Shown in pieces: positions 1-64,000 of a stretch of 64,000 nucleotides of DNA. The DNA comes from Nitrospira sp. (GTDB taxonomy: Bacteria > Nitrospirota > Nitrospiria > Nitrospirales > Nitrospiraceae), in contig JACOEM010000001.1 of the NCBI GenBank assembly GCA_024998565.1, positions 248,001 to 312,000 on the forward strand. Reading direction: 5' to 3'. How positions within the stretch are numbered: position 1 is the stretch's first letter; the number at the start of each line of letters is the position of its first letter. A program made the translations under genes and the position numbers. The notes beneath the pieces were generated by a model. It was not told the DNA's origin, did no database searches, and saw only the letters and a program-made list of their open reading frames with translations.

Positions 1-996
1 CAGACATTCCTAGCGGCACATCCTGGAGTCATCCCCCACACCCACGCCTGGGGCAGCGGGCAGGAACTCCAGATCCCGTCTGAGCAAAGCCGCTCCAAGA
101 GCGACGAGTCATATTTTTTCGACGAAGACGGAACGTTGGTCGGGATGCTGTTCGTGTTTCGTTCCGGACTCGATCTCGCCCCCTACAAAACACTCCGCTA
201 TACCCTCTCCCGGCTGAAACCCAGCCTGGAGTTCTATTTGACCGTGGCCCAATTGGCCGATCGTCAGAACATGGAAGGCAGCACCATCTATGACACCGGC
301 GACGAAAAGACGACCACGCGATACCTCGTGCTGGGCGATCGCGGTAACCAACGCCTGCTCGAAGCCTCCTTTACGGTCGATCCCTACGTGAAGCTTTTTT
401 CTCCCTATCGCAAGGAGTTCCTTGACCGCCTCCGCGATACCGCTCAACACACCGGCGGCCAGCACCTCGACACCCAGGGGTCTGAGGACAAGGAACCCTT
501 CGCATCGCTGCAACAGTTCGCCCGCGGCCAAACCGCGCAACTGGCCTATTGCGGCACGAAAAACCAGGTCATCGCCCTCGACGCCTACCAGAAAGCCAGC
601 GCCTCAGGCTTCACCGGCACAGTCTGGCAAGCGGAGCTTCACCACCGATTGGGCGTCTCCTGGGAAGCGGCAGGCAACCTGGAGAAGGCGAAAAGCGAAC
701 TCCTCGCATCCTTAGCCCTACGCCCCAATTCCCCGGAAGTCGTCAACAACCTTGGTGCCGTGTACTGGAAACTGGGCGAGAAGAAAAATGCCCTGGCCTC
801 CTTCGAAAAAGCCATATTGATGCGCCCTAACTACGCCATTGCCCGCTTCAACGTGGCCGAGGCCATCGCAGATGACAACCCGAGGCGAGCTATTACGGAA
901 TACGAAACGTACCTGGCCCTCGTCGAAGGCATCCTCGAAGAAACGGACCGTGCCGCGCTCGCACAAAAACGCGTGCAAGCACTCAAGCATCAGTAG
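1..996 (+). CDS. TPR-repeat protein, 5' end outside window
   Basis: The reading frame is open from base 1, so the gene starts upstream of the window; about 331 codons are visible. The C-terminal part (roughly codons 200-320 of the visible piece) shows tetratricopeptide repeats with the usual pattern of small and aromatic residues (a VVNNLGAVYWKLGEKKNALASF-type unit followed by an A-I-MRPNYAIARFN unit). TPR arrays are protein-protein interaction scaffolds. The N-terminal visible part has no family I recognise. No neighbour points to a partner: the next gene is on the opposite strand. Repeat assignment is confident, specific function unknown. Confidence 0.75.
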   Translation, partial: QTFLAAHPGVIPHTHAWGSGQELQIPSEQSRSKSDESYFFDEDGTLVGMLFVFRSGLDLAPYKTLRYTLSRLKPSLEFYLTVAQLADRQNMEGSTIYDTGDEKTTTRYLVLGDRGNQRLLEASFTVDPYVKLFSPYRKEFLDRLRDTAQHTGGQHLDTQGSEDKEPFASLQQFARGQTAQLAYCGTKNQVIALDAYQKASASGFTGTVWQAELHHRLGVSWEAAGNLEKAKSELLASLALRPNSPEVVNNLGAVYWKLGEKKNALASFEKAILMRPNYAIARFNVAEAIADDNPRRAITEYETYLALVEGILEETDRAALAQKRVQALKHQ

Positions 997-1064
997 CGTC
1001 TATTTGGGTTGCTGCGTGGCCACTCGCCCGGCGTAGAGCCGAACGTGAGAAACGTGGGGGCAGA

Positions 1065-1481
1065 TCAGCGGGGAGACTTTTCGGCTTCTTCCTGACTGGT
1101 CTTACACTCAATGCATAACGTGGTCACAGGGCGGGCTTTCAGACGTTTGTAGGGGATATCGCCCTCACAGCCTTCGCAAATGCCGTAGGTCTGCGTGGCA
1201 AATCGCCCCAGCGCCTCATCGATTTTCTTGAGCAGTTTTCGCTCTCGTTCCCGGATACGAAACGAGAAATGCTGGTCGGCTTCAGCGGAAGCCTGATCAC
1301 TCACATCGGGAAATACTTCCAAACCGGTCGGATTCGTTAGCACCACGCCGGCTTCAGCCAAAATCGCCGCACGCTGCCCTTCAAGGTCTGCCAGGATATC
1401 GGGATACTTGACCCCGTTTGCCTTGTTGACCTTGGGTGGCTTTCGCCGAGCGACGGTGGTTTTTTTCGCGGGAGTCTTCAT
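1065..1481 (-). CDS. DksA/TraR-family zinc-finger protein
   Basis: A 138-residue protein with a lysine-rich N-terminus, a central helical segment (residues about 35-95) and a C-terminal four-cysteine zinc finger, CEGC then CIEC separated by 17 residues. This is the DksA/TraR layout, in which a coiled-coil finger enters the RNA polymerase secondary channel and modulates initiation. The acidic pair at the coiled-coil tip that defines true DksA is not obvious, so I leave the gene unnamed; it could be a sporulation YteA/YocK-like or general TraR/DksA homologue. It stands alone, facing away from the TPR gene and upstream of nothing co-directional within 100 bp. Confidence 0.85.
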   Translation of the reverse strand: MKTPAKKTTVARRKPPKVNKANGVKYPDILADLEGQRAAILAEAGVVLTNPTGLEVFPDVSDQASAEADQHFSFRIRERERKLLKKIDEALGRFATQTYGICEGCEGDIPYKRLKARPVTTLCIECKTSQEEAEKSPR

Positions 1482-1621
1482 CGAATACTCGGAATAGAGA
1501 TGCCGGTATTGTCTTCAGACCGTATACAGAAATTCGACTATAGCAGCCGGAAATCAAGGGGGTCAATCGGTTCTTCGAGGCTTCGCCGGGGCATCACCAT
1601 GCCCGATCCGGAGGATTCCGA

Positions 1622-2224
1622 TCAGAGATCCCTCCGGCCCTCGATCGACTTCACGAGGGTCACTTCGTCCGCATACTCGATATCCATTCCGACGGGAATG
1701 CCATAGGCGATGCGGGTCACTCGAACATGATGCGGCTTCAAGAGCCGGGTCAAGTAGATGGCGGTCGCTTCCCCCTCGATCGTCGGATTCGTCGCCACGA
1801 TGACCTCTTCCACTCCACCCGCCTTCACTCGATCCAGCAGCTCCTCGGCACGAATGTCCGATGGTCCGACACCGTCCAACGGAGACAACACCCCGAGCAG
1901 GACATGATACAGGCCTCGATAGCCGCCGGCCCGTTCTATTGCGTACAACGTACTGGGCTCTTCAATGACGAGAATCTTGCTGCGATCCCGCTTGGGATCC
2001 CGGCAGAACTCACAGAGTTCGCCCTCGGCAATATTCCGGCATTGTCGGCAGAAGGACAGTCCGTCCTTCACCGCCTGAATCGCTTCGGCAAGGCGCATCG
2101 CATCTTCCCGCTCTGCCTTGAGCAGATGAAAGGCCAGCCGCTGCGCGCTTTTCTGGCCGATGCCGGGCAGACGCACCAACTCCCGCACTAACTTCGCCAA
2201 CAGGCCCTGCTGATCAACACTCAT
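1622..2224 (-). CDS. recR: Recombination protein RecR
   Basis: A 200-residue protein of standard RecR length. It has the N-terminal helix-hairpin-helix (LVRLPGIGQKSAQRLAFHLL, residues 14-33), a C4 zinc finger (CRQC...CEFC) and a Toprim domain starting at the ILVIEEP segment and running to the C-terminus. RecR acts with RecO/RecF in loading RecA at gaps. It is the third gene of a dnaX-ybaB-recR operon, starting about 36 bp after ybaB, a very widespread arrangement. The gene starts at an ATG directly after the ybaB stop region. Confidence 0.97.
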   Translation of the reverse strand: MSVDQQGLLAKLVRELVRLPGIGQKSAQRLAFHLLKAEREDAMRLAEAIQAVKDGLSFCRQCRNIAEGELCEFCRDPKRDRSKILVIEEPSTLYAIERAGGYRGLYHVLLGVLSPLDGVGPSDIRAEELLDRVKAGGVEEVIVATNPTIEGEATAIYLTRLLKPHHVRVTRIAYGIPVGMDIEYADEVTLVKSIEGRRDL

Positions 2225-2260
2225 AACGCATCATCACATCCGGGAAGCGCGCCACCGCCA

Positions 2261-2584
2261 TCAAAACAACCCGGGGATCTTCATCCCGCCCGTCACGGCC
2301 TTCATTTCTTCCGCCATCATTTCACGGGATTTTTTCAGCGCATCGTTGCCGGCCGCTACGACCAGATCCTGCAGCATCTCGACATCGCCGGCCTTCACGA
2401 CTTCCGGATCGATCTTCACGCTCAGCAGATCCATGGCCCCGTTGACCGTCACCGTCACAATCCCGCCGCCCGCAGTCCCGGAAACGGTCTTGGTGGCGGC
2501 CTGCTCCTGCACCTTGGCCATCTGTTCCTGCATGGCCTGGGCTTGCTTCAAGATGTTGGACATATTCCCGAATGAACTCTTCAT
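2261..2584 (-). CDS. YbaB/EbfC-family nucleoid-associated protein
   Basis: A 107-residue protein beginning with an amphipathic helix rich in Gln/Met/Lys (NILKQAQAMQEQMAKVQEQ), then a beta-rich core with GGGIVTVTVNG and a C-terminal helix (MMAEEMKAVTGGMKIPGLF). This is the typical YbaB/EbfC fold, a dimeric DNA-binding protein usually encoded between dnaX and recR, as here. Its ATG overlaps the dnaX stop (ATGA), implying translational coupling. Confidence 0.95.
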   Translation of the reverse strand: MKSSFGNMSNILKQAQAMQEQMAKVQEQAATKTVSGTAGGGIVTVTVNGAMDLLSVKIDPEVVKAGDVEMLQDLVVAAGNDALKKSREMMAEEMKAVTGGMKIPGLF

Positions 2585-4458
2585 TCCTGTACCTCCTGCG
2601 CCGGAGCCGTCGTGCGAACTTCCGCCAGCTCTCCGCCGAACATCTCCAGGGCTTGTTTAACAAGGGGATGCGCCTTCGCCTGTTGCGTCAAGATCAGGCG
2701 CTGTTCCTGCTCCTTCGCAACCCGGATCTGTTTCATCGTAGGGGCGGCCCCTGGATCCTGTTCCGCCACCTCGACGATTCGAATTCGTACGGCACACCCG
2801 TAAAGACGTTCTCCCAACGCCGCCAAGGCTTGTAGGTTGTCTTCCTTCTCCAACATCGACCGCGCGGTCGTGGCCTGCTTGGCAAACCCCAACGTGATCA
2901 ACCCGCCCTCAATCTTGACCAGACGACCCATTTCAAGGAACGGCGCGATATTGGGATGATTCGTGGAAACCGCTTCTTGAAACTGCTCCCAATTCACTTC
3001 GGCCGCCACAGCCGACGCCTCGACAGAAGAAACAGCCTTGGGTTCCTGCTGAACCGGCGCAGCGGAAGCCGGAGAAACCACAGGAGCCGATAGGGGAGCC
3101 GCCGGCGGGCGAACAGACGGAACCGCTGCTTCACGCAGCGGTGCGGCAGAGGGCGCCTTGGGGGCGCTCCCACCAGCAGCAGACGACTTTGCAACAGTGT
3201 CCTGGCTACCTTTCGCACCGGCGGCTTTGGCGACGGGCGCAGGAGACGGTACCGCCTTATCCTGAGATTGCGCAGGCGTCTGTGTCATGACCCGGCGATC
3301 GGCTGCCGGTTTCTCAGGCTGAACAGGAAGGCGGCTGGATGGCTGCTGACCCTCAGCGGTTCGTAATAACCGGGTGGCACGAACCGCCGCCGTTTCGAGC
3401 ACAAACCGCGGATGGGCACTGACGCGCAAACTGTCTTCCGCAGCGGCATACATCCGAAACAATTCCTGCAATTGCTCGACGGTGAACCGCTCGGCGTCAC
3501 GAGCCAGCTGCGCCAAATCTTCTTCGGTCGCTTCGATGAGGCTCCGCAATTCAGGCCCTGACGGCACGACCGCCGCCACCAGCATATTCCGCACATATTC
3601 CACCAGATCGGCGCAGTAGGCGCGCACGTCATGTCCTTGATCCAACAACGCCGCGATGACCTGCAACGCCTTGGCGCTGTCCTGCTGGATTACTGCTTCG
3701 ACCATGGCCCGTATACGTTCCTGCGGAACCGCACCGAGCAACGCTTCGAGATCTTCGTGGCGAATGGTGTTGCCGCCGAACGCAATAATCTGATCCAGCA
3801 AACTGAGCCCGTCACGCATGCTGCCTTCGCTGGCCCGCGCCAAAGCCATCAGGCTGCGGTCTTCGATGGTCAACCCGTCCTGATCGGCGACATGCCGCAA
3901 CCGCTGCACGATCTCGGCTTTGGCGATCCGGCGAAAATTGTAGTGCTGACAGCGGGACAGGATCGTCGCGGGAATCTTATGTATTTCTGTCGTTGCGAAG
4001 ATGAACACCACATGCGCGGGGGGCTCCTCAAGCGTTTTCAGCAGAGCATTGAACGCTGAATTGGAGAGCATGTGCACTTCGTCGATAATGTACACACGAT
4101 ACTGTCCCCGGAACGGCGTAAACTTGACGTTCTCGCGAATCTCGCGAACGTCGTCCACGCTGGTGTTCGAGGCCCCGTCGATCTCGACCACGTCCACCGA
4201 CGTGCCCTGCGTAATCTCCTGGCAATTCGCACAAGTATTACACGGCGTTCCCGTCGGCCCCTGTTCGCAATTGAGCGCTTTGGCCAAAATCCGGGCGACC
4301 GTCGTTTTCCCCACGCCGCGGGTTCCGGAGAAGAGGAACGCATGGGCAATCCGCTTTGTCGCGATCGAGTTCATCAACGTCTGCACGACGTGGGACTGCC
4401 CGATGACATCGTCAAACGTCCCGGGCCGGTATTTTCTCGCGGAAACTTGGTAGTCCAT
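2581..4458 (-). CDS. dnaX: DNA polymerase III subunit gamma/tau
   Basis: A 625-residue AAA+ clamp-loader subunit. Walker A is GTRGVGKTT at about residues 45-53; a zinc module with four cysteines (NC, then CNTCANC) follows; the sensor region includes EVHMLSNSAFNALLKTLEEPP. Residues 1-370 match the conserved clamp-loader core. From about 375 to 490 there is a low-complexity Pro/Ala/Ser linker, then a C-terminal domain of tau type. I see no clear slippery run for a programmed frameshift to gamma. First gene of the dnaX-ybaB-recR operon, with the SRP RNA gene just upstream on the same strand. Confidence 0.97.
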   Translation of the reverse strand: MDYQVSARKYRPGTFDDVIGQSHVVQTLMNSIATKRIAHAFLFSGTRGVGKTTVARILAKALNCEQGPTGTPCNTCANCQEITQGTSVDVVEIDGASNTSVDDVREIRENVKFTPFRGQYRVYIIDEVHMLSNSAFNALLKTLEEPPAHVVFIFATTEIHKIPATILSRCQHYNFRRIAKAEIVQRLRHVADQDGLTIEDRSLMALARASEGSMRDGLSLLDQIIAFGGNTIRHEDLEALLGAVPQERIRAMVEAVIQQDSAKALQVIAALLDQGHDVRAYCADLVEYVRNMLVAAVVPSGPELRSLIEATEEDLAQLARDAERFTVEQLQELFRMYAAAEDSLRVSAHPRFVLETAAVRATRLLRTAEGQQPSSRLPVQPEKPAADRRVMTQTPAQSQDKAVPSPAPVAKAAGAKGSQDTVAKSSAAGGSAPKAPSAAPLREAAVPSVRPPAAPLSAPVVSPASAAPVQQEPKAVSSVEASAVAAEVNWEQFQEAVSTNHPNIAPFLEMGRLVKIEGGLITLGFAKQATTARSMLEKEDNLQALAALGERLYGCAVRIRIVEVAEQDPGAAPTMKQIRVAKEQEQRLILTQQAKAHPLVKQALEMFGGELAEVRTTAPAQEVQE

Positions 4459-4540
4459 GTTGCGTCGATCGTGTCGGGGCGGTGGTGCTCGTCCGTGCTG
4501 GCGGCGCCTGACGCGTCGCGCGAGATGTCATCGAAGAAGT

Positions 4541-4641
4541 GGGGCCAGGTGATCCTGCGGCACACAGAACGAACCGCTTACCGTTGCTTCCTTCCGGACC
4601 TGGCGGGGTTCACAGGGTTCTGTTGCACAGGGCCCGGCCCC
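4541..4641 (-). ncRNA. ffs: 4.5S signal recognition particle RNA (small bacterial type)
   Basis: Read on the minus strand, the region contains the invariant SRP RNA tetraloop motif CAGGTCCGGAAGGAAGCA at about 4589-4606, flanked by pairing arms. The two ends pair (5' GGGGCCGGG with 3' CCTGGCCCC), giving an RNA of about 101 nt, the usual size of the small bacterial form that binds Ffh. It lies between tRNA-Ser and dnaX on the same strand, a common location for ffs. Confidence 0.93.
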
Positions 4642-4709
4642 GTTACACTAAAGGATCTTCTCCGCTCGCCTAGAGTCATAGAATGGCTCGCGGTCGAGCT
4701 AGCTCTGTT

Positions 4710-4799
<90 letters not shown>

Positions 4800-5017
4800 G
4801 CGATCGGACGACTTCAAGGGGACGCATCTTATCACGCAGGTTTTGGTGCGGCAAGGTAAGCCGGAGCCTGCAAACATGCCACTGCGACGACGATGGGAAG
4901 TCCGGCTTTGAAGGCGAGAGCCCCCGAGGGCTCCGTGGCGACTGCCCTCAGGATGCCACCATTGACCACTCCTGCGCGCATTCCTATACTGCGGGACTAT
5001 TTCAGCGGAGGTACGTG

Positions 5018-7126
5018 ATGAAAATCCTGGTCGGGATCAGTGTCGTGATCCTGCTGCTCATCGTCCTGATCGTCGCGTTACCATTCCTCATCGATCTGAA
5101 CAAATATCAGGACCGGTACCGCCCCTTAATCGAAGAGGCCCTCAACCGGAAGGTCGAATTGCAGGACATTCGACTGACCATCTGGCCACGCATCGGCGCA
5201 AGGGTCGGCAGCTTTGTCGTGCAGGACGATCCGGCCTTTCGCACAGGCCCCTTCGCATCACTCTCTTCACTGGATGTCGGCGTCAAGCTGCTGCCGCTGC
5301 TCAAAGGCACAGTCGACGTCGAGGAGATCACCCTGCGTGACCCGGTCATCACGGTCCTGAAAAATGCCCAGGGCCAACTCAACATCTCGACCCTCGGTGC
5401 CAAATCACCGGCTCCGCCGGCTCCTTCGAAGCCTGAGGCCCCCGCGCAGGCGCCCGGGAGTCCCCTCCAAATCCTGGCGCTCTTTGCGGTGGACCGGGTC
5501 TCGATCGACGGGGGAACCCTCTCATATCGCGACGAGTCCACCCCGAAACCGACCGAGTACACCGTCACTAATCTCGAGTTCCTGCTCACCTCGGTCCATC
5601 TCGGCGAAAGCCCCACCGTCCACCTAGGGGCAACCGTGCAGCCCTACAACCTGCCCGTCCGGCTCGATGGCACGTTCGGTCCACTCGTTGAAACCCTGGA
5701 CCTGAAATCATTTACCTTCAACCTTGCACTGGGAAAGGTGGCGGTCGGCCTCAAAGGACGCGCGGTCGGTGGGAACCTGGACGCCACCGTCAATGCCCTG
5801 CAGATCGACACGGCGGATCTCCCTATCGCACTGCCGCTGACGAAGCCGGTCCAGATCAAGGATGTGCATCTCACCGTCCATGCCCTCTACCCGCTTCCGC
5901 CCGACACCCCGCCCGCCAATCAGGTCGATCTGACCGATCTGGGATTGACCCTGGTCATGGGCGGATCGGCGATCAACGTCAAAGGCACGGCCACTAAAGG
6001 TTTGGCCAACCTGACGGCGGCATCCGCCAGTATCAACTCCGCGGATCTTCCGGTAGCCATCCCCCTTACGAAGCCGGTCGAACTCAAGGACCTTCATGTG
6101 AACCTCCGGGCCAAATATCCGCCCAAGGAAGGAGCCGCGCCACTCGAACTCGCCGAGATTCCGAACCTGGGCCTCACCGTCGCCATGGGGAGCTCACGTA
6201 TCGAGGTCAAAGGATCGGTGCTCGGCGGATTGGCGAAAATCACTGCCAACTCAAAACTCATCAACACGACTGACCTGCCAATCGCGCTGACACTGAAGAA
6301 GCCCGTGGAGGTCAAAGACCTGCAGGCCGCAGCCGAAATGAAGGGACAGGAGGCTCGCCTCACCAACGCCTCGCTCCAACTGTTCGGCGGATTCGTCCGC
6401 ACGCAAGGAACGCTCGGCCTGGGTTCCGCCACTCCCCCCTTTAACGGCACGGTCTCGATTCAAGGCCTCCAACTCGGACCAGCCCTTCAGGCCGTCGGCA
6501 CCGACCAGGTGTCCATGAGCGGAACCGCCAACGCCGAACTGGCAGTCAATGGGCGTGGATTTACCCATCCGGACCTCGTCAAGGCCCTCGCAGGTACCGG
6601 CCGTGTGGCAGTGAAAGAAGGGAAAATCGAGGGGATCAATTTATTGCAGCAGGCCTCGATGTTGCTCAAAGTGGTCGGCGTTTCCTTAGACAACGTCAAA
6701 GCCACCGCTTTTTCCACCATCGAAAGCGACTTTGCGATCAAACAAGGGCTGATCGCCGTCCAGCGACTCCTCATCGACAGCCATGATTTTCAGGCCACCG
6801 GCGGCGGGACGATCGGCCTCGATCAGTCGCTCGACATGAAACTGAATTTGAATCTATCCCAGGCCTTGAGCCAGAAGATTGCGGCCGGTTCTCCCATCGC
6901 CAGAGTCGCACTGACCGGCGGGCGTCTCTCGCTGCCGCTGCTCATTACCGGCAGCACGCAGGCCCCTTCCTATGGACTCGACACAAAAATGTTTGCCGGA
7001 AAGGTCAAAGAGCAGGTGAAAGAAAAGGTCAAAGGCGCCGTGGGAGACCTCTTGAAGGGGTCCGCGAAACCGGACGATCTCAAACAGCAAGGCAAGGACC
7101 TCTTGAAGGGGCTCTTCGGGCGGTAG
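5018..7126 (+). CDS. AsmA-family protein
   Basis: A protein of 702 residues from the ATG preceded by GCGGAGG; an in-frame upstream extension would run through the tRNA-Ser and is rejected. Residues 4-26 form one N-terminal membrane anchor (ILVGISVVILLLIVLIVALP), followed by the AsmA start (LNKYQDRYRPLIEEALNRKV). The C-terminal part carries the conserved AsmA-like block around GRVAVKEGKIEGINLLQQAS. Three copies of a unit around LPIALPLTKPVxIKDxHL recur near residues 267, 344 and 419, about 76 residues apart. AsmA/YhdP proteins are thought to bridge the periplasm and move phospholipid; that is family knowledge. Followed closely by an MscS gene. Confidence 0.88.
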   Translation: MKILVGISVVILLLIVLIVALPFLIDLNKYQDRYRPLIEEALNRKVELQDIRLTIWPRIGARVGSFVVQDDPAFRTGPFASLSSLDVGVKLLPLLKGTVDVEEITLRDPVITVLKNAQGQLNISTLGAKSPAPPAPSKPEAPAQAPGSPLQILALFAVDRVSIDGGTLSYRDESTPKPTEYTVTNLEFLLTSVHLGESPTVHLGATVQPYNLPVRLDGTFGPLVETLDLKSFTFNLALGKVAVGLKGRAVGGNLDATVNALQIDTADLPIALPLTKPVQIKDVHLTVHALYPLPPDTPPANQVDLTDLGLTLVMGGSAINVKGTATKGLANLTAASASINSADLPVAIPLTKPVELKDLHVNLRAKYPPKEGAAPLELAEIPNLGLTVAMGSSRIEVKGSVLGGLAKITANSKLINTTDLPIALTLKKPVEVKDLQAAAEMKGQEARLTNASLQLFGGFVRTQGTLGLGSATPPFNGTVSIQGLQLGPALQAVGTDQVSMSGTANAELAVNGRGFTHPDLVKALAGTGRVAVKEGKIEGINLLQQASMLLKVVGVSLDNVKATAFSTIESDFAIKQGLIAVQRLLIDSHDFQATGGGTIGLDQSLDMKLNLNLSQALSQKIAAGSPIARVALTGGRLSLPLLITGSTQAPSYGLDTKMFAGKVKEQVKEKVKGAVGDLLKGSAKPDDLKQQGKDLLKGLFGR

Positions 7127-7144
7127 CAGTTGCGGGGAGGACGC

Positions 7145-7945
7145 ATGTCGTTGGCCAATCTGGTCACTCAATACATCGTGCAATACGGATTTCGAATTAT
7201 GGGGGCGATCCTGGTCGTCGTCGCCGCCCTGTTCGTCGCCAAATCGGTGGGGCGACTCTTCGAGCGCTGGCTCAACGAGCAGGACCTGGAGCCACCGCTT
7301 CGCCTGCTGCTGCTGCGTCTGGTGAAGGCCCTCGTGGTAATCCTCGGCCTTCTGATCGCGCTGGATCAACTCGGCCTGCAAATCGCGCCGCTGGTCGCCG
7401 GGCTCGGCGTGGCCGGCTTGGGGATGGGCCTTGCCCTGCAGGGCGTCTTGAGCAATGTCGTGGCCGGCCTCTCGATCATCTTCACCAAACCCTACCGGGT
7501 CGGCGAACATGTGTCGCTCTTAGGGGTGCACGGGGATGTCGCAAAAATCGATATCTTCACGACGACGCTCATGCATCCGGATCACTCCCGGATCGTGATC
7601 CCCAATCGCAAAGTCGTCGGAGAGATTCTGCACAACTTCGGCACGATTCGGCAGCTGGATCTCTCCATCGGGGTGTCATACCAAACCGATATCGACACCA
7701 CACTACGCGTGCTGCGCGACCTCGTCACCCGACACCCCAAAGTACTTCAGGACCCGGCTCCGATGATCGGGATTGCAGGTTTCGCCGATTCCTCCATTAC
7801 CCTGTCCATTCGGCCCTGGGTCCAAGTCGCGTCCGTCGGAGCCGCACACATCGAACTCAACCAAGCGATCCTTCAACGATTACAAGCCGATGGGGTGGAC
7901 ATCCCCTTTCCCCAGCGCGAGGTACGACTACTTAATCCTTCCTAA
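7145..7945 (+). CDS. Small-conductance mechanosensitive channel (MscS family)
   Basis: A 266-residue MscS-type channel. The start is taken as the ATG after GGGGAGGACGC. Three membrane helices occupy about residues 20-105; the third is the Gly/Ala-rich pore helix (VAGLGVAGLGMGLALQGVLS). The beta domain follows (PYRVGEHVSLLGVHGDV...NRKVVGE), then the C-terminal mixed domain. It would release solutes from the inner membrane on hypo-osmotic shock. It begins 18 bp after the AsmA gene, so the two are likely co-transcribed. A second channel of the other class (MscL) lies at about 15 kb. Confidence 0.93.
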   Translation: MSLANLVTQYIVQYGFRIMGAILVVVAALFVAKSVGRLFERWLNEQDLEPPLRLLLLRLVKALVVILGLLIALDQLGLQIAPLVAGLGVAGLGMGLALQGVLSNVVAGLSIIFTKPYRVGEHVSLLGVHGDVAKIDIFTTTLMHPDHSRIVIPNRKVVGEILHNFGTIRQLDLSIGVSYQTDIDTTLRVLRDLVTRHPKVLQDPAPMIGIAGFADSSITLSIRPWVQVASVGAAHIELNQAILQRLQADGVDIPFPQREVRLLNPS

Positions 7946-8077
7946 GACCAGAGCCGAAAATCACCCTCCAGAGCGCACATCCACGCCGTCGGCCTCCGGC
8001 CTGACTTGTTGACCCCGGCGCAACATGCTAGTCTAGACCCCTTTCGTGATAGAACGAGCGACCAAGGAGATCCCATC

Positions 8078-8695
8078 ATGAGCAGGCAGACGGACCTCGA
8101 TCGCCCCCGACGTTCAGAACGAACCTCGGGCAGCAGTCTCGCCGACACAGAAACGGAATCCGCGCTGACCGACGAACATGCAGCCGGCACCAACCTCGAC
8201 AAGATCCGCGACATTCTGTTCGGCGCCCAGGTCCGTGATCATGAGCGCCGGTTCGCCAAACTTGAAGCTCAGCTGTTGGCAGAAGCCGCACAATTACGGA
8301 ACGACCTCAAGGAACGATTCGCCTCGCTGGAGCAATACATTCGAAAAGAAGTGGACACGGTGACGGGCCGCTTGACGGCGGAAGAACAGGACCGCACCGA
8401 TGCCGTCGGACGCCTGACCACGGAACTGCAGACGCTGGCCGGCGTGCTCCAACAGACCGCGACCCAGCTGCGGGAACAGAGCGAGCAAGCGCATCACGAT
8501 TTGCGCACCCAACTCCAGAACCAGGCGACATCCCTCTCCGGTGATTTCACCCAGCAGCACGCCGCCTTATCGGCCACCCTCGACGATGCGGTTCGCCAAC
8601 TCTCACACCAAAAGACCGACCGCGCATCCCTTGCGACGTTGTTCCAGGAACTCTCACAGAGGCTCTCGCATGATCAGCCTCCGCAGCAGGCCTAA
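8078..8695 (+). CDS. Coiled-coil protein of the GTPase/OmpA cluster
   Basis: A 205-residue soluble protein with no signal peptide or membrane segment. The start is the ATG preceded by AAGGAGA; an upstream in-frame ATG would add 24 residues without a ribosome site. After a charged, disordered N-terminus, a conserved-looking segment NLDKIRDILFGAQVRDHERR (about residues 43-62) leads into a long heptad-rich helix to the end. No enzymatic motif. It is followed at 116 bp by the OmpA-domain gene and then the GTPase gene, so I infer a scaffold or partner role in that cluster. Function unknown. Confidence 0.7.
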   Translation: MSRQTDLDRPRRSERTSGSSLADTETESALTDEHAAGTNLDKIRDILFGAQVRDHERRFAKLEAQLLAEAAQLRNDLKERFASLEQYIRKEVDTVTGRLTAEEQDRTDAVGRLTTELQTLAGVLQQTATQLREQSEQAHHDLRTQLQNQATSLSGDFTQQHAALSATLDDAVRQLSHQKTDRASLATLFQELSQRLSHDQPPQQA

Positions 8696-8811
8696 CTCCA
8701 CGCCGATTGGTCAACGGTTCCGGTCTGCCCTTCAGATCGCGCATACGACTGTTTCCCCGGCAACGATGTGTCGTATAGAATACTCTCCTTCCTTCAGGCC
8801 ACGGAGACGGG

Positions 8812-10542
8812 ATGGCGCACGCACCTAAAGCTCTCACGCCGGCAGTCGATCGCGACTATGCCGAATTGCGGAGCCTCCTCCTGGCGCCCGAGCAATCGCG
8901 TCTGGAGCAACTACAGGAGCAGGTCGAACACCTCGACCTGAACGCTCACAATCTGAATCGTGTGCTTCCCGAAGCGATCGCGCTCCGTGGAGAGACCGAC
9001 CACCGGCTGACCCATGCGCTGACTCCTCACGTCTCAGAGGCGCTGGGGGTCTCCGTGCGCAAACAGCCCCACATGATCGTCGATGCGATCGCCCCGATCA
9101 TGATGCCGGCGATCCGCCAGGCCATCGCCAATGCCTTGCGCAGCATGGTGCAATCGCTCAACCAAACCATTGAACACAGCCTCTCGATCCGAAGCATACA
9201 GTGGCGGCTGGAGGCCTTGCGCACCGGCAAACCGTTCGCTGAAATCGTCCTGCTGCATACCCTCTGCTATCGCGTCGAGCAGGTCTTTCTCATTCATGCA
9301 CAGACCGGGCTGCTGCTCGCGCATGCGGCCGGCGACGCGGTCGCCGTGCAGGATCAGACCCTGGTCTCGGGCATGTTGTCGGCGATTCGGAGCTTCGTCC
9401 AGGATTCGTTCGGCGCAACGCCCGACCAAGCGTTGAACACGTTGCAAGTCGGTGATCTGACGGTCTGGATCGAACAGGGCCCCTCGGCAATTCTCGCGGC
9501 CGTCATACGGGGCACGCCACCGGAGACGTTTCACGTTCACCTCCAGGACACGCTCACTCGCATTCACGCCGAACATTTCGATGCGCTGACACGTTTCAGC
9601 GGTGATGCGGCACCCTTTGCCGGGACCACCCCGCTCCTGGAAGAGTGCCTGCGGACCCAGGTTGAACCGCACCGGCGTGCCATCGCGCCCATCACATGGA
9701 TCTTCCTGGCGGCGATCGTCCTGGCAGCAGTCTGGTGGGGAGTGTCGGCCTTTCAAGACCGCCGACACTGGCAGGCCTATCTGGAGCGACTGGCCTCGGA
9801 ACCGGGCCTCGTCGTCACCTCCACACATGCAGAAGGCAACCGGTATGTGCTCACCGGGCTGCGCGACCCGTTGGCCGCTGATCCGGCTACGTTGCTGCAA
9901 GACAGTGGAGTGGCCGCCGATCGGGTCGAAGCGAAATGGAGTCCCTACTACGCCCTCGACGCCGCGTTCACCCTGACACGAGCCGGAAGCGTCCTGTCCC
10001 CCCCGGACACCGTTCGCCTGACCCTCAAAGGGCCGCGCCTGACGGCCATCGGCACAGCCACCGCAGAGTGGATCCGGCAGAGCCGGCCGTTGGCGCGGCT
10101 GCTCCCCGGCATTACCGAATATGACGACGACGCCGTCGTCGCTCAATCCCTTGAGGCACTGGCCCAACGGATGGCAGGAGTCTGGATTTTGTTCGAACAA
10201 GGAACCGTGACGATCCAATCACCAGAACAACTTCAGGGGGTACGTCGCATTTCAGAGCTTCTGCATCAGCTGGACGAGATGGCACGACTCTCCGGCGCCA
10301 CGGTAACGATGGAGGTCACCGGCCAGACCGACGTCCTGGGCCGGCCAAACCGGAACCAGCGACTCAGTGAAGATCGCGCCCGGTCGGTGCTCGAGGCCCT
10401 TCATCCGGCGACCTTTTCCGCGATCACGTTTCACGCGCGCGGGATCGGCCCGGCCCCTGAATCTGCACCATCTCAGGGTGCCGCCACATTGCCCCAGGAC
10501 CGGCGAGTATCCTTTCAGGCGACTGTTCACCCCGCTTCATGA
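8812..10542 (+). CDS. Inner-membrane protein with cytoplasmic domain and periplasmic OmpA domain
   Basis: A 576-residue protein with no signal peptide. Residues 1-290 are predicted cytoplasmic. Within them, VFLIHAQTGLLLAHAAGD followed by VSGMLSAIRSFVQDSF (about residues 160-205) looks like a roadblock/longin-type alpha-beta unit, which is an inference. One membrane helix is at about 295-313 (WIFLAAIVLAAVWWGVSAF). The periplasmic half ends in an OmpA/MotB-like peptidoglycan-binding domain (about 460-570; GQTDVLGRPNRNQRLSEDRA, then RRVSF). The layout tethers a cytosolic sensor or GTPase-regulating domain to the cell wall. The Ras-like GTPase gene starts 12 bp downstream. Confidence 0.8.
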   Translation: MAHAPKALTPAVDRDYAELRSLLLAPEQSRLEQLQEQVEHLDLNAHNLNRVLPEAIALRGETDHRLTHALTPHVSEALGVSVRKQPHMIVDAIAPIMMPAIRQAIANALRSMVQSLNQTIEHSLSIRSIQWRLEALRTGKPFAEIVLLHTLCYRVEQVFLIHAQTGLLLAHAAGDAVAVQDQTLVSGMLSAIRSFVQDSFGATPDQALNTLQVGDLTVWIEQGPSAILAAVIRGTPPETFHVHLQDTLTRIHAEHFDALTRFSGDAAPFAGTTPLLEECLRTQVEPHRRAIAPITWIFLAAIVLAAVWWGVSAFQDRRHWQAYLERLASEPGLVVTSTHAEGNRYVLTGLRDPLAADPATLLQDSGVAADRVEAKWSPYYALDAAFTLTRAGSVLSPPDTVRLTLKGPRLTAIGTATAEWIRQSRPLARLLPGITEYDDDAVVAQSLEALAQRMAGVWILFEQGTVTIQSPEQLQGVRRISELLHQLDEMARLSGATVTMEVTGQTDVLGRPNRNQRLSEDRARSVLEALHPATFSAITFHARGIGPAPESAPSQGAATLPQDRRVSFQATVHPAS

Positions 10543-10554
10543 GACGCCCCTGAC

Positions 10555-11091
10555 ATGATCGAAAAAAAGATCTGCATGCTGGGCGCCTTTGCTGTGGGAA
10601 AAACCAGCCTCGTGCGCCGCTTTGTCACCAGCTGTTTCTCCGAGCAATATCAAACAACCATCGGAGTGACCGTCGACAAGAAAACGCTGTCGATGGACGG
10701 CCAGGCCGTGACGTTGGTGCTCTGGGATCTCTACGGCGAAGACGAATTCCAAAAGTTGCGCCGCTCGTATCTGCGCGGATCGTCCGGGTACCTGCTGGTC
10801 CTGGACGGAATGCGGCGGGCCACGCTGGACATCGCGTTGCACATCCAACTGACCGTGGCGGATGCACTCGGTCCGGTTCCGTTTGTGGTCCTCATCAATA
10901 AACTGGACCGACGGGCGGATTGGGAAGTGACCGACCAGGACCTCGCCCAGCTCGCCCAACGTGGGTGGACGGTGCTCGTGACCAGTGCCAAGACAGGGCA
11001 GGGCGTCGAGGAGGCCTTCACGATTCTCACCCGCGCCATGCTCGGCACACTACAGGAAACACCCCCTGCAGGAACAACCGATGGCGTATAA
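10555..11091 (+). CDS. Small Ras/Rab-like GTPase
   Basis: A 178-residue single-domain GTPase. G1 is GAFAVGKT (residues 10-17), G2 threonine lies in QTTIGVTV, G3 is WDLYGED (in place of the eukaryotic DTAGQE), G4 is NKLD and G5 is TSAKTG. A switch II Gln is replaced by Glu, so hydrolysis may depend on a partner. No lipidation or membrane signal. It follows the OmpA-domain gene by 12 bp and its stop overlaps the start of the sigma-54 activator gene (ATGGCGTATAA), so all three are probably one translationally linked unit. Bacterial relatives include MglA and Roc-type GTPases that control polarity or signalling. Confidence 0.9.
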   Translation: MIEKKICMLGAFAVGKTSLVRRFVTSCFSEQYQTTIGVTVDKKTLSMDGQAVTLVLWDLYGEDEFQKLRRSYLRGSSGYLLVLDGMRRATLDIALHIQLTVADALGPVPFVVLINKLDRRADWEVTDQDLAQLAQRGWTVLVTSAKTGQGVEEAFTILTRAMLGTLQETPPAGTTDGV

Positions 11092-12877
11092 CACCCGCCC
11101 GTCTGCACCGGACCGACTTTGCACGGATCTGCTGCAGCGGCTCCAAATTGCCATCCTCGAACACGTGACCGGTTCAGAATTCCGCATCATCGGGCACCCG
11201 CCGTCCTGGCTTTTCACCCTCTACCCCGATGCCCGGGACACTCTGCAACTGTCCGTCGGGGTCCACACTCCAGTGCTTCAAAATTTCCTGGCCGACGCAG
11301 CCGATGCATGGCAGAAAGACGGCGACGACATCGCGCACTCGGGGTTTTGGAGCCAGCAGCCCGCGGCCGAGGAACCCTGGCACTTTCATGCCATGGCACT
11401 GCGACTGGGTCCCAGCCGTCTCTTGCTGATCCAACGAAGCACGGCAGCCTATGACCAACAGGCCACTCTCCTCCAGCGAGCCCGCGACCAAGTGCTTCAG
11501 CAGCATGAACACAATCGCGGACACCAACGCACCCAGCACGAGCTCACCACAAAACTGGTGGATATGGAGCGGTCGCGGGACGACGTCGCCGTCATTTTGC
11601 AGCAGCTCGGACTGGCCACCCTCCTCATCAACCAGGAGGGGCAGGTGCGGTTTCTCAGCGCCTCCGCAGCTCGTCTGCTGGACACGCCCGCAACCGGCAG
11701 GCCCGACGGTCTGCTCTGGGAGACCCTGCTCCCGCTGACGAAACCGGACCGCCTGGCCCTGCAGTCGATGTTGCAGCAACCCGCACCCCGGCGCGAACGA
11801 GTGCAGTGCCATGTCGAAACCCAGGCCGGGCGGCACCTCTGGCTGGAGATCGAACTGCAAGACGATCCACGGGACACCGGAACCAAGATCATGTTTCTCC
11901 ACGACATGACCGACGTCCACCACTTGCGTCGCCTGCTGGAGTTGAAAGCGCACTATCATGATTTAGTCGGTAAGAGCCGAGGGATGACGCAGATCTACGA
12001 ACAGATTCAGGATCTGGCCCGTGTCGACTCCACGGTCCTGATTGAAGGTGAGACCGGCACGGGGAAAGAATTGGTGGCCCGCGCGTTACATCAGGCGAGC
12101 GCACGGCATAAAGGCCCCTTCATTGCAGCCAACTGCGCCGGGCTCACGGATTCGCTGCTGGGCAGCCAACTCTTCGGCCACAAGAAAGGCGCCTTCACCG
12201 GAGCCATCGACGACCAGCAGGGGCTCTTCGAGGCCGCGCAGGGCGGAGTCTTGTTCCTCGACGAGATCGGCGATATCCCCCACAACGTCCAAACCAACCT
12301 ACTTCGCGTACTGCAGGAGAAGGAAGTCACTCGGCTCGGTGAAACCAGACCGCGAAAAGTGAACGTGCGCGTGTTGACCGCCACCCACCACAATTTGAGC
12401 CAGGACGTGGCGAAAGGAATCTTTCGCGCCGACCTTCTCTACCGGATTCGAGTCTCACGAATCCAGCTTCCGTCGCTGAGGGAGCGAAAGGAGGATATTC
12501 CCCTTCTCGTCGCCTCCTTCCTCACCGAGGGACGGGCCAGCATGGGGAAAGTCATCCATCGCGCCAGCCCGGCGGCGATGGCGGCCCTGATGGAGTACCA
12601 TTGGCCCGGCAATGTGCGGGAACTCAAGAGCACGATCGAGTGCGCAATGATTCATTGCAAGGGCGACACGCTCGAAGCCACAGATCTTCCTCCCGAACTT
12701 CGTCAGGGGCCGATGGACTCTCCCTCCGCAGTGGTTGTCAGCGGAGACGAGCGCAGTCGTTTCGTGGCCGCCCTCGGACAAGCCCGTGGCAACCGAACGA
12801 AGGCCGCGCGCCTCCTGGGAATGAGCCGCGCCACGTTTTACCGCCGACTGAGTGAACTCGATCTCCCGACCAGCTGA
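11081..12877 (+). CDS. Sigma-54-dependent transcriptional activator with sensor and PAS domains
   Basis: 598 residues from the ATG overlapping the GTPase stop. Residues 1-130 form an unnamed sensor-like region (SVGVHTPVLQNFLADAADAW; later RLLLIQRS), followed by a coiled-coil linker and a PAS domain (about 165-290). The AAA+ domain has Walker A GETGTGKE (near 322), the GAFTGA loop that contacts sigma-54, and Walker B GGVLFLDEIGD. A Fis-type helix-turn-helix ends the protein (GNRTKAARLLGMSRATFYRRL). There is no receiver domain, so the signal likely enters through the N-terminus, perhaps through the GTPase. A cluster of TGTCTC half-sites lies just downstream and may be its binding site. Confidence 0.93.
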   Translation: MAYNTRPSAPDRLCTDLLQRLQIAILEHVTGSEFRIIGHPPSWLFTLYPDARDTLQLSVGVHTPVLQNFLADAADAWQKDGDDIAHSGFWSQQPAAEEPWHFHAMALRLGPSRLLLIQRSTAAYDQQATLLQRARDQVLQQHEHNRGHQRTQHELTTKLVDMERSRDDVAVILQQLGLATLLINQEGQVRFLSASAARLLDTPATGRPDGLLWETLLPLTKPDRLALQSMLQQPAPRRERVQCHVETQAGRHLWLEIELQDDPRDTGTKIMFLHDMTDVHHLRRLLELKAHYHDLVGKSRGMTQIYEQIQDLARVDSTVLIEGETGTGKELVARALHQASARHKGPFIAANCAGLTDSLLGSQLFGHKKGAFTGAIDDQQGLFEAAQGGVLFLDEIGDIPHNVQTNLLRVLQEKEVTRLGETRPRKVNVRVLTATHHNLSQDVAKGIFRADLLYRIRVSRIQLPSLRERKEDIPLLVASFLTEGRASMGKVIHRASPAAMAALMEYHWPGNVRELKSTIECAMIHCKGDTLEATDLPPELRQGPMDSPSAVVVSGDERSRFVAALGQARGNRTKAARLLGMSRATFYRRLSELDLPTS

Positions 12878-12908
12878 CCTCTCCCGCAACCACTCGCCCC
12901 CACTCACT

Positions 12909-12958
12909 GTCTCGATATGTCTCGTGCGACACAGCGCGAGACAAAAGCGTTTGTCTCA
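12909..12958. promoter_or_regulatory. Cluster of TGTCTC / GAGACA half-sites
   Basis: Four copies of a TGTCTC element occur in 50 bp: TGTCTCG at 12909 and 12919, its reverse complement CGAGACA at 12937, and TGTCTCA at 12952. The last two form a perfect inverted repeat, GAGACAAA-AGCG-TTTGTCTC (12938-12957). They sit between the sigma-54 activator gene and the LuxR-type gene, as expected for an activator-binding (enhancer) array. Which protein binds is inference. Confidence 0.55.
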
Positions 12959-13144
12959 TACGCAGACAATCCTGGGAGCTTCTTAAGGGTCCTCACCCGA
13001 GAACCCAGATTTTATCGTCGCGCAGCAACACGTACAGTGTATGGCATGGAGCTTGATAGGTGGGTTACCGCGAAAACCACTGCGCGCAAAACCCTGAAGA
13101 CGGGCGACGCAGCAGACCTATCGAAGCGATCGCAAGGAGAACCG

Positions 13145-13462
13145 ATGGATAAGCTCATTCCCTTCTCACGCCCACGACCAGATGCGCCCACGGCAAGAGA
13201 GCGCGAGATACTCACTCACATTTGGGCCGGCCTGACGAGCCAGGAAATTGCGGCGCGGCTACAGATCGCCCCCAAGACCGTGGAATCACACCGTGCGAAT
13301 CTCCTGAGAAAGTTCCGCGCGACGAACTCGGCACAACTGCTTCGCCTGGCGCTGCTTGAGGGCATACTCCGTATGCCCTCAGCGAATAGCACAGATCCAT
13401 CCCACACCTCGGCGGACTCGCAGAGCGCCAAAGAGACACGGAAGCTGACGAACGTCAAATGA
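13145..13462 (+). CDS. LuxR-type helix-turn-helix regulator (short)
   Basis: A 105-residue protein from the ATG with AAGGAGA 5 bp upstream; a longer in-frame version starting about 228 bp earlier would read through the TGTCTC array and is unlikely. Residues about 20-80 are a complete LuxR/GerE HTH (TAREREILTHIWAGLTSQEI, then APKTVESHRANLLRKF). There is no receiver or ligand-binding domain. The last 25 residues are polar and disordered. It is the last gene of the GTPase cluster and is a natural output regulator for it, probably under the sigma-54 activator. Confidence 0.85.
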   Translation: MDKLIPFSRPRPDAPTAREREILTHIWAGLTSQEIAARLQIAPKTVESHRANLLRKFRATNSAQLLRLALLEGILRMPSANSTDPSHTSADSQSAKETRKLTNVK

Positions 13463-13837
13463 CGCTCTCAGCTCCCACACGTATGACTGGCGCACCGGTG
13501 CGCAGATGAGCAGCGACCGCGCCGAGGGGCTCAGACTCACAGGACTGTCGCATAGTGATCCACTCCTTCGCGCCATCGGCCCTGCTGGGTCCAGGCGCTC
13601 ACCAGACGGCATGACACTCCGCTCTCTACGTATACTCAACAGGACGAGCCATTCATGCGTGCGGAAAGGCCCTCCGGCGCGAGACCCACAATTCAAATCG
13701 AACAGCCGCGCGACGGATTTCTTGAGCCAGAATGTTGATCTCCTACGAAGAATCAATTATACATCGCGAGCATTTCCTATTGATCAGGCAACAATAGGCT
13801 GTTGCCGTTCGCAAGCCCCGGGAGGAGGACCTGAACG
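13463..13837. other. Intergenic region with palindrome and promoter
   Basis: No coding sequence is supported here. It holds a perfect 14-bp palindrome, GCGCACCGGTGCGC (13490-13503), shortly after the LuxR-type gene, and the promoter listed separately at 13735-13763. The final part carries the ribosome site GGGAGGAGGA for the DUF481 gene. Confidence 0.5.
13735..13763 (+). promoter_or_regulatory. Sigma-70-type promoter for the DUF481 gene
   Basis: TTGATC and TATACA are separated by exactly 17 bp, a good housekeeping match. The expected start is about 70 bp upstream of the DUF481 ATG. Local AT-richness stands out from the GC-rich surroundings. Confidence 0.55.
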
Positions 13838-14947
13838 ATGCGACGACTTGGATCTCTCTTTTTTGCACTACTCGTTATGGCGCTCGCTGCCTCAATCGTG
13901 CGGGCGGAAGCTCCGGCACCTGCTGATACGACACCCGCGGCGCCCGCGCTCGATGCCGTCACGCTCAAGGACGGCACGGTGATCTATGGGCAGGTCCTGG
14001 GCATGATCGCAGACGAGCTGCACATCAAAACCAGCTTCGGGCCGACCGCCGGTGACGATATCGTCAAGATCATGTGGCCGAACGTCGCCAAGCTCGTGGT
14101 CAATCGTCCCGTCCCTTTCAGCCTCAAAGAGGGCACGACGGTAGTGGGTACGGCACAACCAGGCGAGCCCGGCACCATGATCCTGAAAGCCGCCCCCACA
14201 GGGACACCGATGGCCATTCCACTCGATACGGTCATCGGCATGAACCAGCCGGCCGTGATCTATACCGGCGCCCTCCAGGCAGGATTTTCACAAACGACCG
14301 GCAACAGCCATCTCCGAAACGGCAGCTTGCTCGGCGAACTGTCCGCCCGTAGTGAATCACTCCGCCTGACGATCCTCGGACGGTACATCTACGGCGATAA
14401 CGCCCAGAACCTGATCGTACGGAACAGCCGCGGCACCATCAAGCTTGACTTCTTCCTGTCGAAACGTTTGTATTGGTTCGCGTCGGCGTATTTCGAGCAA
14501 GACACCTTTCAAGATCTGAAGCTACGCACCGCGCTCGCCACCGGCCCAGGCTATCAACTCCTTGACCGAGGCGACCTGACGGGCTTCTTTAAAGATATGA
14601 CGCTCTGGGCGGAAGCGGGCGCAGCTTACTTCAACGAAGATTTTAAGCTCGCCGACGATAAATCCAGCACCCGAGGTCGATGGGCCGTGAAATGGAATTG
14701 GCCGCTCTGGGGCGGCGACCAGGTCAGCCTGTACCACTTCCAGGAAGGATTTCAGTCACTCGCCAACTCCAAGGATCTCTACCTGACTGCCGACACCGGC
14801 TTGCGCTTCAAAGTGTGGGGAGGGCTCGTGAGCGGCTTCCAGTGGACCATGCGGTACAACAAAAACCCGCCGCCGGGCGTTTCGGATACGGACAACCTCT
14901 ACCTGATCACGCTGGGGTACAGCTTCGACACCAGCCGGAAACAGTAA
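13838..14947 (+). CDS. DUF481-family outer-membrane protein
   Basis: 369 residues with a clear signal peptide ([23 protein letters not shown], cleavage near residue 23). Residues 35-130 are a beta-rich domain starting [15 protein letters not shown]. From about 145 there is a beta-barrel-like DUF481 region ([20 protein letters not shown], with regular alternating aromatic strands) ending in an aromatic strand [11 protein letters not shown]481 (YdiY-like) proteins are outer-membrane barrels of unknown function. GGAGGAGG precedes the ATG. Confidence 0.85.
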
Positions 14948-14997
14948 GGGCCGAATCGGGCTCGGGACATAATCGGTTCACACAAGGAGGTGGCAGG

Positions 14998-15423
14998 ATG
15001 AGCATGATGAGTGAATTTAAAGAGTTCGCCGTGAAGGGCAATGTGCTCGATATGGCCGTGGGGGTCATCATCGGAGGTGCATTCGGGAAAATCGTATCCT
15101 CTGTCGTCAGCGACATCCTGATGCCGCCCATCGGTCTCTTGATGGGGAAAGTCGACTTCTCCAGTCTTTTTATTCCGTTGACCGAAGATGCCAAAGGAAA
15201 ATCGCTGGCCGCAGCTAAAGCCGCCGGTGCCGCCACCATCAACTACGGCGTCTTTCTGCAAACCCTGCTCGATTTTACGATTCTGGCCTTCGTCATTTTC
15301 ATGGTGATCAAACAAATGAACCGTTTTAAGAAAGCGGCCCCTCCCGGTCCGCCTCCTGCGCCACCCAAGGAAGAAGTGTTACTGACGGAGATTCGGGACC
15401 TCTTGAAGAATCAACGCCACTAA
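14998..15423 (+). CDS. mscL: Large-conductance mechanosensitive channel
   Basis: 141 residues. The start is the ATG after AAGGAGG; three Met codons are close together, so the exact one is uncertain. The N-terminal helix and TM1 are textbook ([20 protein letters not shown], then [20 protein letters not shown]), TM2 is at about residues 83-105 ([20 protein letters not shown]), followed by a Pro-rich linker and a C-terminal helix. It is an emergency pressure-release valve of the inner membrane. Confidence 0.97.
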
Positions 15424-15501
15424 TAGTTCGCGCGTCCGCAGGACTCGTCCCCGCTGCCTGGGATAGACCCGGCGGCTCCGATATTTTTGAAGGAGGATTG
15501 C

Positions 15502-16704
15502 ATGATAACACCCCGTACCATTCCTGTACTGTTGAGCGCCCTGCTGCTCGCGGCCTGCACAACGGCCCCGTCCCCTAACGACTCGGCGAGCCGAGCGTTG
15601 AATGAAATGAAGGCGGTCGCCAGACCGCTCCCACCCAAACCCGACCCGAAAGACGCACGAATTGCCGAACTCGAGCGGCAGAAAGCCGCGCTCGAATCGG
15701 AGCTGGCACAGGTTCGTTCTTCCCTCACCGGCGATCTGGACCAGGCAAAAGCCCGAACCAGCGCGCTGGAATCACAACTCAGCCAACGTGATCAGGAATT
15801 AGCGGCACTCCGCAACGCAACCGGAGACAAAGAGCGGCTCGCGGGACAGTTGTCGGATGCCGAACGCCAACTGTCAGCGAAGGACCAGGAGCTCGCGGCC
15901 CTCAGGAGCGGCGCCGGAGACAAGGACCGCCTTGCCGCACAACTGGCGGCGCTCCAGGGGCAACTATCCTCAAAGGATCAGGAACTCGCCGGACTGAAAG
16001 GGAATGCCGGAGACCGGGATCGCTTGTCCTCCGAACTGGCACAGGCCAAACAACGGATCACTCAGCTGGAGCAGCAACTGGATGCCAAGAGTCATGAGGT
16101 CGCCGGGTTAAAACATGCCGCCGGCGACCGGGAAAAACTCGTGGCAGACCTTGCGGCGGCCAGACAGCGGGCCTCGGACCTCGAGAGTGAACTCGGGCGC
16201 AGAGACCAGGAAATGACCGCGCTGAAAGGCGCGTTGGATCAGCAAAAAACCAGTCTGGCCGAAGCGAAGGACGATTTATCGAAACTGCTGCAGGCCGAAG
16301 TGGCCAAAGGCAACGTGACCATGAAGCAGCTGGGGGACCAGCTCACCTTGGGGCTTGCCACCACGTTGCTGTTCGATTCCGGCGAAGCGACACTTAAGCC
16401 GGGGGGAGCCGATGTCTTGCACCGCATCGGTGGTGTGCTCAAACAATACCCCGATCGTTCAATTCATGTGGCCGGCCACACGGACAACGTGCCCATCAAG
16501 GGGAGACTGGCCAAGACCTATCCGACCAACGTCGAACTCTCTCAAGCACGTGCCGACAGTGCACGTCAGGCACTGACCGAAGGGGGTATGGCCCCGGACA
16601 AGATCGACGCCAAAGGGCATGCCGACAGCCGGCCGATTGCGAGCAATTCGACCGCCGAAGGGCGGCAGAAGAATCGACGCGTCGAAATCGTCGTCGGACA
16701 CTAA
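15502..16704 (+). CDS. OmpA-domain coiled-coil lipoprotein
   Basis: 400 residues from the ATG preceded by AGGAGG. The signal peptide ends in the lipobox LLAAC (Cys near residue 19), so it is a lipoprotein. Residues about 50-260 are a long coiled coil made of repeats around QLSxKDQELAxLxxxAGDxDRL. The C-terminus is an OmpA/Pal peptidoglycan-binding domain (LLFDSGEATLKPGG; VAGHTDNVPI; AEGRQKNRRVEIVVG). It probably spans from membrane to cell wall. It is a paralogue of the gene at 16950. Confidence 0.9.
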   Translation: MITPRTIPVLLSALLLAACTTAPSPNDSASRALNEMKAVARPLPPKPDPKDARIAELERQKAALESELAQVRSSLTGDLDQAKARTSALESQLSQRDQELAALRNATGDKERLAGQLSDAERQLSAKDQELAALRSGAGDKDRLAAQLAALQGQLSSKDQELAGLKGNAGDRDRLSSELAQAKQRITQLEQQLDAKSHEVAGLKHAAGDREKLVADLAAARQRASDLESELGRRDQEMTALKGALDQQKTSLAEAKDDLSKLLQAEVAKGNVTMKQLGDQLTLGLATTLLFDSGEATLKPGGADVLHRIGGVLKQYPDRSIHVAGHTDNVPIKGRLAKTYPTNVELSQARADSARQALTEGGMAPDKIDAKGHADSRPIASNSTAEGRQKNRRVEIVVGH

Positions 16705-16737
16705 CCGGCTACCCTCAACTCCACCAGCCTTGCATCA

Positions 16738-16777
16738 GCCCCAGGAACGCGATAGATTGCTGTCGTGTTCTTGGGGC
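16738..16777. other. Long imperfect hairpin between the two OmpA-lipoprotein genes
   Basis: Arms GCCCCAGGAACGCGA (16738-16752) and TCGTGTTCTTGGGGC (16763-16777) can pair over 15 positions with two G-U wobbles and a 10-nt loop. There is no T run after either side, so it is not a typical intrinsic terminator; it may stabilise mRNA ends or slow polymerase between the two OmpA genes. Confidence 0.45.
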
Positions 16778-16949
16778 CTGCAGGTCGCTCAACAGATTCT
16801 ACCGGAACGGATGGCTCACATCAGCTGATCACCATCCGTCAGCTCCATCACGGTCGCCTCACGTTCTTGGATGCGTTGGTTCCCCTCGGGCGACTGGCGA
16901 CCCCATGCAACCGGCGCCGTCCTCCTATCAATGACCGGGGAGAGATCGT

Positions 16950-18455
16950 ATGAGACGAGCAGTATGGACGCTCATGGTTCTCAGTTCCCTCGCCGCAGGC
17001 TGTGAAACCGCTCCACACGTCCAGCCCATCGCATCGAGCCCGGCAGCGGTAGAACCTAAGCTGCTGGCTCTTCAACAGGAGCGAGAACAATTACTGACCA
17101 CACTGGGTGAATTCCACGATCGCATTCGCGACCTGGAAAGCAAACTGGGAGACCGCCAGAGTCAACCCGCCGCGGCATCGTACGACCAATTGCTCAGCGC
17201 GAAAGAAGCGGAACTTGTCGAACTGAGGCGGTTGGCACCGGAACGCGATCGACTCACCGGCCAATTGACGACCGCCACCAACGAGCTCATCCAAGCCCGT
17301 CAACGAATCGGGACGCTTGAACAACAGGTGGCAACGCGAGACAAAGATCTGGCTGCCCTCCAAACCCGGGCCACGGCCGTCACCGACCTGGAAGTTGCCC
17401 GACGCAGGATCTCGGAGCTGGAAGCGCACATCGCCCGTCAAGACCGCGACCTTCACACAGTGCGTACGGGGTCAGCCGAACGGGACAGCCTGGCGGCTCA
17501 ACTACAAACCGCCACCGCCACCATCGAATCCTTAAAAGCCCGTATCAGCACACTCGATCAGCAGCTCAAAGACCGCGAGCAGGCCTATGACACAGTCCGG
17601 TCGCGCCTCATGGAGCGCGACAAGCTGGTCCCCCAATACAATGCAATGATTGCAGAAATCTACCAGGCCAGGCACCGCATCGCAGCGCTCGAACAGCGCC
17701 TCAACGAGAAGGGGCGGGACCTGTCGCCGCGGCAGAAGGGGACTCAACTCACCACCAGTCAGCGCGCCGGAGGACCGCTGAACCAGCGCTCCGGCGCTGC
17801 CAACCCATCTCCTGGCGATACGGCCAAGTCGATACCCGATGGGAAATCAGCCCCCCAGGGAAAGGACTCCTCACGCAGCGGTGTGGCATTTCCAGGAAAC
17901 CCCGCTCAGGCTGAGGCTCGGAACGGAAGCATTGCTGCGGTGAAAGAAGAACTTCTCAAAGTCCTGCCGGGCGACAATAGACAGAAAACGATCAGCCTGC
18001 GGCAGGATGGAAATCGATTAACGGTCGCGCTGGACAGCAACTTGCTGTTCACATCGGGTGACGCTGCGCTGAGCCCGGAAGGCGCAACGATCCTCAAACG
18101 CATTGGTGCGGTCCTGGGACAGCCTCCGGACAAGTTCGTGCAGGTCGCAGGACACACCGACAATCAAGCACTCAGCAAAACGCTTCAAAAAACCTTCCCA
18201 GACAACAAGGCGCTCTCATGGGCTCGCGCTGAAAATGCCCGCAGGGCACTGGTCAATGGAGGGATACCCGCGGACAGGACGAAAGCCGTCGGGCTGGCCG
18301 ACACACGCCCACTCACATCCAATGCCACCGAGCAGGGCAGGCAAAAAAATCGCCGACTCGAATTGATTATCGTCCAGGGGCCGACCGTTGCCGCGACGGT
18401 CGAAGAATCGAGGCGCGGGCAGGTTCGACTCGCAACCCTCAGCACAACACCCTAG
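16950..18455 (+). CDS. OmpA-domain coiled-coil lipoprotein (second copy)
   Basis: 501 residues. The signal peptide ends in the lipobox SLAAGC (Cys near 19). Residues about 35-265 form a coiled coil with repeats around RISELEAHIARQDRDL. A low-complexity linker (about 265-325) leads to an OmpA domain at about 330-480 (LLFTSGDAALSPEG; VAGHTDNQAL; EQGRQKNRRLELI). It has the same architecture as the preceding gene, suggesting tandem duplication with divergence. Role inferred: a structural link between membrane and peptidoglycan. Confidence 0.88.
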   Translation: MRRAVWTLMVLSSLAAGCETAPHVQPIASSPAAVEPKLLALQQEREQLLTTLGEFHDRIRDLESKLGDRQSQPAAASYDQLLSAKEAELVELRRLAPERDRLTGQLTTATNELIQARQRIGTLEQQVATRDKDLAALQTRATAVTDLEVARRRISELEAHIARQDRDLHTVRTGSAERDSLAAQLQTATATIESLKARISTLDQQLKDREQAYDTVRSRLMERDKLVPQYNAMIAEIYQARHRIAALEQRLNEKGRDLSPRQKGTQLTTSQRAGGPLNQRSGAANPSPGDTAKSIPDGKSAPQGKDSSRSGVAFPGNPAQAEARNGSIAAVKEELLKVLPGDNRQKTISLRQDGNRLTVALDSNLLFTSGDAALSPEGATILKRIGAVLGQPPDKFVQVAGHTDNQALSKTLQKTFPDNKALSWARAENARRALVNGGIPADRTKAVGLADTRPLTSNATEQGRQKNRRLELIIVQGPTVAATVEESRRGQVRLATLSTTP

Positions 18456-18520
18456 CCTGTCCCACAAGCGGAATCGCCGCCGACCAACCAACGACTCGAC
18501 ACCGTCACATCAGGGCCTGT

Positions 18521-19768
18521 TCACGACAACTGACAGACACCCGCGTGAACAGGCGCCGCAAGACTGTCGCCTGGAACCGTTGCCAGAATCTTATAATGCC
18601 CAAGCCCCAACTCCTTCCCATAGGCTTCACCGACCATCACATCCTGCATATGCTGATGGGTTGAGGCCTGGAAGTAGGAGCGTCCCTCTTTCAGCCCGTC
18701 AAACTCACGCCCCTCCAACGCCTTAATGAGTGCGGCAGCGTCCGTCGTTCCGGCTCGTTGAATCGCCTCAAGGATCTGCGTCATGGCGGCAAACCCAAGA
18801 TAGCAGCGCGAAGTTGGCGTGTGATTGTATTTATCGACGACTGCTCGAATAAACTGCCTGGATCCTTCCGTGTTGACCTTTGGATCCCAGATGAGCCCCC
18901 AAATGCCGGCGTTATTGGCATAGCCGAGGGGCCGGCCGATTTGTTCACCCGCAATCATCCCGCCCACGCCGATCTTCTCCTTCGCAAACTCAAGTTTAGT
19001 GTAGGCCTTCAGTGCGTGGACTAAATCCCATCCATAGAGATTGAGCACCAGCAGCGTCGGCTGTTTATCCTTGGCCGCCGTGAAGGCCGCAGTGAAATCC
19101 GTCGCCCCGAAAGGCACCAGCGTCTCTCCCACGAACTCAACACCATGAGCTTGGCCGGCCGTCACCATAGCCTGGGCCATGGCTTTGCCGTCCAATGAGC
19201 TGGTCGTCAGCATATACCAGCGAGTGCCGTAGGCCTTAACCAAGTGGGGCACGACAGCCTGCCCCATCATCGAGGCATTCGGCATAAACACGAACGTGTG
19301 CGAGTTGCACGCGGCTCCGGTCAGTTCGGGGAGAAGGGAGCCCGTGACCATAAACAATTTGTTCTCCCTCTTCGCCAACTCCGAAACCACGAGCGCACAA
19401 TCCGCATTAAACGTGCCCATCAGGACATCAACCTGATCGTCCTGCACAAACTTTGTGGCAACTCTGATCGCCGTCTCAGGATTCGAGGCATCATCGCCTT
19501 CAACAATCACCACCGGCCGCCCTAACACACCGCCACGTTTATTGAACAGATCGACGGCCACATTGGCCCCATGCACATCATGAATGGAAGAGGTCTTGTA
19601 GGGGCTCGAGAGCGGATCCAGGATCCCGATCTTGATCGGCTCTGCGGCAGAGGCCACCGCTAGACCGGGCGCCGCACCGAGCACACGGTCGACCAAGTCG
19701 CCACAGAGCAACGCGCCGCCGGTCATGGCTGATAGTTGCAAGAACCGTCTGCGTGAGATCCTATTCAT
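18521..19768 (-). CDS. Tat-exported ABC-type substrate-binding protein (Leu/urea type)
   Basis: 415 residues. The N-terminus is a twin-arginine signal (ISRRRFLQLSAMTGGALLCG). The mature part is a type-I periplasmic binding fold of the branched-chain amino acid/urea/amide class (KIGILDPLSSPY; GANVAVDLFNKRGGVLGRPV; then VLMGTFNADCALVVSELA). No permease or ATPase gene is nearby, so it either serves a distant transporter or acts as a sensor. Ligand cannot be assigned. Tat export suggests folding, perhaps with a cofactor, before export. A ribosome site GAGGGGG precedes the ATG. Confidence 0.88.
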   Translation of the reverse strand: MNRISRRRFLQLSAMTGGALLCGDLVDRVLGAAPGLAVASAAEPIKIGILDPLSSPYKTSSIHDVHGANVAVDLFNKRGGVLGRPVVIVEGDDASNPETAIRVATKFVQDDQVDVLMGTFNADCALVVSELAKRENKLFMVTGSLLPELTGAACNSHTFVFMPNASMMGQAVVPHLVKAYGTRWYMLTTSSLDGKAMAQAMVTAGQAHGVEFVGETLVPFGATDFTAAFTAAKDKQPTLLVLNLYGWDLVHALKAYTKLEFAKEKIGVGGMIAGEQIGRPLGYANNAGIWGLIWDPKVNTEGSRQFIRAVVDKYNHTPTSRCYLGFAAMTQILEAIQRAGTTDAAALIKALEGREFDGLKEGRSYFQASTHQHMQDVMVGEAYGKELGLGHYKILATVPGDSLAAPVHAGVCQLS

Positions 19769-20108
19769 ACTGTTACCCCCTCGTTTTCATTTGCCCTCTC
19801 ATGCACCACGATCCCGATGGTAACTCCATGATCGCACCGAGAGGGATTGTCTCTCTTAACAGAGTGCTCTGCCTTTTCACAGCATGAAGTTGGACCCCTG
19901 GGACGACGATTTACTCTCACAATGGGCGAGGGATAGCCCTCGCACATGATGGGCATCAAAACCACTGGGAGAGCCTGGCAGGAATCTTCCTGGAGTGCGG
20001 GGGATTCGCTGGTTGCGGCACGAGGACGAAGCGGGACTGAGAACACGCATCTCAGCCTCCATCCCGGTAACCGCGGCTGGAACGTACCGGGAGAGTGTGA
20101 ATGACGGG
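19769..20108. other. Intergenic region without a supported gene
   Basis: Upstream leader of the substrate-binding gene. It contains one perfect short hairpin, GCGAGGG-ATAG-CCCTCGC (19926-19943). I see no convincing reading frame or promoter. Confidence 0.4.
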
Positions 20109-21194
20109 TTAGCTGTATTGGTCTTCGGTGTAGACCTGCTTAATCGACCAGAATACGGCCTCTTTTAGCTTCTTGATCTGAGGGTCCGGGGGATCGTTGC
20201 GGATCTTCTGCAGTTTCCTATCAAGTGCAAACAGTGGCTCAACCGATCGCCGGTCTGGAACCCGCCCCAACGCCCAGGCAATCTCCGTTTGAACAGCGAT
20301 GTCAATGCCAGGTGCGTCCAACATCTCAAGAAGCGGCGGAACCACTCTCGGGTCACTATGGGTATTCCCAAGATCGCCCAACCCCTTAGCCGCCGCAGCC
20401 TGCAAATCTGGTTGTTTGGAGTGCTTCAGAATATCGATGAGAACTGGGATTCCCTCCTGCCCCATATTGCCTAGCGCCACCGCCGCTTGCTTTGCCAAGT
20501 CTTTATCCTTCAACGCCTCTGTCAGATGGGGCAGTGCCTCATCGGCCACCATCTCTCCCAGGAGGGAAATGATATTCAATTTCCGGAGCTGGCTGGTGTC
20601 CGGAGAATCCATTAGCTTCAGCAGTCGATCGGGCTGCCCCCATTCGGCCGTCAAGAAGAGCGGAAATTCATACTTCTCTAACTCGCCCGTGAGTGCGGTC
20701 AGGGCATAGGGGCCTGGCGCGCCCCCCTGAGCCGATTGGGCGGCCTGATTGGCATCTTCAAATTCCGTCCGAACCTCTTTCTGCCATTTGATCTTCATCC
20801 CTCCCAGTGCATATGTCACCTGACACGCCGGTCCCTTCCACAGGCGAGAAGGAGCATCCGGCAAATCATTGTCTCCACCGGCCGACGCGGTACCTTCCCA
20901 CGTCTTGCGTTGCTCGCACTTTACCCGGACGACGACATCGTGCGGAAGGGCCGGATCCGCAATGACTACATAGCCCATTTCCTTCATGCGTCGCATCACA
21001 ACTTCTCTGATTCCATCGGGGCTACCAGCGCCCGTATCAGTAAGCGCAACCACCTCAACAAGCACGGTCTGAATGTGTGCCAATTGCGCCTTCTGCGTTT
21101 CACTGAAGTAGTCTCGATAGGCCCATGCTGAAGAGCCGATGCCAAAGAGAAGCAGAGGGACGATAGCTGCGGCAAAGGAAGTGCTCCGCGCCAT
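20109..21194 (-). CDS. Secreted HEAT-repeat protein
   Basis: 361 residues from the ATG with AAAGGAGGA just upstream. A signal peptide is clear (MARSTSFAAAIVPLLLFGIG, cleavage after SAWA). The C-terminal half contains HEAT/PBS-lyase-like repeats (LLGEMVADEALPHLTEALKD; AAVALGNMGQEGIPVLIDIL; AAAKGLGDLG), likely a periplasmic binding scaffold. The N-terminal part (residues 25-180) has no family I know. No co-directional partner. Confidence 0.8.
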   Translation of the reverse strand: MARSTSFAAAIVPLLLFGIGSSAWAYRDYFSETQKAQLAHIQTVLVEVVALTDTGAGSPDGIREVVMRRMKEMGYVVIADPALPHDVVVRVKCEQRKTWEGTASAGGDNDLPDAPSRLWKGPACQVTYALGGMKIKWQKEVRTEFEDANQAAQSAQGGAPGPYALTALTGELEKYEFPLFLTAEWGQPDRLLKLMDSPDTSQLRKLNIISLLGEMVADEALPHLTEALKDKDLAKQAAVALGNMGQEGIPVLIDILKHSKQPDLQAAAAKGLGDLGNTHSDPRVVPPLLEMLDAPGIDIAVQTEIAWALGRVPDRRSVEPLFALDRKLQKIRNDPPDPQIKKLKEAVFWSIKQVYTEDQYS

Positions 21195-21521
21195 TTGGAC
21201 ATCCTCCTTTTCCAATAGGATCTTGAATGAAGGTCCGCCAACAAAGAATGGACGCTTTATTATACGCTCCAGGGCCTCCCGACTCTATGAAGGAGCGCCA
21301 AGCATCGCCACGGAACCGATAGGGCCCAGCCGCCGCCCGGCGTCTTATCATCAGCATCCTTTTTCCACTCCGACCTACATGCCAACACGCAGGCCCCACC
21401 TGCGTATGGGTTGACAGGCAGACTCGATCGACGGTACAAAATGTCATTATTCATCGTGTCTTTCCACGCGCAGGCACATTCCATATGTAGCATCGGTGAG
21501 CAACCTAGTACTCAGCGTCGC
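21195..21521. other. Intergenic region upstream of tRNA-Leu
   Basis: Contains the promoter listed at 21411-21440 and the leader of the HEAT-repeat gene on the other strand. No gene seen; a short minus-strand frame here has unconvincing composition. Confidence 0.4.
21411..21440 (+). promoter_or_regulatory. Promoter for tRNA-Leu / tig
   Basis: A perfect -35 box TTGACA is followed 18 bp later by TACAAA. It lies about 80 bp upstream of the tRNA-Leu and faces it. Confidence 0.5.
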
Positions 21522-21604
21522 GCGAGAGTGGCGGAACTGGCAGACGCGCGAGACTTAGGATCTCGTGGGTAACCGTGGGGGTTCAAGTCCCCCCTCTCGC
21601 ACCA
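21522..21604 (+). tRNA. tRNA-Leu (anticodon TAG)
   Basis: A class-II tRNA with encoded ACCA: acceptor GCGAGAG / CTCTCGC, anticodon stem CGAGA/TCTCG enclosing CTTAGGA (anticodon TAG), variable arm, and T arm GGGGGTTCAAGTCCCCC. It lies 60 bp upstream of tig on the same strand, so the two may share a transcript. Confidence 0.96.
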
Positions 21605-21664
21605 CCTCTCACAGATCCGCATGGCGCAAATAACTTTTCGGACCCGGAGGACGTGAACAGCTTT

Positions 21665-22990
21665 ATGAAGATGGAAATGACCGAACTCGGCCCCATGAAG
21701 CGGGCCCTCAAAATTGAAGTCCCGGCAGATGAAGTGAACCTACGCTTTGTTCAGGCCTACTCCGAATTGAACCGGCAGGTTCGCATTCCCGGATTCAGGC
21801 CCGGTAAGGCTCCGCTCCAGTTACTTGAGAAGCGATATGCAAAAACGATCGAAGAGGACGTGATTCGCAGCCTGGTCCCGGATTATTATGATCGAGCCAT
21901 CCGCCAGGCGGGCATCGTTCCGGTTCTGGTAGAAATTCCGCCTTTGGAACGGGTCAAAGTCAAGAAAGACACGCCCTTTAGCTTTACCGCAACCGTTGAG
22001 ATCAAGCCGACCATCGAGCTTCGAGATTACAAGGCTCCGAATCCTATCTCCCTCAAGCAGGACCAGAGAACCGTCACGGATGAACAGGTCGAAAAAGCCC
22101 TCAACGTTCTCCGCGAGCAAATGGCCCAATTACACCCTGCTCCCGCCGGAACAACATTGGCCGATGGCGACTATGCGGTCCTAGATATTGAAGGAACCTT
22201 GGATGGCAAACCGCTCGAAGGAACGACCAAAGAAGGGCACCTTCACAAAATGGGCTCACATGCCTCCGTGCTTGGCATCGACATTGAAGCTCATCTCCCA
22301 GGCAAAAAGGAAGGTGAAGCGATAACTATTCCACAAGCCTATCCCGCGACACACCCTGATACTCGCGTCGCCGGCAAGACCGTGAGCTTTCGCTGTACCA
22401 TCAAGTCCGTAAAGCAGAAACAGCTCCCCGCGCTAGACGACGAGTTCGCAAAGGATTGCGGTCCCTACCAATCATTGCAGGAAATCCGAGAGAAGCTTCG
22501 CACCGAAATGGAACGGGCCCTGAAGAAAGATATCGAGGATAGCTACAAGGACACCATCTTAAAGCGACTGGCTGAAACCCATCATTTTGAACTTCCCGGA
22601 ACACTGGTTGAGCGAGAGCTGTCGGCCATGGTCCGGCAACAATTGCAATCCCGCCAGCGGAAATCCGGCGACAATCCAGACACTTCACCTACCGCGCCTC
22701 AAACAGAGGACGCCAAGAAACTCCAGGATGAACTGCGCCCAGAGGCCGAACGGCGCGTCAAAGTTGGACTCATCCTTGAGGCACTGGCGGCGAAGGAAAA
22801 CATCACCGTCACGAATGAAGATCTTAGCAGCGAAATCACGAGGCTCGCTGCGGAGGTCAAACTGTCAGTCGAAGAAGTCACCCGCATGATTCAGGCCGGT
22901 GGGCAAGATACCCTAGACGACCTTCGATCGCGGATTTTGGCCGATAAAGCGTTGGATTTTGTCTACAAGCACGCAATGATCCAGGGGTAG
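21665..22990 (+). CDS. tig: Trigger factor
   Basis: 441 residues, usual length for the family. The ribosome-binding signature GFRPGKAP is at residues 43-50. The middle part is the FKBP-type prolyl isomerase domain (about 155-240; GDYAVLDIEGTLDGKPLEG), and the C-terminal chaperone arms follow. It binds nascent chains at the ribosome exit. The start is an ATG 14 bp after CGGAGG; a GTG 12 bp further upstream is too close to that site. It heads a tig-clpP-clpX cluster, a widely conserved arrangement. Confidence 0.97.
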   Translation: MKMEMTELGPMKRALKIEVPADEVNLRFVQAYSELNRQVRIPGFRPGKAPLQLLEKRYAKTIEEDVIRSLVPDYYDRAIRQAGIVPVLVEIPPLERVKVKKDTPFSFTATVEIKPTIELRDYKAPNPISLKQDQRTVTDEQVEKALNVLREQMAQLHPAPAGTTLADGDYAVLDIEGTLDGKPLEGTTKEGHLHKMGSHASVLGIDIEAHLPGKKEGEAITIPQAYPATHPDTRVAGKTVSFRCTIKSVKQKQLPALDDEFAKDCGPYQSLQEIREKLRTEMERALKKDIEDSYKDTILKRLAETHHFELPGTLVERELSAMVRQQLQSRQRKSGDNPDTSPTAPQTEDAKKLQDELRPEAERRVKVGLILEALAAKENITVTNEDLSSEITRLAAEVKLSVEEVTRMIQAGGQDTLDDLRSRILADKALDFVYKHAMIQG

Positions 22991-23116
22991 CATAGTTGGC
23001 TGCCATGGCCGCAGCACTGGTTAGCGGGGCGGCGATCACCCAAATCCAGGTCATATGAGTATGGTAAACTGAAGAGTTTCCACCTGTCAGGCCTCTAGCG
23101 GAAAGGATTCAGCCGA

Positions 23117-23752
23117 ATGCTAGTTCCGATTGTCATCGAACAGACGAACCGCGGCGAACGTGCCTACGACATTTACTCACGCCTGCTTAAAGACCGCATC
23201 ATCTTTCTCGGCGCACCGATCGATGACGTCTTTGCAAACCTGATCATCGCTCAATTGCTGTTCCTGGAAGCCGAAGACCCTGAAAAGGATATCAATCTGT
23301 ACATCAATTCACCCGGGGGAAGTGTCACGGCTGGACTTGGCATCTACGATACGATGCAATACGTCAAACCTGCCATCAACACGATCTGCTTAGGCCAGGC
23401 TGCCAGCATGGGAGCCTTCCTGCTGACAGCCGGCACAAAGGGCAAGCGCTACGCTTTGCCAAATGCCCGAGTCATGATCCATCAACCGATGGGAGGATTT
23501 CAGGGCCAGGCCACCGAGATCGATATTCACGCGCGCGAGATCCTGAAGATTCGCGAACGCCTGAACGAAATCATGGCGAAGCACACCGGACAGCCACTCG
23601 ACAAGATTTCACAAGACACCGAGCGGGACTACTTCATGTCAAGCGAAGAAGCAAAGCGGTATGGATTGATCGATGAAGTCATCACACGCCCCCTGAAGAG
23701 CCTCAAGCCCGTAGGGTCCGCGGACTCAGGGAAGGACGCCGGCAAGAGCTAG
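23117..23752 (+). CDS. clpP: ATP-dependent Clp protease proteolytic subunit
   Basis: 211 residues. The catalytic serine is in [11 protein letters not shown], the histidine in MIHQPMGG, and the aspartate lies further on in the QDTERDYF region; the [19 protein letters not shown] segment is typical. It forms the tetradecameric peptidase barrel fed by ClpX, encoded 26 bp downstream. Confidence 0.98.
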
Positions 23753-23778
23753 TTGACCTTTGGTGTACAGGAGGCAGC

Positions 23779-25035
23779 ATGGCTAAGCAAGAAAAGATTG
23801 ATCGGCACCTGCGATGCTCGTTTTGCGGGAAAAGCCGTGACGAAGTGCGTAAGCTCATCGCCGGTCCAACCGTCTACATTTGCGATGAATGTGTCAACCT
23901 CTGCAACGACATCATTGCGGAGGATTGGGAAGAGGCGAAGGAAGAAATATCTTCGAAGCTGAAGAAACCTGCCGAAATCAAACACCACCTTGATCAATAC
24001 GTGGTGGGACAGGATCGTGCCAAGCGAATCCTCTCCGTCGCCGTACACAACCACTACAAGCGCATCTCCGCCAAGGAGAAAGACGTCGACGATGTCGAAC
24101 TCCAAAAAGGCAATATTCTGGTCATAGGCCCAACCGGCACCGGCAAAACACTCCTGGCTCAAACCCTGGCCAAATTCCTTGACGTCCCGTTCACCCTTGC
24201 GGATGCCACCACGCTCACAGAAGCAGGCTACGTCGGTGAAGACGTTGAGAACATTATCCTAAAACTGCTTCAGGCCGCTGACTACGATGTCGAACGCGCT
24301 GAGCGCGGGATTGTGTATATCGACGAAATCGATAAGATTAGTCGAAAGAGCGATAGCCCTTCCATCACGAGAGATGTGTCCGGCGAGGGCGTACAGCAAG
24401 CGCTGCTGAAACTTATTGAAGGGACTGTCGCGAATGTGCCGCCACAAGGTGGGCGCAAACACCCGCACCAAGAGTTCATTCAGGTCAACACCTCAAACAT
24501 CTTGTTCATCTGCGGCGGAGCATTTGTCGGGCTGGAGCATATCATCGAACAACGCATGAACAGAAAATCGATGGGGTTCGGAGCGGAGGTCCGAGGCCGC
24601 AACGACATCCGATTGGGTGAATTGCTGCCACATGTCCAACCGGAAGATCTCCTGAAGTATGGATTAATCCCGGAGTTCATCGGCCGCTTGCCGGTCGTCG
24701 CCACTCTGGATGAACTCGACGAGCAGGCGTTGATTCGCATCCTCACCGAGCCTCGAAACGCGCTCACCAAGCAATATGAAAAGTTGCTTTCCTTCGAGAA
24801 GGTCAAGCTCCGTTTTACGGAGGGAGCCCTGAGCGCCGTTGCACGGAAAGCCTTCACACAAAAGACCGGCGCACGCGGGTTACGCTCAATCCTAGAAGAG
24901 GCCATGCTCGACGTGATGTACGATGCGCCTTCGCAGAAACAAATTAAAGAAGTCGTCATAACCGAAGACGCTATCAGCGGAAAACACGCTCCGATCCGGA
25001 TCTTTGAGCAGGATAAGGACGTGAAAAGCGCCTAG
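23779..25035 (+). CDS. clpX: ATP-dependent Clp protease ATP-binding subunit ClpX
   Basis: 418 residues. The N-terminal zinc-binding domain (CSFC...CDEC, residues 14-44) recognises adaptors. The AAA+ domain has Walker A GPTGTGKT, Walker B VYIDEIDK and a pore-loop region, with the R(S/G)LRSILE C-terminal subdomain. It unfolds substrates for ClpP. The gene ends the cluster at a strong intrinsic terminator. Confidence 0.98.
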
Positions 25036-25079
25036 CTTACCCCTGCCAGTTCATTCACATGACTACCGTTGCTGTTCCA

Positions 25080-25107
25080 GAGGGGGCCTAGCGCCCCCTC
25101 ATTTTTT
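25080..25107 (+). terminator. Rho-independent terminator after clpX
   Basis: Perfect 8-bp stem GAGGGGGC / GCCCCCTC with loop CTAGC, followed by ATTTTTT. It lies 44 bp after the clpX stop. Confidence 0.92.
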
Positions 25108-25252
25108 AGCTCCCCCAGTACCGCCTCCGGCCTGCCCTCTAGGTAACCCGCTCCCCAAATGTCAGGTTTTTATCGACAAGACCATTTCGTGCGGTATACT
25201 TGCGGAAAGACGGATATCCCTCCACTGGTGCCTTTTCCGAAGGGCGGCGCAT

Positions 25253-25777
25253 GTGAAATTCCCAGTCGTATCGAGCAATAGACACAAGGGCAAAACGCTT
25301 GAGATTGATTCATCCAAAGAAGTGATCACCTTGGTGGGCATCAACGGCGAGCCAATGGGGAGCTTGGCCTGGGACTTTCTCGTCGATCAAATTCTAACCT
25401 ACCGGAAACCACAACAGTCCCGAGAGGCGCGGTCTGAGCCACGCATCTCGCTCTCCATACGGGTCAAATACCACACCCCCGAGGGCACTCAATTCGAAAG
25501 TCGAGCGGGGGGGATCGGCGGCGGAGGCTTGTTTATCGAAAGCTTTACGCCCTTAGCCGTAGGAACGAAACTCGCCATGGAGTTTACCCTGCCTGAAAGT
25601 CCTGGCGAGTGGTTGTCGGCCAAAGGCGTAATCGCGTGGGTTTGCCCGAAGGCCGACCAATATACATTCAGCCCGGGACTGGGCGTCCGCTTCAGCGACA
25701 TCGCGACGGAAACACGGAATCGAGTGATCAGCCTGGTCCATTCCGTCAAGGGCATCCCCCCGGACGAACCAAAGTAA
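25253..25777 (+). CDS. PilZ-like domain protein (copy 1)
   Basis: 174 residues from a GTG. The N-terminal 60 residues (MKFPVVSSNRHKGKTLEIDS) are an unnamed domain. From about 65 there is a PilZ-like barrel: an RxxxR motif (RSEPR), then GGIGGGGLFIESFTPLAVG and an FTLP strand. In canonical PilZ domains the second motif is (D/N)xSxxG; here that stretch is glycine-rich and lacks the Asp and Ser, so c-di-GMP binding is doubtful. It is followed by a close paralogue 64 bp on. Confidence 0.75.
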   Translation: MKFPVVSSNRHKGKTLEIDSSKEVITLVGINGEPMGSLAWDFLVDQILTYRKPQQSREARSEPRISLSIRVKYHTPEGTQFESRAGGIGGGGLFIESFTPLAVGTKLAMEFTLPESPGEWLSAKGVIAWVCPKADQYTFSPGLGVRFSDIATETRNRVISLVHSVKGIPPDEPK

Positions 25778-25841
25778 GCAACTCCCGTACAAAACCGCAA
25801 TTCAAATCCTCTAATACACGGACAAGAGATCTGAGCCAAGG

Positions 25842-26360
25842 ATGAAGTTTCCCGTTACCGCCACTCGCGAGCACCAAGGGAAGACGCTCAGCATTGACTG
25901 CGACCAAGAAACTCTCTCTTTATTCGATGTCACCGGGCAACGCCTCTGCATACTTACCTGGGGCACGTTAATCGAACACATGCTCTCGGTTGACGAAGAC
26001 GCACGCTTCGCGCATAGCCGCGTGCATCCCCGAGCGCCGCTCGCAATCAAGGTACACTGCACCACCACCGATGGAAAACACTTCGACAGTCTGACCGGCG
26101 GGATCGGCGGAGGGGGACTATTTATCGAAAGTAGTGCGCCGTTATCACCCGGCACTGAATTGAAGGTTGAATTTGCCTTACCAGACCGGCCAAATCAGAA
26201 ATTCGAAACGCGCGCGAAGGTGGCGTGGACGCGTTCAAAACCAGAAAGATACTTATTATTTCCCGGGATGGGCATTCAGTTCACCGATATCGACCCGGAG
26301 GCCCAAGCACGGCTCATTGACCTGGTTGCCTCTCTGAACCGGACTCGTGCGACAGCCTAA
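25842..26360 (+). CDS. PilZ-like domain protein (copy 2)
   Basis: 172 residues, paralogous over the full length to the preceding gene (shared MKFPVxx...GKTLxID N-terminus and the motif GGIGGGGLFIESxxPLxxGT). RxxxR is present (RVHPR), but the (D/N)xSxxG motif is again replaced by glycines. Its 3' end overlaps the convergent HEAT-lipoprotein gene by 47 bp. Function unknown; probably a tandem duplication. Confidence 0.75.
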   Translation: MKFPVTATREHQGKTLSIDCDQETLSLFDVTGQRLCILTWGTLIEHMLSVDEDARFAHSRVHPRAPLAIKVHCTTTDGKHFDSLTGGIGGGGLFIESSAPLSPGTELKVEFALPDRPNQKFETRAKVAWTRSKPERYLLFPGMGIQFTDIDPEAQARLIDLVASLNRTRATA

Positions 26361-27105
26361 TCTGTTGCACAGCCCATCGAGCCCATCTACGCACCCTCGC
26401 ATCTGGATCTGCCTCAGCCGCCCTCGACAACTCCGCCAAGACCGAGTTTTCACCGATCTTCCCTAAGCGAAACGCGGCCTCCGCGCGAACACTTGCCGCC
26501 CCATCTGTCCTGAGCAGTGAGCGAAGGTGAGGCACTCCCCCAGGATTTCCGGTTTCCCCCAACGCTGCCGCAGCTCCCTGACGAACACGCACATCCGGAT
26601 CTCGAAGCGCATTGATCAAATCAGTGGAGAGCGACACGGTATCCAGACTGAGCAACGCCCGAGTTGCGGCCGTACGAGCAGAACCCTGCGGATGCCGAAG
26701 CACCGGAAGAACCTGAACCTCGCGATCCGCAGAAAACTCAATTTCACCGAGGGCCAGCGCCGACGCCATCCGAACCGACTCATCCGGATCGGTCAGATGC
26801 GCTGTGAGCGCCGTGCCACTTTCCCCGTTACCCAACCGACCGAGAGCAACTGCCGCGGCTTCCCGTACACGAGCGTGTTGATCATTGAGCGCCAGGATCA
26901 GGCTGGAATTCGAAGACATATGGCCGACCTTCCCCAACGCTTCCGCAGCAGTCCGCCGGACATCCGGGTCTGGGTCGATAAGCAACTCAACAAGCTGCCG
27001 GGATACCGCCTCCGGGGACCCTGATGGAGTTTCGACGTAACACCCGTACACCACGGAGCACAGCAGCAGGCAGACAAGGAAATGGAATCGAAAATGAGCA
27101 CGCAT
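26314..27105 (-). CDS. HEAT-repeat lipoprotein
   Basis: 263 residues. The start is set at the Met that opens a signal peptide ending in the lipobox SVVYGC (Cys near 22); an upstream in-frame Met would place 18 extra residues before it. The mature part is a series of HEAT/PBS-lyase-like repeats (RRTAAEALGKVGH; REAAAVALGRLGN; RQGAAAALGETGN; RAEAAFRLGKIGE) of about 30 residues each. It is likely a periplasmic or outer-membrane-anchored binding scaffold. It is convergent with PilZ copy 2. Confidence 0.85.
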   Translation of the reverse strand: MRAHFRFHFLVCLLLCSVVYGCYVETPSGSPEAVSRQLVELLIDPDPDVRRTAAEALGKVGHMSSNSSLILALNDQHARVREAAAVALGRLGNGESGTALTAHLTDPDESVRMASALALGEIEFSADREVQVLPVLRHPQGSARTAATRALLSLDTVSLSTDLINALRDPDVRVRQGAAAALGETGNPGGVPHLRSLLRTDGAASVRAEAAFRLGKIGENSVLAELSRAAEADPDARVRRWARWAVQQIRLSHESGSERQPGQ

Positions 27106-27354
27106 TGATAGAGCAGGACGTTTAGGAGTGACCGAATTCAGCAGAATTGAAACGTCCATCCCAGCAGGAGGAAAAGAACCCTAGACCATACATTACGACA
27201 AAACTGGAAGAGAACCGAGACGAAGTGTTTGGCTGGATTGCCCCCAACACCCATCAACACGACACCGGTGGAAATAGAATCGGTCGACATCCTCTAACCA
27301 CCGGCTAAGCACTCACCTATGTTCGCAGAAGCGCAGAGACTTTTTGAGCGTTTG

Positions 27355-28209
27355 CTAGACCGATTTTGCGGGGGCATCATCGTCCAGCACAGGTGCCTGC
27401 TTGGCTGCTTCGATGGACTGCTCCAGTTCCTTTTGCGCCGAATCCATCTCGGCCCGGATTGTTCGCATTTCAGGATCAACTGAACTTCGCACATCCGCAA
27501 CCGCCTGACGGAAGGTGCGCACGGCATCTCCCAATCCCTCCCCTAAACCCTGCATATCTTGGGCAGACAATCCCGACGGTTGAGCCTGAGCCGCTTTTGC
27601 CCGAATGGCTGCCTGAGCCGCCTGCACCCGAGCCACGGCATCCTTGTTCACAATCGCCGACGGACGCTTGGCCACCGGCTTGCTCTGAGCCCCGGCAGGA
27701 AGAGGCGGATACTGCGCTCGCATCACAGGTGCCGGAGCCGCCATACGGTCTTCCATCGTGGGAGGCTGATGGCTATGCGCAACCGCCGACCCTGCTGCCG
27801 CTTGCCCCGGCGTGACCGTCGCCACCCGCGGCTTCGCCGGTTGAGTCGCTTGCGGACCCTGTGGCCCAGCCGCGGCCATCAGAGCCGCTGTCGTACCGGG
27901 AGTCAGCTCAGGGCCCGGCGTGTAGGGAGAGGTGGCTTTAGGAGCCGATGCCGCCGGCGCAACGGTGGCAGGCTGTGCGGCCTGAGGGATTTCTACCGCC
28001 GGCTGAGCCTGGATCTGAGCCGACATTCCAGCGGTTTCGTTCTGTTCTGGAGCGTTATCAGGAGGCGGAATATCATTCACCTCCTTCTTAAACCCTTTGA
28101 GCGCTTTGCCGACCCCCTCACCGATTTGCGGAAGTTTCCCGGCCCCGAAAATGATCAACACAATGACCAGGATAATAATCAACTCGGAAAATCCCATAGT
28201 GCCAAACAT
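27355..28209 (-). CDS. tatA: TatA-type twin-arginine translocase subunit with long C-terminal extension
   Basis: 284 residues from the ATG after GAGGAAGGAT. Residues 1-45 are a clear TatA/E start: membrane helix FSELIIILVIVLIIFGAGKLP, the invariant FG hinge, then an amphipathic helix GEGVGKALKGFKKEV. The rest (about 50-284) is an Ala/Pro/Gln-rich region with no fold I recognise and a final coiled-coil segment. Normal TatA is about 60-90 residues, so the extension is unusual. No tatC is present in the window. Could also be called TatB by length, but the hinge sequence (FG-AGKLP) is TatA-like. Confidence 0.85.
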   Translation of the reverse strand: MFGTMGFSELIIILVIVLIIFGAGKLPQIGEGVGKALKGFKKEVNDIPPPDNAPEQNETAGMSAQIQAQPAVEIPQAAQPATVAPAASAPKATSPYTPGPELTPGTTAALMAAAGPQGPQATQPAKPRVATVTPGQAAAGSAVAHSHQPPTMEDRMAAPAPVMRAQYPPLPAGAQSKPVAKRPSAIVNKDAVARVQAAQAAIRAKAAQAQPSGLSAQDMQGLGEGLGDAVRTFRQAVADVRSSVDPEMRTIRAEMDSAQKELEQSIEAAKQAPVLDDDAPAKSV

Positions 28210-28355
28210 GTTCGATATCCTTCCTCGGCAGATACGAGTCAATCCAGCGCCAGAGGGCGTCTTTGGCCATTTTCACTCCCACGATAGCTGCCCGATGCAA
28301 AGGGTGTCAAGAAAGGTGAGCGGCCACAGTCGGCTCAGAAATAGAATCGAAGCAC

Positions 28356-29585
28356 CTAGCTCGCCAGGACGGGAATCGGGAGAAGATCGGCCTGAACCGG
28401 CTGTCCGTACACCACCGCATCGTGAGAAGAGAGATACACATCCAATTCACTTCGAATACCGAAATCCTCGGGCAGGTAGATGCCAGGCTCAATCGAAAAG
28501 CAAGTGCCGGGCAACAACCGGCGCGCATCCTGCGTCTCCAGATTGTCGATATTCGCGCCGTTGCCATGTACTTCCTCACCGATGGAATGGCCGGTTCGGT
28601 GCACGAAATACTGCCCATACCCCGCATCCTGAATCACCTGGCGGCAGATATCATCCACTTCCCACCCATAGGGGAATTCACCGGCTCGTACACGACCCTG
28701 CACAAAGGTGACGGCCGCATCCCGAGCCCGTCGAACAATCTGAAAAATGTCCTGGTGCCGGGTAGGCACAGTCGCCCCGACGAACCCCGTCCAGGTGATA
28801 TCCGCATAGACCGCCCCTGGTCCAGGCTGTTTAGCCCACAGATCTATCAGTACCAAGTCACCCTGCCGGATAGGTGCTGATCCTTGGGAAGCCGGCCCGT
28901 AGTGAGGATCGGCGCTATGCGCATTCACCGCAGCAATCGGCGGACTCGAGGTCACCAAGCCACGGGCCTGCATGCGGGAAAGAATGTATTGCTGTAATCC
29001 GTATTCCGTCAGGCTGGACCGAGCAGCCAGCGAGGTTCCGACAAATCCAAACGCCTCGTCGACAATTGCGCGGAGTCCTTCGGCGGCCACCTGATGTGAC
29101 GACAATTGTGCGCCATCCCACACGGCTTCAAATTGCTGAACCAGATCGGCAGAGGTCACCACCTCTGCGCCGAGGCTGCGCACCAGATCAATCGTGCCGG
29201 CATCCACGCGTGAAAGATAGGGGATAGCATTCATCGGCGAATATTGCATTGCGACCCGCTTGGCAGAGTGCAGCAGGGAACCGAGAGCCGCCTGCTGATC
29301 GCGCCAGGAGACGTACGCACGGGCGTCTCCGGGCAACCCGTCCAGGACATGAGGCTCAATGCCATGTTGGAGCTTCACCGGCGTACCCTGCGCGGGAACC
29401 CAGTAGTACCAACGCCGCGTGACATGGAGCGAGGGGTCTAACAACAAGACGCGATACGCGATAGGGTCGAGGTGGCGAAAATCATAAAAAAGCCATCCAT
29501 CAAGCCCAGGCTGTTCCCGAATAGCCTGCTGAATCCGAAGCACCCGTGCGTGAGATCGATCCGCCGCGTTCATGGTTGCCATCAT
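28356..29585 (-). CDS. M24-family metallopeptidase (Xaa-Pro aminopeptidase-like)
   Basis: About 409 residues. The start codon is uncertain among a TTG and several Met codons; the ATG with GGAA 7 bp upstream is chosen. The C-terminal pita-bread fold has metal ligands in order: LIDLWAKQP...VYADITWTG (Asp pair), HRTGHSIGEEVHG (His), CFSIEPGIY (Glu) and GIRSELDVY (Glu). The N-terminal domain is creatinase-like. Family members hydrolyse Xaa-Pro peptide bonds; substrate here is not known. Standalone gene. Confidence 0.9.
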   Translation of the reverse strand: MMATMNAADRSHARVLRIQQAIREQPGLDGWLFYDFRHLDPIAYRVLLLDPSLHVTRRWYYWVPAQGTPVKLQHGIEPHVLDGLPGDARAYVSWRDQQAALGSLLHSAKRVAMQYSPMNAIPYLSRVDAGTIDLVRSLGAEVVTSADLVQQFEAVWDGAQLSSHQVAAEGLRAIVDEAFGFVGTSLAARSSLTEYGLQQYILSRMQARGLVTSSPPIAAVNAHSADPHYGPASQGSAPIRQGDLVLIDLWAKQPGPGAVYADITWTGFVGATVPTRHQDIFQIVRRARDAAVTFVQGRVRAGEFPYGWEVDDICRQVIQDAGYGQYFVHRTGHSIGEEVHGNGANIDNLETQDARRLLPGTCFSIEPGIYLPEDFGIRSELDVYLSSHDAVVYGQPVQADLLPIPVLAS

Positions 29586-29668
29586 AGCGTCATTCCGCAA
29601 TCGATACCACTAGGCAATCACGCTGTTTTCTGCCGTCCACGCAATGCTAGAATGAGCCCAATCCCGCT

Positions 29669-30127
29669 ATGGCTATCGTTCCCTCATCCGATCTCACTCA
29701 GTACCGCGTCACCTTCTTCTTCGGGCCGGAAGCCGTCGAAGAGCGACCGGATCATCTGCGATGCGTCTTCAATGTGAAGAAGCGGAGCTGGAAAGGTGGC
29801 GTGCAAGTGGCTGTGGATGTGGCCCTGAACCATCTCGACCAGGCCCGCGAACGAATTCGTTATACATCCTGGCTGGCCGGACTCGTTCAAGCAAGCAGCC
29901 AAGAAGAACGCGAGGAGCTGACCCGCCGAGCCGATGACCTCTTCGTTCAATCACTCTGTACCAGTGCGCTCAACCTGGCCCTCCAGGCGGGAATTGAACA
30001 GGTCAATCAACAGATCGACGCCGCCACGTTCTCCGACGAACTGCACGAGCTCCTCGACGAACAACCGGAACAGGTGACCGATCGAATTCGCCTCGAATTG
30101 GACTTGGGAGAGACTTCCGAAATCTAA
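29669..30127 (+). CDS. Conserved-looking protein of unknown function
   Basis: 152 residues, soluble, no signal peptide. The start segment QYRVTFFFGPEAVEERPDHL and a central helix pair are followed by an acidic tail. I do not recognise the family. Codon use resembles the neighbours and the gene has its own leader, so it is probably real. It faces away from the M24 peptidase gene. Confidence 0.6.
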   Translation: MAIVPSSDLTQYRVTFFFGPEAVEERPDHLRCVFNVKKRSWKGGVQVAVDVALNHLDQARERIRYTSWLAGLVQASSQEEREELTRRADDLFVQSLCTSALNLALQAGIEQVNQQIDAATFSDELHELLDEQPEQVTDRIRLELDLGETSEI

Positions 30128-30259
30128 CGAGCAACATGCGGCAGCAAATCCGGAAGGGGTTTGAAAACGGGGGGGAATTTGTTATAACGACAACGGACTC
30201 ATCGGCATTCATTTTTCTTTCCACCGAATCAGAACTTCAGCACGAAGGAGGCACCCAAC

Positions 30260-30733
30260 GTGAACGTCTCTGTCTATTCGCCCCTTAAAAGACGACGCAG
30301 CCTCTGGGCACAAGTCCTCGTCTTCAGCCTGGTCACAGTCTGTTCTCTGGCCTTACTCATCGCCCCCGTCTCCGCGCAGGAATCGGGAGGCGCTTCCAAT
30401 GTGCCGGTCTCGTCGACCGATGCCAGCCCGTCGGGTGTCGGCATTCAAGCAGGCTCCGCACTGGCCACCATCGTCTATTTCCCGCTCAAACTGGCCTTCG
30501 CAATCGGCGGCGGGGTCGTCGGTGGATTGGCCTATGGCTTCTCAGGAGGCAGTGAGCAGACGGCCAAGAATATCTGGATCCCCAGCATGTACGGCACCTA
30601 CATCATCACGCCGGACCATCTCAAGGGCGATAAACCGATCCGCTTCCTCGGCGTCTCAGGGGAGCCTGCGCGAGAGGCCGGCGATTACACCCCGCAAGAA
30701 CCAGCGCCGCTGCCTTTGGAACCGATCCGCTAG
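30260..30733 (+). CDS. Exported glycine-rich protein
   Basis: 157 residues from a GTG 8 bp after AAGGAGG. The N-terminus is a long signal peptide or anchor (LWAQVLVFSLVTVCSLALLI, ending VSAQ). A Gly-rich hydrophobic stretch follows (LAFAIGGGVVGGLAYGFSGG, about residues 77-96), likely a membrane hairpin, then a soluble tail. Family unknown. The amidotransferase gene begins immediately after it. Confidence 0.65.
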   Translation: MNVSVYSPLKRRRSLWAQVLVFSLVTVCSLALLIAPVSAQESGGASNVPVSSTDASPSGVGIQAGSALATIVYFPLKLAFAIGGGVVGGLAYGFSGGSEQTAKNIWIPSMYGTYIITPDHLKGDKPIRFLGVSGEPAREAGDYTPQEPAPLPLEPIR

Positions 30734-30734
30734 C

Positions 30735-31511
30735 ATGAAACCCGTCATCGGAGTCACCCCCGACTTCAATGCCGGTGATCGTCAAGAATGGGGCGGCAAG
30801 GAGCCCACATATTTTTTGCGGGCCCGGTATGTCCGCGCCATTGAGGAACTCGGCGGCGTGCCGGTGATTCTGCCACTTGTGGCGAACCGATCCGCACGCC
30901 GGCGCCTGCTGGAAGGGGTCGACGGACTCCTCCTGACAGGAAGCGGGCCGGACTTGGATCCAACCCTGTACGGAGAAAAAAAGCGATATACCTTTCCGGT
31001 CGTCGCTAAACGACGCTCCAGCTTTGAATTGGACTTGGTGCGGTTGGCCATCCGGAACCACATCCCCACGCTGGCCATTTGCGGAGGCATGCAAAGCATG
31101 AATGTCGCCTGCGGAGGGAGCCTGTATCAGGATATTCCGGCCCAGGTCGACCATGTGTTACAGCACCGACAGACAACACCGGCGGTTCGACTCTCTCACA
31201 GCATCTCCATCACACCCGGCAGCCTGCTCAATCGCATCGTCAAGCGCGCCCGCATGCAGGTCAACAGCTCGCATCACCAATCGGTGAAAGCGGTCGGGCA
31301 CGCCCTTATTGCCAGCGCAACCGCGCCGGATGGCATCGTTGAAGCGATCGAACTTCCGACGCACCCCTTCTTTCTCGGCCTGCAATGGCACCCCGAATTT
31401 TTGTTCGAACGCCACCTCTTGCACCGACGACTCTTTCAGACATTTTTGCGGGCCGCCTCGCGCCGCCCGTCACTCCAACCTTCGCCTGCGAGACGCAGGA
31501 ACAACTCATGA
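30735..31511 (+). CDS. Class-I glutamine amidotransferase-like hydrolase (peptidase C26)
   Basis: 258 residues of the gamma-glutamyl-GABA hydrolase (PuuD-like) type. N-terminal MKPVIGVTP...YVRAIEELGGVPVILP, TGSGPDLDP, the nucleophile elbow AICGGMQSMNVACGG (Cys in ICGG; most relatives have CRG) and the His of GLQWHPEF are visible; a Glu follows as PEF. The start ATG lies 1 bp after the preceding stop, suggesting coupling. Followed by an amino-acid permease, fitting a pathway for imported gamma-glutamyl amines, though this is inference. Confidence 0.9.
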   Translation: MKPVIGVTPDFNAGDRQEWGGKEPTYFLRARYVRAIEELGGVPVILPLVANRSARRRLLEGVDGLLLTGSGPDLDPTLYGEKKRYTFPVVAKRRSSFELDLVRLAIRNHIPTLAICGGMQSMNVACGGSLYQDIPAQVDHVLQHRQTTPAVRLSHSISITPGSLLNRIVKRARMQVNSSHHQSVKAVGHALIASATAPDGIVEAIELPTHPFFLGLQWHPEFLFERHLLHRRLFQTFLRAASRRPSLQPSPARRRNNS

Positions 31512-31574
31512 CACGGGGTTCATTTCGCCATAACAGCGGACATGGACGTGGCGCCGCCGGAGAGAGGACACTGC

Positions 31575-33020
31575 GTGGGCAATCCGCTGTTTCGCACCAA
31601 ATCCATCGAACGAATCCTCGCTGATTCCGACGCCCCTGAACATCGCCTGAAACGGACCCTGACGGCCTGGGACCTGACCGGACTCGGCATCGGCGCGATT
31701 ATCGGCACCGGCATCTTCGTGTTGATCGGCACCGCTATCGTCGGTGATGCGCACCGGCCAGGCGCGGGGCCCGGCATCATGCTGTCGTTCATTCTTTCAG
31801 GCATCACCTGCGCACTCGCCGCCCTCTGCTATGCCGAATTTGCCGCCATGATCCCGGTCGCCGGCAGTGCCTATACCTATTCTTATGCCACCTTGGGAGA
31901 ATTTCTGGCCTGGCTGACCGGCTGGAATCTGATCCTGGAATATGGCGTGGCCTGCGTGGCCGTCGCGATCGGGTGGTCCGGATACTTTAACAACATTCTC
32001 AAACTCTGCGGCCTTGAACTCCCATACTGGGCCACTCATCCTCCCGGCGCGGACGGCGGCATTGCGAACATTCCGGCCGCGATCATCGTGCTTCTCGTCA
32101 CCGGCATCCTGATCGTCGGAGTCAAAGAGAGCGCGCGCGCCACCTGCGGCATTGTGCTCATCAAGCTGGCCGTGATCGCCTTCTTCATTGCGGTCGGCAC
32201 ATCCTCCGTCGACACGGCTAATTGGTCCCCCTTCATGCCGTTCGGATTTGCCGGCGTCGGCGCCGCCGCCGCCATCGTGTTCTTCGCCTATATCGGGTTT
32301 GACGCTGTGTCCACCACCGCCGAAGAAGCCAAGAACCCCCAACGGGATTTGCCCATCGGGATCTTCGCTTCGCTGGCCATCTGCACCGTGCTCTATATTT
32401 CTGTGGCCGCGGTCCTGACCGGGTTAGTGCCTTATTCGCAAATCGACGTGCATGCTCCGGTGGCTGAAGGGCTTCGCATGGTGGGATTCAAGTGGGGAGC
32501 CGCCATCGTGGCAACCGGGGCAGTAGCGGGCATTACCAGTGTCCTGGTGGTGATGATGTTGGGCCAGATTCGGGTCTTTTTTGCCATGTCGCGGGACGGT
32601 CTCCTGGGTCCCTGGCTTTCAGGCGTCCATCCGAAGTTTCGCACGCCCCACCACGCGACCTATTTGACCGGCGTGGCCGTCGCCATCATGGCCGCGCTCA
32701 TTCCGATCGGTGAGGCAGCGGATATGACGAACATCGGGACGCTCTTCGCCTTTGTCCTCGTCTGTATCGGCATCATGGTCCTGCGCTACACGAAGCCCGA
32801 CCATCCACGCCCCTTCCGTATGCCATTCATGCCGGTCGTCCCCATTTTAGGAGTCTTGGCCTGCCTCGGTCTGATGTATTTTCTACCCTGGATGACCTGG
32901 ATACGGTTCTTTGTGTGGACCATCATCGGCATTGTCGTTTACGCCACGTATGGGATGCGCCATAGCAAACTCGCCACAAGGCCCTCGACAGAACAGTCCG
33001 AGACACCTCGACCGGCATAG
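31575..33020 (+). CDS. APC-superfamily amino acid permease
   Basis: 481 residues from a GTG preceded by GGAGAGAGG; an ATG 33 bp upstream is possible but weakly placed. Start VGNPLFRTKSIERILADSD then HRLKRTLTAWDLTGLGIGAI, typical of the cationic amino acid transporter (CAT/YfnA) group. About 12 membrane helices are visible through the length, with the IGTGIF motif of helix 1. It imports amino acids by proton symport or exchange; substrate not resolved. The C-terminus is short and hydrophilic. Confidence 0.92.
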   Translation: MGNPLFRTKSIERILADSDAPEHRLKRTLTAWDLTGLGIGAIIGTGIFVLIGTAIVGDAHRPGAGPGIMLSFILSGITCALAALCYAEFAAMIPVAGSAYTYSYATLGEFLAWLTGWNLILEYGVACVAVAIGWSGYFNNILKLCGLELPYWATHPPGADGGIANIPAAIIVLLVTGILIVGVKESARATCGIVLIKLAVIAFFIAVGTSSVDTANWSPFMPFGFAGVGAAAAIVFFAYIGFDAVSTTAEEAKNPQRDLPIGIFASLAICTVLYISVAAVLTGLVPYSQIDVHAPVAEGLRMVGFKWGAAIVATGAVAGITSVLVVMMLGQIRVFFAMSRDGLLGPWLSGVHPKFRTPHHATYLTGVAVAIMAALIPIGEAADMTNIGTLFAFVLVCIGIMVLRYTKPDHPRPFRMPFMPVVPILGVLACLGLMYFLPWMTWIRFFVWTIIGIVVYATYGMRHSKLATRPSTEQSETPRPA

Positions 33021-33056
33021 TCGAATTACAAGCCAAGAAACTGGTGACGGGAAAAA

Positions 33057-33524
33057 CTAGGACGACGCTTCGGACGGAGCCACAGGAGCGGCCGCAGGAG
33101 GTACCGTTGCAGCAGGAGCCGGAGCCGTCGGCTTGGCCGCAACTGCCGCAGGAGAAGAAGAGCCGGACGCCGTAGTTGGGGCGCCTGCCGCTGCCGGAGC
33201 GGCCGCACCGGCAGCCGGGGCAGCCGGTGGTTTTGGTGGAGCAGCGGGCTTCGGCGGAGCAGGCCGCTCCGGTTTAATCCCGCCTTCCCAAGAAGGACCT
33301 GAATACATATCGGCGGCCAGCCCTTTGCCTTTCCACTTTTCTTCGAAATCTGCAGCCGCTTTGTTCGGGGTTTCTCCCGCACCCACCACGTCATTCCAGG
33401 GATAGGCCCGGGGACCAATCTGGCACCCGGTCTCCGTACGCCTCAAATAGAGGGCAATCGGGTTCCCCCGGTACGGCCCGAGATAGATATGCACTGACCC
33501 CACATATTCGAGCAATGTGGCCAC
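33057..33524 (-). CDS. Hypothetical protein with Ala/Pro-rich tail
   Basis: About 155 residues if started at the GTG after GGAGG (start uncertain; a longer frame overlaps the PsiE gene). Residues about 1-75 form a small folded part (VHIYLGPYRGNPIALYLRRT, then GAGETPNKAAADFEEKWKGK), perhaps a soluble binding module. The last 75 residues are low-complexity Ala/Pro. No family recognised. It follows the PsiE-like gene by 91 bp, on the same strand. Confidence 0.55.
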   Translation of the reverse strand: MATLLEYVGSVHIYLGPYRGNPIALYLRRTETGCQIGPRAYPWNDVVGAGETPNKAAADFEEKWKGKGLAADMYSGPSWEGGIKPERPAPPKPAAPPKPPAAPAAGAAAPAAAGAPTTASGSSSPAAVAAKPTAPAPAATVPPAAAPVAPSEASS

Positions 33525-33615
33525 CGCGCCTCCAAGAAGAGGTGCATGATGCCATAAGAGGCGGGAAGAGGGCAAGATGGACCTATCACCCCCCTGCTCT
33601 TTGGTCCAGAATCGA

Positions 33616-34140
33616 TTAGGTCGTAGCGGGGCGCTCTCTCGTAGGGCGCATGCGCAGCAGGTACACACCTAGGATGAGGACGATGATAACGATCACGTTG
33701 AGGCCGACATCCATCACATACTGCTGAAAGAGTTCCTGGCGCGTCTCCCGCGTTACCATCTCAAGCTGATGGGATAATTCTGCACTGGCCGTCAGCACCC
33801 GTCGCGTGCAGGCAATGATGCCGACCGCCAGGTAGGGCTCCAATTCAAGCACCTCGGTCTGAAGAAACCGCACCACCGTACGGAACAATTCCAGCAAGAT
33901 GATGACGAGTAGCAGATCATTCAACAGCTTGAGGCCGGCAGGCAGGAGCGGGACATCGGTGGAGCGCAAGAAAAAGGCGTACCAGGCATGAACAAAAATC
34001 AGCATGCCGAGGGCCAGCAAGCTGAATCCCGCCGCGACATAGCCCAACCGATCTAAATGGTCCATGAATCCGAGCAACCACTGCATGGTTGCCCGGCGGG
34101 ACTTCTCAAGAGGCCCGGGAGGGGTCACCGGCGGGGTCAT
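33616..34140 (-). CDS. PsiE-family membrane protein
   Basis: 174 residues with four predicted membrane helices (about 35-55, 70-92, 100-118, 147-166) and a PsiE signature (LLNDLLLVIILLELFRTVVRFLQ). PsiE is a phosphate-starvation-inducible inner-membrane protein of unknown biochemical role. Its ATG overlaps the stop of the gene at 34137-34523 (ATGA), so the two are translationally coupled. Confidence 0.82.
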   Translation of the reverse strand: MTPPVTPPGPLEKSRRATMQWLLGFMDHLDRLGYVAAGFSLLALGMLIFVHAWYAFFLRSTDVPLLPAGLKLLNDLLLVIILLELFRTVVRFLQTEVLELEPYLAVGIIACTRRVLTASAELSHQLEMVTRETRQELFQQYVMDVGLNVIVIIVLILGVYLLRMRPTRERPATT

Positions 34141-34523
34141 GCTGTACCTGCCGGACCAGTCTGCATGGGGAAGTCCTCACGTGGTTCACCGAATTTCAAG
34201 CCGTTGACCGCCTTGGCTGTGATGATGTGGCCACAACAGTCGATCCCCTGAAAGCCGGCGCCTCCGTCGATCACCATGAGTCGCAGACCGCAAGAGTCGG
34301 TGAACTGCCGCTTTTCCTCCAGCATAGCCCCGGGAAGCAATGCACCTTTTTTCCGGCCTCTCGACGAGATGATATCCGGTACCACATCCTCTTCAGTCAG
34401 CTCGTGCCCGCAACAGAGAATCTTCTGGAAACCCTCACCGCCCCCGGTCACCTTGACCACCAACCCGCACGAATCCGGAAAGCGTTTTCGCTCGTCGAGA
34501 ATGTCACCTTTTTTGATCGCCAT
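34137..34523 (-). CDS. Protein with two desulforedoxin-like repeats
   Basis: 128 residues made of two homologous halves. Each has a DSCGLxxxV...GGxGFQ...CCGH pattern: FPDSCGLVVKVTGGGEGFQ-KILCCGHELT and FTDSCGLRLMVIDGGAGFQ-GIDCCGHIIT. The spacing resembles desulforedoxin (CxxC...CC), but only three of the four cysteines per unit are present because the first is Pro or Thr. The fold and metal binding are therefore inferred. It is the first gene of an operon with psiE-like and the Ala/Pro-rich gene. Confidence 0.6.
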   Translation of the reverse strand: MAIKKGDILDERKRFPDSCGLVVKVTGGGEGFQKILCCGHELTEEDVVPDIISSRGRKKGALLPGAMLEEKRQFTDSCGLRLMVIDGGAGFQGIDCCGHIITAKAVNGLKFGEPREDFPMQTGPAGTA

Positions 34524-34744
34524 AGCGCCTCGACATGAAAGGAGAGAAACAAGCCGTCAGCTGAGTTGATAGTGAATCAGATCGTCTGGCGAAAAGCCAG
34601 TATAGACTGGAGTGACCGCGTTCTCCACCAGACAGCCCTGGAGGCTGACCAGGCATCAGACGGGCACCCATTGCTCGCGGGAAAGGACGGGCCGTTACGC
34701 GATGGGTTTCGAGCGAGAAGCGATGGCAACAGGATGCGCGCCGG

Positions 34745-35899
34745 TCACACGTGCGTGACCGGAGAATCCTGTGAGGATGTGGCTTGCGCCGTCTCGACTG
34801 ACTTGGGTTGGGGAATACGCGCATAGGCCTTGTGCCATGAATCGAGCAGGACTTTGTGCGACCGGCACCCCACCACCAACCGCGCATCGGAAATCGTGAC
34901 CGGTTTGTAGGGATGGAGGTACCGTGCCTTCAGGTGTGCCACACGGGCCAGCGACTGGTCCAGCCTCTCTTGAGTGATCCGGCCATCTTTCACCGCACGC
35001 TCCATGGCTTGCATGGCGGTCATGACACGATCCTGGTCCTTGCAGATCAGCAGGACATCGCATCCGGCCACAAACGACCGGACGGCCGCTTCGCCGATCC
35101 CGTCGTGATCGATAATGGCATGCATCTCCAGATCGTCGGTAAAGACCACGCCCTCATATCGAAACTCCTCGCGCAGCAAGCGCTGGATCACCGCAGAAGA
35201 GAGGGTTGCCGGCGCCTCCGGATCCAAGGCCCGATACAGTACATGGGCGGTCATCAAGCTGGCGACACCATAGCGAATGGCTTGCTGAAAGGGAGGAAAC
35301 TCCGTATCGCGCAACCGTTGAAGCCCCGCATCCACGACGGGAAGCTCTTTGTGCGAATCCGTCGCCGTGTCGCCATGGCCGGGGAAGTGCTTCCCGCACG
35401 CGACCACCAGATTGTCCTGCAGCCCTCCGATAGTCGCCAACCCCATCTCGCCGACAAGCTCGGGAGACGCGCCGAACGCCCGATCGCCGATGACAGGATT
35501 GTCCGGGTTGCTGTTCACGTCCAACACCGGCGCCATGTTCATATTGATCCCCACCGCCCGCAACTCTTTGGCAATGGTCGCGGCAGCGGAGTAGGCCAGT
35601 TCACTGGAGTTGCACTGCCCCAGCTGTCCGCAGGGGGGGAAAATCGTAAATTCGGCGGGCAGCCGGGATACCCGGCCGCCCTCCTGGTCAATCGCGATCA
35701 GCAGCGGCTGAACGGGCGACAGTTTCTGCAGCCCGTTGGTGAGATCGACGATCTGCTGAACCGACTCGAGATTGCGGCGGAAAAAGATGACGCCACCCGG
35801 CTTGTACGCTGTCAGAAACGAGGCCAGCTCTTTGGTGACCGTGGTCCCGGTGAAGCCCATCATAAACAGCTGACCGATCTGCTCGCGTAATGTCATCAC
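34745..35899 (-). CDS. nagZ: Beta-N-acetylhexosaminidase (GH3, NagZ type)
   Basis: 384 residues, GH3 family. Start LREQIGQLFMMGFTG; the NagZ signature KHFPGHGDTATDSHKELPVVD at about 168-188 includes the catalytic His/Asp pair, and TDDLEMHAI carries the nucleophile Asp. It removes GlcNAc from muropeptides in peptidoglycan recycling. Length slightly above usual because of a C-terminal extension. Adjacent to pepA on the same strand. Confidence 0.93.
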   Translation of the reverse strand: MMTLREQIGQLFMMGFTGTTVTKELASFLTAYKPGGVIFFRRNLESVQQIVDLTNGLQKLSPVQPLLIAIDQEGGRVSRLPAEFTIFPPCGQLGQCNSSELAYSAAATIAKELRAVGINMNMAPVLDVNSNPDNPVIGDRAFGASPELVGEMGLATIGGLQDNLVVACGKHFPGHGDTATDSHKELPVVDAGLQRLRDTEFPPFQQAIRYGVASLMTAHVLYRALDPEAPATLSSAVIQRLLREEFRYEGVVFTDDLEMHAIIDHDGIGEAAVRSFVAGCDVLLICKDQDRVMTAMQAMERAVKDGRITQERLDQSLARVAHLKARYLHPYKPVTISDARLVVGCRSHKVLLDSWHKAYARIPQPKSVETAQATSSQDSPVTHV

Positions 35900-35932
35900 T
35901 CGTTACTCCGACGATCTGGTGAGAAGCAGGCG

Positions 35933-37456
35933 CTACGGCAACGTGCGGTCCAGGAGGAACTGAATGAGCAGGCGTGTGCCGATCCCGGTCGGACCCTTCG
36001 GCAGATACGCTCGCTCACGTTCGCTCCAGTCGGTGCTCGCAATGTCCAGATGGATCCAGGGGCAATCGCCGACAAATTTGCTCAGGAACAAGGCGGCGGT
36101 AATCATCCCTCCGCCCCGGCCGCCGATATTCCGCATATCCGCCACGTCGCTGCGGAGCTGCTCGAAATACTCCTCCCACAACGGCATCTCCCACACGCGC
36201 TCGCCTGCGCGTTGACCGGCGATCCGGACCTGTTCTTTCACCTGATCGTTGTTGCCGAACATCCCGATGGCAAATTGGCCGAGCGCCACCACGCAGGCGC
36301 CGGTCAGGGTCGCAATATCGATCAACACCGCCGGTTTGTACCGGGTGGCATAGGCCAACGCATCGGAGAGGATCAGTCGGCCTTCGGCATCGGTGTTCTG
36401 AACCTCTACCGTTTTTCCGGACAGCGTCGTCACGATATCGCCCGGCCGCATCGCCCGCCCGCCCGGCATATTTTCGGCTACGGGCAGAATGCTGACGAGG
36501 TGGAGGGGAAGCTTGAGCCGCGCGGCAGCCCGCATCGTCGCCAGCACTTCAGCGCCGCCCGTCATATCGGCCTTCATATGTTCCATATTTTCGGCCGGCT
36601 TCAGCGAAATGCCGCCGGTGTCAAAGGTGATGGTCTTTCCCACCAGCACCACCGGAGGATCGCCCTTCTTCGCTTTGGTACCCTTGTATTCCAGGATGAT
36701 GAACTTGGGCGGTTCATGGCTGCCACGCGCCACACCCAGCAGGGCACCCATGCCGAGCTGTTCCATGTCCTTCTGTTCGAGCACCTTCAGACGCACACCG
36801 GATTCTTTGGCCACCGCCTTGGCCTCGCGTACGATGCGCGTCGGCGTCATCACGTTGGCCGGATGGTTGCACAGGTCGCGAACCAGCACCGTCGCTTCAG
36901 CAGTCGCCACACCGCGCCGGATGCCCTCGATCATTTGGGGGAGCAGCGAGGCTTGCGACGTGTAGATGGTCAGCCGTTCGACGTCGATCGGCTTGTTTCC
37001 ATTGGGGCTACGATAGGCGGTGAATTGATAGTTACCGAGAATGGCGCCCTCCGCCATTGCCTGCGCCACATCCTGGACCGGAATCTCCTCCAGCATGGCG
37101 GCCGGCAACACGACGGCGAAGGAGGTCACTTTCGCCTGACGGACACGTTTGATCGCAGTACCAAGCGCCTGGCGGAACGCATCCAAACGGAGATCTTTTT
37201 CCTTACCCAATCCAGCCAACAACAGCCGTTTTGCTCTGGCCTTGCCCTGGGTATGGACCAGCAATCCTTCGCCGAGCTTCCCTTCGAATTCTCCGCGCTG
37301 AATCAAAGCGGCGAGCTGTCCTCCGAGTTGCGCATCGATGGCGGCAGCCTCCTGCGTGAGATCAGAGCCACCCTCGCAATGGAGCAACACCAGAACCTCG
37401 GCCGCCTCGTTTTCTGCCCGTCCGACCTGTGCGTGAACTTGGATCTTCTTCATCAA
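35933..37456 (-). CDS. pepA: Leucyl aminopeptidase
   Basis: 507 residues. The C-terminal catalytic domain shows the M17 metal and active-site residues: GKTITFDTGGISLKP (Lys/Asp), NTDAEGRLILSDAL (Asp, Glu, Arg; about residue 350) and a matching N-terminal macro-like domain. It is a dimanganese or dizinc peptidase that trims N-terminal leucine and similar residues; PepA can also bind DNA in some bacteria. First Met ambiguous (MMKKIQ). Confidence 0.96.
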   Translation of the reverse strand: MMKKIQVHAQVGRAENEAAEVLVLLHCEGGSDLTQEAAAIDAQLGGQLAALIQRGEFEGKLGEGLLVHTQGKARAKRLLLAGLGKEKDLRLDAFRQALGTAIKRVRQAKVTSFAVVLPAAMLEEIPVQDVAQAMAEGAILGNYQFTAYRSPNGNKPIDVERLTIYTSQASLLPQMIEGIRRGVATAEATVLVRDLCNHPANVMTPTRIVREAKAVAKESGVRLKVLEQKDMEQLGMGALLGVARGSHEPPKFIILEYKGTKAKKGDPPVVLVGKTITFDTGGISLKPAENMEHMKADMTGGAEVLATMRAAARLKLPLHLVSILPVAENMPGGRAMRPGDIVTTLSGKTVEVQNTDAEGRLILSDALAYATRYKPAVLIDIATLTGACVVALGQFAIGMFGNNDQVKEQVRIAGQRAGERVWEMPLWEEYFEQLRSDVADMRNIGGRGGGMITAALFLSKFVGDCPWIHLDIASTDWSERERAYLPKGPTGIGTRLLIQFLLDRTLP

Positions 37457-37533
37457 TCCTCCCCTGGTTCTTGCCGTTCAGCGTTCATCATCAGCCGCTC
37501 ACAGACTGCCCGTCCTTAAGAATCACACCCCTC

Positions 37534-38175
37534 TCAAACGCCGCGCATATCCGGCGCCCAAATGTATTTGTGCATTTGGAGCTGGAACCGCACCGGCAAC
37601 TTATCGGCCAGTATCCACTCCGCCAGGTGCCGCACCTCCACTTCGCCGAACACCGGACTCATGAGCACCGTGCACCGCGCCGGAAGATCGTAACGATGGA
37701 GCACGTCCCGCGCCCATTCATAGTCCGATCGATCCTTGATCACAAATTTCACTTCATCGTGAGGTGCGAGCCGATCGAGGTTCGGCCAATACATTCGATC
37801 CGTCATCCCACTCCCGGGACATTTCACATCAAGAATCACATGGACACGCCGATCGACGCCGGCCGTATCGATGGCCCCGCTGGTTTCCACCAGCACCTCG
37901 AACCCCTCGTCACACAGGCGGCTCAGCAACGGAAGAGACGCCGGCTGGCTGAGCGGCTCTCCTCCGGTCACTTCAACAAGATCGCACGCGAAGGCGCGGA
38001 CCTGATCGACGATGTCGTCGATCGTCAGATCTCGACCGCCGTAGAAGGCATACGCCGTGTCGCACCAGGTGCACCGGAGCGGACAACCAGTTAGACGGAC
38101 GAAGACGCAGGGACGGCCGGCATAGGTGGACTCGCCCTGGATACTGTAAAAAATTTCGGTAATCTTGACCATCAT
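37534..38175 (-). CDS. queE: 7-carboxy-7-deazaguanine synthase
   Basis: 213 residues of a compact radical-SAM protein. It starts KITEIFYSIQGESTYAGRP; the cluster cysteines are in TGCPLRCTWCDT (CxxxCxxC), and GGEPL is the SAM-contact motif. It forms 7-carboxy-7-deazaguanine in queuosine synthesis from 6-carboxy-tetrahydropterin. No queC or queD is in the window. Confidence 0.95.
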   Translation of the reverse strand: MMVKITEIFYSIQGESTYAGRPCVFVRLTGCPLRCTWCDTAYAFYGGRDLTIDDIVDQVRAFACDLVEVTGGEPLSQPASLPLLSRLCDEGFEVLVETSGAIDTAGVDRRVHVILDVKCPGSGMTDRMYWPNLDRLAPHDEVKFVIKDRSDYEWARDVLHRYDLPARCTVLMSPVFGEVEVRHLAEWILADKLPVRFQLQMHKYIWAPDMRGV

Positions 38176-38223
38176 CGATTGACTCAGCAGCTCAACGTCG
38201 CACCGATGGATGAATCGGGGGAC

Positions 38224-38919
38224 TTATTTCCATCTCGTCACAGGCCATCCATTGCGTCGCGCGATGCGATCCATTCCGCGAATCGGATTCACGACCAACG
38301 GGTGCCCCACCATTTCCAGCAACTCAACATCGCCGGGACTATCGCCATAGGCAAACGACTGCGTCAGATCAATGCGTGATTCCTGTGTCAACCGAGCGAT
38401 CAAGGCACGCTTGCCGGGTCCATAAGGAAGAGGGGCACAGACCTGGCCGGTAAAACGACGCTGTTGCCGTTCCAGTTTCGCGGCCAGCAGGGTGGGCACC
38501 TCCAGCAAGGTGGCCAACGGAGCAATGAGGAAGTCGAGGGATCCGGTCACCAACACGATATGGTGTCCGGCCCGACGATGTTCGTCCATCCGCGCGAGCC
38601 CTTGCGCCGAGAGACGCGAAAACAGCTCGGCACGACAGAACTCCTCGGCCAGCGACTCCACCTCTGCCGCAGCCTTCCCGGCCAGATAAAGCTTCCGCTC
38701 ACGCAGGGGGTGCAATGACACCGGGGGTGCATTACGAAGCACCCAGCCGACACTGTCCCGTAGCTCGCGCCACCCCACAAGACCCCGCTTCCAGAGAAAG
38801 CGAAAAAACCGGACTTCACTCGCCTGACCGGGAAGCAAGGTATTATCGACATCAAACAACGCGGCGATGTCAGTCTGCCGACTAGTGCCCGAAATATGTG
38901 ACAGTGAGAGAGGCGTCAT
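38224..38919 (-). CDS. HAD-IB family hydrolase (SerB-like phosphatase)
   Basis: 231 residues if started at the Met before PLSLSHISG; a 37-residue in-frame extension reads as non-conserved and is left out. Motif I is FDVDNTLLPG, motif II is LVTGS, and motif III/IV is YGDSPGDVELLEMVG. Family includes phosphoserine phosphatase and phosphatidylglycerol-type phosphatases; the substrate cannot be assigned. It lies close to tRNA-Leu(GAG) and the integrated element, but on the host side. Confidence 0.87.
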   Translation of the reverse strand: MTPLSLSHISGTSRQTDIAALFDVDNTLLPGQASEVRFFRFLWKRGLVGWRELRDSVGWVLRNAPPVSLHPLRERKLYLAGKAAAEVESLAEEFCRAELFSRLSAQGLARMDEHRRAGHHIVLVTGSLDFLIAPLATLLEVPTLLAAKLERQQRRFTGQVCAPLPYGPGKRALIARLTQESRIDLTQSFAYGDSPGDVELLEMVGHPLVVNPIRGMDRIARRNGWPVTRWK

Positions 38920-39143
38920 CTCGCTTGTTGGCCTGCTGATCGCTGTGATGAGGAAGGATCTGCGACAGGTCCGCGCAGCACGCGTGAATTCTACTGGACA
39001 ACTAGTTGATTGACAAGCATTTTGGACCACTTCTATAATGCGTTTCCTCTGAAGCCTGGCGCCTGCGTAGCGAGAACGCGCGTTTCACTGCCGTCTCGCT
39101 GGTGTGTACCTGGCTTCATGTTTCGACGGAGAGACTCTCGGTT

Positions 39144-39227
39144 GCCGAAGTGGTGGAATGGCAGACACGCACGTTTGAGGGGCGTGTGGCGCAAGCCGTG
39201 CGGGTTCAAGTCCCGCCTTCGGCACCA
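39144..39227 (+). tRNA. tRNA-Leu (anticodon GAG), integration target
   Basis: Class-II tRNA: acceptor GCCGAAG / CTTCGGC with encoded CCA; anticodon stem CACGT/GCGTG and loop TTGAGGG (anticodon GAG); long variable arm; T arm CGGGTTCAAGTCCCG. Its last 17 bases plus two flanking bases recur at 50119-50137, so the element restores an intact tRNA on integration. Confidence 0.94.
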
Positions 39228-39229
39228 AC
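39211..39229. repeat. attL: 19-bp direct repeat at the tRNA-Leu 3' end
   Basis: TCCCGCCTTCGGCACCAAC is identical to 50119-50137. It covers the 3' arm of the acceptor stem and CCA, a classical tyrosine-integrase core site. Confidence 0.9.
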
Positions 39230-39293
39230 TTTCAACCCCTGCTGATTCTTCAAGCACTTACGTTTTCTCCTTCTCTCTCCTGCAAACGATTCG

Positions 39294-40439
39294 CTAACCG
39301 TGGAGCAATCGCCCCAGCTTTGCAGCCGCCTCTTGCTGCATGGAGGGTAGAGCATGCGCGTACACGTTGAGCGTGATCTCTATCCGCTTGTGTCCGAGTC
39401 GTTCCGATACCACCTTCACCGGAACCCCTTCCTTGAGGGCCAACGTCGCGCAGGTGTGGCGAAGGCCGTGAAACGTGATCGGTTTCACACCGGCCGCTTT
39501 AATAAGCCTGGCGAACTCCCGTTGCCCGATATTGTTCAAGGTGAGGGGTTGGCCGAAGTCACGGGCAAAGACAAGCCCATGGTCCTTGTAGGCCGTTCCG
39601 AGAAGCAGTTTTTGAGCGGCTTGCGCGGCCTTTTGCTTCCTCAGAACCTCGATGGTCTTCTCATCTAGCAGAACCGTCCGTGACTTCCCGTTCTTCGGTG
39701 GGCCGAATAGTGGCTCGTTGCGGACCTTGACCAACTGGCGAACGATGGAAATGGACTGTCGTTCAACATCGACCTCCGACCACTTGAGCCCGCACAGTTC
39801 CGCCTTTCTGGCCCCGCTATCGAGTGCCAGAGAGTACAGAGCGGCCCCTTGTGGGCTGTCCGCCTTGGCCGTGTCCAGGAACTTCCGCGCCTCTTCGGGC
39901 TCCCAGCAGTTTTGGAGAATGCTTTCATGCCCATCCCTGCGCCGAGGCTTGCCTATGACCAAACTCGCGGCATTGCGTGGAATAAGATCCTGCATCGTGG
40001 CCGCTTTCAAAGCGCTGTGCAGGATCGTGTGATGCTGCTGAAGGGTAGCTGAAGCAAGCTTTTCAGCCTGGTAGTAGGCCTGAAGGTGACTCGCCCTCAA
40101 ATCGCATAGCCGGTATTGGCCTAAAACGGGCTTCAGATGGCGATCAATGACGGATCGGTAGGTTTCATAGGTCCGAAGCCGTTTGTGTGGCTGGATGGCC
40201 GATTTGATCCACTCCTCCAGCCATTCCCCCAAGGTCATGCGTGAGGGGCTGATCACTTGTCCACGGCTCAGGTTGTGGAGCATGTTCGTCAGTTCGGCCT
40301 GAGCTTCCTTCTTGGTCCCCCGAACCGTCTTCCATTTTTGAATGCGCTTGAGCTTGCCTGTCGCCGGATCCACCTTCCGGCCTATGTCGAGCACGATGGT
40401 CCAGCTTCCTTCCGAACGCTGAAAGATATGGCCGCGCAT
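39294..40439 (-). CDS. Tyrosine-family site-specific integrase
   Basis: 381 residues. The catalytic Arg is in LDSGARKAELCGLKW, the HxxR in FHGLRHTCATLAL, the last His/Lys region in ERLGHKRIEITLNVYAH and the nucleophile Tyr in VYAH. The N-terminal SAM-like core-binding domain is at about 65-150. It integrates the element at the tRNA-Leu 3' end; the stop lies 65 bp from attL. Close to full length, so it may be functional. Confidence 0.95.
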   Translation of the reverse strand: MRGHIFQRSEGSWTIVLDIGRKVDPATGKLKRIQKWKTVRGTKKEAQAELTNMLHNLSRGQVISPSRMTLGEWLEEWIKSAIQPHKRLRTYETYRSVIDRHLKPVLGQYRLCDLRASHLQAYYQAEKLASATLQQHHTILHSALKAATMQDLIPRNAASLVIGKPRRRDGHESILQNCWEPEEARKFLDTAKADSPQGAALYSLALDSGARKAELCGLKWSEVDVERQSISIVRQLVKVRNEPLFGPPKNGKSRTVLLDEKTIEVLRKQKAAQAAQKLLLGTAYKDHGLVFARDFGQPLTLNNIGQREFARLIKAAGVKPITFHGLRHTCATLALKEGVPVKVVSERLGHKRIEITLNVYAHALPSMQQEAAAKLGRLLHG

Positions 40440-40442
40440 GTG

Positions 40443-40637
40443 TCACCGTCCTTTCTTGGCCGGCACGTATCGAGCGTAGGTTATTTTTGCAATGTAGACG
40501 TCTGGGTACCGCACCTTCACAGTCTTCAATTTCTTTTTGACATCGGCGAGGCTGCTCATTTGAAAACCGATTGGATCAAACGGATTCCCCGGCTCATCGC
40601 GCACCACTTCGTACACCGTCATTGATTTGGCCATCAT
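40443..40637 (-). CDS. Small element protein A (paralogue of 40873)
   Basis: 64 residues. The sequence resembles the gene at 40873: MTVYEVVRDE start, a middle LADVKKKLKTVKVRYPDVYIAKITYARY and the KKGR tail. No known family. Starts with two consecutive Met codons after GGACGGTGA. Encoded upstream of the integrase on the same strand. Confidence 0.55.
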   Translation of the reverse strand: MMAKSMTVYEVVRDEPGNPFDPIGFQMSSLADVKKKLKTVKVRYPDVYIAKITYARYVPAKKGR

Positions 40638-40683
40638 TCACCGTCCTTCCTGCTGAATATGTTCTTACTGCTAGCCATTTGTT

Positions 40684-40869
40684 TTATTCCTGCTGCGCCA
40701 GATCCTTCAGCGTGTCAGTGAGCCGATTCTCGATAAGACCGAGCATGTAGCGCACTTCGTCGTGTTCGTCCCATTGGCTCTTTGCAATTCGGCAATAACC
40801 CCGCAAATCCTCCACCCGTTGAGAGGCGCGTTTAATAGGGCTGTCCTGCTGTGCCGTCTGTGGCTCCAT
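40684..40869 (-). CDS. Small element protein, unknown
   Basis: 61 residues, Gln/Glu/Arg-rich helical protein (REVRYMLGLIENRLTDTLKDL-type C-terminus). No family recognised. Its ATG lies 3 bp after the stop of the 40873 gene. Probably real because it sits in a tightly packed series, but low confidence. Confidence 0.45.
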   Translation of the reverse strand: MEPQTAQQDSPIKRASQRVEDLRGYCRIAKSQWDEHDEVRYMLGLIENRLTDTLKDLAQQE

Positions 40870-40872
40870 TGA

Positions 40873-41082
40873 TCACCGTCCTTTCTTGACCGCTTTTTTG
40901 CGGTACGGGGCATGGATAACCTTCGCAATATAGGCTCGAGGATATTCCAGGCGTTGCTCTTTCAATTCTTGCAACGCCTCCGCAAGAGTTGGGAATAAGA
41001 GGCCCAGTGAAGGAGTAGGATTTAAGCCTACTGAGTCATCGCACACGTCGTACATAACGATTGTCTTACCCATCGTACTCAC
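40873..41082 (-). CDS. Small element protein B (paralogue of 40443)
   Basis: 69 residues. Shares with 40443 the pattern of an N-terminal KTIVMYDVCDDS strand, then LAEALQELKEQRLEYPRAYIAKVIHAPYR and a KKGR end. The duplication within the element suggests expansion of an unknown small-protein family. No function assigned. Confidence 0.55.
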   Translation of the reverse strand: MSTMGKTIVMYDVCDDSVGLNPTPSLGLLFPTLAEALQELKEQRLEYPRAYIAKVIHAPYRKKAVKKGR

Positions 41083-41129
41083 CTGCCTTTCTGCCCTTTC
41101 GCGGGCTGGTTGAAATGTTCGAAGCTTGC

Positions 41130-41342
41130 CTAACTCTTCGCTTCGTCCTTCAAATACTCTTCGATCTGATCAATCGACGCGTCAAACGTTGACCCCATAA
41201 CCACCATGCCTCTATCGTTCACAAGCTGGTATTCCCCGAGGTTGTTCAAATGAATCCCCCGCTGATCTTTCAAGAGTCGATACCCCAAGCCATTCGCTAA
41301 CTTTCGAACACGGCGCTCTTGTTGTGCGTTGATAGTTTCCAT
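41130..41342 (-). CDS. Small element protein, unknown
   Basis: 70 residues, an alpha-beta protein (RKLANGLGYRLLKDQRGIHL then YQLVNDRGMVVMG). Its ATG lies 2 bp after the stop of the ribbon-helix-helix gene, with GGAGGGG as ribosome site. No family recognised. Confidence 0.5.
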   Translation of the reverse strand: METINAQQERRVRKLANGLGYRLLKDQRGIHLNNLGEYQLVNDRGMVVMGSTFDASIDQIEEYLKDEAKS

Positions 41343-41344
41343 GA

Positions 41345-41500
41345 CTAGCCCCTCCTTTTGGTTGTGGTTTGCTGCAGACCGAAGTGTTGATTGAGTAAAT
41401 GCCGAATCAGGCCGCTGGCAGTCGTTCCGGTTGATCGGAGCGCGTTCAACCTGGCTTTGATCGGCTTTGGGATATGAACGAGGATCTTAACCATTTCCAT
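41345..41500 (-). CDS. Ribbon-helix-helix-type small regulator
   Basis: 51 residues, too short for routine gene calls but with good context. MEMVKILVHIPKPIKARLNA, then a second helix region ASGLIRHLLNQHF: a short strand followed by two helices, as in Arc/MetJ/CopG (RHH) repressors. GGAGG lies 4 bp before the ATG (TGGAGGTCCTATG). It is divergent from the RHH gene at 41605 with an inverted-repeat operator in between. Likely controls the leftward integrase operon. Confidence 0.7.
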   Translation of the reverse strand: MEMVKILVHIPKPIKARLNALRSTGTTASGLIRHLLNQHFGLQQTTTKRRG

Positions 41501-41552
41501 AGGACCTCCATGTGATTATCTGATAGCAGTATATCTAATTATTCAAATGACT

Positions 41553-41571
41553 GTCAATCTATAGGATTGAC
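41553..41571. promoter_or_regulatory. Inverted-repeat operator between the two RHH genes
   Basis: GTCAATC-TATAG-GATTGAC is a perfect 7-bp inverted repeat in an AT-rich gap (41501-41604) between divergent regulators, the expected position for a repressor-binding site that switches direction. Confidence 0.65.
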
Positions 41572-41604
41572 TAGTGATTTCTAGAGCTTGTAATCTGCCG
41601 CCCT

Positions 41605-41778
41605 ATGAGCCGAAAAAAAGACCCAATAGAAAAGAAAGCGTTCGGTATTCGCCTCGATCCGGCGCTGATGAAAGAGCTGCAGTATTTAGCTGTGGACAAA
41701 GAACGGTGGGTTAACGATTTGATCGATGAGTCAATCCGAGACTTACTGAAGAAATACCGCGAAAAGAAAAAACCCTGA
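41605..41778 (+). CDS. Second ribbon-helix-helix-type regulator
   Basis: 57 residues (MSRKKDPIEKKAFGIRLDPA, then LAVDKERWVNDLIDESIRDL). A short beta segment KKAFGIRL followed by two helices fits the RHH fold. Highly basic N- and C-termini. No clear ribosome site is seen. Divergent partner of the 41345 gene; together they form a possible lysogeny switch. Confidence 0.65.
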   Translation: MSRKKDPIEKKAFGIRLDPALMKELQYLAVDKERWVNDLIDESIRDLLKKYREKKKP

Positions 41779-41957
41779 TGACTGACATGTCAGTCATGTC
41801 ATACAGGGACGCTGAAGAACGTTTGCGAGTGGTTTGTAAGCCCTGTAAGTATTTGAAGATGTGAAGGGAAAAAGATGGTGCCGAACAAGATAATGGAAAA
41901 TGTGTCAGCCATGTGAACCAGAGGGCGAACTGTGCCCTAATTCCCGTTGGAGGAAGT

Positions 41958-42296
41958 ATGAGTGATAAAGGCGTTGAAGGCATAGCCTATATAGGGTTGT
42001 GGCTCATCGTGTACTTCCTCCCAACCATCGTTGCTCAAGCACGCAGCCACCACAATACGCTTGCCATTTTCATTCTGAATCTACTCACCGGATGGACGGT
42101 TCTCGGATGGATCATTGCCATTGTCTGGGCCTGCACGCGCGCACAGCCACAACAGCCAATCATTATTCAGCAAGACTTTAGCGAGAAATATGGACGGCCA
42201 GAATGGGAGCGCGGCCAATTACCGCGCAGAACTCCGACCATTCTTCCACCAAATCAATTGCCGGATCATCTATTTGATAAAAAGCGCGATGATTGA
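41958..42296 (+). CDS. Superinfection immunity-like membrane protein
   Basis: 112 residues from the ATG after GGAGGAAGT. Two membrane helices (about 8-28 and 38-60) match the superinfection-immunity family: FILNLLTGWTVLGWIIAIVWAC, as in phage T4 Imm-type proteins that block DNA entry of related phages. A Pro/Gln-rich tail follows. It is the only clear accessory cargo of the element. Confidence 0.78.
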   Translation: MSDKGVEGIAYIGLWLIVYFLPTIVAQARSHHNTLAIFILNLLTGWTVLGWIIAIVWACTRAQPQQPIIIQQDFSEKYGRPEWERGQLPRRTPTILPPNQLPDHLFDKKRDD

Positions 42297-42344
42297 ATGA
42301 TGATATGCGCCTCACGAGACAGGTTTGATTGGTGGAGACCATCG

Positions 42345-42794
42345 ATGAACAGATTTAGAGTGGCACTCATTCCTGCCTTACTGAGTCTTTCAGCCTGCGC
42401 CATGACGGTGAAAGAGTTTAGAGAAACGCCGTTAACGTACCTTGCGGAAGTTCCTGGTCACCATGCAGAGCTGGCGAATTGTCTCATGCATCGGCTTGAG
42501 GAGTCGGTGGATACCTGGCCCAACATGTTTCGGCTGACATCGGAAAAGAATCACTCCTCCCTCATGATCAATCGCCAACAGCTATCCGGCGCCTTCATGA
42601 CAGAGCTTGCGCCGTTGGCTGAACTGATTATTACGCAAACCGATCCTTCACAAGTCCTCATCGAGGAACGTCATCGCAGCGGATGGAACGCCTACGAATA
42701 TCCGCAAAAAGCACGTCGGTTTTTTTCAGCCTGCGGTCAACAATCGATCAGCCACCTCACCTTCACTTTCCATACTTCTAGTCATCTGAATTAA
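42345..42794 (+). CDS. Putative lipoprotein of the element
   Basis: 149 residues from the Met before NRFRVALIPALLSLSAC; the signal ends at lipobox LSAC (Cys near 18). Ribosome site GGTGGAG precedes it. An upstream Met in frame would add 16 non-signal residues. The mature part has no family I recognise. Encoded with the immunity protein and probably a lysogenic-conversion (cell-surface) factor, which is inference. Confidence 0.6.
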   Translation: MNRFRVALIPALLSLSACAMTVKEFRETPLTYLAEVPGHHAELANCLMHRLEESVDTWPNMFRLTSEKNHSSLMINRQQLSGAFMTELAPLAELIITQTDPSQVLIEERHRSGWNAYEYPQKARRFFSACGQQSISHLTFTFHTSSHLN

Positions 42795-42919
42795 TTATTC
42801 TCCACACGACCTTACAACCAAGGTATGCAGGAGAGAGGCACACCTAAACCTCTCTCCCGCACTACAGCCGGACACCCAGCCATACACGTAGCGGCGATAA
42901 AACGCCCGTGACCTGCTCC

Positions 42920-43660
42920 CTAGCTGCGAGCTGCCACAAACTTAGAAGGAGACAGTCCTTCAAGTTCCGTGTCACTCGCCAACATCCGGGTGTTGGGATC
43001 TAGCTTTAATATCTCGATGATCGCTTCCCTGGTGACAGCCAACCATCGCAGCCAATTTCCCACGCTCTCTCGAATCATGTTCAGCACATCGAGTAGCAGC
43101 TTGTTCTGTTCGTAGATCTTGTAATCTTCCGGGAACACGCGCTTGGCACGCGCCTCAAGTGCCCTGGTCTTCACGTCCTCACTGACCATCTGTCCAACTG
43201 GAGCGTCCAGAAGAGCCAGCAGGGTTTCGTCTCCGTCGTGTTCAGCGGCATGAAGAAACACAGCATCCCGTTCCGGCTGAGTCATATCGACATAGTGGCC
43301 CCGAATCTCCTGTTCCCGGAGGAACTGAATCGTTTCATCCCGCTTTGGTCGCACCACGGTAAAGAGGCGAGTCGATAACTGTCTCAGGTGGTCCTCGATC
43401 TCTCCGATCTTGACCCCAAACCCTTTGAAACCTGCCAACGCCTTCGTAGCTTCTTCAGCGAGTTTCGCCCGCTTGCCTTCGTCGCTCATGAAGCGATCGG
43501 CCGTGATGCGCTTCTCGATGACTTCATAACTTTCGACGTTCTTCAGCACGCCGCCAAGTAGCTCTGTTCGACGGTTCAGGAAAGGTGTCTCCATGTTCCG
43601 CCGGTTGTAATTGATCATCTCGTTCGAGATGAGAATCCTGAGTGATGGTGTGTTTAACAT
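42920..43660 (-). CDS. Hypothetical phage-element protein
   Basis: 246 residues, mostly helical. The middle part has heptad-like segments (VRPKRDETIQFLREQEIRGH) and the C-terminal half is amphipathic. No signal peptide. No recognised family. It is downstream of the gp10-like and tape-measure genes on the same strand, so it could be a tail-related gene or a cargo gene; the evidence does not decide. Confidence 0.5.
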   Translation of the reverse strand: MLNTPSLRILISNEMINYNRRNMETPFLNRRTELLGGVLKNVESYEVIEKRITADRFMSDEGKRAKLAEEATKALAGFKGFGVKIGEIEDHLRQLSTRLFTVVRPKRDETIQFLREQEIRGHYVDMTQPERDAVFLHAAEHDGDETLLALLDAPVGQMVSEDVKTRALEARAKRVFPEDYKIYEQNKLLLDVLNMIRESVGNWLRWLAVTREAIIEILKLDPNTRMLASDTELEGLSPSKFVAARS

Positions 43661-43697
43661 AGGGTCTGGAACCTCCTTGGTTGTTGTGAATGCCTGT

Positions 43698-44180
43698 TCA
43701 AGCTCCTGTCAGCCTGTTCAGGTTGTTGGTGACTTCCATGAGTGATAGCGCCATCATGCCCCGTGGCGCTTGCCGGCTGGAGCCCTTCTCTAACTCCACG
43801 ATGTAGGGCAGATTGTTGGTGATATAGATCGGGGGAAGCCGTTTCCTCGCATCGGCGCCATAGGTCGCGAGTACTGTTGCAGCCTTGAGGCCGCTCAGCT
43901 GCTCGCCGGTATACGCCCCCTCAGGCATCACCCGAAGATCAGGCGCACCGATGGCAATATTCCAAGAGGCGCGAGCGCGTCCGGTGTCCACTGGCGTCTT
44001 TTGGATGATCCGCCTGAACAGATCGACCGCAACCCGCTTGGTGAGGATTGCTCCATCAAGTTCTACTTTTTGCGCGAACCGTTTGAGGGCGCGTTCAAAT
44101 TTTGGATAGTCGGCCTTCAACATCGATTCAGGCCCTTCCGTTTGCAAAATCGGTTTAGCATTGGTGCTGATCTCCTGCAT
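43698..44180 (-). CDS. HK97 gp10-like tail/neck protein
   Basis: 160 residues. The core has the gp10-type pattern TPVDTGRARASWNIAIG and later ITNNLPYIVELEKGSSRQAP (about residues 60-145), matching the family that forms the tail-to-head connector or tail completion ring of siphophages. Start codon uncertain: no good ribosome site. Directly follows the tape-measure gene in transcription order. Confidence 0.8.
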   Translation of the reverse strand: MQEISTNAKPILQTEGPESMLKADYPKFERALKRFAQKVELDGAILTKRVAVDLFRRIIQKTPVDTGRARASWNIAIGAPDLRVMPEGAYTGEQLSGLKAATVLATYGADARKRLPPIYITNNLPYIVELEKGSSRQAPRGMMALSLMEVTNNLNRLTGA

Positions 44181-44230
44181 TCATGCCGGTTCTAGCCTCT
44201 TGTGTTCCGAACAGTCTCTTCGGCTTCACC

Positions 44231-46588
44231 TTAGCCGCGCCTCACGGGTACGCGATTCGCGCCGAATTGTTTCATGAATGGATCATATTCCCCATTTCTC
44301 ATGCCGCGCTTGACCACGTTGTTAATAAACACGTCGATCTGCGGATTCCCATCCGGCCCTTGTCGCGTTTCGGTCTGCACGTCCGCATTCGCGGAGTTAT
44401 GCACGTTCACCGTGACCGGCATGGACATGGTTGTTGAAGGCCGCTGGGGGGTGAAGTGATCACCTCTCCATTCCACCGGAATGGAACGGCCGTTCGGCAA
44501 TGGAACGATGGCTTCTCTGTATCGACCTTCCCCGGCAATCGCGGGACCATCCGTGATTCCCCCATCGGCGAAGCCTTTCATTCCCAACAACGAGGCCGCG
44601 TTGAATCCGCCAGCTGGTATGGCACCGCCACCGCTACTGAACAGACCAGGCAGCGCATCAAGCCCCGTCAGTAGGCTTCGACTGATGAGCTTCGAGCCCA
44701 CATCCGCCACCATGTTCTTCATAAAGTCAGTGAGCCCTTGCAGGACATCTTTCAGCCCTTTGACCTTTCCCTCCATCGCATCGAAGAAGAACGTCTTGAA
44801 GCTTTGTTGCATAGCTTGAGCGACGGATCGGGCCTGATCTGCGCCAAGCCCGAACATGCTTTGATCTTGGACATACCGTTTCATCGACTTGGCAAATCCG
44901 CCAAAGAAGTCATCGGAGAACTTCTCCGACACCGCCCGTTGATCCGCCAAAGCCCCCATCATGATCGTGGTGACTTGGTCCCAGGTGTATCGTGTGTTTT
45001 CCAGCAATTCAGCCGCACGGATGCTGTCGCCATTCCTCCAGGCGTTCAGCACCTTCTCCGCTGTCTCAAAGGTGACATCCAACTCCTTTGCGAGAGTGGC
45101 CCTCACGAGGTCATATTGAGTCGTAAGTTGATTCTCGCGGGAGGTGCCGTAGGCCTCTTGGAACTTGGCAAGGTTCTGGTAATACGCAATCGTGTCATCT
45201 TGGGATTTGTGCCGAAGGTCTTCCTCAACTTTGAAAGTCGAGATCAACCCATCCGTAATCTGTCGCCCCATTTGCTCTTGCAGGCTACCCTGCAGGACCT
45301 TCTGTTCCTCTAGGAATTCGGTTGAAGCATGATTGAACTCCTGTACGCTCTTCGCCACTTCCGCATTGATCGATGCGACTTTGGTCTTATAGGTTTCTTC
45401 CGCTTTGATCTTTTCCTCTGTGGTTTCGAAGCCCAACGCAATACGGGCGTGATACGTCTCTGTTTCCAGCTGCAGCAGTTTGCTTTGCGTTTCTCCCTCA
45501 AGTGCCAGCTCACGCAACTTCGCGTCCTGCTGAGCCTTGAGAAAGTCCAGTGCGCCCACACCGGCCCCGACTCCCTGTTGCCCCTGCTGCTGATCAAATC
45601 CCAGCAGCCTGCTTTGATGCTGTAATCCCGAAATGGTGCTGTTACGTTCCGCCTCGATCTGCGCCCGCATACGCTCAGCGCTACCCTCAGCTTGAATCGC
45701 CCGCAGCTTAGGATCGAGCTGAAAGGCCTCTGCGCTGCTCTTTCCCTGCAGGCTCTTGTCCAGCGCCATCGGCTTGAGCGAGAAGAACTCATTAAACTTC
45801 TTCTCGCCTTCTCCGATGATCGGGAGTAGCTGAGTTAATTTGTCGTATAAGTAATTCACGCCTTGATCGGCCAGGAACAAAAGCGACGTGCTGAGCCGAG
45901 ACGCTTCATTCCCCATATCTTTCAACCGCGCTTCCATCTCGGCCATTTTGTCCGCCGAGGAAGGGGCCGAATCTCCGACCTTCTGCATAGTCTTGTCGAG
46001 GCTCTCAAGAATGGCATTCGCTCCCAACGTGGCCCGCTCCTGCTTAGAAATCTGCTCAACGGTGCGATTCGTCGAGACCGCATACCTCCTGACCGTTTCC
46101 TCAAGATCGATGTAAATTCCCTTCGCCTGCAAAGACCGTGAACTCATCGTCGCGGTGGACTGCAACAGCTCGTCAATCGAACTCTTGACGGTACCTCCGT
46201 AAACATCGCTCAACACTTCCCCGGCTGCTGCCATCTTCTCGATCTGATCGGGATTCATACTTTGCATGAGCCCTTTGCTGGCGATCTCAGCCGCTTCAGC
46301 CATGGACAGCTGTCCACCTGTCACACTCTTCAAGCGGCTCACCATGTGATCAGCCGTTTGATTGAACACCCCGGCTTGCCGGTTCAAACGAGCCAGGGTT
46401 TCATCGAATTCAGCCCCTTGCTTGGCCACTCTCCAAGCTTGTTCCATGGTCCGCTCGAACACGAAGACCTTAGCGGACATGCCAACCCAGGAATTGGAAA
46501 TCCTTTGGATGGTGGCCTCCATCGTCGCCGCGCCCTGTTGAAACCCACTCGGATCGATTCGTGTACTTAGAACTGCCTCATCGGACAT
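44231..46588 (-). CDS. Phage tail length tape-measure protein
   Basis: 785 residues. Long heptad-rich helical region from about 250 to 600; an N-terminal segment with MAEAAEIASKGLM; and a C-terminus typical of tape-measure proteins, Gly-rich (GGGAIPAGGFNAASLLGMKG) then an exported-like tail GEGRYREAIVPLPNG. By the usual 0.15 nm per residue, it would set a tail of about 118 nm if still functional. Upstream is a block of small unknown genes, and the gp10-like gene lies downstream. Confidence 0.88.
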   Translation of the reverse strand: MSDEAVLSTRIDPSGFQQGAATMEATIQRISNSWVGMSAKVFVFERTMEQAWRVAKQGAEFDETLARLNRQAGVFNQTADHMVSRLKSVTGGQLSMAEAAEIASKGLMQSMNPDQIEKMAAAGEVLSDVYGGTVKSSIDELLQSTATMSSRSLQAKGIYIDLEETVRRYAVSTNRTVEQISKQERATLGANAILESLDKTMQKVGDSAPSSADKMAEMEARLKDMGNEASRLSTSLLFLADQGVNYLYDKLTQLLPIIGEGEKKFNEFFSLKPMALDKSLQGKSSAEAFQLDPKLRAIQAEGSAERMRAQIEAERNSTISGLQHQSRLLGFDQQQGQQGVGAGVGALDFLKAQQDAKLRELALEGETQSKLLQLETETYHARIALGFETTEEKIKAEETYKTKVASINAEVAKSVQEFNHASTEFLEEQKVLQGSLQEQMGRQITDGLISTFKVEEDLRHKSQDDTIAYYQNLAKFQEAYGTSRENQLTTQYDLVRATLAKELDVTFETAEKVLNAWRNGDSIRAAELLENTRYTWDQVTTIMMGALADQRAVSEKFSDDFFGGFAKSMKRYVQDQSMFGLGADQARSVAQAMQQSFKTFFFDAMEGKVKGLKDVLQGLTDFMKNMVADVGSKLISRSLLTGLDALPGLFSSGGGAIPAGGFNAASLLGMKGFADGGITDGPAIAGEGRYREAIVPLPNGRSIPVEWRGDHFTPQRPSTTMSMPVTVNVHNSANADVQTETRQGPDGNPQIDVFINNVVKRGMRNGEYDPFMKQFGANRVPVRRG

Positions 46589-46639
46589 AGGGCCTCCAGC
46601 GTTTGTAAGTGGCTTGCATGGCTCTGTAACTGTGCGTTT

Positions 46640-46963
46640 TCATGCGTTCAATTTTCCGCCGTCGAACTTCAGCTTCGGCACCTTTGCACTTCCCCCGGCC
46701 CAGAACGGCAGCTCATGCCACTTTGCGCCGTTCACGATGCATTCATGCCAAAGCGGGACAAGTGCCTCCCAGTCTTCCAAAGTGATTTGGACAGGAAACA
46801 CCATCAAAGCATCACCAGGCTTCAGCAGGCCGCACTTGTGGGCCTGATCCACGGCTTCGTCTTCCGTCATTTCTGAAGAGTCATAGTTGACCACCACCCA
46901 GCGAGGCTTCCCACTGGTTTGACCGTCGAGGCGTTCCAGTCTTTTCCGAAGCGATCGATTCAA
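46640..46963 (-). CDS. Hypothetical element protein (RLERLD start)
   Basis: 107 residues from a TTG placed 2 bp after the stop of the 46966 gene, with GGAGG 7 bp ahead. N-terminus LNRSLRKRLERLDGQTSG resembles that of the 47319 gene. The rest, with WVVVNYDSSEMTEDEAVDQA, is unrecognised. Packed tightly in the block upstream of the tape measure. Confidence 0.5.
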   Translation of the reverse strand: MNRSLRKRLERLDGQTSGKPRWVVVNYDSSEMTEDEAVDQAHKCGLLKPGDALMVFPVQITLEDWEALVPLWHECIVNGAKWHELPFWAGGSAKVPKLKFDGGKLNA

Positions 46964-46965
46964 GG

Positions 46966-47322
46966 CTAGGCCTCCGGGTACATCACGGCTACTAGCTCGT
47001 TCCACTCGCTAGAGCCTTTGACGATCCGCAATTCTCGATCGTGGTAATAAATGACGCAGAGCGGCTGCCCCTGGCTCTGCGCCTCTTCCCTCACATACGC
47101 AATCTCTCTCACGTCGATATGCGCCCCCTGAATTCGCAGGTACGTTGAAGGAAGCAGCGCTTGAAGCTCTGTCCATTTGGGGGAGTCAGATCGAATTCGA
47201 AAATGACGGCCGATGTAATACACAACGATCATCGGCGCAGCCTGCTGGTGCTGCGGCTCTTCCTGAATGAAGTCGATCTTTGCTAAATCGATATGCGTAT
47301 CTTCGACCTGAAAAAACTTCAC
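46966..47322 (-). CDS. Hypothetical protein with internal duplication
   Basis: 118 residues made of two similar halves: IDLAKIDFIQEEPQHQQAAP...VVYYIGRHFRIRSDSPKWTELQALLP and IDVREIAYVREEAQSQGQPL...VIYYHDRELRIVKGSSEWNELVAVMYP. Overlaps the 47319 gene by 4 bp (ATGA). A family with the repeated motif is not known to me. Confidence 0.55.
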   Translation of the reverse strand: MKFFQVEDTHIDLAKIDFIQEEPQHQQAAPMIVVYYIGRHFRIRSDSPKWTELQALLPSTYLRIQGAHIDVREIAYVREEAQSQGQPLCVIYYHDRELRIVKGSSEWNELVAVMYPEA

Positions 47323-47564
47323 GATGCCCTCCCTACTTCGAAATTAAGAACCCGCCCGCGCCGTCTGGAAATTGGCCCCGATTCGTACGAAAACCCGCTG
47401 GCCGAATGCCGCATGTTCGCTTCACTTTGTCCGGCCTCGTAGTGCTGCCAGTCCTTCGCCCATTCATCGAATGATGGGTACGTCTCCGGGACAAGAAGAA
47501 ATCCGCCACGATCCTCAGTCCGGACTTCGAGACGTTCCAGCCGTTTAAGCAATCCCTGCTTCAT
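47319..47564 (-). CDS. Hypothetical element protein (RLERLE start)
   Basis: 81 residues. N-terminus MKQGLLKRLERLEVRTEDRG resembles the 46640 gene's start, so the two may share a domain. Remainder unrecognised. Overlaps both neighbours by 4 bp (ATGA), as in phage operons. Confidence 0.5.
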   Translation of the reverse strand: MKQGLLKRLERLEVRTEDRGGFLLVPETYPSFDEWAKDWQHYEAGQSEANMRHSASGFSYESGPISRRRGRVLNFEVGRAS

Positions 47565-47896
47565 GCGTTCACCGTGATGCTGACTCCACCTTCGAATTCA
47601 TTTCCCACGCGCCCGCCTTCGAGCTTCGCAAGGCGAGACTCAAACTCTTCGACCTCAATGCAGTTGATAAGCTGGTTCGCCAGGTAGCCCATGGTGTTGG
47701 CCTTTTTGGTCGAAAGGCGTCCGCGTTTCACTTCCAAGATGCAGAACCGAAGCATCCGGCGAACGTCGCCAATCGTCGCCAGCGCTTGCCAATCCCTCCC
47801 CCCAGTCCTGCCCGCATTGCCTTGATTTGACGCCACGTTATTTGCTCCCTGTGTCATGCCAGCGCTCTTGCGGATCGCGCTCTGTGACTGGTTCAT
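47561..47896 (-). CDS. Hypothetical element protein, helical
   Basis: 111 residues, with the N-terminal part low in structure and a helical core from about 40 to 85 (IGDVRRMLRFCILEVKRGRL, then KANTMGYLANQLINCIEVEE). This pattern recurs in phage-associated small proteins next to tail and terminase genes, though I cannot name it. Start at the Met after GGAAAG; a second Met 39 bp in is also possible. Confidence 0.5.
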   Translation of the reverse strand: MNQSQSAIRKSAGMTQGANNVASNQGNAGRTGGRDWQALATIGDVRRMLRFCILEVKRGRLSTKKANTMGYLANQLINCIEVEEFESRLAKLEGGRVGNEFEGGVSITVNA

Positions 47897-48050
47897 AGGT
47901 CTTTCCAGGTCTCGCCGCCGGTTCGGCTTCCTCGGCCTTCTGAATCAGCAGACTGCCAAGATTCAGCGCAGCCGCCCAAGAAAGCCTGATCTCGTTTCCC
48001 TCGCCTCGAATAATCACCTGATTTCGACTTGGATCAGTGAACACTTGCAT
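47838..48050 (-). CDS. Hypothetical element protein, small
   Basis: 70 residues with a beta-rich start (QVIIRGEGNEIRLSWAAALN) and a charged C-terminus. Overlaps the 47561 gene by 59 bp, more than is usual, so one of the starts may be further downstream. No family. Confidence 0.4.
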   Translation of the reverse strand: MQVFTDPSRNQVIIRGEGNEIRLSWAAALNLGSLLIQKAEEAEPAARPGKTYEPVTERDPQERWHDTGSK

Positions 48051-48319
48051 AGAGCCTCCTTTGTGAACCCCATGGCCTCAGGCCGGCACTTGAGCACCGA
48101 CCTGAGGGGATACTTATCCATGGTAGTCGCCTCCGTTCATGGAGGCGTTCAGACGGGGATGAGCCGTCTGAAGATGTGAAATTTTGACAAATGAACGCGA
48201 AAACGCCGCACCAGCATTGCTTAGGATGGTGCTTCTGCATGAGAGGAGGAGAGGAGATCATCTCTTCTCTCTTCATCTCCTCTCTGCTCTCTTCATCTTT
48301 CACTTCACTTCTGCTCATT

Positions 48320-48799
48320 TCAGTTCATCCGAGGGGTACCCTTTGACCCCCTCCTAGAAGACAAAACCGGCGCTCCTGCTGCGCGTTCGATCAGACTCAA
48401 CACAACCAATCGAGGCATTTCGTAAGTTTCCAATTCGCGCAACTTCCCGTCGCGCCCTGCTTTCTTTTTCGTGTGCCCAAGCTCTGCCAACCAGTACCCA
48501 TGAAAGACTTGAGGCGTCATGCGGTCGCCTCGCTTCGGCTTTCCGCCGTTCGCCAAACACCACACTTCAAAATATTTTGAGCTAGGGCTGATCGGTCCAT
48601 TCTCAGGAGCGGCGAAATACATCGTGACAACTTTCTTCGCCCATCGGGCTGGTTCAACAATCACAAAATCCATTTCAATCTTGTTCCGATTGAAGCGCAC
48701 GACCCTTCTAGATCGCGCATAGCTGATAAGATATTTACCCGCTGGTGGCTGCTCATGGTCTGGTGCCTCTGGCCAATCTTCATCCTGATATTCCGTCAC
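48320..48799 (-). CDS. Hypothetical element protein
   Basis: 159 residues from a GTG with an AGGGCGAAG-type ribosome site; a longer in-frame version would overlap the excisionase-like gene and read as non-coding. N-terminal acidic segment; middle KYLISYARSRRVVRFNRNKI and a VTMYFAAPENG region are beta-rich. Unrecognised. Follows the excisionase-like gene by about 34 bp. Confidence 0.55.
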   Translation of the reverse strand: MTEYQDEDWPEAPDHEQPPAGKYLISYARSRRVVRFNRNKIEMDFVIVEPARWAKKVVTMYFAAPENGPISPSSKYFEVWCLANGGKPKRGDRMTPQVFHGYWLAELGHTKKKAGRDGKLRELETYEMPRLVVLSLIERAAGAPVLSSRRGSKGTPRMN

Positions 48800-48833
48800 G
48801 CTTCGCCCTCTGCCACGTAAGGATGTGCAACGA

Positions 48834-49073
48834 TCACTTCGCCTCTGGTCCCGTGACAGTGGGCCGCAAGGACTCCTTCGGGATTCGCACAAGCCTGCCA
48901 AACCGACGTGATGGCAAGGTGCCTTTTCGGCAGAGGTCATACACCGTGACAAGGCCACTTCTTAGAAACTGTGCCGCTTGAGCCGGTGGAACCCAGTCCG
49001 GAAGGTCATGAAATTGGATCGGCGGGCCAAGTGGTCGACGGGGGCGCTTTGAGGCTGATTTGACGTGCGGCAT
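48834..49073 (-). CDS. Excisionase-like helix-turn-helix protein
   Basis: 79 residues with an AGGAGGAATC ribosome site. Core WVPPAQAAQFLRSGLVTVYD, followed by RRFGRLVRIPKESL: a winged HTH of the MerR/excisionase type that binds near att sites and assists integrase. Basic N-terminus. Suits control of integration or excision. Confidence 0.75.
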   Translation of the reverse strand: MPHVKSASKRPRRPLGPPIQFHDLPDWVPPAQAAQFLRSGLVTVYDLCRKGTLPSRRFGRLVRIPKESLRPTVTGPEAK

Positions 49074-49174
49074 CTGATTCCTCCTTTACATTGAACACAT
49101 GGAATGTGTTCCCGAAAGAAAGGCTACCGCTCGCACAGAAGTTTAAGAATATGTTTTATCGACTGGCGTTAAAG

Positions 49175-49984
49175 CTAAGAAACTGGGGCTAGGGTGGGGT
49201 AAGGAAAATATTGATCCAGATCATCAGGGGGAAAGTTCAGTGCTAGGTAAATCGCTTCATCGTGAAATTGTTTGCCCCGAGGGGCGGCTTGATCATTAGA
49301 TGATTCCAGGTGCTCCCCTAAGAGAACCTTGCCAATCTTCTCATAGGTCACACCTTGATCTCGGGCATCCAGAGTACGCAAATAAAGTGGCCACGCATCT
49401 TTCTTCGGTCGTCTAAACAATTCCTTTCCGAATCGGTGAACTTGCATGTGTTTCAGTAACCGATGAACCATCTTTACTTGTTGGTGGAGAGGACTGGAAA
49501 GGTCGAAGGAGAACATGACTTCATTCTCTTTCAGAACAAAACCTCCAGTACCATCCATAGGACCTTCTAACATTCCGCAGAAGCCTAAAAGGAACTGCAA
49601 ATTAGAAGGAACTCTGATTGATGGATTCGGCAGGAGTCCCCCCGCAAGGCCATATCGCTTGATACGAGACATGGCTGCTGTGAACAATGCCGGATTCTGA
49701 TCGTAGAGGTATACCGCCTCAGCTCGGAAAGCCGGATCGTCTGGTGTGGGAACGTGGATTGCGGGTATCTCTCCAGCGGCTCGCTCAAGCTGCCACCTAT
49801 ACGAGGCTTCCGCGTGAGTTTTCCAATCTTCTCGATAATCAGACAAACGCCGCAAGAATTCCCAACGCCAGAGGGTAAGACTCAATCCCTCTGGCCTGGG
49901 ATACTCGTCCGGATCACGCCAATCCGGAATATTCCAAGGATTCTGTTTGCGAGGCCTTTTTAAGGGCCGGCGAGAAGGTGACAT
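49175..49984 (-). CDS. Element protein with a transcriptional-regulator-like N-terminus
   Basis: 269 residues. N-terminal WRDPDEYPRPEGLSLTLWRW then FLRRLSDYREDW is a small domain that recurs in proteins of integrative elements. The rest is helical and unrecognised (KKDAWPLYLRTLDARDQGVT near the C-terminus). It is the first gene of the leftward block and has a repeated sequence CGTATARCATG at its start. Confidence 0.6.
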   Translation of the reverse strand: MSPSRRPLKRPRKQNPWNIPDWRDPDEYPRPEGLSLTLWRWEFLRRLSDYREDWKTHAEASYRWQLERAAGEIPAIHVPTPDDPAFRAEAVYLYDQNPALFTAAMSRIKRYGLAGGLLPNPSIRVPSNLQFLLGFCGMLEGPMDGTGGFVLKENEVMFSFDLSSPLHQQVKMVHRLLKHMQVHRFGKELFRRPKKDAWPLYLRTLDARDQGVTYEKIGKVLLGEHLESSNDQAAPRGKQFHDEAIYLALNFPPDDLDQYFPYPTLAPVS

Positions 49985-50042
49985 GCTATACGTTTTACAA
50001 ACCCTACTAGCCGAATAGGAAGACTTGTAAACATGTTATACG
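49981..50042. promoter_or_regulatory. Paired repeats at the start of the leftward operon
   Basis: ACATGCTATACG (49981-49992) and ACATGTTATACG (50031-50042) are direct repeats 50 bp apart with one mismatch. Between them, TTTTACAA (49993) and TTGTAAAC (50025) form an inverted pair. The first copy covers the ATG of the 49984 gene. It probably holds promoter and operator elements. Confidence 0.45.
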
Positions 50043-50115
50043 AACTGCTAATAGAGGAAAAGCCGTAACATCGCGCTAATTTGAAAGCAAACCATCCATG
50101 CGTATGAATGTTGCT

Positions 50116-50352
50116 TCATCCCGCCTTCGGCACCAACCTCAACAGTCGTTCGACGAACTCGCGGTCCTTCAGCAATTCCCGCAGAGACGGTACGTTCCCT
50201 TCAGCACTATCTTCAGGCGCCTCTTCCTTCCGGCAGGTGCACCCAGCCAGCACGTACGCCGTCCGCCTCGTTGTGCGGCCACCAGCCAGGATCGACGGCT
50301 CTGCGATGACTCCTCCGCCACAGATAAACGGCCCTATTCCACTAGGGCCCAA
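50116..50352 (-). CDS. Possible small gene ending in attR
   Basis: An open frame of 78 residues whose last codons (VPKAG then stop) are read from the att repeat. The C-terminal SLRELLKDREFVERLLRLVP looks protein-like, but the N-terminus is weak, starts with a TTG and lacks a clear ribosome site. It could also be chance. Low confidence. Confidence 0.25.
   Translation of the reverse strand: MGPSGIGPFICGGGVIAEPSILAGGRTTRRTAYVLAGCTCRKEEAPEDSAEGNVPSLRELLKDREFVERLLRLVPKAG
50119..50137. repeat. attR: 19-bp direct repeat
   Basis: Exact copy of 39211-39229 (TCCCGCCTTCGGCACCAAC). Marks the right end of the element. Confidence 0.9.
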
Positions 50353-50566
50353 TTACATTCCCAATTGTCAATCATCTCTAACCGCCTGCTCCGGCTTGGT
50401 GCTATGATGTGCGGCGTGTATGCCTGTTCACTGGATGGGGAGTGCAACACTTCAAACCTTACGAACGTTCCGCCGAAGCAGTCCTGCCAACCCTCTCGCA
50501 TCCATGCTTGGTGAAGGAACGCCTACTGAGGATGCAACCCGCTGACAACAGACGAAGGAGGCACCT
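50138..50566. other. Intergenic region right of the element
   Basis: No gene is supported apart from the weak frame listed at 50116. A perfect hairpin GGCCCTA-TTCCAC-TAGGGCC (50330-50349) without a T run is present. The end carries GAAGGAGG for the kinase gene. Confidence 0.4.
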
Positions 50567-52165
50567 GTGACTGCGCAAGACGTGACAACGGCCCTCCCGC
50601 CATCGGGAGATTCCAGCACCGTTGAGGCCCTTGTCCGAACCCTGTCCGGTCAAGCATCCATCGGCATCTTTCTGTCGGACCCCGAAGGCCGCACGCTGTA
50701 CCTGAATGAGCGGCTGCGCCGCATCGCGGGACTTCCTGTCACATCGACGCCCGGGGAATGCTGGCGCAATGCGCTGGCACCTGAAGACCATGACCCGATC
50801 TGTAGCGAATGGTCCGGCGCCACCAGCGCCGAACGGAGCTTTTCACGGGAGTTTCGCTTCCGGCGGCCGGACGGGTCGCTACGCTGGGTCATGGCGGAAG
50901 CCTTCCCGTTGCGCACCGGCGAAGGACCCTCCGGCGGTTACGTCGGCATCGTGCGCGACATTACCCCCAGACAACTGGCACTGGACGCCCTGCACGCCAA
51001 CGAGGAGCGCTACCGGACGCTGGCGCAACAATCGCCCCACGCAATCCTTGTCTATGCAGACAATGTCGTCCTCTTCATCAATGAAGCCGGGGCCCGGCTT
51101 TTCGGACTCACAACCGCACACCCGATTGAGGGACGCGCGTTGTGGGATTGTTTCCCGAAAGAGTTTCTGCACGACCTCCCCCTGGCCGAAACTACGCCCG
51201 TTCCCCCGGTCGAGCGACAATTGGTACGACCCGATGGAATGGTCATTGACGTCGAATTGACAGCGGCCCCGGTCATGTTCGACGGACATCCAGCCATCCA
51301 AATTCTGGGCACCGATATCACCGAACGGAAGGTCATCGCCGGGCAACTGCATCGGACAAAAAAAATGGCGACCGTGGCGACGCTGGCCGGCGGCATCGCC
51401 CATGAATTTAACAATTGCCTGACCGCCATCATGGGGTTCTCGGACTTGGCGCTGCCGTCACTCGTGCCGGACAGTCGCGTCCATGGCCACATCCAGCAGG
51501 TAATCCTCGCATCGAAACGAGCTCGTGATCTCGTCACACAAATGCTCATGGTCGGTCGACTGGCGGACGGCGCGAAACAGCCGCTCTCCCTGGATATCCT
51601 CCTCAAAGAAACACTGCGAGGCCTGAAGATGAAATTGCCGGAGTCCATCAGCCTCCGCGAATGGATTCCCGGTGCAACCAACCCCGTGCTGGCCGACCCA
51701 ACCCAGATACACGAACTCTGCCTGACCCTGCTGGCACGGGCCCAACAGGTCATGACGATCAGCGGAGGGGTCTTGGAAGTCCGCCTCGACAATATGGGTC
51801 TCGATGCTTCGATGACCGGTCACGACCTTCCGCTCCCACCGGGTCAATATGTGCGCCTCATGATCTCGGATACCGGTGACGGCATTCCCCCTGACATCCG
51901 GACGCCCAACATGTATCCGCTTTTCGCACCCCCCCCGACGGGAAGCAAAGCGGGAGCAGGGCTCGGGGAGTTGCAGCGAATCGTGAGCGAGCATGGCGGA
52001 ACACTCCGCGCCACCAGCACGGCCGGCCAGGGCACCACCATTGAGGTCTATCTGCCCGCGATGCTTCAGCCTCATCAGGCAGTGGGCCAGGAACCGAGCC
52101 GCGAGCGCGCAACACCCCTTACGGAAGCGAAGGAATTTCTTGCTGAGCATGACAAAGAGCGGTAA
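50567..52165 (+). CDS. PAS-domain histidine kinase with degenerate ATPase domain
   Basis: 532 residues from a GTG after GAAGGAGG. Two PAS domains (about 20-140 and 150-260), then a HisKA-type dimerisation box with the phospho-acceptor GGIAHEFNN (His near 281). The ATPase domain keeps the G1-like SDTGDGIPP, but the N box is TLLARAQQVM (no conserved Asn) and the F/G2 part reads PLFAPPPTGSKAGAGLGELQ, shorter than usual. It may be catalytically weak or inactive. Followed by a CheY-like receiver gene. Cytosolic. Confidence 0.88.
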   Translation: MTAQDVTTALPPSGDSSTVEALVRTLSGQASIGIFLSDPEGRTLYLNERLRRIAGLPVTSTPGECWRNALAPEDHDPICSEWSGATSAERSFSREFRFRRPDGSLRWVMAEAFPLRTGEGPSGGYVGIVRDITPRQLALDALHANEERYRTLAQQSPHAILVYADNVVLFINEAGARLFGLTTAHPIEGRALWDCFPKEFLHDLPLAETTPVPPVERQLVRPDGMVIDVELTAAPVMFDGHPAIQILGTDITERKVIAGQLHRTKKMATVATLAGGIAHEFNNCLTAIMGFSDLALPSLVPDSRVHGHIQQVILASKRARDLVTQMLMVGRLADGAKQPLSLDILLKETLRGLKMKLPESISLREWIPGATNPVLADPTQIHELCLTLLARAQQVMTISGGVLEVRLDNMGLDASMTGHDLPLPPGQYVRLMISDTGDGIPPDIRTPNMYPLFAPPPTGSKAGAGLGELQRIVSEHGGTLRATSTAGQGTTIEVYLPAMLQPHQAVGQEPSRERATPLTEAKEFLAEHDKER

Positions 52166-52272
52166 ATTCACTGTGGTAATTAACCGGTGCCGAAACGCCG
52201 CCTCCGGCCGTCTTCTGAGCGCCGCAATCCAATCCCCAGACACTCGGCACGAATACTCCTGTGAGGAATGTT

Positions 52273-52644
52273 ATGCCCTCGGTCCTGATCGTCGATGATG
52301 AAGAAGCGATTCGCCAACTGATTCGGAGCACGCTGGAGCAGGCAGGCTATCACGTCCGCGAAGCGGCCGACGGCAAAGCAGGGCTGTCCCACTATCGCCA
52401 ATCGCCGGCTGATCTCGTGATCATGGATATCCTGATGCCGGACCAGGACGGCCTTGAGAGTATTTTGACGCTCCGCCGAGAATTTCCCGAGGCCAGGATT
52501 ATGGCCATCACCGGCGGCAGCGACATGATCGGCATCTTAAACTTCCTGGATGTGGCCCGCATGCTGGGCGCACGCCGTACGCTCCAGAAACCCTTCGAGA
52601 TGCAACAGCTCCTGGATGCCGTTCAAGCCGAAATCGCCGGCTGA
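52273..52644 (+). CDS. CheY-like response regulator (receiver only)
   Basis: 123 residues from the ATG with GAGGAATG ahead. Acidic pocket DDEE, phospho-acceptor Asp in LVIMDILMPDQDG, the Thr/Ser switch in MAITGGSD and Lys in LQKPF. No output domain, so it acts through a partner. Encoded 107 bp after the PAS kinase and likely its target. Confidence 0.92.
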   Translation: MPSVLIVDDEEAIRQLIRSTLEQAGYHVREAADGKAGLSHYRQSPADLVIMDILMPDQDGLESILTLRREFPEARIMAITGGSDMIGILNFLDVARMLGARRTLQKPFEMQQLLDAVQAEIAG

Positions 52645-52764
52645 GCGAGGCTCGTCACTTTCCGTCCGTTCGTCATAACGCCCACTGTCGCATTGACTTC
52701 CGACACATCGATCCGCACACTAGCGCCCGCCTTCCTTTCCTTTTCACACAAGAAAGACGGGATC

Positions 52765-53202
52765 ATGAAGACGTGGTGGACTCCGCAGCTGCACGCGATA
52801 CTCGGCGGCATCGTCGTCGCGATCGGGATTTTCGTCATGTGGGAGCAGGCGGCGACCGTCTGGGCCTTGCCCGTCGCCGTCGCGTCAACGGCCTTTCTCT
52901 GGTGGCAGGGACGCAGCATCGCCGCCGTCTGGGCCTGGACCACCATGGGGCTCGGCATCGAAAGTATGACCTGGCCGATCGTGACGATGATTCGAATGAG
53001 GATGGGAGGAAGTCAGCCGACTGAGGAGCAGATGGAAACGATTCTGAACGCCGTGCTGTTCGGATTGTTCACTTCGGTGTTCTGGATTACCTTCGCCTTC
53101 GGGCTGTTCAAACGTATACGCGAACAGAACGCTCCACCGGTGCCGCCTCCCGGAACCGAGCCGGTCCCGGCACGGGGCAAAAAGAAGCGGGCCAGGCGCT
53201 GA
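52765..53202 (+). CDS. Small membrane protein, unknown
   Basis: 145 residues with four predicted membrane helices (about 10-27, 32-47, 53-72 and 92-112) and a basic, Pro-rich cytoplasmic tail ending KKKRARR. No family recognised. The ATG shown is preferred; a longer start would add 24 hydrophilic residues. Convergent with priA. Confidence 0.55.
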   Translation: MKTWWTPQLHAILGGIVVAIGIFVMWEQAATVWALPVAVASTAFLWWQGRSIAAVWAWTTMGLGIESMTWPIVTMIRMRMGGSQPTEEQMETILNAVLFGLFTSVFWITFAFGLFKRIREQNAPPVPPPGTEPVPARGKKKRARR

Positions 53203-53208
53203 CTCACA

Positions 53209-55584
53209 TCACGCCATCGCAACCGGATCGACATCGATATCGAACCGGAGGCCCCCTCGTCGCGACTCCCGATCAAGCACCTCACGGGTCCGCACAACGA
53301 TGACTCTGCCTGCCTCAAGAGACAGGGACTTGACCAGAATCTGCCAGCCGTAGCGACCTCGCACCTTGGCGTGTGGTGCCGGAGAAGGCCCCAGGATAAC
53401 AATGTGGCTCGTCTCTCCACCCAGCCCGGTTGAACGCTCCTCCAGAGGCACCCTACTACCGGCTGTGGCTTTATGCCGTTCTAGACTCGCCACCTCCGCT
53501 CGTAGCAGCGCTGCCCAACGACCGGCGGCCCGGGCCACCGCCGGTTCAAGCGTCCCGGTTACATCCAACCTCATAAGCGAGGTCAGCGGCGGATACTGAA
53601 GCATCTGCCGAAAGGCCTGCTCCTGTTCAAGAAACACCGAGTGATCGCCCGTGGCAACCGCCATGATCGCATGGTGATCCGTTAACCGGGTCTGGATCAT
53701 CACCACGCCTCCGGCATGAGCGGGTCGGGCTAGCTCCATGGCGTCCACCAGACCGTGGTACATCCGTTCTGCCGAGCGAAAGTCCGGCACATGAAGACCG
53801 GCATCGGCATCCGGAACACCGACAAAGGCAGCCCGCGCCTGAAGGCCGAACCGGAACAGCATCTGCGTGCCGATCACGATGTCCAATTCACCGGCGGCAA
53901 GCAGCCGACTGAACGCCCGTGCATCAGCAGGCCGGCGAATCGTCTCACCATCCACACGACCCACCCGCGCCAGAGGGAACTTTCGCCGTACAGCCTCCTC
54001 GATACGCTCCGTGCCCGACCCGATCGGCTCCAGCTTGAGCGATTGACACCGAGCACAATGATCCGGGACCGGCTTCGTTCGCCCGCAGTAATGGCACCGC
54101 ACATGATTGCTCTGCCGGAAAAACGTCAGCGCCACACTACACGCATCACATTGCGGCATCGCACCACAATCGCCGCAATGCAAGACGCTCGCAAACCCCT
54201 TACGGTTGAGATAGAGAATCGCCAGGGTCTTCTGCCGCAGGGCGTCCTGAATGCCGTCATAGAGCGGCGGCGATAACAAGGTGCCTGCCGGGGTCTCCCT
54301 GGAGTACTCCCTCAAATCGATGACCTGCACTCTCGGAGCACCTGCCGGGTCTCGGTACACACAAGCCGTCATCGCCCCTTGCTGAACCGCCGACCAACTC
54401 TCCAACGACGGATGGCTCGAGGCCAGCACCAACAGGGCTTGATCGCAGAGTGCGCGCCGCCGTGCCACTTCTCGCGCATGATACTGGGGCGATTGCTCCT
54501 CCTTAAGGGACGCATCGTCCTCACCTTCCACCCACACCAATCCCAATCGATCGATGGGTGCAAACACCGCCATGCGGGTACCGACTAGGAGCGTGGCCGA
54601 CGAATCCTGCGCCGATTGCCACACGGCTGCGCGTTCCCTTGCCGAAAGACCACTATGCAGGAGCAACGGCCGTTCTCCCGCTGCCGACAGGGCTTCGGCC
54701 AATCGACTGGCATTCTCGACGTCCCCTGTGACCACCAACACTCGCCGCCCACGACGTATCGTGGCCTGGACTGCCTGCACAAGACACCAGAGTCTGGTAG
54801 CTCGAGCCCCCTGAACCAGAAACGAGTCGCATGTGTCCTGCGAAATCGCCCGGCCAACGGTATCAGGCCATCCTGCCGCCTCCAGCGGTGGTGGCAAGTC
54901 ATCAACCGTCAATCTCGCGAACACCTTCTGCTCCGCCCCCGGAGCAGAAGATGTTTTTTCACGAACCGCCCTCGGGACAACCGCATCATCGCAGCGCACC
55001 ACAAGCCCTCTTCGAATCAGTACCTGCAACGCGCGCATGACACGGGACTTGTCGCCCTGTACCAGGGAGGCCTCCGTAATGCCCTTGGGACGACGACGAA
55101 GGCGCGAAAGCACCTGAGTTTCCACTTCTCCCAACCCCTCAGGTACGGACGAATTGTCCATGCCCTGCGCCGTCGGCCGATACCGTGATGGCCGCCGACC
55201 GACCTGATCGACAAAAGGCGCGACAAGCTTGATACATTGCCCCCACGGTGCGGCATATCGGTCGGCCACCCACCGACTGAGATCGATTTGACTGGAGGTG
55301 AGCAGGTGGTCTGGAGACACTGGGGCAAGGGAGCGGACGGCTTTCAGCCCCTGCTCGGGAGCGCCGAGCGGAAGGCGGTCATACACCGCCGTGACGAGAC
55401 CGTGAAGGTCCTGGGACCCGAACGGCACGATCACTGATTGCCCGATTGCGACCTGCCCCTTGAGTGAAGAGGGGATCACATAGGTAAAGGGCCGGTGAAG
55501 GCGGCGCGGCAACACCACATCGGCATATGTTAGGGGAGGCGCAGGAGCCACCGGCGGAGTTGCGGACGAGCGGTGATCGAACAT
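53209..55584 (-). CDS. priA: PriA-like primosomal protein with decayed helicase motifs
   Basis: About 791 residues, normal PriA length. The N-terminal DNA-binding domain (ADVVLPRRLHRPFTYVIP) and all eight zinc cysteines (CGDC, CDAC, CHYC, CARC) are intact, as is GSGTERIEE. Walker A, usually GVTGSGKTE, is GARATRLW. The DEEH box is VEGEDDASLKEE and motif VI (usually QVAGRAGR) is DAMELARP. ATP hydrolysis is therefore unlikely, as in the PriA of actinobacteria. It could still assemble the replication restart complex. The starting Met is uncertain (six residues either way). Confidence 0.9.
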   Translation of the reverse strand: MFDHRSSATPPVAPAPPLTYADVVLPRRLHRPFTYVIPSSLKGQVAIGQSVIVPFGSQDLHGLVTAVYDRLPLGAPEQGLKAVRSLAPVSPDHLLTSSQIDLSRWVADRYAAPWGQCIKLVAPFVDQVGRRPSRYRPTAQGMDNSSVPEGLGEVETQVLSRLRRRPKGITEASLVQGDKSRVMRALQVLIRRGLVVRCDDAVVPRAVREKTSSAPGAEQKVFARLTVDDLPPPLEAAGWPDTVGRAISQDTCDSFLVQGARATRLWCLVQAVQATIRRGRRVLVVTGDVENASRLAEALSAAGERPLLLHSGLSARERAAVWQSAQDSSATLLVGTRMAVFAPIDRLGLVWVEGEDDASLKEEQSPQYHAREVARRRALCDQALLVLASSHPSLESWSAVQQGAMTACVYRDPAGAPRVQVIDLREYSRETPAGTLLSPPLYDGIQDALRQKTLAILYLNRKGFASVLHCGDCGAMPQCDACSVALTFFRQSNHVRCHYCGRTKPVPDHCARCQSLKLEPIGSGTERIEEAVRRKFPLARVGRVDGETIRRPADARAFSRLLAAGELDIVIGTQMLFRFGLQARAAFVGVPDADAGLHVPDFRSAERMYHGLVDAMELARPAHAGGVVMIQTRLTDHHAIMAVATGDHSVFLEQEQAFRQMLQYPPLTSLMRLDVTGTLEPAVARAAGRWAALLRAEVASLERHKATAGSRVPLEERSTGLGGETSHIVILGPSPAPHAKVRGRYGWQILVKSLSLEAGRVIVVRTREVLDRESRRGGLRFDIDVDPVAMA

Positions 55585-55747
55585 GCGGCATTCTAACAAC
55601 ACCGGATGAGCGCAACAATCACGGTCCTTGCGAGAAGGGCACTGACGGGACGCCGTACTGGAAGCGGGGGGCTATCTGCCAGGAGGGAGGATCTAACACA
55701 CCTGTGGCGACAGGCCTCCTCGGAAGAGACCGGTCGCCCGTCACTCA

Positions 55748-57289
55748 TTACGAACCGGGCGGGGCCGAGGCCGTGTCACCGCCGACAGGCGAAACCGGCA
55801 CTGCGACATCCGAGGGAGCGGGAGCGATCGGTGCATCCACCGACGCTGATCCTACCGAGGTGGCTGAGGCGGACGGCATGACGGCGGTGGATGCCGGTGC
55901 CGCGTCCAGTTTGTTATACGTAAACTGCGCAGGGATCGGATCGCTCTCATTCAGCGGCGCCTTCGCGGATTGGGCCTGGGTCCCCTCCTCCGGAGAATCG
56001 AGCACAACCTCGATACGGCGGTTCTTTTTGCGGCCCTCCTCGGTCCCATTGCTGGCAACAGGACGGCTCGCGCCATACCCCACGGCAGATAACTTCGCCG
56101 AATCCATGCCACCCTTCTCGATCAGATACCGCACGATCTCGGCGGCACGGGCCTTGGACAACTCCCAATTGGTTGGGAATACGCCTTTGAGCGACGGCCC
56201 GATCTCCATATTGTCGGAGTGACCTTCCACGCGCACCTGCTGAGAGACCGCAGCAGTCCTCAAATACTCCGCCAGTTGTTCCAGAATGGGTACGCCGGCA
56301 GGTTTCACTTTCACCTCACCGGATTCATATTCCAACTGATCTGCCAGATCATCAAGATTGATCCTGGTGCTTCCATGAGCGCGCTCGACCCTGGGTTTGC
56401 TCATCGAATGGGACTCGCTCGGCATCGCGGCAGCGCTGTCCGTCCTGGCGTTCATCACCGGTTGTACCGTCGCAGCCGGAACATCCGAGTCCCCGTTCTC
56501 ATATTGCATGACCTCAACAGGCGAAACGTGTTTGGAGCGAACGCGGTCGCCGATCAGCGCACGGGCCGTGGCCTTGGACAACACCGCGGTAGCCGTGTGG
56601 GGCTCGGTAGAAAGAATCTTCACTTCCCCGATTTTCCGCTCAGGAAGCCCACCGCCGGTACGGAAGACTTCCAGATATTCGCCGGAACGAAGGCCTTCGT
56701 CTTGTCCCTTGTCGAGATAGACCAGGTTTCCCTGCGATACGAGCGACATATGTTTATCGGCCTGCAATTCAACAATCATGGCTTCGATCTCGGCATACCC
56801 CGAGGCGGTCTCAACGACTTCTTCTGCTGAAGGCGGTGTAAACCGCATGACCGGATCACCAGGGGAGAGGGGAGCGTAGGACCGAACAACCTGGACGCCA
56901 ACCAGTGCCGCGTCTATCTGAATGACTTTCACCACCCCCACTCTATTGATGATATAGCCCATGTACTGCTTGGTCATGGGGTGAAACACTTTGCGCGAGC
57001 GCCGGTATACGGTGTAGAGATCACCGAGCGCCGCATCACCGGGATTCTTCAACTTGAGATAGAGGGTATCGGTCCCAGACCAACCCAACATCATCCGGTT
57101 CCCGGAGAGTTGGTTGTCCCCGGTAATCACATTGATAACCCCGTCGATCGGCATCTCTTGTCGAATCGAGCCGGCGGCATACGTGAGGGCGGCTTCCCCC
57201 AGGCGAACACTTTGAGCGTTCTGGGCATAAACAGGGATGGCCGTCACGGCTGCGAGACTGCAAGACAGGATGATCAGGCTGGCGCGCAT
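55748..57289 (-). CDS. Exported protein with C-terminal OmpA domain
   Basis: 513 residues with start at the ATG after TGAGGA. Signal peptide MRASLIILSCSLAAVTAIPV ends near VYA|QNA. The middle (about 40-330) is beta-rich with DRVRSKHVSP and no recognised family; a LysM-like or SLH identity is not visible. The OmpA domain is at about 345-460 (VEGHSDNMEIG, later EEGRKKNRRIEVVL). The tail is Ala/Pro/Ser-rich. It probably binds peptidoglycan from the periplasm or outer membrane. Confidence 0.85.
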   Translation of the reverse strand: MRASLIILSCSLAAVTAIPVYAQNAQSVRLGEAALTYAAGSIRQEMPIDGVINVITGDNQLSGNRMMLGWSGTDTLYLKLKNPGDAALGDLYTVYRRSRKVFHPMTKQYMGYIINRVGVVKVIQIDAALVGVQVVRSYAPLSPGDPVMRFTPPSAEEVVETASGYAEIEAMIVELQADKHMSLVSQGNLVYLDKGQDEGLRSGEYLEVFRTGGGLPERKIGEVKILSTEPHTATAVLSKATARALIGDRVRSKHVSPVEVMQYENGDSDVPAATVQPVMNARTDSAAAMPSESHSMSKPRVERAHGSTRINLDDLADQLEYESGEVKVKPAGVPILEQLAEYLRTAAVSQQVRVEGHSDNMEIGPSLKGVFPTNWELSKARAAEIVRYLIEKGGMDSAKLSAVGYGASRPVASNGTEEGRKKNRRIEVVLDSPEEGTQAQSAKAPLNESDPIPAQFTYNKLDAAPASTAVMPSASATSVGSASVDAPIAPAPSDVAVPVSPVGGDTASAPPGS

Positions 57290-57872
57290 GGGTAATGTCC
57301 TCATATTGATCACACCTAGGAGGGTTATCTGTAGCAACCTTAGCAAAGAGCAGGGGCTTGTCAAGAAACGGGACGGCGCTGGACGGTTTGCTTCAGGTCT
57401 CCACGGGTGCTATCGTAAGCCTCGCACCGGAGTGACGATTCGGCAGGTATCGATAGCAGGGCGTCTGAATAGCGAGGTATGGCGTGGGAACAGAGAAGCG
57501 GCGCATCAACACTCAAATGCCCCGCAGATTGAAGGTTCGAACCGCCACGCCCATGGCTTCAGAATGGGATATCAGCGTCGGATCCCCGCCGAGTGCGCTA
57601 AGAACCCCGGCCGACAAGATGAGGACAGGATCCTCGAATAGCCAAGCCACCCCCGACACATCGCCGACACTTCCCAAGAAGAACGCAAGTCTCCCCGGCT
57701 CATAGCCACAATCCGCCGTGGCACCTAACTGCTGGACAGTATTCAGTTTCTAGGACTTTCGGGACTAGAGGCCTAGGTCCTTTGTGCGCTTGCTATTAAA
57801 AATAGGCAGGGGCTAAGATTCCGACCTCCTAATTAGCCCTATAAGCCCTCAAACCCGTTAAGGTTCGAGCCA
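57290..57872. other. Intergenic region upstream of the nuo operon
   Basis: About 580 bp with no supported gene; short frames have no ribosome sites or conserved look. It contains the leader of the OmpA-domain gene on the left and the candidate nuo promoter at 57790-57819. Confidence 0.4.
57790..57819 (+). promoter_or_regulatory. Candidate nuo operon promoter
   Basis: TTGCTA and TAAGAT are 18 bp apart, 53 bp before the nuoA ATG, in an AT-rich stretch. A moderate match only. Confidence 0.35.
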
Positions 57873-58256
57873 ATGGCCGGTTCCGAGCTCCTCTTAGAGT
57901 ACTTAAGTCGATATTTTCCGATCCTGGTGTTTGTGTTCGTCGCACTGGCGTTCGGTGCGGGTACATTGCTCATCAGTTACTTCGTCCAGCCGAAATACCC
58001 GGAACCGGAAAAACTCTCCACTTATGAGTGCGGATCTGAACCGTTTTCCGATGCTCGGATGCCGTTCCCTGTTCGCTACTACATCTTTGCCATGCTGTTC
58101 GTCATTTTCGATGTGGAAGTCATCTTTCTGTATCCCTGGGCGATTGTTTTCAACAAGATCGGTCTGATTGGACTTGTAGAGATGCTGATCTTCATCGGAC
58201 TTTTCCTCGTCGCCTATGTCTACGCGTGGCGAAAAGGAGCGTTGGAATGGGATTAA
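57873..58256 (+). CDS. nuoA: NADH-quinone oxidoreductase subunit A
   Basis: 127 residues, three membrane helices. Signature [28 protein letters not shown]; small membrane subunit near the quinone site. Overlaps nuoB by 10 bp (ATGGGATTAA). First gene of the operon. Confidence 0.97.
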
Positions 58257-58774
58257 TTCAACTGGGAGGCCACGATAAAGACGGGACTCCCGATGTCATT
58301 ACTCTTACGGTAGAGAAAGCCGTGAATTGGGCCCGAAAAGGGTCCCTGTGGCCGATGACCTTCGGACTGGCTTGCTGTGCCATTGAAATGATCGCCGCCG
58401 TCTCGTCCCGTTACGACATGGATCGATATGGCGCCGGGGTCTTTCGGGCCTCCCCCCGCCAATCCGACCTCATGATCGTGGCCGGAACCGTCTGCCGCCG
58501 TATGGCCCCCGTGATTCGCAAGATTTACGACCAGATGCCGGAACCGAAGTACGTGATTGCTATGGGATCGTGCGCAACATCCGGAAACATTTACGACAGT
58601 TACAGCGTCGTGCAGGGAGTGGATCGTTTTGTGCCGGTCGATATTTATGTGCCGGGGTGCCCCCCGACTCCGGAGGCCTTATTCGATGGCATTCTGAAAC
58701 TGCAAGAGCGCATCATGCAAAAGCGTGTATTCCTCGCGCAGCCGAAAGAAGTGAAAGACGCCCTGAAGGTCTGA
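58247..58774 (+). CDS. nuoB: NADH-quinone oxidoreductase subunit B
   Basis: 175 residues from the ATG overlapping the nuoA stop. The N2 cluster cysteines are seen: [10 protein letters not shown] (two adjacent Cys), GSCATSGN and PGCPPTPE. It carries the terminal [4Fe-4S] cluster that reduces quinone. Peripheral arm. Confidence 0.98.
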
Positions 58775-58792
58775 CGCGCGGAAACTAATCGA

Positions 58793-59290
58793 ATGAGTCA
58801 ACTGGCCAAACGTATCGAGGATACCTTTCCAGACGCCTGCACCATGGTGGTGGAGTGGCGCGGGGATGTGTCCGTCACCGTCAAACGTGAGGCCTTGCAC
58901 GACATCGGCAAGTTTTTGCGCGATGACCCGGCCCTGAGGTTCGACTACATCGTTCATGTCAGTTCGGTCGATTGGCCGGACGACGAGGAACGTTTCGAAG
59001 TCGTCTATGAAGTGTATTCGATTCGAACCCGGCAGCGCATTCGCCTGAAAACTCGGGTTCCGGAGTCGGATTGTATTGTCGACTCCTTGACCGACATCTG
59101 GAAGGGCGCTGATTTCATGGAGCGCGAGGTGTACGACATGATGGGCATCCGGTTTCGGAACCATCCAGATCTTCGCCGCATTCTGATGCCGGACGAGTAT
59201 GAAGAAGGCTACCCCCTCCGCAAAGATTTTCCGCTCCGCGGCAAAGGGTGGCGCGATACGTTTGAATTTTTGGACGAGCCGAGCCGGTAG
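58793..59290 (+). CDS. nuoC: NADH-quinone oxidoreductase subunit C
   Basis: 165 residues, the 30-kDa subunit fold, with the end motif REVYDMMGIRFRNHPDLRRI-LMP followed by EGYPLRKDFPL. A scaffold subunit in contact with NuoB and NuoD. It is a separate gene here, not fused to nuoD. Confidence 0.97.
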   Translation: MSQLAKRIEDTFPDACTMVVEWRGDVSVTVKREALHDIGKFLRDDPALRFDYIVHVSSVDWPDDEERFEVVYEVYSIRTRQRIRLKTRVPESDCIVDSLTDIWKGADFMEREVYDMMGIRFRNHPDLRRILMPDEYEEGYPLRKDFPLRGKGWRDTFEFLDEPSR

Positions 59291-59319
59291 GGGCGGCCAT
59301 TTAGGACTACTAGACGCTC

Positions 59320-60567
59320 ATGGCACAGTTCGAAGATCAACGAACTACGGTCTATAAAGTCGACCCGGAACATCCGGAAGACGCGACGCTTCCAACACTG
59401 CGAACGGAAGAACTGCTCCTCAACATGGGGCCGCAGCACCCCAGCACGCACGGGGTGCTGAAAGTCATCCTCGAGCTGGAGGGCGAGCGCTTGGTCAAGT
59501 CCACCCCGGTGATGGGTTTTCTCCACCGCGGTGTGGAAAAACTGGCTGAGGAAGGCACATACCATCAGTTCATTCCACACACCGACCGCCTGGATTACGT
59601 GTGTGCGATGTACAACAACTTCGCCTATTGCCGCGCCGTCGAAAAGCTCATGAACATCACCGTGCCGGACCGAGCCGAGTACTTGCGCACCATCGTCGCG
59701 GAAATCCAGCGCATTATCGGCCACCAGTTCTGGCTCGGTACGCAGGCCCTCGACATCGGGGCGATGACGGTCTTCTTCTATTGCTTCCGGGACCGTGAAA
59801 TTCTGCTCGATTGGTTTGATGAACTCTGCGGCGCTCGCCTCACGACGAGCTGGTACCGTATCGGCGGCGTCGAGCGCGATTTCACACCGTCCCTGTTCGC
59901 CAAGCTGAAACAGTTTCTCGACTACTTCCCTCCCAAGATCGATGAGTACGTGATCTTCCTGGAGAAGAACCGCATCTGGCTGGCGCGCACCAAAGGCGTG
60001 GCCGTGATTTCGGCCGAGGATGCACTGAGCTTCGGTTTGAGCGGACCGACCTTACGAGGTTCTGGGGTCGATTACGATCTGCGCAAATACGAGCCATATT
60101 CCGCCTACCCCAAGTGTGAATTCAGCGTCCCCGTCGGAAAGAACGGCGACACTTATGACCGGTACTGGATCCGCGTGCAGGAGCTCTACGAAAGCGTCAA
60201 GATCATCCGTCAGTGTCTTGAGCAAATACAGGACGGCCCGATTATGGCGGATGTGCCGAGCGTGACTCTGCCTCCAAAAGAACGCGTGTTCACGAACCTG
60301 GAGTCCATGATTCAGCAGTTCAAGCTCTTCTCGCAAGGGTTTAACGCGCCTCCCGGAGAAATCTACTGCGGGACCGAAGCGCATAAAGGCGAATTGGGTT
60401 TCTACATCGTCAGCACGGGCGGCGGGAAACCGTACCGGCTGAAAATCCGCGCCCCGTCGTTTATCCATATGGGCGCATTCGATCATATGTCGAAAGGCTA
60501 CATGATCGCGGACGCCGTGACGATTTTCGGCACCTACGATATCGTCATGGGAGAATGCGATCGATGA
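59320..60567 (+). CDS. nuoD: NADH-quinone oxidoreductase subunit D
   Basis: 415 residues, 49-kDa subunit. Typical features: NMGPQHPSTHGVLK with the quinone-site His, GFLHRGVEKLAE, and the C-terminal region ending in DIVMGECDR. It holds the quinone-binding pocket with NuoB. Gap of 29 bp from nuoC. Confidence 0.98.
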   Translation: MAQFEDQRTTVYKVDPEHPEDATLPTLRTEELLLNMGPQHPSTHGVLKVILELEGERLVKSTPVMGFLHRGVEKLAEEGTYHQFIPHTDRLDYVCAMYNNFAYCRAVEKLMNITVPDRAEYLRTIVAEIQRIIGHQFWLGTQALDIGAMTVFFYCFRDREILLDWFDELCGARLTTSWYRIGGVERDFTPSLFAKLKQFLDYFPPKIDEYVIFLEKNRIWLARTKGVAVISAEDALSFGLSGPTLRGSGVDYDLRKYEPYSAYPKCEFSVPVGKNGDTYDRYWIRVQELYESVKIIRQCLEQIQDGPIMADVPSVTLPPKERVFTNLESMIQQFKLFSQGFNAPPGEIYCGTEAHKGELGFYIVSTGGGKPYRLKIRAPSFIHMGAFDHMSKGYMIADAVTIFGTYDIVMGECDR

Positions 60568-60647
60568 AGACCGATACAGCACGAAGGAGAAAGTGAGCGG
60601 CGCTGATTCATTCTTTCGCCCCATCGCTTTTGACTTGAGGTAACTCC

Positions 60648-63356
60648 ATGGGTTTGAAACCAGCAACCAATCCAGACGTCGAAGCGGCCACGATCGAACT
60701 GTCGATCGACGGACGGACGGTATCGGCCAAAGACGGCGTCTCGCTGTACGATGTCATTGCCAGCACGGGGAAGATTATTCCTGCCATGTGCTACCACTAC
60801 ACGTTTGATCCCTTCGGATCCTGCGGTATGTGCCTGGTCATGCAGGAAGGCAAGAAGGCCCCGGTCCGTTCCTGCACTGCCAAGGCGGCAGCGGGCATGG
60901 TGATCCGCACAGACGGCGACGACCTCTTTGCGGCACGAAAGAAGGCCGTTGAAAAACATCTCTCGGTTCACCCGCTGGACTGCCCGGTCTGCGACGCAGA
61001 CGGACATTGCGAGCTCCAGGACATGGCGTTCCAGCACGGCGTGACCAATCTCGCCAATGCGAAGCAAAAGTTCATTCCCGAAGACACGCGGAGCCTCGTA
61101 CTCGACTTCAACATGAATCGCTGCATCGCTTGCGCCGAATGCATCAACGTCTGCAAAGACGTGCTGATGATCGATGCATTGCAATTCATGAAGAAGGGCG
61201 GATTCAACCAGGTCGTGGCCAAAGGGGACCAACCCCTTGCCTGTGAATTTTGCGGAGACTGTCTGGCCGTCTGTCCGGTCGGCGCCATCACGAACAAATA
61301 TTCCAAGTACCTCTACAAGCCGTGGCAGATGAAGAAAACCACCACCACCTGCAACTATTGTGGCGATGGCTGCCAGATGCATCTCGAAACCAAAGACACC
61401 GAAGTCGTCCGCGTGACTTCTCCGCTCTCCTGGAAAAATAAATGGGGCGACCGGACTGAAACCGCCAAGGGACACGGTGGGCTCTGCGTTCGCGGCCGGT
61501 TCGGATTCCAGTACATCGACAGTGAACAGCGGCTTCGGCAACCCCTCGTCCGCACAGGCGAGACACTGACGGAAACACCGTGGCTCGATACGATGCAGAC
61601 TGTGATCGATCGGCTGTCCGACATTCATCGGAAGCACGGACCGGAGTCGATCGCCGGGCTGATTACCGCGCGCTGCACGAACGAAGAATTGTATCTCTTC
61701 CAGAAACTCATGCGCGCCGGCCTGAGAACTAACCAGCTCGATAGCAGTGCGCGCTACGGCCACCTGAACTATGTTCATGCCGTACGTCATGCGGTCGGTG
61801 TCGGTCGTCCGCTCAATGATTGGGAAGATTTGACCAAAGCCAAGGCCATCCTGCTCATCGGCTCGAATATCACGGAGACCAACCCGCTGACGGCTGTCCG
61901 CATCAAGGAAGCCATTCGCGTGTATCGTTCGCAAGTCATCGTCGTGGACTCGGCCAATACGAACATTGCGCAACTAGCCTCACATCCGCTCTTGGTCAAG
62001 CCAGGCAGCGAATCGTTCTTGATCGACGGGTTGGTGAAGTCGGTGATTGAGCAGGACCTCGTCGATGAAGCGAGCACCACCCGGCATCCGCAGGCCTTTG
62101 CCGCATTGAAGCAAGCCTTGGCCCATGTCTCTCTCGACCACGTCTCCGCGGAGACCGGCATTGCGGCAGACCAGATCCGGGAAATTGCCGCGATTTTCGC
62201 AGAAGCACCGCGCGCCATTGCCTTGTGTGCCGAAGGTATCGTCCGGCAGCCGAACGGATACCAGAATGTTCTCAAGCTGATTGATCTGGCCTGGGTGACC
62301 GGCAAGCTAGGCCAGCCCGGGAGCGGCGTGACCACAGTCACAGAAGAAGTTAATGAACAGGGTGCAGTGGATATGGGCGTTGCGCCGGAATTCCTCCCCG
62401 GCCAGGCACGATTCGATGACCCGAGCGCAAGGGAACGCTTCGGGAAAGCTTGGGACGTGACCCTTCCTGCCAGCGGAACCGGCGCCAATTTCCTGGAGAT
62501 TCTCGCCCGTATTCGAAGCGGCCAGATCAAGGCACTGTATGTCATCGGAGAAAATCCCCTGGCCACCTTACCGGCCTCTATGGACGTGAAGGGGACGCTC
62601 GAAAAGCTCCAGCTGCTCATCGTTCAAGACCCCTTCCTCACAGAGACAGGGCAAATGGCGCATGTCGTCCTCCCGGCCGCCACCTACGCCGAAAAGGACG
62701 GCACCTTCACCAATCTGGAGGGCAAAGTCCTGCGTGTGCGTCAGGCAGTTGATCAGGTCGGGGAAAGCCTGCCGGACTGGCATATCATGACGGCGCTGGC
62801 CAACGGTTTGGGATATGACTGGACCTATGAATCGCCGCAAGACGTCCAGAATGAAATCATGAAGTTGCTGCCGGGCTACTATAATCTCGGCCAGCCTCGC
62901 CGCGTCTCGCCATCCCCCGATGCCTATTTGTCCAACGGCTACGCAGCTGAAGTCGCGAGCCGGTATCGCAGCCATACGGCGCAATCAACGTCCAGCGACG
63001 GCACGCAGCCCTTTACCTTACTGACCGGACAAGTGCTCTATCATTCCGGGAAAATGTCCACGCGTGCCTCAGGGCTTATCAATATCGAACCGAACAATGG
63101 GCGAATCCGCATGAATCCGGCCGACGTGGAGCGACTCGGGCTGAACGAGCAATCCACCATACGCCTCACTTCTCGGCAGGGTTCCGTGCAAGCCGGCGCC
63201 AAAGCCGATCCCGATATCCAACCCGGATCGTGCTTCTTCCCCGAGCATTTCAATGAGCCGGCCGTGAAGGACCTGATGACCGTAGAGGTGGATGCAGTCA
63301 CGGGAGTTCCGTACTTCAAATCCACGCGTGTAACGATTGAAAAGGTTGGTGCGTAA
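60648..63356 (+). CDS. nuoG: NADH-quinone oxidoreductase subunit G
   Basis: 902 residues. N-terminal [2Fe-2S] ligands Cys48, 59, 62 and 76, then the His-Cys3 cluster HPLDCPVCDADGHC, two ferredoxin-type [4Fe-4S] motifs (CIACAECINVC and CEFCGDCLAVC) and another at TTCNYCGDGC. The remainder is a molybdopterin-oxidoreductase-type domain, here probably without cofactor. It follows nuoD directly; nuoE and nuoF are not between them. Start ATG 80 bp after nuoD. Confidence 0.95.
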   Translation: MGLKPATNPDVEAATIELSIDGRTVSAKDGVSLYDVIASTGKIIPAMCYHYTFDPFGSCGMCLVMQEGKKAPVRSCTAKAAAGMVIRTDGDDLFAARKKAVEKHLSVHPLDCPVCDADGHCELQDMAFQHGVTNLANAKQKFIPEDTRSLVLDFNMNRCIACAECINVCKDVLMIDALQFMKKGGFNQVVAKGDQPLACEFCGDCLAVCPVGAITNKYSKYLYKPWQMKKTTTTCNYCGDGCQMHLETKDTEVVRVTSPLSWKNKWGDRTETAKGHGGLCVRGRFGFQYIDSEQRLRQPLVRTGETLTETPWLDTMQTVIDRLSDIHRKHGPESIAGLITARCTNEELYLFQKLMRAGLRTNQLDSSARYGHLNYVHAVRHAVGVGRPLNDWEDLTKAKAILLIGSNITETNPLTAVRIKEAIRVYRSQVIVVDSANTNIAQLASHPLLVKPGSESFLIDGLVKSVIEQDLVDEASTTRHPQAFAALKQALAHVSLDHVSAETGIAADQIREIAAIFAEAPRAIALCAEGIVRQPNGYQNVLKLIDLAWVTGKLGQPGSGVTTVTEEVNEQGAVDMGVAPEFLPGQARFDDPSARERFGKAWDVTLPASGTGANFLEILARIRSGQIKALYVIGENPLATLPASMDVKGTLEKLQLLIVQDPFLTETGQMAHVVLPAATYAEKDGTFTNLEGKVLRVRQAVDQVGESLPDWHIMTALANGLGYDWTYESPQDVQNEIMKLLPGYYNLGQPRRVSPSPDAYLSNGYAAEVASRYRSHTAQSTSSDGTQPFTLLTGQVLYHSGKMSTRASGLINIEPNNGRIRMNPADVERLGLNEQSTIRLTSRQGSVQAGAKADPDIQPGSCFFPEHFNEPAVKDLMTVEVDAVTGVPYFKSTRVTIEKVGA

Positions 63357-63400
63357 GAGTAAGCTCGCTCGTCTTTTTGATGTCGACAGAGGTGGTGGGA

Positions 63401-63988
63401 ATGAGTGTCGGGGCCTTGACCAAGAAAATTCTTCAGGCGGCGTTGTTCTACGAAATCTGGGACGCCATGAAGGTGACCTTCAAGCATATGTTCCATCGCC
63501 CCATCACCTTCCAATACCCGCGCGAACAACGCACCATCCCCGACGGTCACCGCGGTGCATTAGGGCTGCTGCGTTATGGAGACGGCCGGGACCGCTGCGT
63601 GGGTTGCGACCTTTGCGAAGCGGCATGTCCATCCCGTTGTATAAAAGTCATCAGCCAGGAAGACCCAGAACGTCCCTTGCAGCGCTTTGCCAGCGAGTTC
63701 TACATCGACATCACCAAGTGCGTGTTTTGCGGTTATTGTGTCGAGGCATGCCCTGTCAACGCGCTTGCAATGACCAAGATGTACGAATACTCGACCCACG
63801 ACAAGCGCACCCTCCTCTTCGACAAGAAAAGGCTCTACGAGGTCGGCGAACGTCACCTCGAAGACGCCAAAAAATATCTGTACGCCCATAATCAAGAAAA
63901 GAATTCGGACGAGAGCCGGGAGTATCGTTATTACTTTCCCCAGTCGGTTCTCAAACCCACACAGTCACAACCCAAACATTTGAGCTGA
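63401..63988 (+). CDS. nuoI: NADH-quinone oxidoreductase subunit I
   Basis: 195 residues from the ATG after GAGGTGGTGGGA; an earlier Met 21 bp before is possible. Two [4Fe-4S] ferredoxin motifs, CVGCDLCEAAC and CVFCGYCVEAC, link the arm's clusters to N2. nuoH does not lie between nuoG and nuoI, unlike the usual order; it may be beyond the window. Confidence 0.95.
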   Translation: MSVGALTKKILQAALFYEIWDAMKVTFKHMFHRPITFQYPREQRTIPDGHRGALGLLRYGDGRDRCVGCDLCEAACPSRCIKVISQEDPERPLQRFASEFYIDITKCVFCGYCVEACPVNALAMTKMYEYSTHDKRTLLFDKKRLYEVGERHLEDAKKYLYAHNQEKNSDESREYRYYFPQSVLKPTQSQPKHLS

Positions 63989-64000
63989 TCGTAAGTTATG

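Follow-up and report, generated by a model that had tools for sequence, protein, structure and literature searches.

The window, a 64-kb stretch of Nitrospira DNA, contains an insertion of 10,908 bp (start to start) in the 3' end of a tRNA-Leu(GAG) gene, flanked by exact 19-bp repeats (Table 1). The repeat occurs twice in the whole window and not on the other strand; base composition predicts 1.7e-7 copies of it in 20 kb of single strand, which rules out a chance origin. The GC content of the element is 52.9%, against 59% in each flank, and the tRNA was the sole match of an Rfam scan. Within the genus, 28 of 29 genomes match the right-flank DNA, and all eight loci examined among these matches (L109-L116) carry the tRNA-Leu(GAG) with an empty site. 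The joined flanks of the window align across the junction in every one of them, as a single alignment in seven and as two pieces in L116, the first of which crosses. The preliminary description had taken the repeats and the integrase beside the tRNA as the boundaries, and the repeat positions, the phrog_1 and PF00589 matches and the eight empty sites bear this out.

Table 1. Features of the element and its integration site (coordinates are those of the window).
Feature	Coordinates	Strand	Evidence
tRNA-Leu(GAG), integration target	39144..39227	+	ARAGORN; Rfam RF00005
att repeat copy, tRNA 3' end	39211..39229	.	exact 19-bp repeat; empty sites in relatives
Tyrosine integrase, 381 aa	39294..40439	-	phrog_1 6.4e-77; PF00589 1.5e-30
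Three small genes, 64, 61 and 69 aa	40443..41082	-	BLAST family fam3, 7 loci; tblastn
Two small genes, 70 and 51 aa	41130..41500	-	tblastn
Ribbon-helix-helix (Arc-like) regulator	41605..41778	+	phrog_3180 5e-6; PF20605 1e-5, slightly below its cut-off
Superinfection-immunity family protein, 127 aa	41913..42296	+	PF14373 3.5e-19; phrog_1039 4.3e-24
165-aa gene	42297..42794	+	no family match in Pfam/PHROGs
u246, 246 aa	42920..43660	-	no family assignment; omega 0.14 against G021
Neck/tail-completion protein (HK97 gp10 type), 160 aa	43698..44180	-	phrog_169 3.1e-32; model and fold match; omega 0.12
Tape-measure protein (TMP), 785 aa, intact	44231..46588	-	phrog_1292 2.7e-9; profile to 9b45_a 1.1e-5; omega 0.14 (dS near-saturated)
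Five backbone genes, 121, 118, 81, 111 and 70 aa	46640..48050	-	no family in Pfam/PHROGs
212-aa ORF	48320..48958	-	no family match
HTH_17 protein, AlpA/Xis type, 79 aa	48834..49073	-	PF12728 6.5e-9; phrog_10045 3.1e-4; phrog_66 (excisionase) 0.0098
269-aa regulator-like protein	49175..49984	-	PF20109 3.1e-6, above cut-off; PF10074 0.0035, below cut-off
att repeat copy, far end	50119..50137	.	exact 19-bp repeat; flank homology of relatives starts here

A scan of the 20 ORFs of the element against Pfam and PHROGs (E<=0.1) yielded no match to terminase, portal, capsid or lysis families or to a known replication family, in agreement with the absences reported in the preliminary description. Nor was any TerS, TAC, replication protein, J-like piece, tube, terminator or M/L-type tail marker recognised in the element. 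The 64-aa and 69-aa small genes are mutual relatives that recur next to the integrases of related elements, and tblastn finds relatives of the 51-aa gene in most related elements mapped. The ribbon-helix-helix regulator gene is divergent to the genes before it. By eye, the N-terminus of the 165-aa protein resembles a lipoprotein signal. Relatives of u246 were found in 7 other genomes among 395, in two of which they adjoin a primase-like gene; its profile had no match in the viral contigs, and sequence searches of the PDB gave nothing convincing for u246 or the 269-aa protein. All five backbone genes recur in G021 and four of the five in the second element of G020, which lacks a TMP. The true start of the 212-aa ORF probably lies further in, since this ORF overlaps the next gene, that of the HTH_17 protein, whose relatives occupy the corresponding end in other elements.

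The tape-measure gene, noted earlier as complete-looking, indeed runs for 785 codons without an internal stop, and its PHROGs match is confined to the C-terminus. A 12-row profile of the TMP and its relatives matched the solved phage tape-measure chain 9b45_a, which in the same search was outranked by two designed repeat proteins (1.9e-15 and 2.1e-12). The best PDB match of the TMP alone was an Mce-family protein (3.2e-4), which we read as coiled-coil likeness. Searches with the TMP matched 18 records of annotated phages and 200 of plasmids, and no record in either set reached 80% query coverage. The neck protein had been called HK97-gp10-like, and this assignment is upheld by its phrog_169 match ('tail completion or Neck1'), by matches in 1,407 phage records and by its AlphaFold model (42-row alignment, mean pLDDT 82.9), which gave 12 matches at E<=0.001 among predicted viral proteins, including 'tail completion protein' and HK97-gp10-family proteins; the Pfam HK97-gp10_like match (0.00086) is slightly below cut-off. 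An earlier model from 3 sequences (pLDDT 54.9) was set aside. Against the PDB, the model gave no Foldseek match at E<=0.001 and a best VIA-align Z of 5.1, to ClbS, a level deemed uninformative, and the neck sequence gave chance-level matches only. Single-sequence scans for the TMP and neck in viral contigs and for the TMP in genome contigs found no relatives; those missed in this way were recovered by profile scans.

Related elements, which the preliminary description proposed to seek in other genomes, do exist. Within the family, a further 12 genomes contain TMP relatives, ten of them within small elements, and two IMG/VR contigs add to these. The TMP-bearing elements total 13, in all of which the TMP frame is open, at 652-833 aa (that of G059 includes 15 unread residues, and the element status of G136 is uncertain). 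Because TMP relatives served as bait, the presence of a TMP in 13 of 13 holds by construction, and the counts refer to TMP-bearing elements, not to satellites at large. Four of the ten related elements are bounded by exact repeats, at tRNA-Leu(CAG) (two), tRNA-Ser(CGA) and tRNA-Arg(ACG); four adjoin tRNA-Glu(CTC) or tRNA-Lys(TTT) and show no exact repeat of length 12 or above, one lies near a tRNA-Gly and one has no tRNA in its locus. Companion genes in the 13 elements are an integrase (12), a J-N-terminus-like piece (8), a DnaD-like loader (7), TerS (7), a neck protein (6, all with open frames), capsid (3), protease (2) and TAC (1). In L058, TAC and TMP occur together with a piece like the N-terminus of a phage J protein. 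Related integrases are also found in TMP-less elements (G020b, G045 and G107b), and the second element of G107 contains TerL, TerS and capsid.

None of the 13 TMP-bearing elements gave a match to a tube-like, terminator, M/L-type, portal or large-terminase marker, in a search that detects only homologues of the markers, which cross-match between different phages. The 'tube' marker comprises two proteins with the PHROGs label 'minor tail protein' (phrog_290) and is named by position or likeness. Since position and length alone gave the names of both 'portal' markers and of one among three 'TerL' markers, the absence of portal and terminase in the genomes is based on Pfam and PHROGs searches: in the genomes searched, neither a portal match (to PF05136 or PF04860) nor a large-terminase match (to PF05876, or a strong one to phrog_2) lies inside the elements. 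In L058 and L121, this absence refers to the markers alone. ORFs of the relatives came from a simple script and element stretches were cut by hand; the gene-family tallies cover the 25 most frequent of 108, 101, 38 and 32 families, so that absences of gene classes in relatives are based on the marker search. The G018 contig was run with the markers and not counted as an element, and three TMP-less elements served as a comparison set.

In the TMP tree, which was built without L121, 13 element rows and 8 phage rows, the latter including short contigs (L059, 8.6 kb; L061, 13 kb), are interleaved, with 8 changes, at least 7 of them forced by well-supported branches. Judging from this interleaving, TMP genes have moved repeatedly between small elements and phages; the number of exchanges is rough, given the mosaic nature of the TMP and the great length of two rows. 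A single captured TMP ancestral to all TMP-bearing elements is unsupported by the tree. With respect to a helper, the present genome has no PF05065, PF05876, PF05136 or PF04860 match. It has a weak phrog_2 match of the kind found in all 13 genomes searched (1e-5 to 2e-7), which probably reflects a shared cellular protein; the single strong phrog_2 match is on contig C219 of G018 (2.3e-42).

The preliminary description had left a satellite, a tail-like particle and a remnant side by side. A family of elements at tRNAs speaks for the first, and the status of the element as a satellite is well supported; a self-made tail-like particle is disfavoured, as no tube, terminator or M/L-type marker was found. 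We consider it moderately likely that the element is a PICI-like satellite of lambda/HK97-type siphophages whose own TMP and neck protein go into chimeric tails, and its host is most likely Nitrospira. Infection by such a siphophage would lead the element to excise and multiply, and its DNA would be packaged by helper proteins into helper heads. Its TMP and neck protein would then take the place of their helper counterparts, giving a chimeric tail for which the helper would still supply tube, terminator and tip. At the ratio applied in PMC12987554, 10-15 nm for every 95 aa, a TMP of 785 aa would correspond to a tail length of ~80-125 nm. Such genes may constitute an exchangeable, helper-matching part, because in relatives small virion proteins of other kinds stand in for them or accompany them. 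More tentatively, and with less than even confidence, we suggest that Nitrospira satellites are modular, with a TMP (plus neck, TAC or J-N-terminus-like piece) taken from successive siphophage helpers as the helper-matching part, and that the TMP-neck pair sets satellite tails apart, so that satellite-filled heads would be joined to satellite-type tails.

It is unlikely, in our view, that the TMP and neck protein are instead decoys that spoil the tail assembly of infecting phages, protect the host and stay out of satellite particles. Such a role would fit the superinfection-immunity family gene that the element also carries and the lack of any recognised packaging gene, and defence systems carried by satellites or prophages are known to act on tail assembly (PMC11364771; Rta in PMC12987554). 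However, the tail blockers described there are not full tape measures (Rta has 80 aa), whereas the TMP frames are maintained at 652-833 aa, and the TerS, capsid, TAC or protease genes of relatives suit particle building better.

Decay of a prophage after loss of its head, tube and lysis genes is, to our judgement, rather improbable, even though broken relatives are found. The TMP is reduced to scraps in G018, the integrase has two stops in G092, no complete frame in the stretch of G086 analysed and an interruption in G025, where it adjoins the same flanking kinase gene, and the immunity gene of G021 has three stops. The omega rows against G021 for the immunity gene, u111 and u70 refer to a chosen G021 stretch that contains stops, and the aligned parts of u111 and u70 are without them. 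Against decay, the att sites are precise with an empty site seen in relatives, and a reduced gene set of the same kind recurs at several tRNAs. TMP omega is 0.14 for the pair with G021, where dS is near-saturated, and 0.28 for the G159/L121 pair (dS 0.43), and that of the neck is 0.12; on these comparisons, the TMP and neck genes are under purifying selection. The earlier suggestion of selection rather than decay agrees with these values and the 13 open frames. Broken tape measures in related strains, raised at the time as a counter-sign, are absent from the 13 elements and do occur in the form of the G018 scraps; in addition, the second element of G020 is without the TMP module, such that 4.7 kb in G021 corresponds to 7 bp there. 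It had also been considered that a phage might contain this region as an interrupted part. Phage L059 does carry the module, but in the order neck, terminator, tube-like, TAC, TMP, whereas the TMP precedes the neck here; the element is therefore not simply an interrupted segment of such a phage.

Very improbable is an integrative element moved by conjugation or otherwise, in which captured phage genes serve another use: its far-end gene matches PF20109 and weakly PF10074, which we take to be domains of regulators of integrative conjugative elements, but none of the 20 ORFs matches a relaxase or conjugation family, and capsid, TerS and protease genes lie in relatives. The element size also falls within the 7-20 kb satellite range given in PMC13376191. 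A tailocin (no tube, terminator or tip marker), a complete prophage (terminase, portal and capsid all absent from the element) and a gene transfer agent (no head gene, no terminase) were rejected.

The proposed tail-replacing satellite can be compared with several known systems. PICMI are likewise small integrated satellites, and their AlpA is sought with PF12728, the model matched by the HTH_17 gene here; they insert at fis and carry a primase, as described in PMC10803314, whereas the present element has a tRNA site and virion genes. With PICI, as outlined in PMC6092414, the element shares size, integrase, divergent regulators and an AlpA/Xis-like gene, and TerS occurs in many of its relatives. 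At 10.9 kb with its own precise att, it is close to but below the ~12-15 kb given there. PICI are defined in that paper by an absence of phage structural genes, while the element has two (TMP and neck), and by an integrase, regulators and replication module in conserved order, of which we found the integrase, ribbon-helix-helix regulator and HTH_17 gene and no recognised replication protein. The cf-PICI are also satellites with their own virion genes, and putative tmp genes are reported for some of them (PMC12987554). They have capsid genes of their own, in contrast to the present element, with no capsid family in its 20 ORFs and no PF05065 in its genome; capsid occurs in 3 and a portal marker in none of the 13 TMP-bearing elements.

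A further parallel is found in the PLEs of Vibrio cholerae (PLE11, PLE1 and PLE4), which are satellite-sized, integrated and equipped with their own tape measure. According to PMC12987554 (2026), no satellite before the PLEs was known to make chimeric tails: the PLE TMP replaces that of the contractile-tailed helper ICP1, and tmp deletion cuts transduction by 96-99.9% in the three PLEs tested. The same paper describes the way in which the satellite TMP is preferred as unknown, and suggests that the chimeric-tail habit is wider. A literature search for 'phage satellite' together with 'Nitrospira' found none, most subscription papers being outside its scope. A seemingly independent family from a different phylum, in which siphophage genes, repeated TMP exchange and a natural present/absent pair come together, offers comparative material on the purpose of tape-measure swapping, and the element might also transport genes between nitrifiers. 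TAC is likewise present in PLEs, some of which have a baseplate hub as well (PMC12987554), and the relative L058 has TAC, TMP and the J-N-terminus-like piece. In contrast to PLEs, the present element has siphophage-type genes together with a neck protein, in a host of a different phylum. The kind of element is known, and the variant is new.

The insertion in tRNA-Leu(GAG) has a GC content of 52.9%, against 59% in each flank, and its listed open reading frames (ORFs) cover 0.89 of it. Of 29 genomes in the genus, 28 have DNA matching the right flank, and all eight loci examined have an uninterrupted tRNA-Leu(GAG), across whose junction the joined flanks align (as a single alignment in seven, in two pieces in one). 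Together with the exact 19-bp repeats, these uninterrupted sites confirm the element boundaries claimed in the preliminary description. The integrase (phrog_1, 6.4e-77) adjoins the tRNA, and an HTH_17 gene (PF12728) occupies the other end; PF12728 is the model used for finding AlpA in PICMI satellites, according to PMC10803314. A far-end gene matches PF20109 and, weakly, PF10074. Three genes have the opposite orientation: those for an RHH regulator, a superinfection-immunity family protein and a 165-aa protein. Two small paralogues have 20 bp in common at their 3' ends (window 40443-40462 and 40873-40892; 95% identity), a local duplication.

The central part encodes an open 785-aa tape-measure protein (TMP) followed by a 160-aa neck (HK97-gp10-type tail-completion) protein. 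The former was identified by a C-terminal PHROGs match (2.7e-9), by tape-measure family matches in five members of each set from its relatives (best 2.2e-50, in a set that takes in the phage copy of genome G083), and by a profile search that hit a solved tape-measure chain at 1.1e-5 but ranked designed repeat proteins above it. The neck protein was identified by phrog_169 (3.1e-32), by matches in 1,407 phage records and by a good structural model whose fold matched entries of a viral library. No terminase, portal, capsid, lysis or known replication family was matched among the element's 20 ORFs.

A TMP relative was found in 13 of the family's 175 genomes, the element's own included. Eleven of these carry small elements (again counting our own), in G083 the TMP belongs to a phage-type tail operon that also has L-like and J genes, and G018 has a 6.7-kb contig with TMP scraps. 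The G083 operon begins at the contig start (L026 1-17633, G083:C32), and two satellite-type elements have tape measures close to its own; the genome has no match to the head-gene families searched. Five elements are delimited by exact repeats at a tRNA, and the search for a tRNA in the G086 locus found none. Similarly composed elements lie on the IMG/VR contigs L058 and L121; L121 adjoins tRNA-Leu(CAG) and is 96% (integrase) and 86% (TMP) identical to the G159 element. Among the 80 neck-bearing virus loci kept, an integrase like those of the set was found only in L121 and in a locus that shows the L058 contig again. At phylum level, a wider profile search hit TMP-like sequences in 35 of 395 genomes; of those outside the family, the one examined, G190, is phage-type.

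Insertion site of the element and related elements (G, genomes; L, loci; C, contig)
Feature	Position	Size	tRNA	Repeats
tRNA-Leu(GAG)	39144-39227
Ends of the insertion	39211-39229 and 50119-50137	10,908 bp		exact, 19 bp
G021 element		11.7 kb	tRNA-Leu(CAG)	exact
G159 element		12.6 kb	tRNA-Leu(CAG)	exact
G020 element		16.2 kb	tRNA-Ser(CGA)	exact
G059 element		9.4 kb	tRNA-Arg(ACG)	exact
G107 and G078 elements			adjoin tRNA-Glu(CTC)	no exact repeat of at least 12
G124 and G092 elements			adjoin tRNA-Lys(TTT)	no exact repeat of at least 12
G140 element			near tRNA-Gly(CCC)
G107 second element	L035/L036, G107:C1 ~562,100-571,600	9.4 kb	tRNA-Phe	20 bp

We compared 13 TMP-bearing elements (our own, ten from other genomes, L058 and L121), in which the TMP is universal by construction. 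An integrase is present in 12 (none was found in G140), a piece resembling the phage J protein's N-terminus in 8 (weak in L121), a DnaD-like loader and a small terminase (TerS) in 7 each, the neck gene in 6, capsid in 3, protease in 2 and TAC, a tail gene also found in Vibrio cholerae PLE satellites, in 1. Tube-like, terminator, M/L-type, portal and large-terminase (TerL) markers were found in none of the 13. L058 combines capsid, neck, TerS, TAC, TMP and the J-like piece. All 13 TMP frames (652-833 aa) and all 6 neck frames are open; the G092 integrase has two stops, and the G086 stretch holds no complete integrase frame. The J-like pieces, where checked, match approximately residues 45-200 of an 899-aa phage protein and have no stops. 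In G092, a gene of family fam7 is flanked by two J-like genes, 50% identical, directly ahead of the tape measure (L031 9447-11189). In the phage contig L059, capsid, Ad1, neck, terminator, tube-like protein and TAC all precede the TMP, so that the neck lies ahead of the TMP there and behind it in our element.

Related integrases also occur in elements without a TMP. The second element of G107, whose integrase is 57% identical to our own element's, has TerL, TerS and capsid and no tape measure, and none of the virion markers was found in the G045 element. The second G020 element shares the G021 backbone (integrase 99%), and 4.7 kb of G021 (TMP, J-like piece, neck, the 246-aa gene u246 and immunity gene) corresponds to 7 bp there; because the end of the preceding gene is altered, this suggests deletion of the module. 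The TMP is common yet not universal in this sample, which was itself drawn with the TMP. The G021 immunity gene (L040 9672-10052) has three in-frame stops beside an intact tape measure. In L056 (10244-10982, G025:C17), an integrase ~88% identical to our own element's is broken over two frames and adjoins the same flanking kinase gene, the remaining element being missing. Near a related integrase in G131, two genes (276 and 445 aa) form a unit present in two identical copies (L057 2749-4865 and 9134-11250), perhaps an insertion sequence. Large proteins that match each other at 71% are found close to u246 relatives (L104 9753-13927, L105 10216-14540); the L105 protein matches solved phage-type primases (2.9e-11), and the surroundings look like another integrative element family.

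The TMP and neck genes are under purifying selection. Between our element and G021, omega was 0.14 for TMP, 0.12 for neck, 0.14 for u246 and 0.03 for integrase, at near-saturated dS; between G159 and L121 it was 0.28 (dS 0.43) for TMP, 0.33 for neck and 0.06 for integrase. In the TMP tree of 21 rows, the 13 from elements are interspersed with the 8 from phages (8 changes, at least 7 of them forced by well-supported branches), and the element and phage labels cluster no more than shuffled labels. This interleaving speaks for repeated exchange of the TMP, the number being rough.

PF05065, PF05876, PF05136 and PF04860 had no match in the element's genome, and phrog_2 gave only a weak match of a kind common to all 13 genomes searched; thus no helper was seen in this genome. 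The same genus has a cluster of phage-type genes (L106, G017:C1, 76,000-95,900) encoding a TerL like that of a G107 element, a protease like those of the G124 and G078 elements and a tape measure of 1,028 aa; it is a candidate helper type.

According to PMC12987554, V. cholerae PLEs encode TMP and TAC, some also a baseplate hub; PLE11 particles contain their own TMP and hub in place of the phage's and have tails ~10 nm shorter; tmp deletion lowers transduction by 96-99.9% in the three PLEs tested; and how the satellite TMP gains preference over the phage's is unknown. By analogy, the simplest reading is that our element makes the same trade with a siphophage: the helper would supply head, tube, terminator and tip, and the element its own TMP and neck. 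The element's anatomy, its family, the selection on its genes and the exchange of TMP are shown by the sequence data, whereas excision, packaging and incorporation are inferred from this scheme. Our literature search returned no report of a phage satellite in Nitrospira, and for satellite tape measures only PMC12987554, other candidate papers being judged largely by the openings of their abstracts. Satellites with their own tape measure have been known as a kind since 2026; what appears new here is the phylum, the siphophage genes, the neck-TMP pair and the repeated exchange. PICI criteria, as given in PMC6092414, ask for absence of structural genes; our element, unlike a PICI, has such genes and is therefore only PICI-like, and it lacks the capsid of a cf-PICI. 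Most likely it would work like a PLE-type chimeric-tail satellite.
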